Origin: Clostridiales bacterium
GTDB taxonomy: Bacteria; Bacillota; Clostridia; Peptostreptococcales; Natronincolaceae
DNA: 57,443 bases
Assembly (NCBI GenBank): GCA_012519835.1
Contig: JAAYPJ010000039.1
Location: forward strand, 1-57,443
Reading direction: 5' to 3'
The notes below the pieces were generated by a model. It had not been told where the DNA came from, did not search any database, and worked only from the letters and a program-made list of their open reading frames with translations. Positions within the stretch are counted from its first letter, which is position 1; each line of letters starts with the position of its first letter. Made by a program: the position numbers and the translations under genes. Shown in pieces: positions 1 through 57,443 of the stretch.

Positions 1-30
1 AATTGTTTAATGATTGTTTGTATTTATTGC

Positions 31-60
31 TTGCAAACGTATATGTAGTTATGATAAAAT
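31..60 (+). promoter_or_regulatory. Probable sigma-A promoter of the c-di-AMP riboswitch operon
   Basis: A TTGCAA element at 31-36 is followed after 18 bases by TAAAAT at 55-60. Transcription would begin near 67-70, about 35 bases before the first conserved riboswitch stem. The match is ordinary and rests on sequence resemblance only. Confidence 0.45.
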
Positions 61-102
61 TAAGTGTAATAGCTATGAATTTATTTAGTATAATTAAAAA
101 AA

Positions 103-204
103 TCGCTGAATTCTGTAGAGAAGCGGGGGAACCAATCTTTTGGGGTGAATCCCATTTGGGATGGGCTGCCTTTGGCCCTAATCCGACAGCTAACTTCGTA
201 AGCG
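103..204 (+). ncRNA. Cyclic-di-AMP (ydaO/yuaA-type) riboswitch aptamer
   Basis: The segment carries the conserved blocks of the ydaO class in order: a CGCT stem strand at 104-107, the AGCGGGGGAACC block at 122-133, the GGGGTGAATCC block at 142-152, and AATCCGACAGCTAAC at 180-194 before TAAGCG at 199-204, which closes the outer stem with CGCT. In this family the aptamer binds cyclic di-AMP and usually switches downstream genes off, typically potassium uptake, osmolyte transport and cell-wall lysis genes. Here the first downstream genes are an opine-dehydrogenase-family enzyme and a B12-dependent mutase-like protein, an unexpected client. Confidence 0.92.
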
Positions 205-236
205 TAAAAAGGGGGAAATACATTCTGCCTATATTT

Positions 237-263
237 AGACTATGGTACCCCATGGTCTTTTTT
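237..263 (+). terminator. Intrinsic terminator, expression platform of the c-di-AMP riboswitch
   Basis: An 8-bp stem (GACTATGG with CCATGGTC, one T-G pair) closes a TACC loop and is followed by six T residues. It lies between the aptamer and the first gene, so ligand binding can be expected to favour this terminator, as in other members of the class. Confidence 0.85.
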
Positions 264-320
264 AGTCCTAAATTTTAATTTCTTGAACAAGATATAGAAG
301 ATTATTTTGGGGGTGATATT

Positions 321-1439
321 TTGGAAAGGGAACTTACTTATTGTATTATTGGAGCGGGTAACGGGGGAATTGCCATGGCGGGTTATCTCGCTATGGTTGG
401 GTATAAAGTTAACCTGTATAATAGAACATTGGCAAGGATATCTCCTTTAATGAGAGAACGGGTAATCTATCTTGAGGGTGAAGAAAAGGGATACGGGGTA
501 TTAAACAAAATCACGAATAATATAGAAGAGGCTATAGAAGATGTGGATATAATAATGGTAACCGTACCTGCCATGGGACATTATAATATTGCAAGGTCAA
601 TGGCACCCTACCTAAGGGATAACCAAATAGTAATATTGAGTCCCGGCAGAACCGGAGGAGCGTTGGAAGTATACGAGATTTTATTAAGAGAAAGAGAGAA
701 TAATAAAATTATAGTAGCGGAGGCACAAACCTTTATTTATGCCTGCAGGTCAACAGCGTTTAATCAGGCACATATATTTAAATCGAAAAAGGAAGTGACA
801 CTGGCTGCAATACCTGCTACGGAAACAAATTATGTATTAAAACTTGTCAACAAGGTTTATCCTCAGTTTATACCTGCAAAAGATGTTTTAGAAACCAGTA
901 TCAATAACTATGGCGCTATATTTCATCCTGCACCTACCCTTTTAAACAGCGGACATATTGAAAGATGTGCGCCCTTTGAATATTATATCGAGGGGATAAC
1001 GCCATCAATAGGAAATTTTTTAGAGAAATTAGATAAGGAAAGAATGGAGTTGGGTAGAATGCTTCAGATAAAGACATTATCCGCCATTGAGTGGTTGGAA
1101 GAAACCTATGCAGCAAAAGGCAAAACTATTTTTGAAGCGGTTCAAAATAATCCTGCATACAGGGGATTACAAGCGCCACAGGGACTGGACATAAGATATA
1201 TCTATGAGGATGTCCCTTACGGATTGGTACCCATGGAATCTATGGCCAATGTTTTAGGTATAAGAACCCCGGCCATAACCTCAATAATCGATATAGCCCA
1301 GTTGATGACCAACAGGAATTTCAGAGAGGAAGGCAGAACTGCGGACAGGCTTGGCCTGGAAGGGTTAAGTGTGGCTGAAATGCACATGTTGGCAAGGCGG
1401 GGAACGATAGTAAGAAAAGAACTGGAGGAGGTGGTTTAG
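321..1439 (+). CDS. NAD/NADP octopine/nopaline dehydrogenase family protein
   Basis: The 372-residue product belongs to the opine dehydrogenase family, whose members reductively condense an amino acid with a 2-keto acid, or run the reverse oxidation, using NAD(P)H. The N-terminal Rossmann domain shows the dinucleotide loop GAGNGG at residues 11-16. The C-terminal helical domain contains the conserved stretch NNYGAIFHPAPTLLNSG, whose His is the expected catalytic base region. The start is TTG, supported by a GGGGGTGAT ribosome site just upstream. The next gene overlaps the stop by one base, so the two are co-transcribed behind the c-di-AMP riboswitch. The substrate cannot be told from sequence. 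Family assignment is firm, pathway is not. Confidence 0.85.
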   Translation: MERELTYCIIGAGNGGIAMAGYLAMVGYKVNLYNRTLARISPLMRERVIYLEGEEKGYGVLNKITNNIEEAIEDVDIIMVTVPAMGHYNIARSMAPYLRDNQIVILSPGRTGGALEVYEILLRERENNKIIVAEAQTFIYACRSTAFNQAHIFKSKKEVTLAAIPATETNYVLKLVNKVYPQFIPAKDVLETSINNYGAIFHPAPTLLNSGHIERCAPFEYYIEGITPSIGNFLEKLDKERMELGRMLQIKTLSAIEWLEETYAAKGKTIFEAVQNNPAYRGLQAPQGLDIRYIYEDVPYGLVPMESMANVLGIRTPAITSIIDIAQLMTNRNFREEGRTADRLGLEGLSVAEMHMLARRGTIVRKELEEVV

Positions 1440-3082
1440 TGAAAAAAATAATAGGGTTAACACTCGGCAATTGTGTTCATGTGGCGGGTACAATGAATTA
1501 TTTGAATTTGGCGGAAAAAGAAGGCTATATAACAGAATTTACGGGTATAGGAATAAGCATTGAGGAATTAATTAAAATCATTGAGGACAAAAAACCGGAT
1601 ATTGTGGGGCTTTCATACAGACTTTCACCTGAACCGCTAAATAATATACTGAAGAATTTAAAAGAAAATATAGATGCATATGGACATTTGAAAAATATAG
1701 TCTGGTTATTCGGAGGAACAGAACCCACAGCATTGGTGGCGGAAAAATATAATATATTTGACAAAATATTTTACGGCACCGAGGATATAGACGAGGTGAT
1801 AGCCTATATAAAGGGTTGGGGAGATTTAGAAGAAGAAATATATCCAAACAGTCTTGTGGAAAGGATTAATTCTAAATACCCATATCCCATATTGAGGCAT
1901 CATCTAGGGCTCACATCCAAAAAAAGAACAATAGAAGCAATAGAAAAAATAGCTGATTCAAAGGTATTGGATATAATATCTATTGCACCGGATCAAAATG
2001 CTCAGGAGTTTTTCTTTGATCAGGAAAATATGGACGAGGGACTGGACGGGGCTGGCGGTGTGCCTATCAGAAATGAAAAAGACTTGCGGGACTTATATAA
2101 TGCGGCCCAGAGAGGAAATTATCCGCTGTTGAGGTCTTACAGCGGAACCAAAAATATACTGAGGTTTGCACAGGTCTTGCAAGATACTATAAATAATGCT
2201 TGGTGTGCGGTACCCTTGTTTTGGTATTCTGAATTGGACAAAAGGGGACCCAGGACATTAAGGGAGGCAATAATAGAAAATCAACAGGTTATGGCCTGGC
2301 ATGGAAAAAGAAATATACCGGTGGAGGTGAACGATCCTCATCACTGGAGTCTCAGGGATGCCCATGATGCGATAGGGGTGGCGGCTGCATATTTGGCGGC
2401 TTATAATGCTAAAAAAATGGGTGTAGGAAACTATATAGCACAGTTTATGTTTAACGTGCCGGCCCATATTTCTGCGGAAAATGACCTGGGGAAAATGTTG
2501 GCCAAGATAGAATTGATAGAAAGTTTACGGGATAAAAATTTCAATATTTATCGTCAAGCCAGGGCGGGATTGGCGAGTTTTCCGACCGATTTATACCAGG
2601 CCAAAGGTCAGTTGGCTGCTTCCGCATATTTGGCCATGGCAATTAAGCCTCATATATATCATGTGGTTGGGTTTTGTGAAGCCCATCATGCTGCGGAAGC
2701 GGAAGATGTGATAGAGTCTTGCAAAATAGTAAGAGGCATAATCAACAACGACTTTTTAGGGCATATAGACCTGACTAAGGATGCAAATGTTCAAAAAAGA
2801 AAAGAGGAATTAATGGTAGAAGCTAAAATTATTTTAGACGGTATAAAATCGCTCAACGAAGGAACCGAGGATCCCCTGTCGGATCCGGGTACATTGGTAC
2901 GGGCAGTAAAATTGGGGATACTGGATGCTCCACATCTTAAGGGCAACCCGGTGGCCAAAGGAAAATTAAAAACCAGAATGGTACAGAGTGCATTATTTGC
3001 ATACGATGAAACAAATTCCAGGATAATACCTGAAAAAGAAAGGATAGAAACCATACTGGGGGATGTATGCATAAATAGATGA
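1439..3082 (+). CDS. Fused B12-binding domain and glutamate-mutase-E-like barrel protein
   Basis: The 547-residue product starts at GTG behind a strong GGAGGAGGTGG site and overlaps the dehydrogenase stop. Residues 1-125 look like a cobalamin-binding Rossmann domain: CVHVAG at 12-17 keeps the His and Gly of the DxHxxG lower-ligand motif but has Cys in place of Asp, and FGG at 91-93 fits the later glycine pair. Residues about 200-547 resemble the TIM barrel of glutamate mutase component E, including the late block around ILDGIKSL and LGILDAPHLKGNPVAKGK. Glutamate mutase is normally two separate chains, so the fusion is unusual. I infer an adenosylcobalamin-dependent carbon-skeleton rearrangement, probably on an amino acid, supplying or using the dehydrogenase product. 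The reaction is unknown. Confidence 0.65.
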   Translation: MKKIIGLTLGNCVHVAGTMNYLNLAEKEGYITEFTGIGISIEELIKIIEDKKPDIVGLSYRLSPEPLNNILKNLKENIDAYGHLKNIVWLFGGTEPTALVAEKYNIFDKIFYGTEDIDEVIAYIKGWGDLEEEIYPNSLVERINSKYPYPILRHHLGLTSKKRTIEAIEKIADSKVLDIISIAPDQNAQEFFFDQENMDEGLDGAGGVPIRNEKDLRDLYNAAQRGNYPLLRSYSGTKNILRFAQVLQDTINNAWCAVPLFWYSELDKRGPRTLREAIIENQQVMAWHGKRNIPVEVNDPHHWSLRDAHDAIGVAAAYLAAYNAKKMGVGNYIAQFMFNVPAHISAENDLGKMLAKIELIESLRDKNFNIYRQARAGLASFPTDLYQAKGQLAASAYLAMAIKPHIYHVVGFCEAHHAAEAEDVIESCKIVRGIINNDFLGHIDLTKDANVQKRKEELMVEAKIILDGIKSLNEGTEDPLSDPGTLVRAVKLGILDAPHLKGNPVAKGKLKTRMVQSALFAYDETNSRIIPEKERIETILGDVCINR

Positions 3083-3191
3083 AAAACATAGTTTCCTAGT
3101 TTTTGCTATTCTGAGACGGACAGAATAAACGGAGCCCGCGAAGGATCTTTCTTGTGAAACAGAGTAGAAGGCAGACTTGTATGTATGCCCG
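3083..3191 (+). other. Unassigned spacer after the mutase gene
   Basis: No gene is visible here. The stretch is richer in G and C than its surroundings and has several short complementary segments, but I could not match it to any known RNA class. Confidence 0.3.
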
Positions 3192-3225
3192 GGGTGGACA
3201 AATTTGTCCGCCCTTATATTTTTAC
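3192..3225 (+). terminator. Probable terminator of the dehydrogenase/mutase operon
   Basis: An 11-bp self-complementary hairpin (arms GGGTGGACAAA at 3192-3202 and TTTGTCCGCCC at 3203-3213) is followed by a T-rich run, TTATATTTTT. The arms abut with no formal loop, so the tip must open by a few pairs. Confidence 0.55.
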
Positions 3226-3254
3226 AAATAAGAAATTTTATTACATCATATATA

Positions 3255-3288
3255 ATGACACAGGATTGTCACATTTTTGCTATATAAT
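3255..3288 (+). promoter_or_regulatory. Direct-repeat operator and -10 box before the response regulator
   Basis: ATGACAC (3255-3261) and TTGTCAC (3266-3272) lie 11 bases apart, start to start, and a TATAAT box at 3283-3288 follows 10 bases after the second half-site. There is no good -35 hexamer. This layout, with 11-bp direct repeats occupying the -35 region, is typical of activation by an OmpR/PhoB-type regulator. The same layout recurs at 5433-5466. Confidence 0.6.
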
Positions 3289-3312
3289 GATAACATAAGG
3301 CGGTGAAAGCAT

Positions 3313-3990
3313 ATGGCGGGAAGCACAATATTATTGGTAGAAGACGAAAAAAACCTAAGAAAATTGATAAGAACCTACCTGGAAAGGGAAATGATAAATG
3401 TTGTAGAGGCGGCAGATGGTAAAGAAGCGTTGGAGTTATGGGAAGAGGAAAAGTATGATTTGGTAATATTGGATGTCATGCTGCCTGAATATGATGGATG
3501 GACGGTCTGTAAGCGAATTCGCCAAAACAGCCATATACCTATTATTATGCTCACAGCCAGAAGTGAGGAGGACGATAAGCTGTTTGGATTTGATTTAGGG
3601 GTGGACGATTATGTTACTAAGCCCTTCAGCGTAAAAGAATTAATAGCCAGAGTCAAGGCACTGTTAAAGCGAAGCAATCATCAGTTAATGATCGAAGTGA
3701 TAGAAGTCGGGGAACTAAAAGTAGACAAAAAGATGCATCAGGCCTTTTTACATGATGAGCCCTTGGATTTAACCCCTAAGGAATATGATTTACTACTGGT
3801 TTTTTTACATAACCAAAACCAAGCCTTAACCAGAGAAATCATTTTAGACAGGGTCTGGGGATATGATTATTATGGTGACCTGAGAACAGTGGATACACAT
3901 GTAAAAAGATTGAGAAAAAAGTTAAAACATATGGGTAAACAGATTGTAACTGTTAGGGGTTTAGGATACCGTTTTGAGGTGACAAATTGA
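3313..3990 (+). CDS. OmpR/PhoB-family response regulator
   Basis: The 225-residue product has a receiver domain at 1-120 with the acidic pair E10/D11, phosphoacceptor D54, T81 and K103 in TKPF. A winged-helix DNA-binding domain at about 130-225 ends in the usual RGLGYRF motif. The ATG is preceded by GGCGGTGAAAG. The histidine kinase gene overlaps its stop by three bases, so the pair is one operon. The operator-like repeats just upstream suggest autoregulation. The sensed signal is unknown. Confidence 0.93.
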   Translation: MAGSTILLVEDEKNLRKLIRTYLEREMINVVEAADGKEALELWEEEKYDLVILDVMLPEYDGWTVCKRIRQNSHIPIIMLTARSEEDDKLFGFDLGVDDYVTKPFSVKELIARVKALLKRSNHQLMIEVIEVGELKVDKKMHQAFLHDEPLDLTPKEYDLLLVFLHNQNQALTREIILDRVWGYDYYGDLRTVDTHVKRLRKKLKHMGKQIVTVRGLGYRFEVTN

Positions 3991-5432
3991 AAAAACAATC
4001 TATTACAAGCAAGATATTATTTTTGTTTATTATTTTTACGATCATAATTATAGGTATTTTTTGGGTATTGCAAGATCAATTTTTGAATCGCTTTTATATA
4101 TATAATAAGGTAAAGCAGGTAAAGGGTTATGGTATAAGAATCCACGAACAGATCAGGGATGGCAATATGGATGAGGAAATCGGGGATTACATCGAAGCTG
4201 TTGTAGAGGAAATCGACGGGCGCATGTTGATCATCGATTCAAATGATAATATCATATATCAAGCAGGAAGGGTTCACATGAACCGTGCCGGTAAAATACC
4301 CGGCATATATTTGAAACAAGCCAGGGAGGGTAAGGTTCAATATTATCATGTTTTGGACCAACAATCCGGACATGGACACGGTTTGGGCCAGTCCAAACAT
4401 ATGGATTTATTGACCGTATTAGTACCCCTTGAAAATCAAATTTATTTTTTTCAAACCCCTTTACAGCCCATAGAAGAAGCTGTTGCAATCAGTCAAAAAT
4501 TTACACTGTATCTGCTTTTCATTGCTTTTTTTGTTGCATTGATTTTATCATGGTTTTTTTCAAGAACAATCACAAATCCGCTGTTACATTTAAATGAGGT
4601 AGCTCGTCAAATGGGGGAGTTAAATTTTGATGTAAAATGTGAAGAAGATAGGGGAGATGAGATTGGTGACTTAGGCAGAACGTTGAATTTTTTGACAGAG
4701 AAATTAAAAAACACAATCGAGGCACTCCGGGAAGAATTATTAAAAGAAAGAAAAATAGACAAAATGCGCAAACAATTTATTGCCCGAGTTTCTCATGAAT
4801 TACAGACTCCGATTTCTTTAATACGGGGATATACCGAAGCACTGCAGGATGGGATGGCTACGAACAAAGATGAAGAAGAGGAATATTTCGGCATTATTGA
4901 AGGTGAAACTATTAAAATGAGCAATCTAATAAGGGATCTGTTGGATTTGGGACAGTTAGAATCAGGAAGTTTCAAAATCAACATGGAATCATTTAATATT
5001 ATTACGATGATAGACCAAAGCCTGTCAAAATTTGAATTACTAAAAAAAGAAAAGAATCTGAGATTTCAGATGGTCAGGGAAACCGATTGGGAAGATGTTA
5101 TCGGGGACGAATATAGGATCGAGCAAGTTATTACAAATTTACTTCAAAATGCAGTAAACCATTGTGATGTAGGCGGTTTAATTGATATCACGGTTCAGGA
5201 GGAAAATGATAGGATCAAAATAAACATTTATAATGATGGGAAACAAATCGGAGAAGAAGAGAAGGAAGCTATTTGGCAAAGTTTTTATAAAACAGAAGAA
5301 GGCAAAAAGGGAACGGGACTTGGCCTGGCAATAGTCAGGAGCGTTTTGCAGCTCCATGAAAGTGAATATGGCATTATGAACCAAGAATCAGGCGTAACAT
5401 TCTTTTTTACATTAAACAAAAGTTTCTCATAG
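3987..5432 (+). CDS. Membrane sensor histidine kinase
   Basis: The 481-residue protein has one transmembrane segment at about 9-28, an extracytoplasmic sensor region to about 170 that contains a His-rich patch (GHGHGLGQSKH), a second membrane segment at about 173-192, a HAMP linker, a HisKA domain with the phosphoacceptor in RVSHELQTP (about H270), and a HATPase domain with NLLQNAVNH and GTGLGLAI. It would phosphorylate the regulator encoded immediately upstream. The start is TTG inside the regulator stop region, with GAGGTGA as ribosome site. The His-rich sensor patch could bind a metal ion, but this is speculation. Confidence 0.92.
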   Translation: MKKQSITSKILFLFIIFTIIIIGIFWVLQDQFLNRFYIYNKVKQVKGYGIRIHEQIRDGNMDEEIGDYIEAVVEEIDGRMLIIDSNDNIIYQAGRVHMNRAGKIPGIYLKQAREGKVQYYHVLDQQSGHGHGLGQSKHMDLLTVLVPLENQIYFFQTPLQPIEEAVAISQKFTLYLLFIAFFVALILSWFFSRTITNPLLHLNEVARQMGELNFDVKCEEDRGDEIGDLGRTLNFLTEKLKNTIEALREELLKERKIDKMRKQFIARVSHELQTPISLIRGYTEALQDGMATNKDEEEEYFGIIEGETIKMSNLIRDLLDLGQLESGSFKINMESFNIITMIDQSLSKFELLKKEKNLRFQMVRETDWEDVIGDEYRIEQVITNLLQNAVNHCDVGGLIDITVQEENDRIKINIYNDGKQIGEEEKEAIWQSFYKTEEGKKGTGLGLAIVRSVLQLHESEYGIMNQESGVTFFFTLNKSFS

Positions 5433-5466
5433 TTGTCACAAAGTTGTCACCTTAAGAGTGTATATT
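5433..5466 (+). promoter_or_regulatory. Direct-repeat operator and -10 box before the secreted protein gene
   Basis: Two exact copies of TTGTCAC (5433-5439 and 5444-5450) are spaced 11 bases start to start. TATATT at 5461-5466 follows after 10 bases. Repeat period and distance to the -10 box are identical to the site at 3255-3288, so both promoters are probably controlled by the adjacent regulator. Confidence 0.65.
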
Positions 5467-5508
5467 AACATTGTAAAGAAAAATCACGAAAAGGTCAGGA
5501 GGGATAAA

Positions 5509-6045
5509 ATGAATAAGAAAACAAAAGTATTATTGATAGCGCTAGGTTTAGTAGTGCTGATGGCGGTACCTGCATTTGCAAGCCAAGGTACATTAGGTAA
5601 TCACAGGTTTTCATGGGGAGCAGGCAGACAATCAAATATTGAAATAATAGCGGAAAAGACCGGAATTCCTGTTGAAAAGTTGTTAAAAGAAAGAGAATCA
5701 GGATCAAATTGCAAGGAACTTTTGGAGAGATACGGTTTAAATACTGAAAAAATCAGGGAGGAAGTAAGGGAAGCGAGATTGGACCAACGACTTCAAGTAG
5801 TAAATGAAAAGGTTAAGGCAGGTGACATTACCAAAGAAGAAGGGGATACAATAAAGAAAAGGATACAATCCCATAGATTTTTGCAAGACTGCAACGGCCC
5901 CCATCATGGAGAACGTGAAGGCATGAAACTGAATCTAAAGCGGGGGGAAGGCGCCTGTGAATATAGGCAAGGTGCAGGCGGACAACATAAACATGGCGCC
6001 GGCAGGCAACGTATCTATGAAAAAGGCCAAATATTTGGGAAATAA
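5509..6045 (+). CDS. Secreted small protein, predicted target of the two-component system
   Basis: The 178-residue product has a clear signal peptide (Lys-rich start, hydrophobic core, AFA-S cleavage region near residue 24). The mature part has an amphipathic, charged helical region with LxxRxGLNTEKIREEVREAR-like repeats and a Gly/His-rich, cationic tail. The short domain around residues 95-125, with KVKAGDITKEEGDTIKKR, resembles the DUF2680/YckD type of secreted Firmicutes proteins. I chose the ATG at 5509 because AGGAGGG lies just before it. It follows the kinase after 76 bases but has its own regulated promoter. A role in envelope stress or metal binding is plausible, not shown. Confidence 0.75.
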   Translation: MNKKTKVLLIALGLVVLMAVPAFASQGTLGNHRFSWGAGRQSNIEIIAEKTGIPVEKLLKERESGSNCKELLERYGLNTEKIREEVREARLDQRLQVVNEKVKAGDITKEEGDTIKKRIQSHRFLQDCNGPHHGEREGMKLNLKRGEGACEYRQGAGGQHKHGAGRQRIYEKGQIFGK

Positions 6046-6070
6046 TTAATTTGAAAAAACAATGGTTGCA

Positions 6071-6089
6071 GGGCGAGCTTTGCTCGCCC
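6071..6089. repeat. Short GC-rich hairpin of a recurring intergenic family
   Basis: GGGCGAGC and GCTCGCCC form an 8-bp perfect stem with a TTT loop. Very similar hairpins stand after other genes at 6950-6962, 11873-11891 and 26623-26643. Confidence 0.6.
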
Positions 6090-6093
6090 GCTT

Positions 6094-6130
6094 GGACACA
6101 GAAAGAATCGTATTTTTGTGTCCCTTTTTT
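6094..6130 (+). terminator. Terminator after the secreted protein gene
   Basis: GGACACA and TGTGTCC pair around a 16-base loop and are followed by CTTTTTT. The neighbouring gene on the opposite strand ends at 6132, so the two transcription units converge here. Confidence 0.75.
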
Positions 6131-6131
6131 G

Positions 6132-6713
6132 TTATTTGTTAAACTTCAATTCCACGCTCTCCCCGCTTTCAAAAATAAAATCCATATCAAAATCGACAAC
6201 ATTGTCACGTCTAATTTTTAGTGCTGTCAGGGTTCCGTTTATTATTTTGGTCACATCCGACAATGAAGCCCCGGGTATTTTTTTCAATAATTTTTCTATT
6301 TCTCTTGATGCCTCTTCATGTTCTATTTTTGTCGTTTTTCCTTCTATTATGGTTTCTACACTACTTTTTTTATTTGAGGGTCCTTTTACATACTTCATGT
6401 CTATTTTATCATCGTTTGTAAGTTTAATGTCCAATTCGAATTTATTGATTTGGTCTAATGTAAATCCAACTGTAGAACTCGGGGTGACGGGTTTCGGCAC
6501 ATTTGGCATTATATTATCCTTCGTTCTTTTATCATCAACTTCTGCGCTGTTATCTACCCTGGGTTGGTCCATATTTATATTTTTATACATGTCCGGTTGT
6601 TCAGATTTGTTACTATTTTCGGGATTAAGCCGCTTTGGGGTTGTACAAGATGTAAAAATAAGTAAAAACAATAACAATATCATAAATACAAATTGCATCT
6701 TCTTTATTTTCAA
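6132..6713 (-). CDS. Lipoprotein with YusW-like domain
   Basis: The 193-residue product begins with a lipoprotein signal ending in the lipobox IFTSC at about residue 22. A low-complexity linker rich in Asn, Asp and Pro leads to a C-terminal domain of about 110 residues with alternating charged beta strands (FELDIKLTNDDKIDMKY and DFDMDFIFESGESVELKF) that resembles the YusW family of Bacillus. The start is TTG; GGGAGG lies nine bases upstream. Function of the family is not known. It is transcribed alone and converges on the secreted-protein gene. Confidence 0.7.
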   Translation of the reverse strand: MKIKKMQFVFMILLLFLLIFTSCTTPKRLNPENSNKSEQPDMYKNINMDQPRVDNSAEVDDKRTKDNIMPNVPKPVTPSSTVGFTLDQINKFELDIKLTNDDKIDMKYVKGPSNKKSSVETIIEGKTTKIEHEEASREIEKLLKKIPGASLSDVTKIINGTLTALKIRRDNVVDFDMDFIFESGESVELKFNK

Positions 6714-6949
6714 TTTTATATGCCTCCCAAATAATTTTTGTTGAAACAGGGGTATTCAATCAATAACTTGTTAAATATATTGTTTCTTAATGAGACGTTA
6801 TATATGTACCTACAGTAAAAAAACAAAATTTTAAGCATAAGAAAGGGATAAAGGTGTAAAAATAGAACATATTGAATATAAACAAATTATGGGACAAGTT
6901 CTACTTTTATAAATTGTGGGACAGGTTTTGCTCTAATAAATCGCAGAGA

Positions 6950-6962
6950 CGGGCTTTGCCCG
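6950..6962. repeat. Short GC-rich hairpin of the recurring family
   Basis: CGGGC, a TTT loop and GCCCG make a 5-bp stem directly before the glycosylase gene. It is a weaker relative of the hairpin at 6071-6089. Confidence 0.45.
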
Positions 6963-6985
6963 CCCACTTAGAAAGGAAGAAATGC

Positions 6986-7597
6986 ATGAAATTAAAGAGG
7001 GAATTTTATAGCAGGTCGACACTTGATGTTGCAAGGGATTTGTTGGGGAAAAATTTAGTTCATTATACCGATGGGGAAAGACTGGTTGGGAAAATTGTTG
7101 AAGCTGAAGCTTATATCGGTCCTGTTGATAAAGCCGCGCATAGCTATAGAGGAAAAACGGAGAGAAATGAGGTTATGTTCGGGCCCCCTGGACATGCATA
7201 TGTTTATAAGATTTATGGTGTGTATAATTGTATGAACACCATAACCCAAAAAGAAGGGGAGGGCACGGGAGTCTTGATCAGGGCAGTAGAACCGGTGGAA
7301 AATATTGAAATAATGGCACATAACAGGTATGGTATGTCTGTAGGGGAACTGGGAAAAAAGCAGATACTTAACCTGACAAGCGGCCCTGCTAAATTGTGTA
7401 TAGCTATGGGCATTACCAATAAAAACAACAATGGTATGGATCTTTATGGTGATACATTATGGATTGAAGAAGGTGCAGAAAATGAAACATTTGAAATTGT
7501 AGAAACTACCAGGGTAAACATAGACTATGCAGAGGAAGCCGTACATTTTCCCTGGAGATTTTATATCAAGGACAATCCTTTCGTTTCCGTTAAATAG
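6986..7597 (+). CDS. mpg: 3-methyladenine DNA glycosylase (AAG/MPG family)
   Basis: The 203-residue product removes alkylated purines such as 3-methyladenine from DNA. It shows the family landmarks: LLGKNLVH, the catalytic region GKIVEAEAYIGPVDKAAHSY with the active-site Glu, the intercalating YVYKIYGVYNCMN strand, GVLIRAVEP, and the Gly-Pro-Ala-Lys-Leu block LTSGPAKLC. I start it at 6986 because AAAGGAAG lies at the right distance and because the upstream 114 bases in frame contain the hairpin repeat. Length matches the family. Confidence 0.93.
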   Translation: MKLKREFYSRSTLDVARDLLGKNLVHYTDGERLVGKIVEAEAYIGPVDKAAHSYRGKTERNEVMFGPPGHAYVYKIYGVYNCMNTITQKEGEGTGVLIRAVEPVENIEIMAHNRYGMSVGELGKKQILNLTSGPAKLCIAMGITNKNNNGMDLYGDTLWIEEGAENETFEIVETTRVNIDYAEEAVHFPWRFYIKDNPFVSVK

Positions 7598-7691
7598 GGA
7601 AAATATATGAACCACTGCCAAAACTTACATTGTCCACTTATGATTTATCTGTGATAGAATTTTTAATATAAAATCTGGGAAGGTGGTTTGA

Positions 7692-8705
7692 ATGAAAACT
7701 ATATTGGAAAAATATAAAATACCATTAATTAGGGGTGGTATTTTATTAGGTGTTGTAATATTGATATTCACAATTAGTTTTGGTAACCTAAAACAGAATA
7801 CTGATAGGGACAAAGCAAAATCAGGGGCAGTCTCCGAGGTTGATACTATAAAGGATGGCCTAACCGCAAAAAATGGCCAAGCTAAAAAAGATAATCAAGC
7901 CGAAAAAAACGATCAGGCCGGTGAAGATAACCGGGCCGGAGGTGAAAACCGGACAGAGGAAGATAAAATTGTTGAAACTCACAATGAAAAAGACAAGAGT
8001 ACCAATAAAAAAGAAAAAGACATAAATAATCTGAAAAAGCCTGCCGGTAAAGAGGACAAAAATACATATGCTTTAGAAAATAACAAAAATGCTAAAGTTA
8101 AAAAGGAAGCGGCGCCTAAACAAATAGAGGGGACCAGCACAGGTACTGCAGGGGAAAGTTATACGGTAAGGAAGGGAGATACATTGTTTTTAATCGCCCA
8201 AAAGTTTGGTGTATCAGTGGATTATTTGATGGGGCTCAACGGTTTGTATTCAGATATAATTTATGAAAATCAGGTATTGAAAATAAAGGATACCGGGAAT
8301 AATTCTACATACCAGGTAGTCAGTAGAGGCGGTGACAGAAGCGAAGACCTCTATTGGTTGAGCAGAATAATCAACTCTGAAGCAGGGGGTGAACCCTATA
8401 AAGGAAAGGTTGCGGTTGGTAATGTTATCCTGAATAGGGCTAATAGCGGGTTATTTCCCAATACCATAAAAGGAGTAGTTTTTGATAAGCAAAACGGATA
8501 TGTGCAATTTTCACCGGTTATAGACGGTACAATTTATAATGCCCCCAGCACGGAGAGTGTCAAGGCTGCCACAGAGGCGCTAAATGGCTCAAGGCCTGTC
8601 GGAAATGCATTATACTTTTTAAATCCGAGGCAATCGACCAATTTTTGGATTGTAAACAACAGGAGGTATATGACAACCATAGGGCTGCATGATTTTTATT
8701 ATTAG
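7692..8705 (+). CDS. SleB-type cell wall hydrolase with LysM domain
   Basis: The 337-residue product has one N-terminal membrane segment (about residues 14-33), a highly charged linker with repeated Ala-Lys-Lys-Asp-Asn-Gln-like units to about 150, one LysM peptidoglycan-binding domain at about 155-198 (YTVRKGDTLFLIAQKFGVS), and a SleB/CwlJ hydrolase domain at about 215-337 (IINSEAGGEPYKGKVAVGNV, catalytic Glu in NSEAGGE). Such enzymes degrade cortex or vegetative peptidoglycan. The membrane anchor plus LysM suggests a growth or germination role in the mother-cell envelope. Ribosome site GGAAGGTGG precedes the ATG. Monocistronic. Confidence 0.88.
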   Translation: MKTILEKYKIPLIRGGILLGVVILIFTISFGNLKQNTDRDKAKSGAVSEVDTIKDGLTAKNGQAKKDNQAEKNDQAGEDNRAGGENRTEEDKIVETHNEKDKSTNKKEKDINNLKKPAGKEDKNTYALENNKNAKVKKEAAPKQIEGTSTGTAGESYTVRKGDTLFLIAQKFGVSVDYLMGLNGLYSDIIYENQVLKIKDTGNNSTYQVVSRGGDRSEDLYWLSRIINSEAGGEPYKGKVAVGNVILNRANSGLFPNTIKGVVFDKQNGYVQFSPVIDGTIYNAPSTESVKAATEALNGSRPVGNALYFLNPRQSTNFWIVNNRRYMTTIGLHDFYY

Positions 8706-8810
8706 AAGGGGCAGTGCGGTTTTATTTCATAAAAAAATGTCACATTCACGGTTGTTCTGAATACTATAGTAATAATTACAAACTAATTTCTATGGAATTC
8801 AAAAATTCAT

Positions 8811-8840
8811 TTGACATGACCACCTAGTTTATGTTAAACT
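8811..8840 (+). promoter_or_regulatory. Sigma-A promoter of the lysine riboswitch operon
   Basis: A consensus TTGACA at 8811-8816 is followed after 18 bases by TAAACT at 8835-8840. It lies about 35 bases before the first conserved riboswitch sequence. Confidence 0.65.
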
Positions 8841-8871
8841 AAACTACAATATAAAAAACCGAATACGGACA

Positions 8872-9050
8872 ATGAATAGAGGAGCACTAAAGAATAGTAT
8901 ATATCAGGTGATAAGGGGAAAAAGCCCCCAATACTGTTATAGAAAGGCTACGGTGCCGAAATTGTTGATATGCTTTTGTATCAGCAGTTGGCAGTTTGGT
9001 GAATAACTAAACTACTGTCATAGGAAAAAGTCTATGGAGAGCTATTTGTT
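8872..9050 (+). ncRNA. Lysine riboswitch (L box)
   Basis: The segment shows L-box landmarks in order: ATAGAGGAGCAC at 8876-8887, AAGAATAGTA with the loop E-type turn, GGGGAAAAAGCCCC, GGTGCCGAA at 8952-8960, and ACTGTCATAGG...CTATGGAGAGCTAT at 9014-9044. Lysine binding terminates transcription of lysine-pathway genes. The downstream asd-dapA-dapB operon is the expected client, which supports the call. Confidence 0.93.
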
Positions 9051-9101
9051 GATTGAGAATTACAATTTTACTTAATACTTTGAAATCTTTCAATTAAAAC
9101 A

Positions 9102-9135
9102 AAAAAACTCCTAGATTATAATCAGGAGTTTTTTA
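9102..9135 (+). terminator. Terminator of the lysine riboswitch
   Basis: AAAAAACTCCT and AGGAGTTTTTT pair around an 11-base loop. It sits between aptamer and asd and is the expected lysine-controlled terminator. Confidence 0.85.
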
Positions 9136-9184
9136 TATTGTAAAGGTGGAAACTATTATAAACGGATGTAGGAGGAGGATAAAG

Positions 9185-10180
9185 TTGGGTTTAACTGTTG
9201 GTATTGTAGGCGGCACAGGTGCTGTGGGAACAAGGATGATCGAAATACTCGAGAAGAAAAATTTAAATATAACAAAGTTGAGAATTTTCGCATCGGAAAG
9301 AACCGTAGGGCAAAAAGTAATGTTTAACAACGAAGAATTAACGGTAGAATTGTTGACAAAAGAAGCGATGAAAGAAAATTTTGACTACCTACTATTTGCT
9401 GCAGGTGGAACTATATCCGGGGAATATGCCCCGATTGCCGCTGAGGCGGGGAATATTGTTGTAGACAATTCTTCATATTGGAGAATGACGGAAGGGATAC
9501 CACTGGTTGTGCCGGAGGTTAATGGTGATGTCTTAAGGGGGTACAGGGGAATTATATCCAATCCGAACTGTTCCACAACCCAAATGGTGATGGTACTCGC
9601 GCCACTTCATAAAAGATACGGTATCAAACGGGTTGTAGTGTCTACCTACCAAGCCGTATCGGGCAGTGGACATAAAGCAATTGACGAACTCGAGAAACAA
9701 CTGTTAGATAAGGATTATCCAAATAAGGTATATCCAAAAAGAATTGCAGGAAATTGTATTCCGCATATAGATACATTTAATGAAAATGGATATACGAGGG
9801 AAGAGCTTAAAATGGTACATGAGACACATAAAATATTAAATGATAATACCATAAAGGTAAATCCGACTGCAGTAAGAGTACCTGTAGTTTACAGTCATAG
9901 CGAATCAATATATTTAGAATTCAATGAGGAACCGGATGTGGATGAGGTACGATCAATATTAGAAAAAACGAAAGGCATAATTGTGGAAGATAACCCGACA
10001 GAAAATGAGTATCCTACTCCATTGGAGGCTGCAAATACCGATTATACCTATGTAGGAAGAATTCGTAAAGATTTGTTTAATTCAAAAGCTTTGTCTTTAT
10101 GGGTAGTGGCGGATAATCTCCGAAAAGGGGCTGCTACCAATGCGATTCAAATTATAGAAACTATCGAGAATTTTAAATAA
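9185..10180 (+). CDS. asd: Aspartate-semialdehyde dehydrogenase
   Basis: The 331-residue enzyme makes L-aspartate 4-semialdehyde from aspartyl phosphate with NADPH, the branch into diaminopimelate, lysine and threonine. It has the GIVGGTGAVG dinucleotide loop at 6-15 and the catalytic Cys129 in SNPNCSTTQ, plus the HETHKI region near the acyl-binding site. I place the start at the TTG at 9185, directly after AGGAGGAGG; an in-frame GTG at 9146 would lie before that ribosome site. First gene of the lysine-riboswitch operon. Confidence 0.95.
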   Translation: MGLTVGIVGGTGAVGTRMIEILEKKNLNITKLRIFASERTVGQKVMFNNEELTVELLTKEAMKENFDYLLFAAGGTISGEYAPIAAEAGNIVVDNSSYWRMTEGIPLVVPEVNGDVLRGYRGIISNPNCSTTQMVMVLAPLHKRYGIKRVVVSTYQAVSGSGHKAIDELEKQLLDKDYPNKVYPKRIAGNCIPHIDTFNENGYTREELKMVHETHKILNDNTIKVNPTAVRVPVVYSHSESIYLEFNEEPDVDEVRSILEKTKGIIVEDNPTENEYPTPLEAANTDYTYVGRIRKDLFNSKALSLWVVADNLRKGAATNAIQIIETIENFK

Positions 10181-10195
10181 AAGGGGGCAATACCT

Positions 10196-11068
10196 ATGTT
10201 TAACGGTTCGGGAGTAGCGATTGTAACGCCGTTTAGCGGCGGAGAGGTTGATTTTGAAAGTTTTGAAAGGTTGATTGGTTTCCATTTGGAAAATGGTACT
10301 CAGGCCCTGATAGTGCTGGGGACAACAGGGGAAGCAGCTACACAAACATTTGAAGAAAGAGGAAAACTTGTCAGTACAGCAGTTGAAAAAGCAGGAGGCA
10401 GGATCCCTGTAATAATTGGTACCGGGGCAAATTATACTCGTGTAGCTGTGGATTATACCAAGCAAGCAGAAGCCCTGGGGGCAGACGGTGTATTGGTGGT
10501 TACTCCATATTATAATAAAGCCACTCAGAATGGTCTTATTGAACATTACACCATGATTGCTAATGCAACAACTCTACCTGTAATTTTGTACAATGTCCCG
10601 GGGAGAACCGGGGTAAACTTAGAAGCAAAAACTGTTGCGGCCTTGAGCAAAGTGGAAAATATTATCGGGGTTAAAGAAGCCAGTGGCAATATAGGCCAAG
10701 TGCTGGAAATTAAAAGACTGGTACCGGAGGATTTCAAAATTTATTCAGGAAATGATGACCAAATTGTTCCTATCTATGCATGTGGGGGGAATGGGGTTAT
10801 CTCTGTATGTGCCAATGCCATTCCGGGCCAAACGCAGCAGATGTGTAAAGCATTTATGGATGGCGATGTTAAAGAAGCCTTGAGATTGCAACTTTTGTAT
10901 AAGCATTTTATAAATCTTCTGTTTTGCGAAGTAAATCCAATTCCAATAAAAGCGGCCCTGAATGCCATGGGGTACATTAAAGATGAGTTAAGGCTTCCTT
11001 TGACATCCATGGAAGAATCCAATAGAAGTAAATTGTTGGGTGAGATGAAGAGGTTAAGTATTATATAA
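10196..11068 (+). CDS. dapA: 4-hydroxy-tetrahydrodipicolinate synthase
   Basis: The 290-residue TIM-barrel enzyme condenses pyruvate with aspartate semialdehyde. The Schiff-base lysine is K160 in IGVKEASGN, with Y132 (LYNVPGRTG), T44/T45 (LGTTGEA) and Y106 forming the catalytic relay. It begins 15 bases after asd with AAGGGGG as ribosome site and is co-transcribed with it. Confidence 0.96.
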   Translation: MFNGSGVAIVTPFSGGEVDFESFERLIGFHLENGTQALIVLGTTGEAATQTFEERGKLVSTAVEKAGGRIPVIIGTGANYTRVAVDYTKQAEALGADGVLVVTPYYNKATQNGLIEHYTMIANATTLPVILYNVPGRTGVNLEAKTVAALSKVENIIGVKEASGNIGQVLEIKRLVPEDFKIYSGNDDQIVPIYACGGNGVISVCANAIPGQTQQMCKAFMDGDVKEALRLQLLYKHFINLLFCEVNPIPIKAALNAMGYIKDELRLPLTSMEESNRSKLLGEMKRLSII

Positions 11069-11092
11069 GTATATAGAGGGGGATCTGTTAGT

Positions 11093-11860
11093 ATGAATTT
11101 ATTAATTAATGGGGTAAACGGGCATATGGGAAAACTGATAAAGGATTTGGCTGCTAAAGATCCATACTGGCAAAAAGTTGATGGAATGGATTTGGGAGTA
11201 TCTTGGGAAGTACTAGAGGATAACTACAATGTGGTAGTGGATTTTTCACATCCATCCGCATTAGACGGGTTGTTGGATTTCTGCATGAAAAAAAATACCC
11301 CCTTGGTAATCGGGACAACAGGATATAGTAAGGAACAGCTGGAACAAATATGGAGTGCCTGCAACCAAATTCCGATATTAAAAGCCACAAATATGTCATT
11401 AGGTATGAATATAGTGTTTGTTTTTGTAGAACAAATTGCAGCAATACTGGGGAATATGTTTGATATTGAGATTATAGAACAACATCATAATCGTAAAAAG
11501 GATGCTCCATCGGGAAGTGCTAAATATATTGTTGAATCCATAGAAAAAGGGTTGGGTGAGATCAGAAAACATCAATACGGCAGATCAGGGGAATGTCCGA
11601 GGGAGAAAGGTGAAATAGGAATACATGCAATTCGGGGGGGCAACATAGTCGGTTATCATGAAGCAAATTTTATAAATGAACTGGAAACCGTAAAAATAGC
11701 TCACGAAGGCCATGATAGGCTGGTATTTGCACAAGGGGCACTGGAGGCGGCAAGATTCATTATGAATAAAGACCCCGGCATATACACAATGAAGGATGTA
11801 TTAAATTTACAATCTTTTTTTGCAGAACATTTACAACCTGCCGTTTTAAAAGGAATATAG
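11093..11860 (+). CDS. dapB: 4-hydroxy-tetrahydrodipicolinate reductase
   Basis: The 255-residue enzyme reduces the DapA product to tetrahydrodipicolinate with NAD(P)H. Landmarks are the nucleotide loop GVNGHMG at 7-13, GTTGYS, and the substrate-binding EQHHNRKKDAPSGSA motif. It closes the asd-dapA-dapB operon. The tetrahydrodipicolinate formed is probably converted in one step to meso-diaminopimelate by the Ddh encoded at 44664-45641. Confidence 0.95.
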   Translation: MNLLINGVNGHMGKLIKDLAAKDPYWQKVDGMDLGVSWEVLEDNYNVVVDFSHPSALDGLLDFCMKKNTPLVIGTTGYSKEQLEQIWSACNQIPILKATNMSLGMNIVFVFVEQIAAILGNMFDIEIIEQHHNRKKDAPSGSAKYIVESIEKGLGEIRKHQYGRSGECPREKGEIGIHAIRGGNIVGYHEANFINELETVKIAHEGHDRLVFAQGALEAARFIMNKDPGIYTMKDVLNLQSFFAEHLQPAVLKGI

Positions 11861-11872
11861 GGAATATAATAA

Positions 11873-11891
11873 GGGCGGGCCTTGCTCGCCC
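11873..11891. repeat. Short GC-rich hairpin of the recurring family
   Basis: GGGCGGGC and GCTCGCCC pair (one G-T) around CTT just after dapB. There is no T run, so it may stabilise the transcript end or be a repeat remnant rather than a terminator. Confidence 0.55.
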
Positions 11892-11999
11892 ACTATTGTT
11901 GGACAATACTTTGTTGGACAATGCGGTTGCAAACAAAGAAATTAAATGGTATAATTTTATTTGTCAATGGTTTGACTTTCAAAATTGTATAGATAGAGT

Positions 12000-12075
12000 G
12001 AGGGTATAGCTCAGCTGGCAGAGCGCTACGTTGACATCGTAGAGGTCATTGGTTCAAGTCCAATTATCCTCACCA
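12000..12075 (+). tRNA. tRNA-Val (anticodon GAC)
   Basis: The 76-base cloverleaf has acceptor strands GAGGGTA and TATCCTC, an anticodon arm CTACG/CGTAG with loop TTGACAT (anticodon GAC), a T arm with GGTTCAAGTCC, and an encoded CCA end. GAC reads GUC/GUU valine codons. It stands alone between dapB and the ureohydrolase gene. Confidence 0.95.
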
Positions 12076-12188
12076 TTTTTTATTTTTTGTTGTCCCGGGT
12101 AAGTTTGAATTCATTCGAATAATACCCCTTTCAAAGCCCAACATATAAATTGTTATGTTATAATTAAATTATTGAAACAGGATACAGC

Positions 12189-12242
12189 AGGGACAGTTTT
12201 TCTTATGTTGCGCCTTTTCAACAACACAAAAGAACCGTCCCT
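12189..12242. repeat. Imperfect inverted repeat with GGGACGGTT-type ends
   Basis: Arms of about 22-24 bases (AGGGACAGTTTTTCTTATGT and its near complement ending AAAGAACCGTCCCT) flank an 8-base centre. Elements with such AAAGAACCGTCCCT ends are a familiar kind of scattered repeat in clostridial genomes. The rest of 12076-12286 holds nothing else that I recognise. Confidence 0.6.
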
Positions 12243-12286
12243 CTGTGCATGTGCAGGATAATGATAAATAATGGAGGGGAAAAACA

Positions 12287-13219
12287 ATGAAAAAACTTAA
12301 TCTACCTATCACCGGTATATGTTCTTTTGCAAAGTATCCCATATGCAACGATTTAGATAAATTAGATGCTGATATTGCGGTGTTGGGGGTGCCCTATGAC
12401 TTGGGGGTTGGATTTTTGCCCGGCACAAGATTGGGACCGCGTAGGATAAGAGAAGTCTCGACACAGTATGCCAGGGGGGATGCCGGATTTTATGATTTGG
12501 ATAGTGGTGAACAAATGTTGGCCGCACCTATAAAAATAGTGGATTGTGGCGATACGGATGTACTCCATGGGGATGTTGAATATTCATTTAACAGTATTGA
12601 AGAATCCGTAAGAAAAATAATAAAAAAAGGTGCTATACCTGCAATTATGGGAGGGGATCATTCCATTACTATTCCGGTGGGCAGGGCTTTGGAGGAGGCC
12701 GGGGAGGATATTTGTATCGTACAATTTGATGCCCATCTTGATTGGACCAATAACGTAGGACCACAGAGATATGGAAACGGCAGTCCTATGAGAAGGCTAT
12801 CGGAGATGAAACATATAGGAAAAATGATACAGATTGGATTAAGAGGGTTGGGGTCGAGCAAAAAGGAAGATTTCGAAGATGCGGAGGAATATGGAAGTAT
12901 CCTTTTGAGCTCCAGGCAGGTACATAAAATCGGTGTAGAAGGAGTCCTGGCCAAGGTACCCAAGGCCGATAAATATTTTTTTACCATAGACATAGACGGA
13001 TTCGATATTTCCATAGCACCCGGTGTAAGTTCACCCTCGCCGGGAGGCCTATATTACGACGAAGTTATGGACATATTGGGCGGAGTTTGTAAAATGGGTG
13101 AAATTGTGGGATTTGATTTGGTCGAGGTGGCACCGCAGTATGATCCGGCGGGCATAACAACCAGGCTTGCCGCTATGACAATGATAAATCTTATGGCACA
13201 GATTATGAGGAACAAGTAG
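12287..13219 (+). CDS. Ureohydrolase family protein (agmatinase-like)
   Basis: The 310-residue product belongs to the arginase/agmatinase superfamily, which hydrolyses guanidino groups to urea at a two-metal centre. Metal-binding motifs are GGDHS at 122-126, DAHLD at 148-152 and DIDGFD at 235-240. The last normally reads DxDxxDP, but here the following residue is Ile (DISIAPG). The DWTNNVGPQRYGNGSPM substrate loop fits agmatinase or guanidinobutyrase more than arginase. The ATG follows GGAGGGG. No polyamine genes are adjacent, so the substrate is open. Confidence 0.8.
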   Translation: MKKLNLPITGICSFAKYPICNDLDKLDADIAVLGVPYDLGVGFLPGTRLGPRRIREVSTQYARGDAGFYDLDSGEQMLAAPIKIVDCGDTDVLHGDVEYSFNSIEESVRKIIKKGAIPAIMGGDHSITIPVGRALEEAGEDICIVQFDAHLDWTNNVGPQRYGNGSPMRRLSEMKHIGKMIQIGLRGLGSSKKEDFEDAEEYGSILLSSRQVHKIGVEGVLAKVPKADKYFFTIDIDGFDISIAPGVSSPSPGGLYYDEVMDILGGVCKMGEIVGFDLVEVAPQYDPAGITTRLAAMTMINLMAQIMRNK

Positions 13220-13221
13220 CA

Positions 13222-13246
13222 GCGAATTTATTCGCCGGATTTTTTG
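13222..13246 (+). terminator. Weak terminator after the ureohydrolase gene
   Basis: GCGAAT and ATTCGC form a 6-bp stem with a TT loop; CGGATTTTTTG follows. The hairpin is short. Confidence 0.4.
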
Positions 13247-13283
13247 ATATACAAAAGCAAAAAGCAATAAAAAGCAAAGCCCC

Positions 13284-13311
13284 TTGACATAAAAATACAA
13301 CGTGCTATACT
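13284..13311 (+). promoter_or_regulatory. Promoter of the tRNA-Sec gene
   Basis: A consensus TTGACA at 13284-13289 and TATACT at 13306-13311 are 16 bases apart, about 30 bases before the tRNA. Confidence 0.75.
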
Positions 13312-13342
13312 ATATTAGTGTTAATCACTATAAACATCAAAC

Positions 13343-13439
13343 GGGGGTAGATGGGTGCTGGTGTGCCCTCTGGTCTTCAAAACCAGCATGAGGCGTTAGT
13401 AGCGTCTTGGGTGGGTTCGATTCCCACGTACTCCCGCCA
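13343..13439 (+). tRNA. selC: Selenocysteine tRNA (anticodon TCA)
   Basis: The 97-base RNA has acceptor strands GGGGGTA and TACTCCC, G73 and an encoded CCA. The anticodon stem CTGGT/ACCAG encloses CTTCAAA with anticodon TCA, which reads UGA. A long variable arm and the elongated D stem (GGGTG...TGCCC) are typical of tRNA-Sec. The gene shows that this organism decodes UGA as selenocysteine, which supports the selenoprotein at 48740-49417. The selA, selB and selD genes are not in the window. Confidence 0.93.
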
Positions 13440-13450
13440 TTGAAAAAAAT

Positions 13451-13478
13451 AGCCACATTTGTGGCTTTTCTTATTTTT
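13451..13478 (+). terminator. Terminator of selC
   Basis: AGCCACA and TGTGGCT form a 7-bp stem with a TT loop, followed by TTTCTTATTTTTT. Confidence 0.8.
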
Positions 13479-13564
13479 TGTCTTTTATAACAAATACTTT
13501 TACGTTAGAAGGGATCACATCCTAATCGAAAGGGTGTTTTTATTCACTGATTGATAGTATTTAA

Positions 13565-13616
13565 ACAAGAATTCTACAGAGAATAATACTACAAGAATTC
13601 TACAGAGAATAATACT
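13565..13616. repeat. Perfect 26-bp tandem duplication
   Basis: Positions 13565-13590 and 13591-13616 are identical. The unit contains GAATTCTACAGAG and ends 21 bases before the ribosome site of the spore-protein gene, so it covers that gene's promoter/leader region. Confidence 0.9.
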
Positions 13617-13645
13617 AATCAAATATCAAAAAGAGGTGATTCAAT

Positions 13646-13882
13646 TTGAGTAGAAAGGGACCACTTGATCCCAACGCGGCAAAAGCGTTAGATGAGATGA
13701 AATCTGAAATAGCTAAGGAACTGGGTATCACAGAAGATATTACCGAAAATAACGGCAATGCTTCTGTATATGATCTGGTTAAAACTGGCGGTGAAATTGG
13801 TGGCAACATGACAAGAAAACTGGTGGAAATGGGGCAAAATCAACTAATCAATGAGAATAGGGGAAAAAGGTCTAAAAATTAG
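13646..13882 (+). CDS. Alpha/beta-type small acid-soluble spore protein
   Basis: The 78-residue product binds and protects spore DNA. It has the N-terminal MKSEIAKELGI segment that carries the germination-protease recognition pattern (E-I-A-x-E) and the C-terminal GGEIGGNMTRKLVEMGQ motif of the family. The start is TTG with AAGAGGTGAT before it. Expected expression is in the forespore. Confidence 0.9.
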   Translation: MSRKGPLDPNAAKALDEMKSEIAKELGITEDITENNGNASVYDLVKTGGEIGGNMTRKLVEMGQNQLINENRGKRSKN

Positions 13883-13895
13883 ACAAAAATAACAG

Positions 13896-13964
13896 CAAAC
13901 CTCCGAAATGTATAAACTTCAAGAGAATGGTTAAAATAATATTCTAGATATGTTAGGAGGTTTG
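13896..13964 (+). promoter_or_regulatory. Long-range stem that would cover a ribosome binding site
   Basis: CAAACCTCC at 13896-13904 is perfectly complementary to GGAGGTTTG at 13956-13964, which contains the Shine-Dalgarno sequence of the following gene. Pairing would close a 51-base loop and hide the ribosome site. It could equally be chance. Confidence 0.35.
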
Positions 13965-13968
13965 TTCG

Positions 13969-14610
13969 ATGAGAAGAAGGAGAACACTGCCATTAATAAT
14001 TAGTTTTTTAATATTAGCTGTTGTTTTCGGTTTAATAGGGTTTACCACCGCCTATTATAAGTATTCAGGACAAATAGCAAGGGAAAAATCCGAAAGGCAG
14101 AAAGAACAGGAACTATTACAGGCCTTGATCAGAGCACAGGAAGACAGCCTGTATAATAGTAATAAAAACAGTGAAACAACGGTTACAAATTATAATGATA
14201 CGATTAGTTGTGAAACGCAGCTGGTATACAGAACATTATATGCACAATGTGAGGATATCGATGAAGAGGTGCAGGGGCCCACATTGGAACTGATAGGTTT
14301 GAATAGGGACGGGTTAGAAGAATATTTAATAAGAAATCAATTGGATTGGGAAATAGAAGGCTTTTCAAAAGAAAAGGTTGTTTTATTAAAACAAGTAAGA
14401 GGAATCTGTCCAAATCATTATCTTGTTTCCGTAAACAGGGGTTATATTGCTATATACAAATATAATGAATATGGCGATAAGGAACTAATAAAACAGACAG
14501 ATATTCCTGTTAACATTTTGCCGATTATGGATCAGGAAAAATTGCAAAAAGGCATTCTGGTGAATACTGAAAAGGAACTTAACCAACTACTTGAAGACTA
14601 TAGCAGCTAA
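13969..14610 (+). CDS. Membrane-anchored protein with BofC-like C-terminal domain
   Basis: The 213-residue product starts MRRRR and has one membrane segment at about 9-30, followed by a charged coiled region. The C-terminal 80 residues (GICPNHYLVSVNRGYIAIYK, then TDIPVNILPIMDQEKLQKGILV) resemble the BofC C-terminal domain. In Bacillus, BofC acts in the intermembrane space of the sporangium and restrains the SpoIVB protease that leads to sigma-K activation. An extracytoplasmic, sporulation-linked role is therefore likely. AGGAGG stands eight bases before the ATG. Confidence 0.65.
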   Translation: MRRRRTLPLIISFLILAVVFGLIGFTTAYYKYSGQIAREKSERQKEQELLQALIRAQEDSLYNSNKNSETTVTNYNDTISCETQLVYRTLYAQCEDIDEEVQGPTLELIGLNRDGLEEYLIRNQLDWEIEGFSKEKVVLLKQVRGICPNHYLVSVNRGYIAIYKYNEYGDKELIKQTDIPVNILPIMDQEKLQKGILVNTEKELNQLLEDYSS

Positions 14611-14632
14611 CATTATAGGCTAAGATACATAG

Positions 14633-14670
14633 CAGCCAACATATTGATGGGGGCTGTTTTTTATTTTTTG
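14633..14670 (+). terminator. Terminator after the BofC-like gene
   Basis: CAGCC and GGCTG pair across a 14-base loop and are followed by TTTTTTATTTTTT. Confidence 0.7.
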
Positions 14671-14840
14671 TTAAATTTTAAATTTCTGCACCCATCGGAC
14701 AGCATACCAATCCAATAAAAAATGAATTTTTATTATGGCACATGATTTTAGGAATTAGCATTTTGGATGATGTTATGCTAAACTAAAAAATAACAAATCT
14801 AGTAATTAGCAAAAATATAAACAGGCGGTAGGTGGTAAAG

Positions 14841-15335
14841 ATGATCATATTAGGCATTGATCCGGGACTTGCAATAGTAGGGTGTGGTATAATACATTAT
14901 GAAGGTAACCATTTTAAAATTATAGCTTATGGGAGCATTACAACACCGAGTACAATGTCTGTGCCCATGAGATTAAAAAAAATATATGATGAATTAAATG
15001 AGCTCATAATTAAATATAACCCTGAGGTTGTAGCTATAGAAGAGCTATTTTTTAATACTAATGTTAAAACTGCATTGTTGGTAGGCCAAGCCAGAGGCGT
15101 AGCTATATTAGCCGCAGCCAACAATACCAAAGAGGTGTTTGAATATACACCTTTACAAGTAAAACAGGGAATAGTCGGTTACGGAAGGGCGGATAAGACA
15201 CAGGTACAGCAGATGGTAAAGACATTGCTAAATCTTCCGGAAATACCTAAACCTGATGATGTTGCCGATGCGTTGGCTGTAGCAATTTGTCATGCACATA
15301 CAGGAAATTTTAAAAACATGTTCAAAATAAAGTAG
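14841..15335 (+). CDS. ruvC: Holliday junction resolvase RuvC
   Basis: The 164-residue nuclease cuts four-way DNA junctions moved by RuvAB. Catalytic acids are D7 (LGIDPG), E67/E68 (VAIEELFF) and the Asp pair in [11 protein letters not shown] near residues 138-141. I start at the ATG at 14841, six bases after TAGGTGG. First gene of ruvC-ruvA-ruvB. Confidence 0.96.
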
Positions 15336-15352
15336 GTTTTGGGGGATTGTCG

Positions 15353-15934
15353 ATGTTTGAGTATTTAAAAGGGATTGTTGTTGATATTGTTGAGGATAAA
15401 ATAATAATGGAAGTGAACGGAATAGGCTATAAAATTAACAGCACCGCAAACAGTATTTCCAAGGTTATGAGGGGTGAACACGTTATTATTTATACCCACC
15501 TGATAGTTAGGGAGGATGAATTAAGCCTATATGGCTTTGCTTCCGCCGAGGAACTGTCAATGTTTCAATTGTTGATTTCTGTTTCCAAGATAGGACCGAG
15601 GGTTGCCAGTGCAATTTTGTCCACACATACACCGAGCAAATTGATAGCATATATATTGGGTAAGGATATAAAGTTGATATGCAAGGCCCCCGGGGTAGGC
15701 AAAAAAACCGCCGAACGGATAGTGTTGGAGTTAAGGGACAAGGTAGATAAAATCGGTATTGAACACGATTGTACATTATATAATGATGAAAATATTGATG
15801 ATGAGGCTGTAGAAGCCCTTATAGCTTTAGGTTATAATAGGTTTGAAGCGGAAAAAGCGATTTGTTCCATAAAAGATAAAGACCTGACTACAGAGGATAT
15901 TTTGAAAAATGCTTTGAAATCTCTAGCGAGGTAA
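15353..15934 (+). CDS. ruvA: Holliday junction branch migration protein RuvA
   Basis: The 193-residue protein binds junction DNA as a tetramer and recruits RuvB. It has the N-terminal OB fold (MFEYLKGIVVD), two helix-hairpin-helix motifs (LLISVSKIGPRVASAIL and ICKAPGVGKKTAERIVLEL) and the C-terminal RuvB-binding three-helix domain (EDILKNALKSLAR). The ATG at 15353 fits the GGGGGA ribosome site. Confidence 0.96.
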   Translation: MFEYLKGIVVDIVEDKIIMEVNGIGYKINSTANSISKVMRGEHVIIYTHLIVREDELSLYGFASAEELSMFQLLISVSKIGPRVASAILSTHTPSKLIAYILGKDIKLICKAPGVGKKTAERIVLELRDKVDKIGIEHDCTLYNDENIDDEAVEALIALGYNRFEAEKAICSIKDKDLTTEDILKNALKSLAR

Positions 15935-15949
15935 AAAAGGAGACCGGAT

Positions 15950-16972
15950 ATGATAATGGAAACCGAGGGGAGAATTATAACAGGTACAATAAAATCCGAG
16001 GATAGGGAAATTGAAGGCGGATTGCGCCCGAAATTTCTGAAGGACTATATAGGCCAGGAGAAGGTGAAGGAAAAACTGAAAATATTTATAGGGGCGGCAA
16101 AACAAAGGAAAGAGTCCCTGGATCATGTCTTATTTTATGGACCTCCCGGTCTGGGCAAAACAACCCTATCCAATATTATAGCTAATGAAATGAATGTAAA
16201 CATTAAAATTACATCCGGTCCGGCGATAGAAAGGCCCGGGGACTTAGCTGCTATTTTAACAAATTTATCAGAAAACGATGTTTTATTTATAGACGAAATT
16301 CATAGACTCAGTAGGACTGTAGAAGAGATACTTTATCCCGCGATGGAGGATTTTGCCTTGGATATCATTATAGGTAAGGGGCCCAGCGCAAGGTCCATCA
16401 GGTTGGATTTGTCAAAGTTTACACTGATTGGTGCAACTACAAGGGCGGGGCTGTTAACTTCTCCCCTGAGGGATAGATTCGGTGTAATCATGAGATTGGG
16501 GCTGTATAGTGCCGACCAATTGAAGGATATTATAAAACGTTCCGCATTTATTTTAAATGTATATATAGATGACGAAGCTGCAACAGAAATTGCAAAAAGA
16601 TCAAGGGGCACACCACGTATAGCCAATAGACTTTTAAAAAGGGTGAGAGATTTTGCACAGGTCAGAAGTGATGGGCGTATAACTATAAATGTTGCAAAAG
16701 CGGCTTTGGTTTTACTTGAAGTAGATTTTCTGGGACTGGATAATATCGATAAAAAGATGATTGAAACTATAATACATAATTTCGATGGTGGTCCTGTGGG
16801 CCTGGACACCTTGGCAGCTTCAACCGGCGAGGAAAAAGATACAATAGAGGACGTATATGAGCCGTATTTGTTGCAAATAGGTTTTATTAATAGGACACCG
16901 AGGGGTAGAATGGCCACAAAAAAAGCATACGAATATTTCAATATACCTTACCAAACCATTATTAAACAATAG
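15950..16972 (+). CDS. ruvB: Holliday junction branch migration ATPase RuvB
   Basis: The 340-residue AAA+ motor pumps DNA through the RuvA-bound junction. Walker A is GPPGLGKTT at 64-72, Walker B is FIDEIHRL, sensor 1 lies in LIGATTRAG and the arginine finger in LRDRFG. The C-terminal winged helix ends with the RTPRGR motif. The gene follows ruvA after 15 bases with AGGAG before ATG. Confidence 0.97.
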
Positions 16973-17019
16973 TTTAACTATTGTTCAACTATTGTTCAGC
17001 TATTGTTCAATTATTGTTT
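16966..17019. repeat. Four tandem 11-bp repeats after ruvB
   Basis: Units AACTATTGTTC (16976-16986 and 16987-16997), AGCTATTGTTC and AATTATTGTTT follow each other. The first unit also forms an inverted repeat with ACAATAGTT at 16967-16975, which overlaps the ruvB stop codon. Confidence 0.85.
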
Positions 17020-17034
17020 ACGGGGGGATAAAAA

Positions 17035-18765
17035 ATGAAAAAATCGAGAGTTATAATATTTTTATTGTTATTTTCTTTGATGTTTACGATGAATATATTT
17101 AATGTATATTCATATGATAAACCTATATTGCCATACTATATAAAGGTAGGATTATTTTTTGGCAAAACAGCGAGGTCGGCGTTGCCGTTAGAAAGTAACA
17201 CAACATTCAGGGTGGGAATTTTTAGTGGGGATGAATTTATTAGCCTATTTGATCTGAATGAAAATAGGATTTTACTGAAAAAAGATGAATTTTACATAGA
17301 TAAAAAATCAAATTTTGATGGATACGTTGGAATTGCGAACAGATTTGATAATCTGTCTGATACGCAAGGGGCTTATCATATTCAGATAGGGCAAGGTTTT
17401 ACAGATTATATCAAAGCGTGTAATTTTTTAAACTCGATTAATATCAAAGGTGTTCAGACATATTTATGTTATGAAGGTGATTGGAGGATCTATGCGGGCC
17501 CATATATAAATGGATTTGATGCTGGGGAGGAAGCACAGAATATAATAGCAAGTTATCGTTGTGAAACCGGCGTAGTAAAACCGTCCGGCACCAGGGTTCA
17601 GGTTACCGATGAAAAAGATAATGTTATATTTATGTATGATTCGTCTTATGAAATTTATTTTGCGGGCAGGGATAACGGTAAAGATATCCCGTTGGTAAAT
17701 ATAGAAAGTGCCGGTTACAGGGGCGGTATTACTGCCAAAAGATTACCTGACAGTGATATGACTATAATTAACAAGTTGCCCCTGGAGGAATATTTATATG
17801 GGGTTATTCCTGCAGAGATGCCGGCATCCTGGCCAAAGGAAGCCCTGAAAGCGCAGGCCATAGCAGCAAGGGGATTCGCGATTACCAATTTTAATAAAAA
17901 CAAACAATTCGATTTTAATTTATGTACAACCACTGATTCACAGGTATACAAAGGCTATGGCGGGGAACATTCTAACACAAACATGGCAGTTGACGAAACC
18001 AGGAATATAGTTATAACCTGTGACGGCAAATTAATAGCACCTTATTACCATTCTGACAGTGGAGGGTGTACTGAGGATAGTGAAAATATCTGGTTAAATC
18101 GGCTTTCGTATATCAGGGGCATAAAGGATGATTTTTCGTCAGATACGCCTTACAGTACTTGGTCTGTTTCATTTACCAAGCAGGAAATAAAGGATTGTTT
18201 GGCTGATAACAATATATTTATCGGAGACATTTTAAATATTGAAACGGCTTCCGTTTCGGATAATGGAAGGGTTTTGTCCCTAGTAATACACGGAACAGCG
18301 GGGAAAACAACTTTGAAAAAAGAGGAAAGCAGACTTGTCTTTGGGTTAAAGAGTAACCAATTCACCGTTGATTCTGACAATGGTGACAATGATGATGTCA
18401 GTGGTAATAATGATTATACGGAATTAGCTGTTTTAAGCGGGACAAGTTTTAAACCCCTACGTGTTAATTTGAATAACAAATATATAATTAACAATAATGG
18501 GATATACAAGATTAAAAATACAGGAGAAATTTTGATATATAGTGGAAAGCAGTATAAAAGCGTAAGTAGAGGGGAATCGATCAGGAGGCCAAATATCATA
18601 CCCCCGAATGTGTTTATATTTGATGGAAAGGGATATGGACACGGGTTAGGCATGAGCCAGTATGGCGCAAGAAAGATGGCAGAATTAGGTTATAAGTACG
18701 ATGAAATATTGACTTATTATTATACGGGGGTAGAGGTTGAGGATTTTGGAAACAAAGGATTTTGA
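17035..18765 (+). CDS. SpoIID/LytB domain protein
   Basis: The 576-residue product has a signal peptide (hydrophobic to about residue 26), a SPOR-like region around 120-180 ([20 protein letters not shown]), and a SpoIID/LytB domain beginning near 230 ([20 protein letters not shown], then [13 protein letters not shown]) and ending with [18 protein letters not shown]. SpoIID is a lytic transglycosylase acting in engulfment, and LytB modifies amidase activity; this longer form may act on vegetative or germinating cell wall. A low-complexity Asp/Asn spacer sits at about 445-465. The 3' end overlaps queA by 29 bases. Confidence 0.88.
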
Positions 18766-19771
18766 TTTTTACTTATCAGATGAACTTATCGCGCAGACAC
18801 CCTTGAAGAATAGGGATGGCTCAAGATTGTTGATTTTGGATAAAAAAACCGGTGAAATAGAGCATAATTACTTTTACAACATTATAGATTTTTTAAATCC
18901 GGGGGATTGCCTGGTATTAAATGATACCAGGGTGTTGCCGGCAAGATTAATCGGTGAAAAAGAGAATACCGGAGGGAAAATAGAATTTTTATTGTTAAAG
19001 AGATTGGGGCTAGGCGTTTGGAAGGCTTTGGTTAAACCGGGGAAAAGAGCAAAACCGGGCAGCAGGTTTGTATTTGGCGATGGGTCGTTACATGCCGAGG
19101 TTATAAATGTAAACGAAGAGGGCTCCAGAACCGTAAGGTTCGAGTATAGGGGGGTTTTCGAGGAGATACTGGACAGGTTGGGGCAGATGCCTTTGCCTCC
19201 ATATATTACAAAAAAATTAGAAGAAAAGGAAAGATATCAAACAGTATATTCAAAAAATCGGGGTTCGGTGGCTGCACCTACGGCAGGGTTGCATTTTACT
19301 AAAGAATTGCTGGGGGAAATAGAAAGGAAAGGGATAAAACTCGCATATGTTACCTTGCATGTCGGTTTGGGTACATTTCGTCCTGTAAAGGTAGAAAAAA
19401 TAGAGGACCACAGAATGCATGCGGAATTTTATATTATTGATGAACCGACCGCCGATATTATCAACAGTACAAGGGAACAATGCAACAAAATAGTTGCGGT
19501 AGGTACTACCAGTTGTAGGACATTGGAGTCCATAGCGGATGAAGACGGAAAAGTGAAACCCGGCAGTGGTTGGACAGATATTTTTATTTATCCGGGATAT
19601 AGATTTAAGACTGTAGACAATTTGATTACTAATTTCCATCTGCCGGAGTCGACGTTGATTATGCTGGTCAGTGCCCTGGCGGGACGGGAGAGGGTTTTAA
19701 ATGCATACAGAGTGGCGGTGCAAGAAGGATATCGATTCTTTAGTTTCGGGGATGCAATGCTTATTAAGTGA
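18737..19771 (+). CDS. queA: S-adenosylmethionine:tRNA ribosyltransferase-isomerase
   Basis: The 344-residue enzyme transfers the ribosyl part of SAM to preQ1-modified tRNA in queuosine synthesis. Family signatures are [15 protein letters not shown], the [13 protein letters not shown] block, PLPPYI and [10 protein letters not shown]. Two TTG codons could start it: 18737 (GGGGG six bases before) or 18746; the second gives the more usual N terminus. Either way it overlaps the spoIID-like gene and is co-transcribed. Confidence 0.94.
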
Positions 19772-20961
<1,190 letters not shown>

Positions 20962-21100
20962 TGTATTATATCCTATTATGGGCAATAATAGATTAAGGAA
21001 GTATTTATTCCGAACTGTTTGCAGGGAACTTGTCATATTTGTCGAATTAATTTATATGTGATAATATATCATGATATTAAAAAGGAGGCGAAATGTTGGA

Positions 21101-21385
21101 ATGCCGGTACAATATGTAAACCTAATATTTCCTTTGGGAGTACTCGTGGTTTTTTATTTTATACTGATAAGGCCACAGCAAAAAAAGGATAAAAAGATCA
21201 GGGAAATGAGGGGCAATTTGAAAGTTGGGGATGAGATAATTACTATTGGGGGTATTTACGGTAAGATTATAAAAATAAAGGACGATATTGTTACTATTGA
21301 AGTTGGATCGGATAAAACAAAGTTACCCACGACCAGGTGGGCAGTCGGAACTGTAATTTCACAGGATGGGGGTTCAGATAATTAA
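21101..21385 (+). CDS. yajC: Preprotein translocase subunit YajC
   Basis: The 94-residue protein has one membrane segment (LIFPLGVLVVFYFIL) followed by the RPQQKKDKKIREM motif and the KVGDEIITIGGIYGKI domain. It associates with SecDF. The ATG at 21101 is 12 bases from AGGAGG, rather far; a start at 21071 has no ribosome site. SecD and SecF follow 3 kb downstream, after the SCIFF genes. Confidence 0.93.
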   Translation: MPVQYVNLIFPLGVLVVFYFILIRPQQKKDKKIREMRGNLKVGDEIITIGGIYGKIIKIKDDIVTIEVGSDKTKLPTTRWAVGTVISQDGGSDN

Positions 21386-21400
21386 AAAAGCTACACCAAG

Positions 21401-21423
21401 AAGCAGCCAAGCTGCTTTTTTTT
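21401..21423 (+). terminator. Terminator after yajC
   Basis: AAGCAGC, a CAA loop and GCTGCTT are followed by seven T residues. Confidence 0.85.
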
Positions 21424-21424
21424 A

Positions 21425-21690
21425 TGACCTAACCCAATCCGACACTCAGTCCTTTTAAACAGTATTCTCTGTTTATTGTTGATGCTTTTATTAAATTAAA
21501 GGTATTTTGTTTATTATTAACTGAGTGACGGATTGATGGTAGGTCAAACGCAGCCGGCTGTCCGTTTTGCCAACAACTCGCAGAGCTCGTTGGGCAAAAA
21601 GGCAAAGAGCACCAAATTTATGCGACCAAAGGGAGCAAATAAATTTGTGTAGCTCGCCTGCGGAGAATGCTCTAACGATTTATCTTTGGC
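21425..21690. repeat. Non-coding repeat element, copy 1 (MITE-like, with inverted ends)
   Basis: The first part (21425-21545, 121 bp) starts TGACCTAACCC and ends GGTAGGTCA; its ends form a 25-base imperfect inverted repeat (TCCGACACTCAG against CTGAGTGACGGA). A second part runs to about 21690 and contains a further hairpin, GCCAACAACTCGCAGAGCTC with its complement. Both parts recur at 22564-22855. No open reading frame is present, so it is a candidate non-autonomous mobile element. The stretch 21691-21844 shows nothing recognisable. Confidence 0.75.
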
Positions 21691-21844
21691 GGGCACTGGA
21701 AATATGAAAAATTAACTGACAGGATGGACAAAATTTGTAATAAATCCGGTATCAAAAGGCATATGTATTAAATAAACCTAGAGTTATGAGAAATTTTCAG
21801 ACCGCCGTAGTGAAATAAAACCGAAAATAAATGGGGGTGTTATA

Positions 21845-22243
21845 GTGAGAAGTGGGAAGAAGGATATAGTAAACGCAGGCCCTTTTAATATAAAAATTTA
21901 TGGATATGGGTTGATGCGGGGATACATTGTGTCTTTGTTATTTTTTCTTATAGGAGCAATATTAATAACCTATACAAGTATAGGAGAGGGTACCATTCCC
22001 TTTATTACATCTGTTATTATGATAATTGGTATAGTATATTCGGCAATTTACTGTTCAATACATTTAAGAGAAAAAGGGTGGCTTCATGGTGGGGCTGTGG
22101 GATTGATGTATATTTTGATATTGATGCTTCTGAGTAAAATTTTTGTATCGGGTTATTCCGTAAATCGCATTGCTTTATATAAGATGGGTTTGGGTATAGG
22201 CGCCGGAACAATAGGAGGCATATTGGGTGTGAATATAAAGTAA
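21845..22243 (+). CDS. TIGR04086 family membrane protein
   Basis: The 132-residue product has four predicted membrane segments (for example IVSLLFFLIGAILITY and GTIGGILGVNI at the C terminus). Such small proteins lie next to the SCIFF genes in many Clostridia, and position is the main reason for the call. Start is GTG behind GGGGGTGTTA. Function unknown. Confidence 0.72.
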   Translation: MRSGKKDIVNAGPFNIKIYGYGLMRGYIVSLLFFLIGAILITYTSIGEGTIPFITSVIMIIGIVYSAIYCSIHLREKGWLHGGAVGLMYILILMLLSKIFVSGYSVNRIALYKMGLGIGAGTIGGILGVNIK

Positions 22244-22296
22244 TAGCCTTTTCTAAACCTCGTTTTTGTGTTATACTATAATAGTAATCGGGTATA

Positions 22297-22338
22297 CCGG
22301 CTCGTTGCTCTTGTAAGGGGCGTTTAACGAAAGGCCGG
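22297..22338 (+). promoter_or_regulatory. Leader hairpin before the SCIFF peptide gene
   Basis: CCGGC, TCGTT and GCTC at 22297-22310 pair in turn with GGGC, AACGA and GCCGG at 22318-22338, making a stacked imperfect hairpin. A TATAAT-like sequence at 22277-22282 could start the transcript. The hairpin matches no RNA class I know. Confidence 0.4.
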
Positions 22339-22377
22339 CGGAAACAAAACGATACATCATAGGAAAGGAGTATCTAT

Positions 22378-22518
22378 ATGAAGCATATAAAAACATTAAA
22401 TGGTGCAACCCTTATAAAAAGCGCCGTTAAGGGAGGATGCGGTGAGTGCCAGACCTCATGTCAATCGGCTTGTAAAACTTCTTGTACAGTGGCTAACCAA
22501 AAATGTGAGAATAAATAA
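22378..22518 (+). CDS. scfA: SCIFF precursor peptide
   Basis: The 46-residue peptide contains six cysteines in its C-terminal half (GGCGEC, TSCQSAC, KTSC, QKC), as the name 'six cysteines in forty-five residues' requires. In Clostridia it is modified by the ScfB radical SAM enzyme, which forms a sulfur-to-carbon thioether crosslink to a Thr residue. GGAAAGGAG precedes the ATG. The maturase gene follows, but here 447 bases of repeat lie between. Confidence 0.95.
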   Translation: MKHIKTLNGATLIKSAVKGGCGECQTSCQSACKTSCTVANQKCENK

Positions 22519-22534
22519 TTACATAAAGATAACG

Positions 22535-22563
22535 CAGCAGTGCAAGCCCACTGCTGTTTTTTA
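22535..22563 (+). terminator. Terminator after scfA
   Basis: CAGCAGTG and CACTGCTG pair around CAAGCC and are followed by TTTTTT. It makes scfA a separate transcript from scfB unless it is leaky. Confidence 0.85.
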
Positions 22564-22855
22564 TGACCTAACCCGTCCAACACTCAGCCCTTTTAAAGTA
22601 GTATTTTCTGTTTATTGTTAATATTTTTATTAAACCAAGGGTATTTTGTTTATTGTTAACTGAGTGTTGGATCGATGGTAGGTCAAACGCAACATTCGCT
22701 TCGCTCATTTCTCCGTTCGCTTTGCTCACTTCGCTGTCCGTTTTGCCAACAACTCGCAGAGCTCGTTGGGCAAAAAGGCAACGCGCACCAAATTTGCACG
22801 ACCAAAGGGAGTGAACAAATTTGTGTTGCGCGACTGCGGAGAATGACCTAACCCG
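22564..22855. repeat. Non-coding repeat element, copy 2
   Basis: The 122-bp first part (22564-22685) and the following hairpin part are close copies of 21425-21690, but an extra segment of about 45 bases with TTCGCTTCGCTC-like repeats is inserted after 22690. A third copy of the end sequence TGACCTAACCC stands at 22844-22854. The ends differ from copy 1, so the copies have diverged or inserted separately. Confidence 0.75.
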
Positions 22856-22857
22856 AA

Positions 22858-22945
22858 TGGGAAGTGAGAAGTGAGAAGTGGGAAGTGAGAAGTGGGATAT
22901 GGGAAGTGAGAGATGGGAAGTGAGAAATGAGAAATGAAAAGTAGG
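22858..22945. repeat. Degenerate purine-rich tandem repeat before scfB
   Basis: About seven variants of GGGAAGTGAGAA repeat directly before the scfB ribosome site. The type matches 19772-19838. Confidence 0.85.
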
Positions 22946-22965
22946 AATGAAAGGAGTCCTATTTG

Positions 22966-24318
22966 ATGATTCATAAATTTTGTCAAGATAATATCTACAT
23001 GGTTATAGATGTAAACAGCGGTGCTGTTCACGTAATTGACGAATTGGTTTACGATGTTTTGGATTTCTATCAAGATAAGGAAACAGGGGAAATTGTGGAT
23101 TTGCTTAAAGATAAATATTCCGGCGAAGAGATAGTGGAGGCTATTAAAGAATTAGATTTCATAAAGGCAGAAGGACTTTTATTTTCAGATGATCGTTATT
23201 TTGACCATGATGTTCTTAAGGATAGGAAACCCGTTGTTAAAGCCCTATGTTTGCATATAGCACATGACTGCAACATGCGCTGCAAATATTGTTTTGCGTC
23301 CCAGGGTGATTTTAAAGGCGTAAGGAGCCTGATGAGTGCTGATGTTGGCAAGAGATCAATAGATTTTTTGATTAAAAATTCCGGAAACCGTCATAACCTG
23401 GAGGTAGATTTTTTCGGCGGGGAGCCATTGATGAATTTCGAAACTGTCAAAGAAATTGTTGAATATGGAAGGGCCCAAGAAAAAAAATATAGTAAAAATA
23501 TAAGATTTACCATAACCACCAACGGTCTTCTGTTAGACGAGGAAAACATGGAGTATATAAATGAGAATATGTACAATGTGGTGCTCAGTATTGATGGGCG
23601 AAAAGGGGTACATGATGCTATGAGATATACAGTTAGTGGACAAGGCACCTATGATATAATAGTACCTAAATTTCTGAAAATGGCAAAAATGAGAGAACAC
23701 CGTGATTATTTTGTCAGGGGAACATTCACCGGAAACAATCTTGACTTTGCGAAAGACGTGCTACATTTGGCTGATTTAGGATTTAAAAGTACATCTATAG
23801 AACCTGTGGTTACCGAGGCCCATCATGATTATGCTATTAAAAAGGAGGATTTGCCGTTTATATTTGAACAATATGAACTTCTGGCAAGAGAATATGTTAA
23901 AAGAATTAGGGATGGAAATGGGTTCGGTTTTTTCCATTTTGCAATAGATTTGGACCAAGGACCATGTGTGTTCAAAAAAATTTCAGGGTGTGGTGCCGGC
24001 TCAGAATATTTAGCTATTACCCCGGAGGGAGATATCTATCCCTGCCATCAATTTGTAGGTGATGAGGATTTTAAAATCGGTACCGTTGCGGAAGGAATAA
24101 CAAATACTGTGTTATGTGAAGAATTCAGTAATGCACATATTTATAATAAAAACAAATGTAAGGACTGTTGGGCGAAGTTCTATTGCAGCGGAGGCTGTCA
24201 TGCCAATGCTTATAACTCTAACAAGAATATTTATGAGCCTTATGATATTGGCTGTGAAATGCAAAGGAAGAGAATTGAGTGTTCTTTAATAATTCAAGCA
24301 AAATTGGCCGAAGGATAA
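22966..24318 (+). CDS. scfB: SCIFF maturase, radical SAM/SPASM protein
   Basis: The 450-residue enzyme modifies the ScfA peptide. The N-terminal 85 residues form a peptide-recognition domain. The radical SAM cluster motif CNMRCKYC places C102, C106 and C109, and FFGGEP follows. The SPASM domain has CGAG, PCHQF, CKDCWAKFYC and GGC motifs for two auxiliary clusters. I prefer the ATG at 22966 over the TTG just before it, nine bases from AGGAG. Confidence 0.95.
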   Translation: MIHKFCQDNIYMVIDVNSGAVHVIDELVYDVLDFYQDKETGEIVDLLKDKYSGEEIVEAIKELDFIKAEGLLFSDDRYFDHDVLKDRKPVVKALCLHIAHDCNMRCKYCFASQGDFKGVRSLMSADVGKRSIDFLIKNSGNRHNLEVDFFGGEPLMNFETVKEIVEYGRAQEKKYSKNIRFTITTNGLLLDEENMEYINENMYNVVLSIDGRKGVHDAMRYTVSGQGTYDIIVPKFLKMAKMREHRDYFVRGTFTGNNLDFAKDVLHLADLGFKSTSIEPVVTEAHHDYAIKKEDLPFIFEQYELLAREYVKRIRDGNGFGFFHFAIDLDQGPCVFKKISGCGAGSEYLAITPEGDIYPCHQFVGDEDFKIGTVAEGITNTVLCEEFSNAHIYNKNKCKDCWAKFYCSGGCHANAYNSNKNIYEPYDIGCEMQRKRIECSLIIQAKLAEG

Positions 24319-24389
24319 AATGACTTTATTGACGATTATTTATACTGGGTATATAATTAGGCTTAGTATGTAATGATTGGGGGAGTAGC

Positions 24390-25643
24390 ATGAAAACGAG
24401 AAATATTATTATATTTTTAATCATTATCGCAATTTTAGGACTGTCTATATTTACGGCCCTTAGAGGATTCAAAATAGGAAGTTATGAAATAAAACCTATG
24501 AAGGGATCAATTCGTCAAGGTCTCGATTTAAAAGGCGGGGTTTATGTTGTATATGAAGCACAGACAAATAAAACCGGCAGAGAATTAGATCAGTTGATGG
24601 AACAGGTTGTAAGCGTATTCGGCAGACGTGTAGATAGCATGGGGCTCACGGAACCGTCAATCACCAGAGAGGGTGGGAAGAGGGTCCGTGTTGAATTACC
24701 GGGAATAAAAAACGCGCAGGAAGCCATAGAAATGATTGGAAAGACAGCACAGCTACAATTTATTACTGCAGACGGGGAAGTTGTAATTACCGGCGCTAAT
24801 GTGGTAAAAGCCCAAGCAACACTGGGGCAAGGTAATGCCCCCCAGGTAAGCCTGCAACTCGACAAGGAGGGGGCTGTAAAATTTGCGGAGGTAACCGGTA
24901 GGTTGGTAAATCTGCCAAACAGGGAAGATAAAATAATTTATATTATATTAGATGAAGAAGTTATTTCATACCCTGCGGTTTCCACCAAGATACCTGATGG
25001 ACACGCGTCTATTACAGGTAATTTTACAATAGAGACAGCATCTAATCTGGCTGCATTGATCAGAGCAGGGGCTTTGCCTGTTGAGTTGGAAGAGATTCAG
25101 TCATCGACAATTACGGCTACCTTGGGGGAAAACGCACTGGATAGAAGTCTACAAGCGGCTAAAATAGGGATTACACTTGTATTTCTTTTTATGCTTGTCT
25201 ATTATAGGGTGCCCGGCCTGGTTGCAAGTATCGCATTATTGATATATATTTTACTTGTGATTGGTACCATGGTAGTCTTAAAGGCAACATTTACGTTGCC
25301 GGGAATTGCTGCCCTGATTCTTTCTGTCGGTATGGCAGTAGATGCTAATGTTATTATATTTGAAAGAATGAAAGAAGAGATCAGACTGGGAAAGACAGTT
25401 AGAGCCTCTGTGGACTCAGGATTTAAACGGGCCTTTGCATCCATTATAGATTCCAATATTACCACCCTTATTTCGGGGGTTATACTATATCAATTTGGTA
25501 CAGGCCCTATCAGAGGATTTGCGGTTATGCTGATTGTCGGTATTGTCGCAAGCATGTTTACTGCTATTATAGTTACAAAATTCTTATTAAAGTTATTAGT
25601 TGGCATGGACCTGACCAAAAACACCAAACTTTATGGAGTTTAG
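24390..25643 (+). CDS. secD: Protein translocase subunit SecD
   Basis: The 417-residue protein has six membrane segments and uses the proton gradient to help preprotein release. The N-terminal D1 motif LKGGVYVVYE, the periplasmic domain and the C-terminal block GMAVDANVIIFERMKEE are characteristic. secF follows after 12 bases. Together with yajC they form the usual trio. Confidence 0.96.
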   Translation: MKTRNIIIFLIIIAILGLSIFTALRGFKIGSYEIKPMKGSIRQGLDLKGGVYVVYEAQTNKTGRELDQLMEQVVSVFGRRVDSMGLTEPSITREGGKRVRVELPGIKNAQEAIEMIGKTAQLQFITADGEVVITGANVVKAQATLGQGNAPQVSLQLDKEGAVKFAEVTGRLVNLPNREDKIIYIILDEEVISYPAVSTKIPDGHASITGNFTIETASNLAALIRAGALPVELEEIQSSTITATLGENALDRSLQAAKIGITLVFLFMLVYYRVPGLVASIALLIYILLVIGTMVVLKATFTLPGIAALILSVGMAVDANVIIFERMKEEIRLGKTVRASVDSGFKRAFASIIDSNITTLISGVILYQFGTGPIRGFAVMLIVGIVASMFTAIIVTKFLLKLLVGMDLTKNTKLYGV

Positions 25644-25655
25644 GGGGAGATACCT

Positions 25656-26543
25656 ATGAATATTGTACAAAAACGAAAAATATGGTTTTCGATTTCCGGA
25701 ATAATTATTATAATAGGTCTGGTATTGGGCATTGTGAGAGGGGTCAATCTGGGCATAGACTTTACCGGTGGGACCTTAATGGAAATTGAACTTCATGAGT
25801 ATATACCTGCGGGAGAAATAAGGGAAATTACTGACAAATACGATAAGGGCACAAATATAAGTATGTTGGGAATTGATAAAACAATAGTACAGCTAAGAAT
25901 GAATGAGGATTTTGATAATGAGGAACGCAGGGAAATATTTGAAGATTTTAAAACAAAATATGATCTGGCAGAAGAAGACCTCCTGAGAGCGAATCAATTT
26001 GGTCCTTCGGTCGGGAGAGAAATACAGAGTAGGGCGCTGATTGCAATTGTAATTTCTACAATTGGTATGTTGATCTATATTGCTTTCAGATTTGAACTCA
26101 GTTTTGCTGTTTCCGCTATTATGGCACTGCTTCATGACATTCTGGTTGTGTTGGCTATGTATTCAATACTTCAAGTGCCTATAAATAACCCTTTTGTGGC
26201 GGCAATTTTGACCATTTTAGGTTATTCTATCAACGATACCATCGTTATATTCGACAGGATCAGGGAGAATCTTAAATCTACCGGGAAAAGGGTTGACTAT
26301 GTAAAGGTGGCTAACGACAGTATTTCACAGTCACTCAGTCGTTCCATAAATACCTCGTTAACCACACTTGTTACCATATTAGCCCTGTATATTTTAGGTG
26401 TGGAGCAGATTAGGGAGTTTGCATTGCCATTGATAATAGGTATTGTGGCCGGTACTTATTCTTCTATATTCATAGCCAGTCCATTATGGACTATAGTTAA
26501 GCAAAGGCAAAAAGGTAGAAAGGTTGCTATTAAGAAAGCATAA
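25656..26543 (+). CDS. secF: Protein translocase subunit SecF
   Basis: The 295-residue partner of SecD has the FTGGTLMEIE motif near residue 30, six membrane segments, and the conserved GYSINDTIVIFDRIREN block near 185-200. It begins behind GGGGGAGA. Confidence 0.96.
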   Translation: MNIVQKRKIWFSISGIIIIIGLVLGIVRGVNLGIDFTGGTLMEIELHEYIPAGEIREITDKYDKGTNISMLGIDKTIVQLRMNEDFDNEERREIFEDFKTKYDLAEEDLLRANQFGPSVGREIQSRALIAIVISTIGMLIYIAFRFELSFAVSAIMALLHDILVVLAMYSILQVPINNPFVAAILTILGYSINDTIVIFDRIRENLKSTGKRVDYVKVANDSISQSLSRSINTSLTTLVTILALYILGVEQIREFALPLIIGIVAGTYSSIFIASPLWTIVKQRQKGRKVAIKKA

Positions 26544-26571
26544 TGTTTTGGAGGAATTATTTCGGACTATA

Positions 26572-26643
26572 GGGACAAGCCGCGTTTGCCTGTGGAACCG
26601 CACTTGTCCCAAAACCGTAAGGGTGGGTGGGCTGTGCTCGCCC
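26572..26643. repeat. Two adjacent hairpins after secF
   Basis: GGGACAAG (26572-26579) pairs with CTTGTCCC (26603-26610). Then GGGTGGGC pairs with GCTCGCCC around TGT (26625-26643), a member of the recurring GC-rich hairpin family. No strong T run follows. Confidence 0.6.
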
Positions 26644-26675
26644 TTAGAACTCTTGTATAGTAGGTGGAACAAATC

Positions 26676-29231
26676 ATGTTACAAAAAAGATATTGGACAT
26701 ATAATAAATTAGATAACATAAAAATTACAGAACTTATGAACAGTTTAACCATCACAAGACCGGTTGCAAAAGTTTTACTGAATAGGAAAATAGAAAGCCA
26801 TGAGGATGCGAAAGAATTTCTATATCCTTCCATAGAACAATTACACGATCCATTTCTTCTTAAAGATATGGATAAAGTTATTAATAGGGTCAAAAAAGCT
26901 ATAAAAAACAAGGAGAAAATATGTATATATGGAGACTATGATGTAGACGGGGTCGCAAGTATATCTATTATGCTCAAATATTTTGATTCTATAAATTATC
27001 CTGTCAGTTTTTATATCCCTGACAGGCTGGAGGAAGGATACGGATTAAACACAGAGGCTATTGAAGAAATAGTTAATAATGATGTTGGACTCATTATTAC
27101 AGTGGATTGTGGTATTTCATCTATAGACGAGGTGGATTTTGCTAATGATCTGGGTATAGATATTGTTATAACCGATCATCATGAATGTCAGGAAGGTCTG
27201 CCTAATGCTTATGCAATTATTAATCCTATGCAAAAAGATTGTACTTATCCCTTTGATAAACTTTGTGGTTGTGGCTTAGCCCTAAAATTGATACAAGCCC
27301 TAACCCCTGAGGATATTTTTAAAAAATCTATATACGAATATTTAGATATTACCGCCATAGCTACAGTGGCTGATGTGGTCCCCTTGATAGATGAAAATAG
27401 GGTAATAGTAAAAAACGGGCTGGACTACATGGCTAAAAGTAAAAATTTAGGAATACAGGCCTTGTTAAATATCAGCGGGCTTTTAAATAAAAAATTGAAT
27501 ACAGGACACATAGCTTTTGGTATTGCACCGAGGATTAATGCTGCAGGCAGAATCAGTGTTGCCCAAACCGGTGTTGAATTGCTTACAACTGCCGATGCTA
27601 ATGAGGCCGTTAAATTGTCCGAACTGCTAAATGAGGAGAACAAGTATCGGCAACAAATTGAAGAGGATATTTCGAATGAAGCGATAGATATTATTGAAAA
27701 TGATCCCGGGTATGCAGACGATAAGGTTTTGGTTGTTTACAACAAAAATTGGCATACAGGAGTAATTGGGATTGTCGCTTCGCGTATAGTTGAAAAGTAT
27801 TACAAGCCGACAATCATTTTAGGAATAGAAGATGATGTAGCGAAAGGTTCTGCCAGAAGTATTCCGGAATTTAATTTGTTTGAATCCATGAGTAAATGTA
27901 AGGATCTGTTTATAAAATTTGGGGGACATCACCAGGCTGCAGGTTTATCTATCAGTGTAGACAACCTGGAAATTTTTCGTGAGCAAATTAATGCGATTGC
28001 CGAGGAAATATTGGCTGAAGAGGACTTGACCCGGAAGATTATGTATGATGACATATTGGAACTTGAAAACATCGATAACAGGTTTATGAATGAACTTGAA
28101 CAGTTAGAGCCCTTTGGAATAGCCAATCCTTCACCTAAGTTTGTTGCTAAGTCCTTATTTCCTATGAATATGAGGGGAGTAGGTACAGATGGCAAACATT
28201 TAAAATTCGGGTTACAGGCAGGCAATAGATATATCGATTGTATCGGTTTCGAACTGGGGGGCTTTGCAGGGCTGATAAATAGTAATGATAAAATCGACCT
28301 TGTCTTTACCCCCGAGTATAATATATACAATGGAAATTGTAACATACAGCTTAACATAAAGGATATTAAAATAAGTGAAAGCTTAAGTTATAGAAACCAT
28401 CCGGTATTAAAGAATTATTACAAAAATCTTCTTTTAAATATAGAACAGTGCGAAAACTACAATATCGCTGCAGACAGTTTGCTAAAAATATTTAAAGGAT
28501 GCAAAAATGAATTAATAGAAAGCAAAATTGAGATTGTATGTGTGGACAACCCTGTTCTCATACTCGTGAATACATTGGGGCAAGCGTATAAACTGTTATC
28601 CTCGTTAGAGTATAGGGAAAATTCAAACAAAATAAAAATATCAATTAATTATAATAGACCTGAAAGTGATACTAGAAAATATGAAGTCGATGTAGTTATT
28701 AACCCTATTGTTGATAAAATAGATTATAAAAGATATAATGATATCATTCTATACGATATGTTCTACTTTTCCGAACAGTTAAAAACCTTTATACATAAAA
28801 ATAATATAGAAAATACTGTTTTTTTATATAATAGCGAAGATGAAAAATGCAACACCTTTGTTTTGGAAAGTATAGTACCTACCAGAGAGCAATTAGTAAT
28901 TATGTATAAATATTTAAAAGGCATTGGTCACGGCAAAATTATACTGACATTCGATGAAATATATATAGACATAAAACAAGAGTATGGTTTGGAAATAAAT
29001 GAAAAAATGCTTGATAATTCTTTAGCCGTATTTTCCGAGGGGAATCTATTGACTTACGAGTTTAAAAATAATATATATAATATATGCATGATAGAGCCTG
29101 TTTGTAAGGTCGATTTAAACAGATTAAAATTTATTCAATATCTTCAAAGAAAAAAGCAACAGTATAATGATTTTAAAAATATTTGGTTACAATTTGTGAC
29201 AGGAGGAAAATTTGATGGATTTGAAAAGTAG
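26676..29231 (+). CDS. recJ: Single-stranded-DNA-specific exonuclease RecJ
   Basis: The 851-residue nuclease degrades single-stranded DNA 5' to 3' in repair. DHH-domain motifs are present: [11 protein letters not shown], the VDCGIS block, TDHHE, and in DHHA1 the GGHHQAAG motif near residue 420. An OB-type domain follows, and about 250 further residues form a C-terminal extension common in Firmicutes RecJ. ATG at 26676 is nine bases from TAGGTGG. The apt gene overlaps its end by 17 bases. Confidence 0.95.
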
Positions 29232-29736
29232 GATAAGAGAAATCGAGGGCTTTCCTAAAAAAGGTGTAAGTTTCAAGGATATCACAACTCTTCTAAAGGA
29301 TGGCAAAGTTTTTAAATATTTAATAGACAGGTTGTCCGACCAATTAAGAGACCTAAATATAGATATAATAGCGGCACCGGAGGCCAGGGGATTTTTGATA
29401 GGTACGGCTGTTGCGTATAATCTGGGCATAGGATTTGTCCCCATAAGAAAACCCGGTAAGTTGCCGGCAGATACGATCAGCTGTGAATATGAATTGGAGT
29501 ACGGTACGGATTTATTAGAAATACATAAGGACGCAATTACGCCCGGTCAAAGGGTTGCAGTATTGGACGATTTGTTGGCTACGGGCGGAACAGTGTTGGC
29601 TTCTGCAAAACTAATCGAAGAACTTGGTGGAGAGGTTGCAACAATTAATTTTATAATAGAGCTGGATTATCTTAATGGAAGAGATGTGTTGGAAGATTAC
29701 GAGGTTAATTCGTTAATTCACTATTATGATGAATAA
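29215..29736 (+). CDS. apt: Adenine phosphoribosyltransferase
   Basis: The 173-residue enzyme makes AMP from adenine and PRPP. It has the N-terminal [18 protein letters not shown] motif, the EARGF substrate region and the PRPP loop [14 protein letters not shown] at 29215 lies eight bases after AGGAGG; an in-frame TTG precedes it by three bases. Order recJ-apt-relA is conserved in Firmicutes. Confidence 0.96.
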
Positions 29737-29827
29737 AAATATACTATAAATATCTAAGTTGTTTGTTTACAGGTCAGGTATCAGTTACTTATAAATGTGG
29801 GCTACCTAAAGAGGGTGATTTTATATT

Positions 29828-31999
29828 ATGTTGGAAAATTTAATAAACAAAATCGAAGAACATACCCCATATTGTGATGTGGGGCTTATTGTCAAAGCCT
29901 ATAACTTTGCGGAAAACGCACATCAAAACCAATATAGGAAATCGGGGGAAAGTTATTTTATTCACCCTGTAGAGGTAGCCAAAATTTTAATAGAGTTAAA
30001 AATGGACAGTAGCACTATAGCCGCAGGGTTGCTTCATGATGTGATAGAAGATACAAGTTATGGATACGATAAAATTAAATCGGAATTTGGAGAGGAAATA
30101 GCTGATCTGGTAGAGGGAGTAACCAAAATAACGCGTTTAAATTTCAGTTCTAAAGAGGAAAGACAGGCTGAAAATCTTAGAAAAATGATATTGGCTATGG
30201 CGAAGGATATAAGGATTATTTTAATCAAATTAGCCGACCGTCTTCATAACATGAGGACTCTCAAGTATCATAACGGGGAAAAACAGAGGGAAAAGGCCAT
30301 GGAAACCCTGGAAATTTATGCGCCGATAGCCGACAGGTTAGGTATTTCAAGAATTAAATGGGAACTTGAAGATTTATGTTTAAGATATATCGATCCTGAA
30401 GGGTACTATGATTTGGTAGATAAGGTGGCGAAAAAGAGGCAGGACAGGGAAGAGTTTATAAATAACGTAATAGATAATTTGAAAGACAAACTGCGTGAGT
30501 TTAATATTGAGAATGAAATAACAGGCAGACCAAAACATTTTTATAGTATATATAAGAAAATGAAGGATCAAAATAAATCTTTTGAAGAGATATTTGATTT
30601 TATGGCTGTCAGGGTTTTGGTAAAGGGTGTAAAGGATTGTTATGGTGCCTTGGGTGTGGTGCATACAATATGGAAACCCATACCCGGACGTTTTAAGGAT
30701 TATGTAGCCATGCCTAAACCTAATATGTACCAATCATTGCACACCACAGTAATCGGGCCGGAAGGGGATCTTTTTGAAATTCAAATCAGAACATGGGAAA
30801 TGCATAAAATTGCAGAATACGGTATTGCCGCACATTGGAAATATAAAGAAGGTAAAACTGGAAATGTGGATCAACAGACTGACAAAAAGTTGGCATGGTT
30901 AAGACAGATGATAGAGTGGGAGAAAGAAGTCAAGGATCCAAAAGAATTTATGGAATCTTTAAAGATAGATTTGTTTACGAACGAGGTATTTGTATTTACC
31001 CCGAAAGGGGAGGTTATAAATTTGCCGGCGGGATCCACGCCTATTGATTTTGCCTATAAAATTCACTCCGGTGTTGGAAATACATGCGTGGGAGCAAAAG
31101 TGAACGGGCGTATAGTGCCGCTGGATTATAAACTAAAAAACAGTGATATAGTGCAAATCTTAACCTCATCCGGCAGTACAGGTCCGAGTAGGGACTGGTT
31201 AAAGATTGTAAAAAGCTCCCAAGCTAAAACAAAAATCAGGCAGTGGTTTAAAAAAGAACGTCGGGAAGAAAATATCGATAAGGGACAAGAGATAATAGAC
31301 AAAGAGATAAAAAGGTTGGCACTCCGTATTTCGCAACCGTCCCTCCAAAAATTACTGAATAGTATGGCAAAAAGGCATGGATTTTCCAGCATAGAGGATC
31401 TATATGCCGCGGTTGGCTATGGGGGCATAGTGTTAACCCAAATAATGCCTAAAATCAAGGAAATTGCCCGCAAGGAGACGGTTCAGGACAGTTCGGAAAA
31501 ACCAAAGGAATATATGCCAAGGGAAGCCGGCAAAAAGAAGAAAGTGGGTCCTAGCCAAGGGGTAAGAGTTAAGGGAATAGACAATATAATGGTTCGATTT
31601 GCCAAATGTTGTAATCCTGTTCCCGGTGATGATATTATGGGATATATAACTAGGGGACGAGGTGTCTCAATCCATCGTAAAGATTGCCTGAATTTAGCAA
31701 ACACTAAAGATGCCAAGGAACGATGGGTAGAAGTAGAATGGGATGTGGAAAAACCTATAGATTTTCAGGTTGGGGTGCAGATTAAAGCTATTGATCGTAA
31801 GGGACTTTTATCTGATGTAACAACAGTATTGTCTGAAATGAAAATATCGATTAATACCTTGAATGCACGAACAACAAAGGACCAGACAGCTATACTCAAT
31901 CTGATTTTGGAGGTTAACGATACGGAACATTTGGAAAAATTGATGCAGAAATTAAAAAATCTGAAAAGTGTTATAGATATATCCAGAGTAACAGCATAA
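29828..31999 (+). CDS. relA: Bifunctional (p)ppGpp synthase/hydrolase
   Basis: The 723-residue protein makes and degrades the stringent alarmone. It has the HD hydrolase domain (HPVEVAKILIEL, LLHDVIEDT), the synthetase domain (GRPKHFYSIYKKM and the VGYQSLHTTV-type PNMYQSLHTTV), a TGS domain near 390-450 (VFVFTPKGEVINLPAGSTPI), a zinc-finger/CC region (FAKCCNPVPGDDI) and a C-terminal ACT domain. The intact HD motif shows that it is the bifunctional Rel type. Confidence 0.96.
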   Translation: MLENLINKIEEHTPYCDVGLIVKAYNFAENAHQNQYRKSGESYFIHPVEVAKILIELKMDSSTIAAGLLHDVIEDTSYGYDKIKSEFGEEIADLVEGVTKITRLNFSSKEERQAENLRKMILAMAKDIRIILIKLADRLHNMRTLKYHNGEKQREKAMETLEIYAPIADRLGISRIKWELEDLCLRYIDPEGYYDLVDKVAKKRQDREEFINNVIDNLKDKLREFNIENEITGRPKHFYSIYKKMKDQNKSFEEIFDFMAVRVLVKGVKDCYGALGVVHTIWKPIPGRFKDYVAMPKPNMYQSLHTTVIGPEGDLFEIQIRTWEMHKIAEYGIAAHWKYKEGKTGNVDQQTDKKLAWLRQMIEWEKEVKDPKEFMESLKIDLFTNEVFVFTPKGEVINLPAGSTPIDFAYKIHSGVGNTCVGAKVNGRIVPLDYKLKNSDIVQILTSSGSTGPSRDWLKIVKSSQAKTKIRQWFKKERREENIDKGQEIIDKEIKRLALRISQPSLQKLLNSMAKRHGFSSIEDLYAAVGYGGIVLTQIMPKIKEIARKETVQDSSEKPKEYMPREAGKKKKVGPSQGVRVKGIDNIMVRFAKCCNPVPGDDIMGYITRGRGVSIHRKDCLNLANTKDAKERWVEVEWDVEKPIDFQVGVQIKAIDRKGLLSDVTTVLSEMKISINTLNARTTKDQTAILNLILEVNDTEHLEKLMQKLKNLKSVIDISRVTA

Positions 32000-32014
32000 T
32001 CGGGAGTTGATAAT

Positions 32015-32464
32015 ATGAGAGCCGTGGTCCAGAGGATATCCGAAGGAAGGGTAGTTGTTAATGGACAGATTTCAGGTGCTATTGATGAAGGGTTGCTGGT
32101 TTTTTTAGGTGTGACAAAAAGGGACACGATTGAAGATGCTAAATATATGGCGGAAAAAACTGTGAACCTGAGAATTTTTGAAGATGAAAACGGAAAAATG
32201 AATTTATCCGTTATTGATATAAGGGGAAAAATACTTGTTGTTTCCCAGTTTACCCTTTTCGGGGATTGCAGAAAGGGTAGGCGTCCCAGCTTTACGGAAG
32301 CTGCGTCACCTGAAATGGCTGATGAGCTTTACAGGGTTTTTATAGATGAATGTAAAAAGATGGGGATAGATGTTGAAACAGGTGTGTTTCAAACTCATAT
32401 GGCGGTACATTTAATCAACGATGGGCCGGTGACCATACTTATAGATAGCAAAAAAATATTTTAA
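32015..32464 (+). CDS. dtd: D-aminoacyl-tRNA deacylase
   Basis: The 149-residue enzyme removes mischarged D-amino acids from tRNA. The [17 protein letters not shown] motif and the NDGPVTI motif (cross-subunit Gly-Pro) are both present. It follows relA after 15 bases, a conserved order. Confidence 0.96.
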
Positions 32465-32484
32465 TTTCATTGGGGGGGATTTTA

Positions 32485-33114
32485 ATGTTTTTAGAAAGAA
32501 TTCCAGCCGGTATATATGCTGTTAATTGCTATGTGCTGGGGGATAAAGCAACAAACGAAGCTATTGTAGTTGATCCGGGGGGTGACGTGGATCGGATTAT
32601 TAAATTATTAGAGGATAACAACCTCAAATTGAGGTATATCATACTGACCCATGCTCATGTAGATCACATAGGCGGAGTGCAAGAACTCAGGGATAGGACA
32701 GGTATTCCCGTATACATGCATAAGGCCGATCTGTATATGTTAATGGACGGCAGAGCCAACCAATCTGTTGCCCTGGGCGGGCCTGTGGTGGAAGCTGAAG
32801 CTGATAAGCTTGTAAAATTTGTGGAAGACGGGGACATACTGGAGCTGGGCGAATTGGAATTGTTTATTATTCACACCCCGGGACATACCGAAGGCGGGAT
32901 ATCTATTCAGGTGGGGGATTTTATTTTTACGGGAGATACACTGTTTGCCGGTTCTATAGGAAGAAGCGATCTAGAAGGCGGGAATGAGGAAAAATTGATG
33001 GATTCACTCAAGAATAAACTATTTGTATTAAATGAAGACTTGAAGGTTTTGCCCGGCCATGGTCCGGCTACTACTATTGGAATTGAAAAAGCCACGAATC
33101 CTTATGTAGGGTAG
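32485..33114 (+). CDS. Metallo-beta-lactamase-fold hydrolase (glyoxalase II-like)
   Basis: The 209-residue protein has the dinuclear metal motif THAHVDHIGG, then HTPGHTEGG, the bridging Asp in TGDTLFAGSIGRSD, and LPGHGPAT near the end. The small single-domain form resembles YqgX-type hydroxyacylglutathione-hydrolase homologues. ATG at 32485 follows GGGGGGGA. Substrate uncertain. Confidence 0.85.
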   Translation: MFLERIPAGIYAVNCYVLGDKATNEAIVVDPGGDVDRIIKLLEDNNLKLRYIILTHAHVDHIGGVQELRDRTGIPVYMHKADLYMLMDGRANQSVALGGPVVEAEADKLVKFVEDGDILELGELELFIIHTPGHTEGGISIQVGDFIFTGDTLFAGSIGRSDLEGGNEEKLMDSLKNKLFVLNEDLKVLPGHGPATTIGIEKATNPYVG

Positions 33115-33120
33115 GATAAG

Positions 33121-34644
33121 GTGAAAAACATAGTTAAGGTTATATGCATAGGTCATGATTATAAATACGAAGTGCGGGAATTGCTAAAAATGTTTTTCGT
33201 TCCGAATACAACAGAGGTTGTATTCATCAGTTCAAAAGGACATAATAACTGCGATAATAAAATTATTTCAGGAGAAATTCTGTTAATTACCGAGTTGAGA
33301 GTTGAGAATGGCAGGGCTATTGCTATATCAGGTATAGACGAAGAAAGACAAATTACTGAAGTAGAATTAAACAGCAGTGATAAAAATGAGATAAAAAGAC
33401 TGACCAAAAGGATTGTTAAAAAAAGTCTTTTTAAACTCCTTAAAAGGCTCACAGATACAAAAGTACCTTGGGGGATTTTAACCGGAATCAGGCCTGCCAA
33501 AATTGTTCATGATTTGTTGGAAAGAAATTTCAGCGAAGAAGAGATTTTGTCAATTTTAATAAATGAATATTATATTGATAATGATAAAGCCATGTTATTG
33601 TTAAATATAGCTAAAACAGGACATAGGTTTATATATCCTATTGATGAAACGAAGGTCAGTCTATATATCGGCATACCTTTTTGTCCAACCAGGTGCCTAT
33701 ATTGTTCCTTTCCATCAAATTCCCTGAAACAGTCGGCGCATTTGATAGATAGCTACATAGATGCCCTATGTAGGGAAATCAGGAGTATGGCAAAGCTAAT
33801 CAGGGAAACGGGTAAAAAAATTCAAACTATTTATATTGGCGGAGGAACACCTACTACGCTCTCTGTTTCCCAACTTGCCCGTATATTTGATACGATCAAA
33901 TATACAATAGATTTAAATCACCTTGAAGAATTTACCGTAGAAGCCGGCAGGCCTGATACAATTAATTATAAAAATCTTATGTTTCTAAAAAAAGAAAATG
34001 TCACACGATTAAGTATTAATCCGCAGACTATGAGCAATCTAACCTTAAAGGTTATAGGAAGGGGGCATACGGCAGAAGAATTAATTGAATCCTATAGAAT
34101 GGCTGCGGGAATTGGGTTTAAAAATATTAACATGGATATTATAATCGGATTGCCGGGTGAAGATGGCGGTGCTGTAAAGTATACCATGGAGCAGTTGCAA
34201 AAACTTTCGCCTGCCAATTTGACAGTCCATACATTAGCCATCAAAAGAGCATCCAGACTGAGGGAAATGAAAGGGAATTACAGCCTGCCCAACCAACAAG
34301 AAATAACGGCTATGCTTAAAATCACACAAAACTATGCTGAATCTATGGGATTGAGGCCGTATTATATGTACAGGCAAAAACATATGGTAGGCAACCTTGA
34401 AAATATAGGTTATACAAAACCCGGGTATGAATGTATATATAACATTCAAATTATGGAGGAGAAACAGACTATAATTGCTTTGGGTGTCGGAGCAGTATCT
34501 AAATTTACATTTCCAAACGAAAACAGGTTAGAGAGGGTTCCGAATGTCAAAAACCTGGAGGATTATATAGAGCGCATAGATGAAATGATAGACAGAAAAG
34601 CAAAATTTATGTCTAATTTAACCTCTCGTCCCTTAATATCCTAG
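33121..34644 (+). CDS. hemZ: Coproporphyrinogen III dehydrogenase-like radical SAM protein HemZ
   Basis: The 507-residue protein has an N-terminal extension of about 175 residues, and then a radical SAM core with CPTRCLYC (C188, C192, C195), IGGGTPT, VEAGRPDT and DIIIGLPGE. This layout is typical of HemZ from Firmicutes. The start is GTG, six bases after the preceding stop. Whether it makes heme or has another role is not settled for anaerobes without other heme genes nearby. Confidence 0.9.
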   Translation: MKNIVKVICIGHDYKYEVRELLKMFFVPNTTEVVFISSKGHNNCDNKIISGEILLITELRVENGRAIAISGIDEERQITEVELNSSDKNEIKRLTKRIVKKSLFKLLKRLTDTKVPWGILTGIRPAKIVHDLLERNFSEEEILSILINEYYIDNDKAMLLLNIAKTGHRFIYPIDETKVSLYIGIPFCPTRCLYCSFPSNSLKQSAHLIDSYIDALCREIRSMAKLIRETGKKIQTIYIGGGTPTTLSVSQLARIFDTIKYTIDLNHLEEFTVEAGRPDTINYKNLMFLKKENVTRLSINPQTMSNLTLKVIGRGHTAEELIESYRMAAGIGFKNINMDIIIGLPGEDGGAVKYTMEQLQKLSPANLTVHTLAIKRASRLREMKGNYSLPNQQEITAMLKITQNYAESMGLRPYYMYRQKHMVGNLENIGYTKPGYECIYNIQIMEEKQTIIALGVGAVSKFTFPNENRLERVPNVKNLEDYIERIDEMIDRKAKFMSNLTSRPLIS

Positions 34645-34712
34645 GGGGGATGTAGGGGTTTTTATGCATATGAGGGTATTATAGACTATATGGAATGGAG
34701 GCTTGAGACTCA

Positions 34713-35984
34713 ATGATACAGAGACCGAAAGGTACAGAAGATGTATTACCCAAGGACATATATAAATGGCACTATATCGAAGATATAGTAAAAAGGGTAG
34801 CAAAAAATTTCGGATATACGGAAATAAGGACTCCTATTTTTGAACATACGGAGCTTTTTGAACGAGGGGTAGGTGACACCACCGATGTTGTGGAAAAAGA
34901 AATGTATACATTTATTGACCGCGGAAATAGGAGTGTTACATTAAAACCCGAGGGAACGGCTCCTGTGGCAAGGGCTCTAATAGAACATAAACTTTACGCG
35001 GATACACAGCCTGTAAAAATGTTTTATATTACACCGGTTTTCAGATACGAGAGGCCCCAGGCAAGAAGGTACAGACAACATCATCAATTCGGTGTTGAGG
35101 TTTTCGGTACCCCCAATCCCTCTGCGGATGCCGAGGTTATCAGTTTGGCTATGACGGTTTATAAAATCCTGGGGGTTAAAAATTTAGAACTCAGGATAAA
35201 TAGTGTCGGCTGTCCAAAATGTAGGGCCGAATATCACATAATACTCAAACAATATCTGGAGGGTAGGTTAGATAAATTATGTACAACCTGTCAAGGGAGA
35301 TATGAGCGCAATCCTATGAGGATTATCGATTGTAAATCAAATGCATGCCAAGCTGAATTAAAAGATGTGCCCCTTATTTTGGATCATATTTGTGATGAAT
35401 GTAAAGAACATTTTGAAACTTTAAAGAAATACCTGGAATCATCGGAATTAGAATATGTGGTAGATCCCAGAATTGTCCGCGGACTGGATTATTATACCAA
35501 AACCGCATTTGAAATCATTACCGATGAAATCGGTAAAAGAGGAACTATATGCGGTGGCGGAAGATATGATAGGCTTGTAGAGGATTGCGGGGGACCAGAC
35601 ACACCCGGTGTAGGCTTTGGAATGGGTTTAGAAAGGACTATACTAACGTTGGAGAATCAAGGCATAGAAATTCCCAAACCAACCGGATTAGATGTGTTTA
35701 TAGTAACAATCGGTGATGCCGCATCTTACGAAGGTTTTAAATTATTGGACCGGCTCAGGGGGGTGGGCCTGGTTGCAGACATAGATCATTTAAGCCGCAG
35801 TGTAAAGGCGCAGTTTAAATATGCCGATAAATTAATGGCCAGGTATACAATTATAATAGGGGGGGAGGAATTATCCAAAGGAGTGGCAAAACTACGGGAT
35901 ATGGTCGATGGTTCAGAGGCGGAAGTTGCATTAGATAATATAGGCACCATATTACAACAAAATATTGTATGTAACGGGAGGTAA
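34713..35984 (+). CDS. hisS: Histidyl-tRNA synthetase
   Basis: The 423-residue class II synthetase shows motif 1 (RTPIFEHTELFERG), motif 2 (FRYERPQARRYRQHHQFG), the His-specific blocks RGLDYYTKTAFE and GGRYDRL, and motif 3 (GFGMGLERTIL). The start follows GGAGGC. No T-box leader lies before it. Confidence 0.97.
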   Translation: MIQRPKGTEDVLPKDIYKWHYIEDIVKRVAKNFGYTEIRTPIFEHTELFERGVGDTTDVVEKEMYTFIDRGNRSVTLKPEGTAPVARALIEHKLYADTQPVKMFYITPVFRYERPQARRYRQHHQFGVEVFGTPNPSADAEVISLAMTVYKILGVKNLELRINSVGCPKCRAEYHIILKQYLEGRLDKLCTTCQGRYERNPMRIIDCKSNACQAELKDVPLILDHICDECKEHFETLKKYLESSELEYVVDPRIVRGLDYYTKTAFEIITDEIGKRGTICGGGRYDRLVEDCGGPDTPGVGFGMGLERTILTLENQGIEIPKPTGLDVFIVTIGDAASYEGFKLLDRLRGVGLVADIDHLSRSVKAQFKYADKLMARYTIIIGGEELSKGVAKLRDMVDGSEAEVALDNIGTILQQNIVCNGR

Positions 35985-35988
35985 TTTT

Positions 35989-37794
35989 GTGAGGCTCAAA
36001 AGAACATGTATGTGCGGTACCCTAAGCAAAAAAAATATCGGTGATGAGGTAATGTTATCGGGTTGGGTGCAAAGGAGAAGGGATCTGGGCGGTTTGATAT
36101 TCGTGGATCTGAGGGATATAACCGGTATTATACAAATTGTGTTTGATAATAACATATCCCAAACCGCTTTTAAGGATGCGGAGCAGTTAGGTTCAGAATA
36201 TGTAATAACTGTAAAGGGTAAGGTCTATGAAAGACAATCTATAAATCCGAATATGCCAACCGGGCAAATAGAAGTGTTTGCAGAGGATATGGAAATTTTA
36301 AACCAATCCGAGACGCCCCCCATTTATATCAAAGACGATGACGATGTTTCGGAAAATTTGAGACTTAAATATAGATATTTGGACTTAAGAAAGCCCGCAA
36401 TGCAGGGCAATTTAATACTAAGACATAAAACGGCTCAGGTTACAAGAAATTTCCTGAGTGGTGAGGGATTTCTGGAGGTGGAAACACCTATGTTAACAAA
36501 AACAACCCCCGAGGGTGCAAGGGACTATTTGGTGCCGAGCAGGGTAAATCCGGGTAAATTTTATGCCCTCCCCCAATCACCACAGCTATTTAAACAGCTT
36601 TTGATGGTGTCAGGTATGGAAAAATATTTTCAAATAGTAAGATGTTTTAGGGATGAGGATCTGAGAGCGGATAGACAGCCTGAGTTTACCCAGATCGATT
36701 GTGAGATGTCTTTTGTTGACATAGATGATATAATAGAAATTAATGAAAGGTTATTACAAAAAATATTTAAAGAAGTATTAAATATAGACATACCCTTGCC
36801 TATAGACAGAATAACCTATAAAGAAGCAATGGAACGTTTCGGATCCGATAAACCGGATACCAGGTTCGGTTTCGAACTGATAGATGTAGGTGAAACAGTA
36901 AAAAACTGCGGATTCAGGATATTTACATCCGCCATTGAAAACGGCGGTGCTGTTAAGGCGATTAACGTTAAAGGATATGGGGATCAGTTTAGCAGAAAGG
37001 ATATAACAAAATTAGAAGACTATATAAAAGACTACAGGGCAAAGGGCCTGGCTTGGATTAAGATAACGGAACAGGGAGTTACCTCACCAATTGCTAAATT
37101 CTTTACTGAAGAGGAAATGGAGGCAATATTAAAAGTTACACATGCAGCAAGCGGGGATCTGATATTGTTTGTTGCCGATAAAACACAAGTGGTATATGAT
37201 TCGTTAGGACATCTGAGGATAGAAATTGCTAAAAGGTTAAATTTGCTTAACAAAGATGAATTTAAATTGATTTGGGTTACCGAGTTTCCGTTATTTGAAT
37301 ATGATGATGAGGAAGGTCGTTATGTAGCCAAGCATCATCCATTTACCTCACCTGTAGACGAGGATATTGAGATTATGGAATCGGACCCGGAAAAGGTCAG
37401 GGCCAAGGCCTATGATATTGTACTAAACGGTTATGAAATTGGCGGGGGGAGTATAAGAATTCACACACCCGAGCTTCAGCAAAAAATGTTTAAGGTATTG
37501 GGCTTCGGTGAAGAAGAGGTGCGGGAGAAATTCGGATTTTTATTGGATGCATTCAAATACGGAACACCGCCGCATGGCGGGATTGCCTATGGGCTGGATA
37601 GATTAGTGATGATTTTAGCCAAAGAGGATAACATCAGACAAGTAATAGCTTTTCCAAAAACCCAGAATGCTACTTGTCCGTTGACAGATGCACCGACCTT
37701 TGCGGATAAAAAACAGCTGGACGAATTAAATATAACAGTGACAAGTGGCAGAGGGGCGGAGACAGTGGCACATTCTAAAGGAAACGAAAAATGA
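35989..37794 (+). CDS. aspS: Aspartyl-tRNA synthetase
   Basis: The 601-residue class II enzyme has the N-terminal OB anticodon domain (VMLSGWVQRRRDLGGLIFVD), motif 2 (FRDEDLRADRQPEFTQID), the bacterial GAD insertion, and motif 3 (GLDRLVMIL). GTG at 35989 is used, six bases after GGGAGG. It overlaps tcdA by four bases (ATGA). Confidence 0.96.
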   Translation: MRLKRTCMCGTLSKKNIGDEVMLSGWVQRRRDLGGLIFVDLRDITGIIQIVFDNNISQTAFKDAEQLGSEYVITVKGKVYERQSINPNMPTGQIEVFAEDMEILNQSETPPIYIKDDDDVSENLRLKYRYLDLRKPAMQGNLILRHKTAQVTRNFLSGEGFLEVETPMLTKTTPEGARDYLVPSRVNPGKFYALPQSPQLFKQLLMVSGMEKYFQIVRCFRDEDLRADRQPEFTQIDCEMSFVDIDDIIEINERLLQKIFKEVLNIDIPLPIDRITYKEAMERFGSDKPDTRFGFELIDVGETVKNCGFRIFTSAIENGGAVKAINVKGYGDQFSRKDITKLEDYIKDYRAKGLAWIKITEQGVTSPIAKFFTEEEMEAILKVTHAASGDLILFVADKTQVVYDSLGHLRIEIAKRLNLLNKDEFKLIWVTEFPLFEYDDEEGRYVAKHHPFTSPVDEDIEIMESDPEKVRAKAYDIVLNGYEIGGGSIRIHTPELQQKMFKVLGFGEEEVREKFGFLLDAFKYGTPPHGGIAYGLDRLVMILAKEDNIRQVIAFPKTQNATCPLTDAPTFADKKQLDELNITVTSGRGAETVAHSKGNEK

Positions 37795-38507
37795 TATTGC
37801 ATCCTTTTTCAAGAACAGAATTATTGATAGGGACCAAGGGGCTTGAAAAGTTGAAAAACAGTACGGTGGCTGTATTTGGCATAGGAGGGGTAGGGTCCTT
37901 TGCGGCGGAAGCATTGGCGAGAAGCGGTGTATATGAAATTATATTAATAGATGATGATAATATATGTTTAACCAACATCAACAGACAAATACATGCACTA
38001 CACAGTACTGTGGGAAAATCAAAGGTGGAAACAATGAAAGCGCGCATCTTAGATATCAACCCGAAGGCTGAAGTTACTATATATAGAGAATTTTATAGCA
38101 GCAAAAACGCGGAAAAACTATTGTCCGATGATTATGATTATGTAATAGATGCAATTGATACGGTTGATTCTAAACTGGATTTAATTGAAAGATGCAAAAA
38201 ATACAATATCCCAATTATAAGCTCCATGGGCATGGGGAATAAATTAGATCCCACTAAATTAGAAGTATCGGACATTTACGATACATCCGTATGTTCCCTG
38301 GCAAAAGTAATGCGTAAACAGCTAAGAAAAAGAGGAATCAAGGATTTAAAGGTCGTATATTCAAAAGAATGTGTCAGGGGGACGGGGGATCTGTCACATT
38401 TTTTAGGCAGTGTGCCATTTGTGCCCTCCGTTGCCGGATTGATTATGGCCTCTGAGGTGATTTGTGACTTAATCCGGCACACCGATATACCGACATCCGA
38501 TTTTTAG
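37791..38507 (+). CDS. tcdA: tRNA threonylcarbamoyladenosine dehydratase
   Basis: The 238-residue ThiF/MoeB-type enzyme uses ATP to cyclise t6A37 in tRNA. It has GIGGVGSFAAEALARSG, the IDDDNICLTNINRQ block and VIDAIDTVDSK. Its family placement over MoeB/ThiF rests on the N-terminal FSRTELLIG motif and on the aspS neighbourhood. Confidence 0.9.
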   Translation: MILHPFSRTELLIGTKGLEKLKNSTVAVFGIGGVGSFAAEALARSGVYEIILIDDDNICLTNINRQIHALHSTVGKSKVETMKARILDINPKAEVTIYREFYSSKNAEKLLSDDYDYVIDAIDTVDSKLDLIERCKKYNIPIISSMGMGNKLDPTKLEVSDIYDTSVCSLAKVMRKQLRKRGIKDLKVVYSKECVRGTGDLSHFLGSVPFVPSVAGLIMASEVICDLIRHTDIPTSDF

Positions 38508-38658
38508 TTTGGCACACTAATTTCCGATTTTCAGCACAGAGTTCAGGGTGCTAAAACCTAAATAAATTAAATTTATAAACTTGCAGGCCAGTATCTGATT
38601 TTAAGTCCGGCACGCCGGCACACTGATTTCTGGCCTCCGGCTAGTGAGGAGAGGGAAG

Positions 38659-39087
38659 ATGAAACAAAACGGAATTATTATATCAATTAATGAGGACAGA
38701 GCAAAGGTAATGTTGCAGAGACAAACATCATGTGGTGATTGTAAAGCATGTAAATTGGGCAGGGATAATCCGAACATTGAAATAGATGCAATCAACCCTA
38801 TAAACGCCAAAATAGGCGACCATGTTGAAATAGATATGGAACATCAGAGTTTTTTAGTTGCCGCTTTCATAGTGTACATGATACCACTGTTTGCCCTTAT
38901 TGGAGGAATATTAATAGGTAACATGATGTTGGACAAATTCGGTATGATAGAATATAAAGAAGTCGGCTCAGGCTTATTTGGCCTTTTGTTAACTGCCATA
39001 ACCTTTGTTATTATTAGGCTCAAGGAAAAATCATTCAAATCTGATAAAAGGTTTGTCCCGGTTATCACAGGTATCTTGCATGAATAG
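38659..39087 (+). CDS. RseC/MucC family membrane protein
   Basis: The 142-residue product has an N-terminal cysteine-rich segment (TSCGDCKACKLG, spaced as for a cluster or metal site) and two membrane segments near 75-120. RseC proteins belong to electron-transfer systems that reduce SoxR or accompany Rnf complexes, but no such genes are near. ATG at 38659 follows GGAGAGGGAAG. In the gap before it (38508-38658) are imperfect GGCACAC...GATTT repeats. Confidence 0.8.
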   Translation: MKQNGIIISINEDRAKVMLQRQTSCGDCKACKLGRDNPNIEIDAINPINAKIGDHVEIDMEHQSFLVAAFIVYMIPLFALIGGILIGNMMLDKFGMIEYKEVGSGLFGLLLTAITFVIIRLKEKSFKSDKRFVPVITGILHE

Positions 39088-39110
39088 AATATGAGCAAAG
39101 AGATATTGCC

Positions 39111-39155
39111 AACAACAGATAAATGGTTGTTTACGACTGTTTATCTGTTGTTTGT
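39111..39155 (+). terminator. Terminator after the rseC-like gene
   Basis: AACAACAGATAAA pairs with TTTATCTGTTGTT across a 16-base loop. The following TGTT tract is short, so it may be weak; it ends the long recJ-rseC run. Confidence 0.6.
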
Positions 39156-39239
39156 TAAAAGGAAGCGGCAGAATTCTTATATCACTTAAATAACGCGGTA
39201 TAAATGGGGCAACATAATTAAAATAAACAAAATATCTAC

Positions 39240-39289
39240 TTGTAATGTATGTGCAAAAAAACTATAATTAAATATGTGATTAATCACAT
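39240..39289 (+). promoter_or_regulatory. Promoter with a palindromic operator before glyA
   Basis: TTGTAA (39240-39245) and TATAAT (39263-39268) are 17 bases apart. A perfect 16-base palindrome, ATGTGATTAATCACAT, occupies 39274-39289, over the expected start of transcription, where a repressor would block initiation. Confidence 0.65.
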
Positions 39290-39314
39290 CTGCAAGATGA
39301 AAGGAGAATAATCG

Positions 39315-40547
39315 ATGAACTTTGATATGTTAAAGGCGGGTGACCCGGAAATTTTTGATGTTATTATGAGAGAAACCCAGAGGCAAAGAAACAATATTGA
39401 ATTGATTGCGTCTGAGAATTTTGTTTCGGAAGCTGTAATGGAAGCTATGGGGAGCCAGTTGACAAATAAATATGCGGAGGGATATCCCGGAAAAAGGTAT
39501 TATGGGGGCTGTGATATAGTAGATATTGCCGAAAATTTGGCAAGAGACAGGCTTAAAAAATTATTCAATGCCGAACATGCTAATGTGCAACCCCATTCGG
39601 GGACAAGTGCCAACATGGGAATATATTTTGCCGTACTGGAACCCGGGGACACAGCCATGGGAATGGATCTGTCTCAGGGAGGGCATTTGACCCATGGCAG
39701 CCCGGTAAGCATCTCCGGTACATATTATAATTTTGTTGCTTATGGGGTTGATAAAGAAACCCATTTAATTGACTATGACGAAGTGAGAAGGATTGCTTTA
39801 GAAGCTAAGCCAAAACTTATCGTGGCCGGTGCTACAGTATATCCAAGAAAGATTGATTTCAAAAAGTTTAGAGAAATCGCGGATGAAGTGGGCGCGTATC
39901 TAATGGTTGATATGGCCCATATTGCAGGGTTGATTGTAGCAGGGTTGCATCAAAATCCTTGTGAGCATGCAGATTTTGTTACCACAACAACCCACAAGAC
40001 GCTAAGAGGTCCGAGGGGTGGGGCAATTTTATGTAAAGCGGAGCATGCAAACCTTGTTGATAAGGCAATATTTCCCGGGATACAGGGCGGCCCGTTGATG
40101 CATATTATTGCTGCCAAAGCCGTTTCGTTTAAAGAAGCCTCAACACCGGAATTTAAAGAGTATCAGGAGCAAATTGTAAGAAATGCTAAAAAATTAGGAG
40201 AGGAATTAGTGAAGAGAGGGTTTGACCTTATATCCGGCGGTACGGACAATCATTTAATGCTTGTCGACTTGAGAAATAAAAACATTACGGGCAGGGATGC
40301 AGAGAAACTATTGGATAGAGTAGGGATTACGCTCAACAAGAATACTATACCGTATGATCCGCAGAGCCCGTTCATAACCAGCGGTATTCGTATCGGGACT
40401 CCCGCAGTCACTACAAGAGGAATGAAAGAAAGAGACATGGAGGTCATTGCGGAAATTATACAAACCATTATAGATAACCCGGAGAAAATTGATGAGGTTT
40501 CACAGATGGTAAAGAACCTCTGTAAAAATTTTAAGTTATACGAATGA
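39315..40547 (+). CDS. glyA: Serine hydroxymethyltransferase
   Basis: The 410-residue PLP enzyme interconverts serine and glycine with tetrahydrofolate. The PLP lysine lies in [14 protein letters not shown], with the [11 protein letters not shown] and SGTSANM active-site blocks. AAGGAG precedes the ATG. It stands alone between a strong promoter and a terminator. Confidence 0.97.
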
Positions 40548-40569
40548 AAAACAGGGTATTTCATCTATA

Positions 40570-40618
40570 AAGCACAAACATTTTTTGCAATAAACGCAAT
40601 AATATTTGTGCTTTTTTA
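40570..40618 (+). terminator. Terminator after glyA
   Basis: AAGCACAAA and TTTGTGCTT pair over a 26-base loop and lead into TTTTTT. Confidence 0.75.
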
Positions 40619-40644
40619 TGTTGTAATTCGATTTACATCATTAT

Positions 40645-41106
40645 TTATAATATAGACAATATGATTATCAGGACATAAAGTAATTGAGTATGCTCATTTT
40701 GTGAAGCGATTTCTTTTCCCAGTTTGGCATTTTCTTCCCTGAAGTAATTCAATTCAATATTCAACCTGTCTATTTCAGCAGTATCAATGACAATGTCAGT
40801 AGAGGCGTTAACAGTATTCTGCGCATCCCTAAGTCTGTTGATTTCCTCTTCAAGGGAGAAGACTGTATCACTAAAAGAGTGTATTTCAGCATCCTTGAAT
40901 TCCAGTTGCGCTTCCAATTCTCTTATCCTATTGTAATATTTTTCGATCTTGTTATCATACTCTTTTATCTTATTGTTATATTCCCTAAATTGTGATGTTG
41001 ATTCTTCCTTTGAAGGGTCCAGGTCTTTTTCTGTATAGGTATCAGGACCTGAAGCCGGTTTTTCCTTGGGTATAAAAGTGCTATGGTTATGTTGGTATCT
41101 CATCAT
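40645..41106 (-). CDS. Coiled-coil protein with C-terminal membrane anchor
   Basis: The 153-residue product has a Pro/Lys/Ser-rich N terminus, a predicted coiled coil from about 40 to 135 with heptad-spaced Ile, Leu and Tyr (YNNKIKEYDNKIEKYYNRI), and a hydrophobic C-terminal tail (LLYVLIIILSIL). The start is the first of two ATGs, eight bases after GGAGG; an in-frame start further upstream would overlap the preceding gene by 161 bases. It overlaps the end of that gene by 20 bases, so the pair is co-translated. Unknown function; a spore- or envelope-related scaffold is conceivable. Confidence 0.65.
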   Translation of the reverse strand: MMRYQHNHSTFIPKEKPASGPDTYTEKDLDPSKEESTSQFREYNNKIKEYDNKIEKYYNRIRELEAQLEFKDAEIHSFSDTVFSLEEEINRLRDAQNTVNASTDIVIDTAEIDRLNIELNYFREENAKLGKEIASQNEHTQLLYVLIIILSIL

Positions 41107-42139
41107 TGTTTTCACCTCCAAATCCCAGGAACTGTATGCAGGGGTAAGGGGTTCCAAAAACATAATCGCATAGGATATTTCCTTTATTGTTAATGGGACT
41201 CCCGATATAGCGGTATCGTTTGAAGTCAATTTTTTTAGTGTCTTCATGAATATAAGGTTCGGACCAGTTTTTTCCCATATCTATTGAGTAGCATGAGACA
41301 ACCTTACCCATCTCTGTCCACATAGCCCACAATATATTTTTATAATAGATCAGAACCGGAAAAGAACAACTTGACTTTGAAGATAGGGAAAGGGGTTTTA
41401 ACTCACCCACCAATATTTTGTCCATGTCCAGTTTTAGATACTGTACAGTCAGATATTCCTCGTCAAATCTGCTCCAGATAAGATGCAACATTTCAGTGTT
41501 TTGAAGTAAACCGTCTATATATATTTTTTTATCTTTGGAGGATGTGACACATAACGGTTCAGACCACTGCCCGGCAGATATATCGAATTTAGAAATAAAT
41601 ATCTGTTCATACCCTTTGTTTATGGATGTATATATCAAAGTTATCCCATCATTGTTGTCGTTTATAAAAATCTTAAAGGGGTTAATATACTTATGGTTAT
41701 CTGCAGTAACAATATGGTTGGCACTGTATTTGTTATTATGGAACCTTAGATGGAGTAAGTAGGCCCTGTTTTTGGGTTCGTTATGTAATAAGTAATAAAA
41801 TATATGAATTTGATTTTTCACATATTTTATTATGGGGTACATGACCTTTTGTTCTTCCGGGTAGCAAAAAATTGAATAGTTCACCCATGCACCGTCTAGA
41901 TATTGGTGATAATAAAGGTACCCATCTTTGTTATAACTGACGATATGTATGTTTTCCTTGTCATCAATATCCAAATGAAAACTTTCAGTCTCCTGGTTGA
42001 ATACCAATTCTTTTTCTTTCCATACACGGTTTTCGTCTGAGGCCATATATTCAATATGTTTTTGTTCATTCAGATAAAAATTAAAAATTTCTCCAAGTTT
42101 ATTTTCCAAGATAAATTCGTGTCCTTTTATGAAGGCCAT
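41087..42139 (-). CDS. Predicted beta-propeller protein of unknown function
   Basis: The 350-residue product has no signal peptide. Repeated blades of the type YLNEQKHIEYMAS, IHIVSYNKDGYLYYHQYLDG, ITLIYTSINKGYEQIFISKF and LHLIWSRFDEEYLTVQYLKLD resemble the sialidase/BNR-type propeller. The C-terminal tail (GENNDEIPT) abuts the next gene. Upstream lies a 234-base divergent region shared with the Cys-rich gene. Similar proteins occur as uncharacterised ORFs in sporulating Clostridia, as far as I recall; function is not known. Confidence 0.65.
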   Translation of the reverse strand: MAFIKGHEFILENKLGEIFNFYLNEQKHIEYMASDENRVWKEKELVFNQETESFHLDIDDKENIHIVSYNKDGYLYYHQYLDGAWVNYSIFCYPEEQKVMYPIIKYVKNQIHIFYYLLHNEPKNRAYLLHLRFHNNKYSANHIVTADNHKYINPFKIFINDNNDGITLIYTSINKGYEQIFISKFDISAGQWSEPLCVTSSKDKKIYIDGLLQNTEMLHLIWSRFDEEYLTVQYLKLDMDKILVGELKPLSLSSKSSCSFPVLIYYKNILWAMWTEMGKVVSCYSIDMGKNWSEPYIHEDTKKIDFKRYRYIGSPINNKGNILCDYVFGTPYPCIQFLGFGGENNDEIPT

Positions 42140-42373
42140 AATATCACTTCCTATTTGTTGTAGAAACTGCAGTTAAAATTGCTTTCCTATCTTTAAAGAC
42201 AAAAAAACATCCAAAATTCCGAAGGTATCTGTTTGTTATTAAAATATATGCAGAATAATTATAAAAATTACTGTCTGATAGCACCGAAATGGACTTTACT
42301 TCATATTGTACAGTAAGTAGGAATTAAATTGGAAGTTTGTTTTTGTTAACAATAAGGAAAAGGAGTGAAGATA

Positions 42374-43327
42374 ATGACGAGTTGTAAAGAACCTGATCAT
42401 GGGAAACCACCAGCAGATAGATCATGCTGTATTGCCGATACGGGTTGTCACTTCAGAGGTCGTTTGGATAAAGTAGTCGGCGAATGCATATTTGTAGATA
42501 AAGTATATGACGGAATAACACTCAATTTACAAGGGCTGCAAGCAGGGAATAAAATATCTTTTGGGCATTTGCCGGTATCGAGGTGCGGCGGAGGAGCTAG
42601 AATTGTCAGGGTAAAAAGCATCACCGCAAGAAAATTTTTTAATCCTGAAAATATTAACGATTCCAGAAATCTGATAGTTACCCCAATTACAACACTATCA
42701 GGTGCACAGTTTGTTACCGACTGTAAGGGGAATCCCGTTACCGTGCCGGGACCTGCCGGATTATTACAATACTTAATTTATACCAATACTGCTTCATGTG
42801 ATGCAAAATCAAGGGGTACCCCCATATTCGGATCACAGGAAATTCATGTAACAGGATGTATTTCAGTATCAATGGTAGTTGATTTTGAGGACAATAGGGG
42901 AAGAATTCATGAAACAACACTGAGTGGAAGAATGCCGGTGAACCAGAGGATAACCAATTTCTTCGAACTATGCATGCCTTCAGTGTTTGATTCAACATTC
43001 TTGCCACAATTTACGGAGTTTTGTAATATTTCATTCAACCCCAATTTGGCTACCCGAAATGTTGGCAGGGATGTCAGCTTAAATTCAACAACCGGAGAGG
43101 TCACTGCTAATTTGGTAGTCGCATTATGTATTACTTGCGAAAAGAAAATCAAGGTGCCCACACAGTTATGTGTATTAAGTACAGGTTTCTGTGAGCACCC
43201 GGTTAGCCCAAGAGAAATATTATGCCCGTCTTTCCCGCCATTGTTCCCGCCACAAGTGAACGTACCACATGTAAGACCATATGAAGATGAAATATGCATA
43301 GAATCGCAGGAAGACGAATCAGAATAA
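42374..43327 (+). CDS. Cysteine-rich protein of unknown function, possibly spore-coat
   Basis: The 317-residue product has no signal peptide and contains more than 15 cysteines, many at the N terminus (SCCIADTGC) and near the C terminus (ALCITCEKK, LCVLSTGFC, ILCPS). Between them is an all-beta region with hydrophobic strands. The tail is Pro- and acid-rich. High Cys content without export fits a coat protein crosslinked around a spore, but this is inference. It is divergent from the propeller gene and ends at a shared terminator. GGAGTGAAG precedes the ATG. Confidence 0.6.
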   Translation: MTSCKEPDHGKPPADRSCCIADTGCHFRGRLDKVVGECIFVDKVYDGITLNLQGLQAGNKISFGHLPVSRCGGGARIVRVKSITARKFFNPENINDSRNLIVTPITTLSGAQFVTDCKGNPVTVPGPAGLLQYLIYTNTASCDAKSRGTPIFGSQEIHVTGCISVSMVVDFEDNRGRIHETTLSGRMPVNQRITNFFELCMPSVFDSTFLPQFTEFCNISFNPNLATRNVGRDVSLNSTTGEVTANLVVALCITCEKKIKVPTQLCVLSTGFCEHPVSPREILCPSFPPLFPPQVNVPHVRPYEDEICIESQEDESE

Positions 43328-43345
43328 GACAACGACAAAAAATAT

Positions 43346-43380
43346 GGATCTATTGATTTAAATCAATAGATCTATTTTTT
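43346..43380. terminator. Bidirectional terminator between the Cys-rich gene and rarA
   Basis: A perfect 13-bp self-complementary stem (GATCTATTGATTT and its complement, 43348-43373) has A residues on the left and TATTTTTT on the right, so it can stop transcription from either side. The rarA stop codon lies in it. Confidence 0.8.
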
Positions 43381-44634
43381 ATTTTTAACCTTATTCCAAT
43401 AGGATTTCATTGATTGCTCAAATTTGTTATTCCCATGCCGATAATAAATTTTATGTTTAATATTTTCAGGCATATACTGCTGTTCCACATAGTGATTCGG
43501 ATAATCATGGGGGTATAAATAGGCCGATTTATTTTTAATAGCGAGGTTTGAACGTGTATCACATAAATGATAGGGTACTTGGCCCACATCAATTCTATCC
43601 AGATCGGCCAAAGCGGCATCAATTGCCTTATATGCCGAATTAGACTTGGGCAATGACGCGAGTAATACAGTAGCCTGGGCTAACGGTATCCTAGCTTCAG
43701 GCAGGCCGAGTTGTAGAGCAGAATCGGTACAAGCCTTTACTATAGAAATCGCCTGTGGATAGGCCAACCCTATATCCTCGGATGCAATAACCAAAAGTCT
43801 TCTGCAAATAGAAACCAAATCCCCACCCCTAATCAGCCTTGCAAGGGCATGTATACTGGCTTGTTCATCCGATCCCCTGATGCTCTTTTGTAAAAAACTC
43901 AGCAGATTATAGTGTCCGTCTCCATCCCTGTCATAATAGGTGATTTTGCTTTGCGAACATTCTATGGCTTTTTCTATATCTATATCAATTCTATCGGGAT
44001 TGTGAATAGTATATGTATTTATTATTAATTCTATCGTATTTAAAGCTCTTCTTAAATCCCCTCCGGCAACTTCCGCAATATAACCTAATACATCATTTTC
44101 ATATTTTATCCTCATATCTAATCTTTTTTCTTCCAAGGATATAGCCCTTTTTAGTCCCTTAATCATATCGCCAACATGAAGCGCTTTAAATTCTATAATG
44201 GTAGACCTACTCAAAAGAGCATTAAATATAGCAAAATTAACATTTTCGGTGGTGCTTCCGATAAGAATTATATCCCCGCTTTCTATGTATTCGAGTATTG
44301 ATTGTTGTTGACGTTTTGTCAGATAGTGTAACTCGTCTATATATAATAGGATACCGCTCAAGGTACCAAAGGTACCGATCTGTGAAATGATATCCTTGAT
44401 ATCATCAATATTTGTGCTTGTCCCGCTCAGTTTAAAAAATTTTCTATTGGAGGCCCTTGCTATTATATCAGCCACAGTGGTCTTGCCGGTTCCCGAAGGG
44501 CCGAAAAAAATCATGTTGGGAACCGTGCCGGATTTTATGATTCTGTTTAATAATTTATTTTCACCTATGATATGGTTTTGGCCGACTACATCGTCTAAAT
44601 TCATAGGACGTATTCTGTCTGCTAAAGGTCTCAT
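43372..44634 (-). CDS. rarA: Replication-associated recombination protein A (RarA/MgsA)
   Basis: The 420-residue AAA+ protein acts at stalled replication forks. It starts MRPLADRIRPMNLDDVVGQ, has Walker A GPSGTGKTT near 45-53, Walker B LLYIDELHYL, sensor 1 LIGSTTEN and the C-terminal tetramerisation domain (LLSFLQKSIRGSDEQASIHALARLI). DELHYLTKRQQQ deviates from the usual DEIHRFNKxQQ but keeps the acidic pair. ddh ends 29 bases upstream, so the two may be one operon. Confidence 0.93.
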   Translation of the reverse strand: MRPLADRIRPMNLDDVVGQNHIIGENKLLNRIIKSGTVPNMIFFGPSGTGKTTVADIIARASNRKFFKLSGTSTNIDDIKDIISQIGTFGTLSGILLYIDELHYLTKRQQQSILEYIESGDIILIGSTTENVNFAIFNALLSRSTIIEFKALHVGDMIKGLKRAISLEEKRLDMRIKYENDVLGYIAEVAGGDLRRALNTIELIINTYTIHNPDRIDIDIEKAIECSQSKITYYDRDGDGHYNLLSFLQKSIRGSDEQASIHALARLIRGGDLVSICRRLLVIASEDIGLAYPQAISIVKACTDSALQLGLPEARIPLAQATVLLASLPKSNSAYKAIDAALADLDRIDVGQVPYHLCDTRSNLAIKNKSAYLYPHDYPNHYVEQQYMPENIKHKIYYRHGNNKFEQSMKSYWNKVKNKK

Positions 44635-44663
44635 AGCCCACCTCCTGTGCTATTATTATATTA

Positions 44664-45641
44664 TTATAATAATTTTCTCCTCAGTTCTTCACCATTCATT
44701 GGTGACAAATAGGCAAAGGGTACATCAAATACAGATATAGCCCCGGTTTTACCCTCTTTTGATAACCTGAATACTGCCCTGGCATAGGCAATTACAACTG
44801 ATGAGGTAAACTCCGGGTTGCTATCGAGGGTAAGTTTGAATTCTACGGTTTGCCTATTGTTTTTTCCTGTAATCCCTGTCCGAATAACCAGTCCCCCATG
44901 GGGCATTTTGCTATGATTTTTTATTAATTCTTCTTCAGATATAAAATATACGGATGTATCATAGCCGGCAAAATAATTCGGCATAGTCTTTATCTCATTT
45001 TCAATTTTGGCTAAATCCGCATTATCCTCGGCACAAACATAGCATATTCTTTTATGCCGCTTATTAGCTGAAATATCTATGTCTTCATAATTCCTGACCT
45101 TGTCCAACATTTCCTGAATCGGAACGGTATACTGAACCCCATTTTTCACACCCTCTATTCTTCTGATAGCATCAGAATGTCCCTGGCTTATTCCGTCGCC
45201 CCAAAAAGTATAACCTTGGCCATTGGGTAAAATTGACTGGCCCAGGAGTTTGTTAAGTGAGAAAAGTCCAGGGTCCCAACCCACGGATATAAGGCCCAGT
45301 TTAGAGGATTTTTTTGCATTACTATTTATTTTTTCAAAATATTCAGGAATTCTATTGTGATTATCAAAGCTATCTACCGTGTTGAAATGGGATACCATCA
45401 TGGGACCCTGTTCATCTAAATCTTTTGCGGAACCACCGCATAGTACCATCACATCAATTTTGTTCTTAAAATCCAATATTTTTGATATATGTACTACATT
45501 AGATTTTGAATCCAGTGTATCCGGTTCCCTTCTTGTAAATATGGCAACAAGCTCCATGTCAGGGTTTTCGGATATTGCCAATTCGGTGCCACGGCCCAAA
45601 TTTCCATATCCTACTATACCAATTCTGATTTTATTGTTCAT
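44664..45641 (-). CDS. ddh: meso-Diaminopimelate dehydrogenase
   Basis: The 325-residue enzyme converts tetrahydrodipicolinate, ammonia and NADPH to meso-diaminopimelate in one step. It shows GIVGYGNLGRG at the nucleotide site, the LCGGSAKDLDEQGP and FNTVDSFDNH blocks, and SVGWDPGLFS. ATG at 45641 follows GGGGGTGGC. It completes the short lysine/DAP route started by asd-dapA-dapB at 9.2-11.9 kb, yet it is not in that operon and shows no lysine riboswitch. Confidence 0.95.
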   Translation of the reverse strand: MNNKIRIGIVGYGNLGRGTELAISENPDMELVAIFTRREPDTLDSKSNVVHISKILDFKNKIDVMVLCGGSAKDLDEQGPMMVSHFNTVDSFDNHNRIPEYFEKINSNAKKSSKLGLISVGWDPGLFSLNKLLGQSILPNGQGYTFWGDGISQGHSDAIRRIEGVKNGVQYTVPIQEMLDKVRNYEDIDISANKRHKRICYVCAEDNADLAKIENEIKTMPNYFAGYDTSVYFISEEELIKNHSKMPHGGLVIRTGITGKNNRQTVEFKLTLDSNPEFTSSVVIAYARAVFRLSKEGKTGAISVFDVPFAYLSPMNGEELRRKLL

Positions 45642-45789
45642 AAAGCCACCCCCATAAAATTTAAAACAATGAACGTTTATTGATGATTTTGCAGATAGTA
45701 CCAATTTTCAAATCAATGACGATTTGTAAGAAACATAGTTTATTATATCATATTTAGACTATATTTATAGTTGAAACCTTCCGGGATAA

Positions 45790-45810
45790 ACATTAGAATT
45801 AATGTATAAT
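45790..45810 (+). promoter_or_regulatory. Inverted repeat and -10 box before the YeeE/YedE gene
   Basis: ACATTA and TAATGT (45790-45805) form a 6-bp inverted repeat with a 4-base centre, directly overlapping a TATAAT box at 45805-45810. There is no -35 hexamer. An activator site is possible. Confidence 0.4.
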
Positions 45811-45852
45811 GTGGCCAGCGAATTTGTCTTTTACTAAATGAGGTGATTGTTG

Positions 45853-46548
45853 ATGAAATCCAGTAGAATTGAAGAGTTAAAGCGCCAAAGGCAGATAGAA
45901 ATAAGGCCTAAAAAAAGTCAATTGCCCTTTTTCTTTTTTCTTATTTCAATTTGCATAGTTTTTTATCTCTATTTGTTCGGCTCAAACAAGATATATAGCA
46001 TAATCTGGGCAATAGGTATTTTAATCGGGATCACTATGCAACGCTCCGGATTTTGCTTCGTTGCGAGTTTTCGGGATCCTGTAATGGTTGGAAGCACATC
46101 TCTTTTCAGGGCTGTAATCATTGGACTGATGATATCCACGGTGGGATTTGGCATATTTCAATATATAACCATCAGCAACATACCGAATTATTTAATAGAC
46201 GATATCCCGGGGCAAATTTTTCCCGTAGGCATTAATACCATGATAGGAGCTATTTTGTTTGGTATAGGCATGGTTATAGCGGGGGGATGCGCTTCCGGAA
46301 CACTGATCAGAATTGGGGAAGGCCATGTGATGCAAATAGTTGTTTTGGTGGGATTTGTTATCGGAACTGTCCTTGGGGCAGGTCATTTCGGATTTTGGGA
46401 TAAATTAATTATTTCCTCATCAAAGACAATATATATACCCCAATATATGGGCTTTTTGCCGACGATTATAATTCAGATCCTAGTCTTGGGAATATTATAT
46501 ATATTGGCAGGTTGGTATGATAGGAAAAATAGCATCATGAATTTATAA
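45853..46548 (+). CDS. YeeE/YedE family transporter, first half
   Basis: The 231-residue membrane protein has about six hydrophobic segments. Conserved cysteine motifs are MQRSGFCFV near 62-70 and AGGCASGTLIRIGEG near 140-155. The family takes up thiosulfate, and YedE-type members have been proposed by comparative genomics to import selenium. Normal family members are one chain of about 350-400 residues; here the matching second half is encoded separately at 46934. AGGTGA precedes the ATG. Confidence 0.85.
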   Translation: MKSSRIEELKRQRQIEIRPKKSQLPFFFFLISICIVFYLYLFGSNKIYSIIWAIGILIGITMQRSGFCFVASFRDPVMVGSTSLFRAVIIGLMISTVGFGIFQYITISNIPNYLIDDIPGQIFPVGINTMIGAILFGIGMVIAGGCASGTLIRIGEGHVMQIVVLVGFVIGTVLGAGHFGFWDKLIISSSKTIYIPQYMGFLPTIIIQILVLGILYILAGWYDRKNSIMNL

Positions 46549-46686
46549 AAACTATTTGCTAATTTATGAGACATCAATCAAAAACCGAGTAAGGACCGGG
46601 GCTTTTTATCCGGCGGTTGTAATATGGACAACAATTTTAGATATTGTTTGTCGGCAGGTTATGTCAAAATCATAGGGGGAATTTGT

Positions 46687-46914
46687 ATGACGGAACATAG
46701 ATTGGATTGCATGTTTGAAGCTTGTCCCATTCCCTTGCTGAAAGCGCACAAAAAACTACAGACTATGAAGATAGGGGAAATATTGATTATGCAAACGGAT
46801 CATAATTGCTCCATTATCAATGTAGTGGAGTGGGCTAAGAAACAGGGTCATTATATAGATTATATAGAACTGGGAGAAGGACAATGGGAAATTTATATAG
46901 AAAAGGCTAAATAA
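46687..46914 (+). CDS. TusA/SirA-like sulfurtransferase
   Basis: The 75-residue protein has the CPIP motif (Cys13) that carries persulfide in TusA. Such proteins deliver sulfur to tRNA thiolation, and SirA-like relatives are linked to selenium metabolism by gene context. It lies between the two transporter halves, which suggests that it takes the imported sulfur or selenium from the membrane. GGGGGAA precedes ATG. Confidence 0.85.
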   Translation: MTEHRLDCMFEACPIPLLKAHKKLQTMKIGEILIMQTDHNCSIINVVEWAKKQGHYIDYIELGEGQWEIYIEKAK

Positions 46915-46933
46915 AAGTAATGGGGGTGTCAGT

Positions 46934-47452
46934 TTGAACCTGAAGCATAGATTGTTAAAAAAACCCTGGCCTTATTGGGTAGGAGGGGTTGTGTTGGGAC
47001 TTTTAAATATATTTTTACTATTTACTACCGGATCAGCTTGGAAGATTACAACATCATTTTTATATTTAGGTGCAGGCCTTTTAAATAAATTAGGAATCAA
47101 TATAAATGATTGGTATTATTTTAAAACCTATGGCACAAAATTAAATGTCGGAGAAACATATTTTAGTAATAGCCTGATGATTATGGCCATTGCTATGATT
47201 TTAGGGTCTTTGGCTTCTGCATTATTTGTATCCGAATTTGGGATTAAAAAGATAAAAAACAAAAAACAATTAACATTTGCACTGCTAGGTGGTATCATGA
47301 TGGGCTATGGAACCAGGTTGAGTTTTGGATGTAATGTAGGGGCTTATTTTAGTGCAATACCTTCCTTTTCTTTGCATGGGTGGATATTCGGGATTTTTAT
47401 GTTCGTCGGTGCGTGGATTGGAAGCAAAATATTGTTTAAGTATATATTATAA
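46934..47452 (+). CDS. YeeE/YedE family transporter, second half
   Basis: The 172-residue membrane protein has four hydrophobic segments. GYGTRLSFGCNVGAYFSA near 125-142 is the family's C-terminal cysteine motif. It starts at TTG behind GGGGGTG and completes the split transporter with the gene at 45853. It ends at the terminator at 47490. Confidence 0.8.
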   Translation: MNLKHRLLKKPWPYWVGGVVLGLLNIFLLFTTGSAWKITTSFLYLGAGLLNKLGININDWYYFKTYGTKLNVGETYFSNSLMIMAIAMILGSLASALFVSEFGIKKIKNKKQLTFALLGGIMMGYGTRLSFGCNVGAYFSAIPSFSLHGWIFGIFMFVGAWIGSKILFKYIL

Positions 47453-47489
47453 TAACAAAAATTTAAACAATCTTAAGCTGAATATGTTC

Positions 47490-47536
47490 AACATTAAAGT
47501 AGCTGTTTTAACAAGGTAGCTACTTTAATGTTTTTA
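47490..47536. terminator. Bidirectional terminator
   Basis: A perfect 15-bp stem, AACATTAAAGTAGCT with AGCTACTTTAATGTT, encloses a 13-base loop and is followed by TTTTT. The LysR gene ends just beyond it from the other side. Confidence 0.85.
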
Positions 47537-48424
47537 ACAAAATCCCCTTCTGGATGATTTTATAAATTGGATAAAATTTTTCTCATAATCGGTAAGGTCA
47601 TGATCTTTTCTGCAGGCAATAAAAAATTCACTGAATATATCCAAACCCTCCACCTTAATCTCCCTCAGATCACCGTCCCTCAATTCACGTTTTATGGATA
47701 ATTCTGGGATAAACGAAATTCCTTTTCCGGACAGCACAGAGGTTTTTATTGCCTCCATTGAGTTTAATTCATATATTATGTTCAGGTCCTCAATTGATAT
47801 ACTGAGCGCAAGCAACGCTTTCCTGATAGTCTGGCGGGTTCCTGACCCTTCCTCCCTAAAAATTAAAGGAAGTCTTTTAAATTCGTTCAAAGATATGATA
47901 TTCTTTACTAAGGGCAGTGAAGTAACAAGTAACAGGCGATCGGTTGTTATTTTATCAATCTTTATATTGTCAACTTCTATATTGCCATGAATAATACCTA
48001 TATTAATGGTACGGTCCAGTAAATTTTTAATGACATCTTCAGTATTGCTTATTTCGAAATTGATATTAACATCCCTAAAGTCTTGTTTATATACATAAAT
48101 GCTGCAGGGCAAGGCATACTCTCCTATAGCCTTGCAGGAACCTATCAAAAGTTCCCTTTTGTCGGTTTTCAGATTTTTCAGATCACGTTCTATATTGTTT
48201 TGCATGGACAGAATGGTATCTGCATATTCAAATAAAATCTTTCCTGCTTCTGTCAGTTCTACCCCTTTGTTGCTCCTGATCAGAAATGTGGATTCCAGCT
48301 CCTTTTCTAAGGATTGTATTTGCATACTTAAACCGGGCTGGGTCAGATGTAGTTTTTTGGCAGCCTTCGAAATACTGTTTAATTGTACGGTTACATAAAA
48401 AGCGTTTAAATATTGTAAATTCAT
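47534..48424 (-). CDS. LysR-family transcriptional regulator
   Basis: The 296-residue protein has an N-terminal winged helix (SISKAAKKLHLTQPGLSMQIQ) and a periplasmic-type effector domain starting near residue 90, of the CysL/YtlI-like kind (LLIGSCKAIGEYALP, FREEGSGTRQTI). It is convergent with the YeeE/YedE genes and divergent from the selenoprotein gene, so it may control either. The effector is unknown. Confidence 0.9.
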   Translation of the reverse strand: MNLQYLNAFYVTVQLNSISKAAKKLHLTQPGLSMQIQSLEKELESTFLIRSNKGVELTEAGKILFEYADTILSMQNNIERDLKNLKTDKRELLIGSCKAIGEYALPCSIYVYKQDFRDVNINFEISNTEDVIKNLLDRTINIGIIHGNIEVDNIKIDKITTDRLLLVTSLPLVKNIISLNEFKRLPLIFREEGSGTRQTIRKALLALSISIEDLNIIYELNSMEAIKTSVLSGKGISFIPELSIKRELRDGDLREIKVEGLDIFSEFFIACRKDHDLTDYEKNFIQFIKSSRRGFC

Positions 48425-48739
48425 ATTTTTAAATAGTCTCCTTTGTTTTTGAAAGAGTCTTTGTAATGAGCAGATAGATCATCATTTATTTAGGATATTC
48501 ATATTTTAATTATACCACTGAAAAGACAGGATTGGTAGCAAATCGTTGGCTGATATGGTATTATTGTTTTTATTTTAACGATGATAAAGTAAAATTATAG
48601 TATATAACCAAGTCTTATTATGATGGTTGTCAAATTTATATTATACTGTTTATATGAGGACATTGAAAAAATTCATAATTTTATGCTACTTTACTATTCT
48701 GATTGTTTAGATACTTAGATTATGGGGGAGGTATCGGTT
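48425..48739. other. Divergent regulatory region between the LysR gene and the selenoprotein gene
   Basis: The 315-base, AT-rich stretch holds no gene. A LysR-type box, ATAACCAAGTCTTAT (48604-48618; inverted ends ATAA-N7-TTAT and T-N11-A), lies just before TTGTCA (48627-48632) and TTATAT (48650-48655), 17 bases apart, facing the selenoprotein gene. Confidence 0.45.
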
Positions 48740-49417
48740 GTGACAGTGCAAAAAGACAAACAAATAACAAGAAAGGATTTTCTCAAGGGGGTAGGGGTTT
48801 CTGTAGCCGGAGTTGCTATGACCGGGGCTGTAGGCAGTCTTCTTACAGCATGTGCAGAAAAGGAAACGGACTCAAAAGCAGCAGGCGCGTCTGATTCGGT
48901 AAAAAGACCGGAGTGGCCATTTAAATATACAAAATTAGATGTTGAAAAAGTTAAAGCAAGGGCCTTTAACGCATATAAAACAAAAGGTGGCTGAGGTATC
49001 GGTGTTTCCGAGGGGTTCCTCGGAGAACTGGCAGATGTGGTAGGTTATCCTTTTAACCAAATTCCACCGGAGGCGTTTATTAATGGTGCTGCAGGATATG
49101 GCCGAGCAACGTTATGCGGTTCATTGGGAGTTGCGGCTGCATGTATTGGCATGGTAACAGATGCAGATACACAAAGGGAATTAGTAGGAGAATTGTTTGA
49201 TTGGTATAAGGAATTTCCTTTTCCGGAATATCAACCTGAGGGCCTGAATTTGCCAACAACGGTTGCGGAATCAGTATTATGTGCAGATTCAGTAGGTAAA
49301 TTTATGGAAGTTCACGGTGTGGATATGGCTCACCCTGAAAGGAAAAGCCGTTGTGCAGGTGTAGCCGCCGGTATTGCAGGCAAAATAACGGAGATGTTAA
49401 ACGAACGTCTTGGATAA
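48740..49417 (+). CDS. Predicted selenoprotein: C_GCAxxG_C_C family lipoprotein with in-frame UGA
   Basis: The gene reads continuously from GTG at 48740 through a UGA at 48992-48994 to the stop at 49415-49417, giving 225 residues with selenocysteine at 85. The N terminus has a Tat-like signal (TRKDFLKG, R11-K12) and a lipobox LTAC ending at C38, so it is probably an exported lipoprotein. After the signal, GGU(85)GIGVSEGFLGEL aligns with the first conserved cysteine of the C_GCAxxG_C_C redox family. The later family cysteines are kept: GYGRATLCGSLGVAAACIG (C126, C135), SVLCADS and SRCAGVA. A stem-loop follows the UGA at the distance expected for a bacterial SECIS. GGGGGAGG precedes the GTG. 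Substrate unknown; a redox role outside the membrane is likely. Confidence 0.87.
49005..49026 (+). promoter_or_regulatory. Bacterial SECIS element of the selenoprotein gene
   Basis: TCCGAGG (49007-49013) pairs perfectly with CCTCGGA (49018-49024) around the loop GGTT, and three further pairs or wobbles extend the stem. The loop starts 19 bases after the UGA and begins with G, both within the accepted bacterial SECIS rules (16-37 bases, G in the first two loop positions). Confidence 0.85.
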
Positions 49418-49454
49418 CCATAAGTTTAACAACAAGAACAGTTAAAATTATATT

Positions 49455-49484
49455 AAAAAAGGTGGGAAAATTCCCATCTTTTTT
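49455..49484 (+). terminator. Terminator after the selenoprotein gene
   Basis: AAAAAAGGTGGGAA pairs with TTCCCATCTTTTTT (one G-T pair), a 14-bp stem ending in a T run. Confidence 0.8.
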
Positions 49485-49532
49485 CGATGCTATTGTATAT
49501 CGTTATATCCCAGATAATTTTCAGTAAAAATA

Positions 49533-49560
49533 TTGACAATGCTTGGACATTTGTTATACT
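49533..49560 (+). promoter_or_regulatory. Sigma-A promoter of the dihydrolipoamide dehydrogenase gene
   Basis: TTGACA at 49533-49538 and TATACT at 49555-49560 are 16 bases apart. The gene starts 48 bases downstream, with AGGAGGG. Confidence 0.7.
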
Positions 49561-49607
49561 TAATGTATCGTAATAAATATATCTATGAGATAATAGGAGG
49601 GTTATAA

Positions 49608-51014
49608 ATGAAAATTGAGGGCGATGTTGTTGTTCTGGGCGGAGGACCAGGAGGTTATGTTGCTGCCATAGTAGCCGCAAAAAATGGATTAAATACGGTT
49701 CTTGTTGAGAAAGACAATTTGGGTGGAACATGCCTTAACCGTGGCTGTATACCTACAAAAGCGCTAGTACGTTCATCAGAAGTCTATGAATTAGTAAAAG
49801 AGTCTGAAGATTTTGGAATTTTCAATGAATCACCATCTTTCGATTTCACCAAGATAATGGAAAGAAAGGATAACATAGTAAAAGAATTAGTTGCGGGAAT
49901 TGAATACTTAGTATCTAAAAACAAAATTACCTTGTTAAGAGGCGTAGGAGACATTTTAGATAAAAACACAGTTGTTGTAAAAGAAGGAAAGGACGAAGGC
50001 GCTACTGTCAGTGCTAAAAACATAATAATTGCTACAGGTTCTAAGCCATTTATCCCGCCGATAAAGGGAGCAAGAGAATCAAAGAATGTATATACAAGCG
50101 ATGAAATGTTAAGTTTAAAAGAACTGCCTAAGGACATTGTTATTGTAGGTAGCGGTGTAATCGGAATGGAATTTGCATTTATTTGCAGCGCCTTAGAGGT
50201 AGATGTAACAGTAATAGGATCCTCAGATAATATTTTAGCTAATATGGATGGCGATGTTATAAAAGAAATTACCAGAATATCCAAGAGAAAGAAAATAAAG
50301 CTTATTACAGGTGCAAGGGTTGAAGAAATCATTGATACGGATGATGGCAAAGTTACTGTAGGTTTCCAAAGAAAAGGCAAGGAAGAGACCGTAACTGCAG
50401 ATAAGGTTTTAATGGCAACAGGAAGATCCCCGAACTTCAGTGATATCGACTTAGAAAAACTGGGACTTGAACTAAGCGACAGAAGAGGAATCAAAGTTAA
50501 CAGCAGGCTTCAAACAACCGTGGACAACATATATGCTATCGGGGACGTAACAAATATAAACCAATTGGCTCATGTTGCTTCCTATCAAGGTGAGGTTGCT
50601 GTCGCAAACATAGTGGGTGAAGACGTAGAGGCAGATTATTCCGTAGTACCCGGTGCTATATTCACAACTCCGGAAATTGCGGCTGTAGGTCCTACCGAAG
50701 AAGCAGCAAAGGAACAAGGTCTGGATATAAGCACAGGCAAATTCTTATTTGCTTCTAACGGCAAGGCCCTCACATATGGAGAGAGAAGGGGATTAGTAAA
50801 AGTAATTGCCGATAAAGCTACAGGTGTAATACTGGGTGGACATATCATTGGGCCTCATGCATCAGACCTTATACATGAAATTACAGTTGCTATTAAGAAT
50901 AAGTTAACTGCAGATCAAATAGCAGATACCATACATGCTCATCCTACTACAGCAGAAACTGTTCTGGAAGCTGCAATGGCAACTACACCGAAGGGTGCAA
51001 TACACTCAGCATAA
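49608..51014 (+). CDS. lpdA: Dihydrolipoamide dehydrogenase (E3)
   Basis: The 468-residue FAD enzyme reoxidises dihydrolipoyl groups with NAD. It has GGGPGG at 11-16, the redox disulfide GGTCLNRGCIPTKA (C42, C47), the NAD motif GSGVIGMEFA, and the C-terminal HAHPTTAE catalytic dyad. There is no fused lipoyl domain. No dehydrogenase complex or glycine cleavage gene is next to it, so its partner is not evident. Confidence 0.95.
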   Translation: MKIEGDVVVLGGGPGGYVAAIVAAKNGLNTVLVEKDNLGGTCLNRGCIPTKALVRSSEVYELVKESEDFGIFNESPSFDFTKIMERKDNIVKELVAGIEYLVSKNKITLLRGVGDILDKNTVVVKEGKDEGATVSAKNIIIATGSKPFIPPIKGARESKNVYTSDEMLSLKELPKDIVIVGSGVIGMEFAFICSALEVDVTVIGSSDNILANMDGDVIKEITRISKRKKIKLITGARVEEIIDTDDGKVTVGFQRKGKEETVTADKVLMATGRSPNFSDIDLEKLGLELSDRRGIKVNSRLQTTVDNIYAIGDVTNINQLAHVASYQGEVAVANIVGEDVEADYSVVPGAIFTTPEIAAVGPTEEAAKEQGLDISTGKFLFASNGKALTYGERRGLVKVIADKATGVILGGHIIGPHASDLIHEITVAIKNKLTADQIADTIHAHPTTAETVLEAAMATTPKGAIHSA

Positions 51015-51052
51015 TGCAGATTTTGATATAATTTAAAATTTTGATTATTATA

Positions 51053-51092
51053 AAAATATTAGAAGGAGAATTTTCTCCTTCTAATATTTTTT
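51053..51092 (+). terminator. Terminator after lpdA
   Basis: AAATATTAGAAGGAGAA pairs with TTCTCCTTCTAATATTTT, a 17-bp stem with a 4-base TT-rich tip and a T tail. Confidence 0.85.
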
Positions 51093-51255
51093 GCCACTTT
51101 TTATTTATGATACCAAACAGCCGAATATTTAATAGAGGATATGAAAATCAGCTAATATAGCCAATTGTTCCGTGGTAATAACATTATAGTTATACACGGT
51201 TATAGTTACACACCAATTGACAGCAGATAAGTGTACTTATATAATTATATATAAA

Positions 51256-51283
51256 GATACATTTTGACGATGTATCGATACAT
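51256..51283. promoter_or_regulatory. Palindromic GATACAT/ATGTATC cluster before the radical SAM gene
   Basis: GATACAT (51256-51262), ATGTATC (51270-51276) and GATACAT (51277-51283) lie together; the last two form a perfect 14-base palindrome, ATGTATCGATACAT. It could be an operator. Otherwise 51093-51312 shows no feature. Confidence 0.4.
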
Positions 51284-51312
51284 GATTTTAATTTATTTTA
51301 GGGGTGACATAT

Positions 51313-52239
51313 ATGACAAATTTTAAATACGTTTATGGAACCGTCCCCTCGAGAAGGATGGGACTTTCCGTTGGTGTCAGTCCCATAGCCGAGGGCCATT
51401 GCAATTATTCCTGTATATATTGTCAGTTGGGAAGAACGAGGAATATGACAAACAAAAGAAAAAAATACTTTGATTATAAAGATATAATTGGGGAATTTAA
51501 GGAGTATATAAGCAAAAATATTAAGTTTGACGTAGCTACAATAGTAGGTGAAGGTGAACCACTATTATATTCCGATTTGGGAATTTTGATTGATGAACTG
51601 AAATTGTTGACAGATAAACCTATAGCGGTTATTACCAACGGGGCCCTGTTATATGACAGCGCGGTAAGGGAGGATTTGAGAAATGCCGACATAGTTCTTC
51701 CGTCTCTGGATGCAACCGATGAAGAAATGTTTAAAAAAATTAACAGGCCCCACGGAAGTATAAAATTTGACGATGTTGTCACAGGATTGAGGATTTTTTC
51801 CAATGAATACAATGGGCAATTGTGGATTGAAACAATGATTGTTGAAGGCATAAATGATAATAGACAATTTTTTTTAGATTTGAAAGAGTTATTAGGTACA
51901 ATAAATTATCATAAGTTGTATATTAATTCCCCTGTGCGTCCTCCGGCTGAAACATTTGTGAAACAGGTGTCAAAGGAAGTCATAGATGAGGCTGTTTCAA
52001 TATTAGGTGGTATTTCTATAGACAAACTTGTTTCCGAAGGTTTTTATAGTGAGATTGGGGATGATTATGAAGCTGTGTTGAGTATCATCAAAAGGCATCC
52101 CATGAATCAATTTGAAATAAAATCTTTCATAGAACAAAGAGAGAAATCCGATATTGAAGATTTTTTCAAAAGGCTGAATGATGATGACAATATAGAGGTA
52201 GTAAATTATAAAAATTATTGTACTTATAGATTAAGGTAG
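51313..52239 (+). CDS. TYW1-like radical SAM protein (COG0731 type)
   Basis: The 308-residue protein has the SAM cluster motif HCNYSCIYC (C30, C34, C37) preceded by VPSRRMGLSVGVSP, which is typical of COG0731. Later motifs are VGEGEPLL and the conserved Pro-rich PVRPPAE. The C-terminal 60 residues form a winged-helix-like domain (IIKRHPMNQFEIKSFIEQREKSDIEDFFKRL). Members of the group are mostly uncharacterised in bacteria. ATG at 51313 follows AGGGGTGA. Confidence 0.82.
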   Translation: MTNFKYVYGTVPSRRMGLSVGVSPIAEGHCNYSCIYCQLGRTRNMTNKRKKYFDYKDIIGEFKEYISKNIKFDVATIVGEGEPLLYSDLGILIDELKLLTDKPIAVITNGALLYDSAVREDLRNADIVLPSLDATDEEMFKKINRPHGSIKFDDVVTGLRIFSNEYNGQLWIETMIVEGINDNRQFFLDLKELLGTINYHKLYINSPVRPPAETFVKQVSKEVIDEAVSILGGISIDKLVSEGFYSEIGDDYEAVLSIIKRHPMNQFEIKSFIEQREKSDIEDFFKRLNDDDNIEVVNYKNYCTYRLR

Positions 52240-52279
52240 ATTTTTTACCGGGTATCAGGTTGTTTATTTATAAAATTAA

Positions 52280-52332
52280 AAACCAAAACCTATATATAAC
52301 GCAAATTACGTATATACGGGTTTTGGTTTTTT
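52280..52332 (+). terminator. Terminator after the radical SAM gene
   Basis: AAACCAAAACC pairs with GGTTTTGGTTT across a 28-base loop and is followed by TTTTT. Confidence 0.75.
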
Positions 52333-52487
52333 TGTATTATTAAAAATTGAGAATCAAAGATCGGGGATATATATTTAAACAATATTGGCGAAAAATGTGT
52401 TCGAAAGGCGCCAAAAGATGGATGAAATTATTATTTATGTATAATTTACAAGGGAATTCACAAAATACTTTTATGTAGGTATTTTAT

Positions 52488-54929
52488 ATGCAAGGAGTGA
52501 GTTCAATAAAAGGTGTAATAATGTCAGGAGGAGTGGGTACCAGACTTAGACCGTTAACTTGTCATTTGCCTAAGCCAATGGTACCTATTTTCAATAAGCC
52601 TGTAATGGAATATGGAATAAATCTTTTAAAAAAATACGGAATCAATGACATTGCTGTAACATTATGTTATTTACCTAAAATAATAACGGATTATTTTGGG
52701 GATGGTTCAGAATTTAATGTTAACATTAATTATTATATTGAAGACAGGCCATTAGGTACGGGGGGTAGTGTGAAAAACGCCCACGAATTTTTTGATAATA
52801 CCATTGTTGTAATAAGCGGGGACGCTTTTACGAATATAGATCTCGGGAAGGCTCATAATTTTCATAAAGAAAAGGGGTCTAAGGCCACTCTGATATTGAG
52901 CAGAGAGCCGGTGCCTTTAGAATACGGGGTAGTTATTACAGATGATAATGGAAAGATAATAAGATTTCTGGAAAAACCGAGCTGGGGGGAGGTTTTCAGC
53001 GATACCATCAATACAGGCATATATATACTGGAGCCTGAGGTACTTGACTATTACAAACAGGGGGAGAATTTTGATTTTAGCAAGGACTTGTTTCCGAGGC
53101 TCCTTCGGGACAATGTACCGATGTATGGATATATAACCGAAGAATACTGGTGTGATGTAGGGGATTTAAATACCTACATAGAAACCCATGTCGATGTATT
53201 GTCCGATGAAAAAAAGCATTATTTGTTGGGAAAAGAACAAGGAAAAGGTATTTGGATAGGAGAAGGGACTATTCTTGAAAAAGGGGTTAAAATATATCCC
53301 CCAATCTACATAGGCAAAAATTCTTTAATAAAAGAGGGGGCGGTTATAGATTCCTATACGGTTATAGGGAACAATTGCACAATAGGGGAAGGCACTTCAA
53401 TAAAAAGGAGTATTATTTGGGATAATGTGAACATATCCGGAGGTTGTGAGATTAGAAAATCTACAATATGTAACAATGTATATGTAGGCCGACGCAGTAG
53501 GATATTTGAAGGAGCAGTGATAGGCCCCTATTCGAAAATCTTTGAGGATAGTACGGTAAAACCCAATGTTAAAATATGGCCTTATAAAACAGTAGATGAA
53601 AAAATAACGGTAAAAAACAACCTAATATGGGAAGAGCGAATATCGAGAAAACTATTTGGAGGCAGAAACATTTCAGGGGTATTCAATGAAAGTATAACCC
53701 CGGAAATTGCCACCGGTTTAGGTACTGCCTTTGCTACCATTATGGACGAAAAAGGCACCTATCTTGTAAGCAGTGATGAATATAACCTCTCAAAATCTAT
53801 AAAAAATTCCGTTATTTCGGGCATACTTTCAACAGGATCACGGGCCATAGACATTAAAGACAGCACCTTACCCATGTGCAGATTTGGGGTAAGATATTTT
53901 AAGGCAGATGGCGGCATTCACATAAGAAATGACAGCTTTGATGAGAACACGGTCTACATAGAATTTATTGATAAAAAGGGAGCGAATATTGATAAAAACA
54001 GATCAAAAAAGATTGAAAACTGCCTGGCCATAGAAAATTTTAAAAGATGTACCGGCAGAGAAATCGAAGATGTAGTAAATATATATAACTTTTCTACAAT
54101 TTATCTAAAAAGCGGGATGGATCAACTAAAAAACATAGATAAAATTAAAAATCAGAAGCCCGGATTAATTATATCTTCTCCTTCGAAAAACATATGCGAT
54201 TTAGCTGAAAGATATCTGAGGGACATAGGCTGTCAGGTTAAAACAATCAAGCATGACAGGGGACTCAAAATAGAAGATATTCAAAGCATGGTGTCGGAAA
54301 ATCAAGAAGACCTGGGCTTGTTATATGATGAAAATGGCGAAAAAATTGCATTAACCGATGGAACAGATATTGTTCGGGACGAAAAATATTATCTGTTGGC
54401 TCTGCTGATAGGCCTTAAATGCGGTGAAATAGAGAATGTGATAATTCCGTATAACTATCCGAGGGCAATGGGGAAATTAGTTGAAGAATATAAAGGACAC
54501 ATAATCTATAGCAAGTCCGATATATCCCATGTTATTCAAACGACAATGGAAGAAAAGACCGATTTCCAATACATACTGAATTTCGATAGCATTTGGGCCA
54601 CAGGGAGAATAGTGGATTATCTGGTAGGAAATGATGTCACATTGAGTGAAATTGTAGAAGGATTGCCAAAATACTTTTATTTGAAAAGGGAGATTCCGTG
54701 CAAATGGGATGATAAAGGGAGTATTATAAGAAGACTGACACAGGATAGAATGGGGGACACTGAGCTCAAAGAAGGCGTAAGATTTATAGATGACAAAGGA
54801 TGGGCCTTGATTATTCCTGATGAAGAGAGGCCTGTATTTAATTTATATGCAGAAGGTTATAATGAAGAATACGCGGAAGAGCTGTGGGCTAAATACGATG
54901 AAAAAATCAAAAGCATGATGAAAAATTGA
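52488..54929 (+). CDS. Nucleotidyltransferase/phosphomannomutase-like fusion protein
   Basis: The 813-residue protein resembles mannose-1-phosphate guanylyltransferase fused to a phosphohexomutase. Residues 1-240 form the NTP transferase domain (GGVGTRLRPLTCHLPKPM, VISGDAFTNID, WCDVG). Residues 250-360 are left-handed beta-helix hexapeptide repeats. The rest is a phosphoglucomutase/phosphomannomutase domain, but the catalytic serine loop (normally TASHNP) reads GGIHIRNDSFDENT. The start is odd: AGGAG at 52493 lies inside the frame, eight bases before an ATA codon at 52506 that would give the usual KGVIMSGG start. The gene sits before the glucan synthase and probably serves the same polysaccharide pathway. 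Confidence 0.8.
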   Translation: MQGVSSIKGVIMSGGVGTRLRPLTCHLPKPMVPIFNKPVMEYGINLLKKYGINDIAVTLCYLPKIITDYFGDGSEFNVNINYYIEDRPLGTGGSVKNAHEFFDNTIVVISGDAFTNIDLGKAHNFHKEKGSKATLILSREPVPLEYGVVITDDNGKIIRFLEKPSWGEVFSDTINTGIYILEPEVLDYYKQGENFDFSKDLFPRLLRDNVPMYGYITEEYWCDVGDLNTYIETHVDVLSDEKKHYLLGKEQGKGIWIGEGTILEKGVKIYPPIYIGKNSLIKEGAVIDSYTVIGNNCTIGEGTSIKRSIIWDNVNISGGCEIRKSTICNNVYVGRRSRIFEGAVIGPYSKIFEDSTVKPNVKIWPYKTVDEKITVKNNLIWEERISRKLFGGRNISGVFNESITPEIATGLGTAFATIMDEKGTYLVSSDEYNLSKSIKNSVISGILSTGSRAIDIKDSTLPMCRFGVRYFKADGGIHIRNDSFDENTVYIEFIDKKGANIDKNRSKKIENCLAIENFKRCTGREIEDVVNIYNFSTIYLKSGMDQLKNIDKIKNQKPGLIISSPSKNICDLAERYLRDIGCQVKTIKHDRGLKIEDIQSMVSENQEDLGLLYDENGEKIALTDGTDIVRDEKYYLLALLIGLKCGEIENVIIPYNYPRAMGKLVEEYKGHIIYSKSDISHVIQTTMEEKTDFQYILNFDSIWATGRIVDYLVGNDVTLSEIVEGLPKYFYLKREIPCKWDDKGSIIRRLTQDRMGDTELKEGVRFIDDKGWALIIPDEERPVFNLYAEGYNEEYAEELWAKYDEKIKSMMKN

Positions 54930-54966
54930 TTCAGGAGTTATGCAGATCAAAGGAGTGGGGTTCAAT

Positions 54967-57443
54967 ATGTGGCCAAGGGCTAAAGACAGTATGCTGGACC
55001 ATGGGGAAGAAACGAACGTGTTATATAGAACGAAAAAAAAGGCTAATGTAAAAAATTTTCTTTTGAGCAGGTTAGATGAAAGTTTTAAAGATATAGAAAA
55101 CGCTTATTTAAAATTTAACAAAGATTTAGCTGGAGGTAAGTCTTTACCTCAAGGTTCAGAGTGGATCCTGGATAATTTTTATTTAATCGAGTTAATTTAT
55201 AAGGAATTAAAAATCGATCTAAAAAAAGAAGAAAATGTTATATTAAACATAATAGAAACCCATTCTTTGAAGGGTTACCCCAGAATATACGCTCTGGCCT
55301 TAGAGCTAATATATCATTCATCAGGAAATGTTTCGGAAGAAATCCTGATAGAATTTGTGAATGATTTCCAGAAGGAGGAAATACTGACCCTGGAAGAAAT
55401 AGCCAGATTTTATACTGTTCTTACATTAGGGTTGATGGAATACATCAGAAATATTGTATTAAATCTTGTTAGAATAAGTAAGGGTTGGGAAGAAATGGAT
55501 AGCATTGATCTATCCATAGAAAAAAATCTCAAAGAGATTATAGAAAATATACATATTATGGATTCAACGAAGGTGGAAAGACTTATCAGGAGGATAAGGG
55601 AGGATAAATGTGAATTTCAGTTAGTATTAGAAACGATTGATAAAAGACTGAATTATGTGCACAAGAGCGTGAAGGAAGTATTAGAGAGGGAATACATGCT
55701 TCAATCCAGATATAAGGTGTCTCTGGGTTATGGAATAAATTCTATAAGAAACACCTCCGCCCTCAACTGGGAAAAGGTTTTCAAATCTATATCTTTAGTG
55801 GAAAGGGTATTTGGGGAGGACCCGCTAGGGGTATATGAAAATATGGAAAATCATTCGAAAAATTATTATAGACATGAAACCCAACGGCTAGCGGAAAAAT
55901 TTAAGGTACAAGAAATTTTTATATCCAAGAAAGCATTGGAATTTGCCGAAGAAGAGTGGGATAAAGGTAGCAGAGATAAAAGGGCCCACATAGGATATTA
56001 CTTAATAGACCGGGGAAAAGACAGATTACTTGATTATTTCGGGCATAACAGTAAAGATATCAATATTTGTCTGAGGAAATATGGTTACTATTATTTTCCT
56101 ATTATTTTGTTGTCTGTTTTATTAACATTTCTTTTCAGCAGGTATGCCCATAATATGGGGAACTTATATTGGGGTATACTGGTATTTATAGTGACATTTA
56201 TTCCGCTGATGACCGTTTCAACGAACATACTGAATTATTTTTACTTCAGAAGGTTTAAACCAAATATATTGCCTAAGATTGATTATAAATATGATATTCC
56301 TGAAAAATATAGTACTTTTGTTGTTATTCCCACCCTGTTACCTGATGAGGACAGAGTAGAAGAATTGGCAAAAAATTTAGAGGTTTATTATCTATCCAAT
56401 AGGGGAGAAAACATCTACTTTGGGATAGTTGGGGATTTTAAGGATGGGGATCGGAAAGTTACAGAAAATGACGAAAAAATAACAAACAGGGGATTGGAGG
56501 TTATAGATAAATTAAACAAGAAGTACAGTCAGGAAAAGGACATTTTTTATTTCTTTCACAGGGAAAGGGTATATTCCGAAACCCAAGAAAAATGGATGGG
56601 TTGGGAAAGGAAAAGAGGGGCATTGATAGAATTTAACAAGTTATTACTGGGGGATAGGGAAACAACTTTTAATGTTATATCCGGAGATATTTCCAATATC
56701 AAAATTAAATATGTTATTACACTGGATGCAGACACTAAGTTACCCATTGATGGGGCAAAAAGATTAATAGGCACAATCTCCCATCCCCTAAATGTGGCTG
56801 TATTGAATGAAGAAAAAAATGTTGTAGAAGAGGGCTATGGAATTGTTCAACCCAGAATTTCGGTGGACATCGAAAGCAGCAACAAATCTTTGTTCACCAG
56901 AATATTTGCCGGTATGGGGGGCATAGATCCATACAGTACCGCAGTTTCGGATATATATCAGGATCTGTTTGGAGAGGGTATATTTACGGGTAAAGGTATA
57001 TATGACTTGGAAGTATTTCAGAAATGTTTAAAAAAAGAGATACCGGAAAATACCGTGCTGAGCCACGATCTTTTAGAAGGCAGTTATGTCAGGGTCGGTT
57101 TGGCTACAGATATAGAGCTGATAGATGGATATCCGGAAAAGTATAGCTCCTATATCATGAGACAACATAGATGGACCAGGGGGGACTGGCAGCTCATAGG
57201 GTGGCTTAAAAACGGATCACTTTCTTCCCTTTCTAAGTGGAAAATTACGGATAACATGAGAAGAAGCCTGGTCCCTGTATCTTTGTTTTTAATTTTACTT
57301 TTTGGTACAGTGTTTTTTCCCGGAAATGCCTTTGTTTGGATAGGAATTTCCCTCGTCACTATATTGTTGCCTATTATGATTATGGCCCTTGAATATATAC
57401 TGTATAAAAGATTCAGAATTCCAAAGATGAGACTGAACGGAAA
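54967..57443 (+). CDS. Cyclic beta-1,2-glucan synthase (NdvB-like), 3' end outside window
   Basis: At least 825 residues are encoded, with no stop before the window ends. A cytoplasmic N-terminal helical domain (to about 370) is followed by two membrane segments (about 375-420) and the family 84 glycosyltransferase domain: LDADTKLP near 587, GYGIVQPRIS, LSHDLLEG and QHRWTRGDWQ near 735. Membrane segments resume near 765. The remaining C-terminal GH94 phosphorylase-like domain should lie beyond 57443. The ATG at 54967 has GGAGTGGGG before it; an in-frame ATG at 54940 is also possible. Product would be cyclic glucan, exported across the membrane. Confidence 0.88.
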   Translation, partial: MWPRAKDSMLDHGEETNVLYRTKKKANVKNFLLSRLDESFKDIENAYLKFNKDLAGGKSLPQGSEWILDNFYLIELIYKELKIDLKKEENVILNIIETHSLKGYPRIYALALELIYHSSGNVSEEILIEFVNDFQKEEILTLEEIARFYTVLTLGLMEYIRNIVLNLVRISKGWEEMDSIDLSIEKNLKEIIENIHIMDSTKVERLIRRIREDKCEFQLVLETIDKRLNYVHKSVKEVLEREYMLQSRYKVSLGYGINSIRNTSALNWEKVFKSISLVERVFGEDPLGVYENMENHSKNYYRHETQRLAEKFKVQEIFISKKALEFAEEEWDKGSRDKRAHIGYYLIDRGKDRLLDYFGHNSKDINICLRKYGYYYFPIILLSVLLTFLFSRYAHNMGNLYWGILVFIVTFIPLMTVSTNILNYFYFRRFKPNILPKIDYKYDIPEKYSTFVVIPTLLPDEDRVEELAKNLEVYYLSNRGENIYFGIVGDFKDGDRKVTENDEKITNRGLEVIDKLNKKYSQEKDIFYFFHRERVYSETQEKWMGWERKRGALIEFNKLLLGDRETTFNVISGDISNIKIKYVITLDADTKLPIDGAKRLIGTISHPLNVAVLNEEKNVVEEGYGIVQPRISVDIESSNKSLFTRIFAGMGGIDPYSTAVSDIYQDLFGEGIFTGKGIYDLEVFQKCLKKEIPENTVLSHDLLEGSYVRVGLATDIELIDGYPEKYSSYIMRQHRWTRGDWQLIGWLKNGSLSSLSKWKITDNMRRSLVPVSLFLILLFGTVFFPGNAFVWIGISLVTILLPIMIMALEYILYKRFRIPKMRLNG

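Follow-up and report, generated by a model that had tools for sequence, protein, structure and literature searches.

The window analysed here is a stretch of 57,443 nucleotides (contig JAAYPJ010000039.1, assembly GCA_012519835.1) from a Clostridiales bacterium. Near its start, on the forward strand, a c-di-AMP (ydaO/yuaA) riboswitch aptamer at 94..219 is followed by an intrinsic terminator at 237..265 and then by two overlapping genes, encoding an opine dehydrogenase (ODH, 321..1439) and a B12-type mutase (MUT, 1439..3082). The aptamer matches the complete RF00379 model (1-134) with 107.0 bits and E 1.5e-24, against a gathering score of 38. A sequence-only reading of this DNA had recognized a ydaO-class aptamer and terminator ahead of two overlapping genes, while leaving room for failure of the aptamer against the covariance model. 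The arrangement is confirmed and the match is full length; the start given there, 103, lies nine bases inside the match. The terminator consists of a 9-bp stem at 237-258 (AGACTATGG-TACC-CCATGGTCT) and a T-rich tail, TTTTTAG. Read from the sequence, it is situated between the aptamer and ODH, as expected of an expression platform, and the riboswitch is predicted to turn ODH and MUT on at low c-di-AMP. The window starts at the contig start, so the upstream view comprises the 93 bases ahead of the aptamer. Within these a consensus scan found a weak promoter-like site on the forward strand (31..60, TTGCAA-18-TAAAAT, 9/12 matches) with TG ahead of the second hexamer.

ODH has 372 amino acids and a TTG start. 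It matches PF02317 with E 5.8e-45, and PF02317 together with NAD-binding Pfams above their cut-offs indicate that both the Rossmann and the octopine dehydrogenase helical domains are present. Its best solved relative by phmmer is 1bg6 (E 1.8e-85, residues 5-354 aligned), the Arthrobacter N-(1-D-carboxylethyl)-L-norvaline dehydrogenase. The first gene is indeed an opine dehydrogenase of the PF02317 type, as had been proposed. In a residue survey of 72 homologues H202 was kept in 72/72, D297 in 71/72 and R35 in 70/72. His202 and Asp297 presumably form the catalytic pair. An arginine just past the second beta strand is usually a sign of NADPH. The Asn-Arg that follows beta-strand 2 of ODH suggests NADPH rather than NAD as the cofactor, and NADPH use would suit synthesis better than breakdown.

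MUT has 547 amino acids, and its GTG start sits within the ODH stop (TAGTG). The N-terminal cobalamin-binding domain (residues 1-128, 1439..1822, forward strand) matches PF02310 above cut-off over residues 3-115 (E 1.1e-8). The AlphaFold2 model of the protein is confident (pLDDT 91.9), and in it residues 1-128 match the cobalamin-binding protein 4jgi_B with Z 14.6. The rest of the model is largely a TIM-barrel catalytic domain (about residues 132-528, 1832..3022, forward strand). Its closest match is the glutamate mutase E chain (6h9e_B/1cb7_B, VIA Z 32, rmsd 2.9-3.2 over 371-378 residues), followed by lysine 5,6-aminomutase (Z 28-30.5), ornithine 4,5-aminomutase (Z 27) and methylmalonyl-CoA mutase (about 21). 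The second gene had been called B12 mutase-like, and the PF02310 domain and predicted mutase-fold barrel bear this out. By the fold of its model MUT is a mutase, but the MutE family model PF06368 reaches only 23.0 bits (E 3.2e-5) against a cut-off of 26.6. Because the fold matches and the curated score falls short, MUT is placed as a relative of the glutamate mutase family and not as a member. Mapping of substrate residues onto glutamate mutase by sequence profile gave too weak a match (probability 61), so no substrate claim is built on it.

The B12 motif of MUT reads C12-V-H14-V-A-G17. H14 and G17 are invariant across 78 sequences, and the Asp of DxHxxG is replaced by Cys (C12) in 76/78 proteins of clade A, to which these sequences belong. 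A more distant group of about 630 amino acids, clade B, retains the canonical DAHTLG. Because of the Cys replacement, use of AdoCbl by MUT is not certain. The window genome yielded no cobalamin adenosyltransferase of the PduO or CobA type. It does have a cobalamin riboswitch ahead of genes for a DUF4430 protein and a small membrane protein, which possibly serve B12 uptake.

To follow the pair across genomes, the genome_contigs collection, in which 84,980 species are represented by a single genome each, was scanned with a MUT alignment. At least 550 MUT relatives were found, and 80 loci were kept for study. ODH adjoins MUT in 77/80 loci, a raw count over unevenly sampled species, and in the remaining 3/80 the contig stops within about 0.2 kb of MUT. 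ODH is the first gene in 68/71 measurable loci, mostly with a 1- or 4-base overlap with MUT. The loci come from Bacillota (Tissierellia, Thermoanaerobacter, Thermoanaerobacterium, Tepidanaerobacter, Fermentithermobacillaceae) and also from Armatimonadota, Chloroflexota, Desantisbacteria, the Asgard archaea Thorarchaeota and Lokiarchaeota, and others. A class-wide genome search showed that ODH accompanies clade B too, in loci that reach far enough; the clade B neighbourhoods examined gave no clue to substrate. The ODH-MUT pairing is obligate.

The riboswitch is conserved with the pair in many of these loci. Using a search model built from 24 c-di-AMP aptamers, we found an aptamer immediately ahead of the operon in 39/80 loci and a 3' fragment at the contig start of one more, L114; these counts too are raw. 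A terminator was detectable in 34/40 aptamer loci; L009, L033 and the window have one as well. In the sister species, whose ODH is 86.8% identical, RNA, ODH and MUT follow in the same order. Since this order recurs in the sister species and in 39-40/80 loci, the arrangement in the window is not due to chance, and the question of whether any relative also keeps the pair downstream of the riboswitch is answered by dozens of genomes. The aptamer also occurs outside Bacillota, in two Armatimonadota loci (L132 and L134). About half of the 80 loci are without a c-di-AMP riboswitch. On the MUT tree, aptamer presence requires 7-8 state changes, at least 6 of them forced by well-supported branches, so the aptamer was gained or lost repeatedly.

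Twenty-three loci without a c-di-AMP aptamer were scanned with Rfam, and other upstream riboswitches were found in L087 and L106 only. The Desantisbacteria locus L106 has two nhaA-I aptamers (RF03057, 44.2 and 45.7 bits), each with a terminator read in the sequence. One precedes ODH, MUT, a CBS gene and a Na+/H+ exchanger, and the other precedes an Asn-synthase-like gene. RNAs of the nhaA-I type form the Li+-I class and sense Li+, and the terminator-bearing variants are Na+-II riboswitches, reported in Deltaproteobacteria only (PMC9646797). The L106 RNAs share with these variants the combination of nhaA-I aptamer and intrinsic terminator. At L006 and L087, which represent one organism, a fluoride riboswitch with terminator lies ahead of ODH, and an osmolyte role does not account for it.

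Opine dehydrogenases belong to staphylopine- and pseudopaline-type pathways, so the pair might make a metal-chelating opine of that kind. Around the pair in the 80 loci we noticed no recurring nicotianamine-synthase-like gene, exporter or metal-uptake gene, and control by c-di-AMP and nhaA-I RNAs also argues against a chelator, which we regard as extremely improbable.

The genes under c-di-AMP control elsewhere bear on what the pair might consume. The window genome has two c-di-AMP riboswitches in total, and the second precedes genes for a citrate synthase-like protein, aconitase, an isocitrate dehydrogenase-like protein and pyruvate carboxylase, in an order shared by the sister species. The first of these falls in the citrate synthase/isopropylmalate synthase/homocitrate synthase group, within which family models give no verdict; it is read as a Re-type citrate synthase on account of the aconitase and isocitrate dehydrogenase genes after it. 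Together the set may be read as a route from pyruvate through oxaloacetate and citrate to 2-oxoglutarate, and hence to glutamate. Because the route to both is co-regulated, 2-oxoglutarate or glutamate is a likely building block. Elsewhere in the class, c-di-AMP riboswitches precede a gene of the glutamate 2,3-aminomutase type by family match, as well as genes that on inspection by eye look like dapB, potassium transporters and wall hydrolases. In Thermoanaerobacterium under hyperosmotic conditions glutamate and aspartate accumulate, and the main text of that study is silent on ODH and MUT genes (PMC5577258).

Some operons carry an additional gene. An Asn-synthase-like gene adjoins the pair in about 10 operons and a Ddl-like ATP-grasp gene in about 12, and the two are mutually exclusive, occurring together in 0 of about 22 operons. 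The glutaminase Cys is lost in 7/11 aligned Asn-synthase-like proteins and kept in L085, L086, L091 and L114, while the ATP site with its GEG(A/S)DE motif is retained, in the Cys-less proteins included. A lactam-forming role like that of beta-lactam synthetase is conceivable for the Cys-less proteins, which we treat as a lead only. The Ddl-like proteins score below curated D-Ala-D-Ala ligase cut-offs. In the window genome, a search for an Asn-synthase-like partner returned weak amidotransferase-domain matches only, and a search for a Ddl-like partner returned a single Ddl relative (33%) away from the operon. Because neither accessory gene adjoins the pair there and no close copy was found, ODH and MUT are taken as the operon core.

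A product built into a peptide by the Ddl-like ligase could be a cell-envelope or wall precursor, and the presence of wall hydrolases under c-di-AMP riboswitches would agree with this. The ligase is missing from most operons, however, that of the window included, and the pair is also found in archaea, which are without bacterial-type peptidoglycan. A wall precursor therefore seems very unlikely. Alternatively, the pair could be a catabolic pathway or a fermentative redox valve, the role that opine dehydrogenases play in invertebrates. Many of the hosts are fermenters, and no riboswitch was found at the loci searched in the deeper clade B of Clostridia. Against this stand the NADPH-type Arg35, conserved in nearly all homologues surveyed, control by c-di-AMP and nhaA-I riboswitches, the ATP-spending amide-forming genes of some operons, and the lack of any opine transporter seen adjoining the pair. 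We assign catabolism or redox balance little probability.

Because the pair combines an NADPH-type ODH, a glutamate-mutase fold, osmotic and alkali-ion RNAs, a supply of 2-oxoglutarate and glutamate, and optional amide formation, synthesis of a compatible solute fits best. We consider it somewhat probable that this two-enzyme operon makes such a solute and is on when c-di-AMP is low, as upon osmotic upshift. In the first step, ODH would use NADPH to condense an amino acid and a 2-oxo acid reductively into an opine. MUT would then act by AdoCbl-dependent radical chemistry like that of glutamate mutase, rearranging the carbon skeleton of either the opine as a whole or its amino-acid part, to give a non-protein, poorly catabolised compound. 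We know of no mutase that rearranges an opine. In some lineages an optional third step, by the Asn-synthase-like enzyme or the Ddl-like ATP-grasp ligase, would form an amide and therefore remove the charge of a carboxylate.

The order of the two enzymes could also be reversed for the same solute purpose, with MUT converting an amino acid (glutamate to 3-methylaspartate, for instance) before ODH couples the product. The resemblance of the MUT barrel to glutamate mutase and the co-regulated glutamate supply agree with such an order. ODH is almost always the first gene, though gene order is weak evidence, and the MutE profile match is too weak to show retained substrate residues. We think the reversed order unlikely. 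Returning to the ODH-first compatible solute pathway, a broader form of it is offered tentatively, at slightly less than even confidence. It would be a widespread solute made by the obligate ODH and a new B12-mutase subfamily that rearranges an opine, controlled in bacteria by c-di-AMP and Li+/Na+-class riboswitches, with Asgard archaea also carrying the pair.

The sequence-only reading had suggested a compatible solute or a nitrogen store. Nothing was found in support of a nitrogen store. The osmolyte idea gained independent support from nhaA-I riboswitches in another phylum, the Na+/H+ exchanger, the glutamate-supply genes and published precedent (PMC9337991); the substrate, product and solute role of ODH-MUT are inferred. 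That reading knew of no described pathway with this gene pair, and we likewise found no paper describing it in the open-access literature searched, although tables in the founding c-di-AMP riboswitch papers may list the association. The ODH-MUT pathway itself thus appears undescribed, while riboswitch-controlled osmolyte synthesis as such is already established for beta-lysine and beta-glutamate (PMC9337991). If the proposal is true, it adds a chemically different osmolyte route among organisms for which the main solutes are often not known, gives B12 enzymes a reaction new to them, and makes a testable pathway out of hundreds of annotations that read "octopine dehydrogenase" or "cobalamin-binding". 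Because the pairing is tight, two kinds of osmotic or ion-sensing RNA control it and precursor supply is co-regulated, the function can be tested directly.

The components resemble several known systems. The 1bg6 enzyme is homologous to ODH over its full length (E 1.8e-85) with His202 and Asp297 conserved, but the window ODH differs by its NADPH-type Asn-Arg, its riboswitch and its partner mutase. Glutamate mutase (MutE/MutS, 1cb7/6h9e) shares with MUT the barrel fold (Z 32) and a B12 domain with an invariant His. It differs in having a separate MutS cobalamin chain, whereas in MUT the B12 domain is fused at the N-terminus, Cys replaces the Asp of DxHxxG, and the score lies below the PF06368 cut-off. 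The PLP-dependent lysine 5,6- and ornithine 4,5-aminomutases resemble MUT in fold alone (Z 27-30.5). In the synthesis of N-acetylglutaminylglutamine amide an Asn-synthase-family enzyme also amidates an osmolyte; the amide gene of ODH-MUT operons is optional, however, its glutaminase Cys is absent in 7/11, and no NAGGN synthase partner was seen. The proposed logic parallels the conversion of lysine to beta-lysine and of glutamate to beta-glutamate. The closest parallels in control are ablA (N-epsilon-acetyl-beta-lysine; c-di-AMP/Na+ riboswitch) and eam (beta-glutamate; Na+ riboswitch), in which a riboswitch and terminator stand ahead of the gene for the first committed step in making an osmolyte, and c-di-AMP and Na+ riboswitches occur together on the beta-lysine gene (PMC9337991). 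Those systems isomerise a common amino acid, as proposed for ODH-MUT, but they do so with a radical-SAM aminomutase, in contrast to the opine dehydrogenase and B12-type mutase found here (PMC9337991).

The genome to which the window belongs (G000) carries a second c-di-AMP riboswitch (contig G000:C117; loci L002, L194, L196), and a counterpart of the locus was found in the sister species (G391:C181; L195, L197). Since genes for a citrate synthase-like protein, aconitase, an isocitrate dehydrogenase-like protein and pyruvate carboxylase lie downstream of this riboswitch, synthesis of 2-oxoglutarate appears to be controlled by c-di-AMP. On contig G000:C17 (L193) a cobalamin riboswitch precedes a gene for a DUF4430 protein and one for a small membrane protein; the two possibly function in B12 uptake. 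No adenosyltransferase of the PduO or CobA type was found in G000.

Within the window, inspection by eye showed a GC-rich inverted repeat with an A/T-rich stretch behind it, 3' of the mutase gene (3192-3220); this is possibly the terminator of the opine dehydrogenase-mutase operon. A lysine riboswitch (locus 8869-11860; 113.6 bits) lies upstream of semialdehyde dehydrogenase, dihydrodipicolinate synthase and dihydrodipicolinate reductase genes. A selenocysteine tRNA gene is located at 13343-13435 (RF01852, 70.2 bits).

The more distant clade B mutases (L020-L024, L153-L157) are ~630 amino acids long with a canonical DxHxxG motif, and they too are partnered by an opine dehydrogenase where the contig extends far enough. 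No common neighbor genes were noticed around these loci. Asparagine synthase-like proteins adjoining the opine dehydrogenase-mutase pair lack the glutaminase cysteine at L103, L106, L113, L119, L122, L135 and L083, and in some of them the glutaminase domain is partly deleted.

In a single Bacillota MAG, the same opine dehydrogenase-mutase pair lies downstream of a riboswitch for fluoride and a terminator (RF01734, 50.3 bits; L006 182-243, L087 6685-6746). The Desantisbacteria contig L106 has two nhaA-I aptamers (6763-6816 and 11456-11508), each with a terminator. Desantisbacteria are not among the Deltaproteobacteria, the only group in which PMC9646797 found the terminator-bearing nhaA-I variants described as Na+-II.
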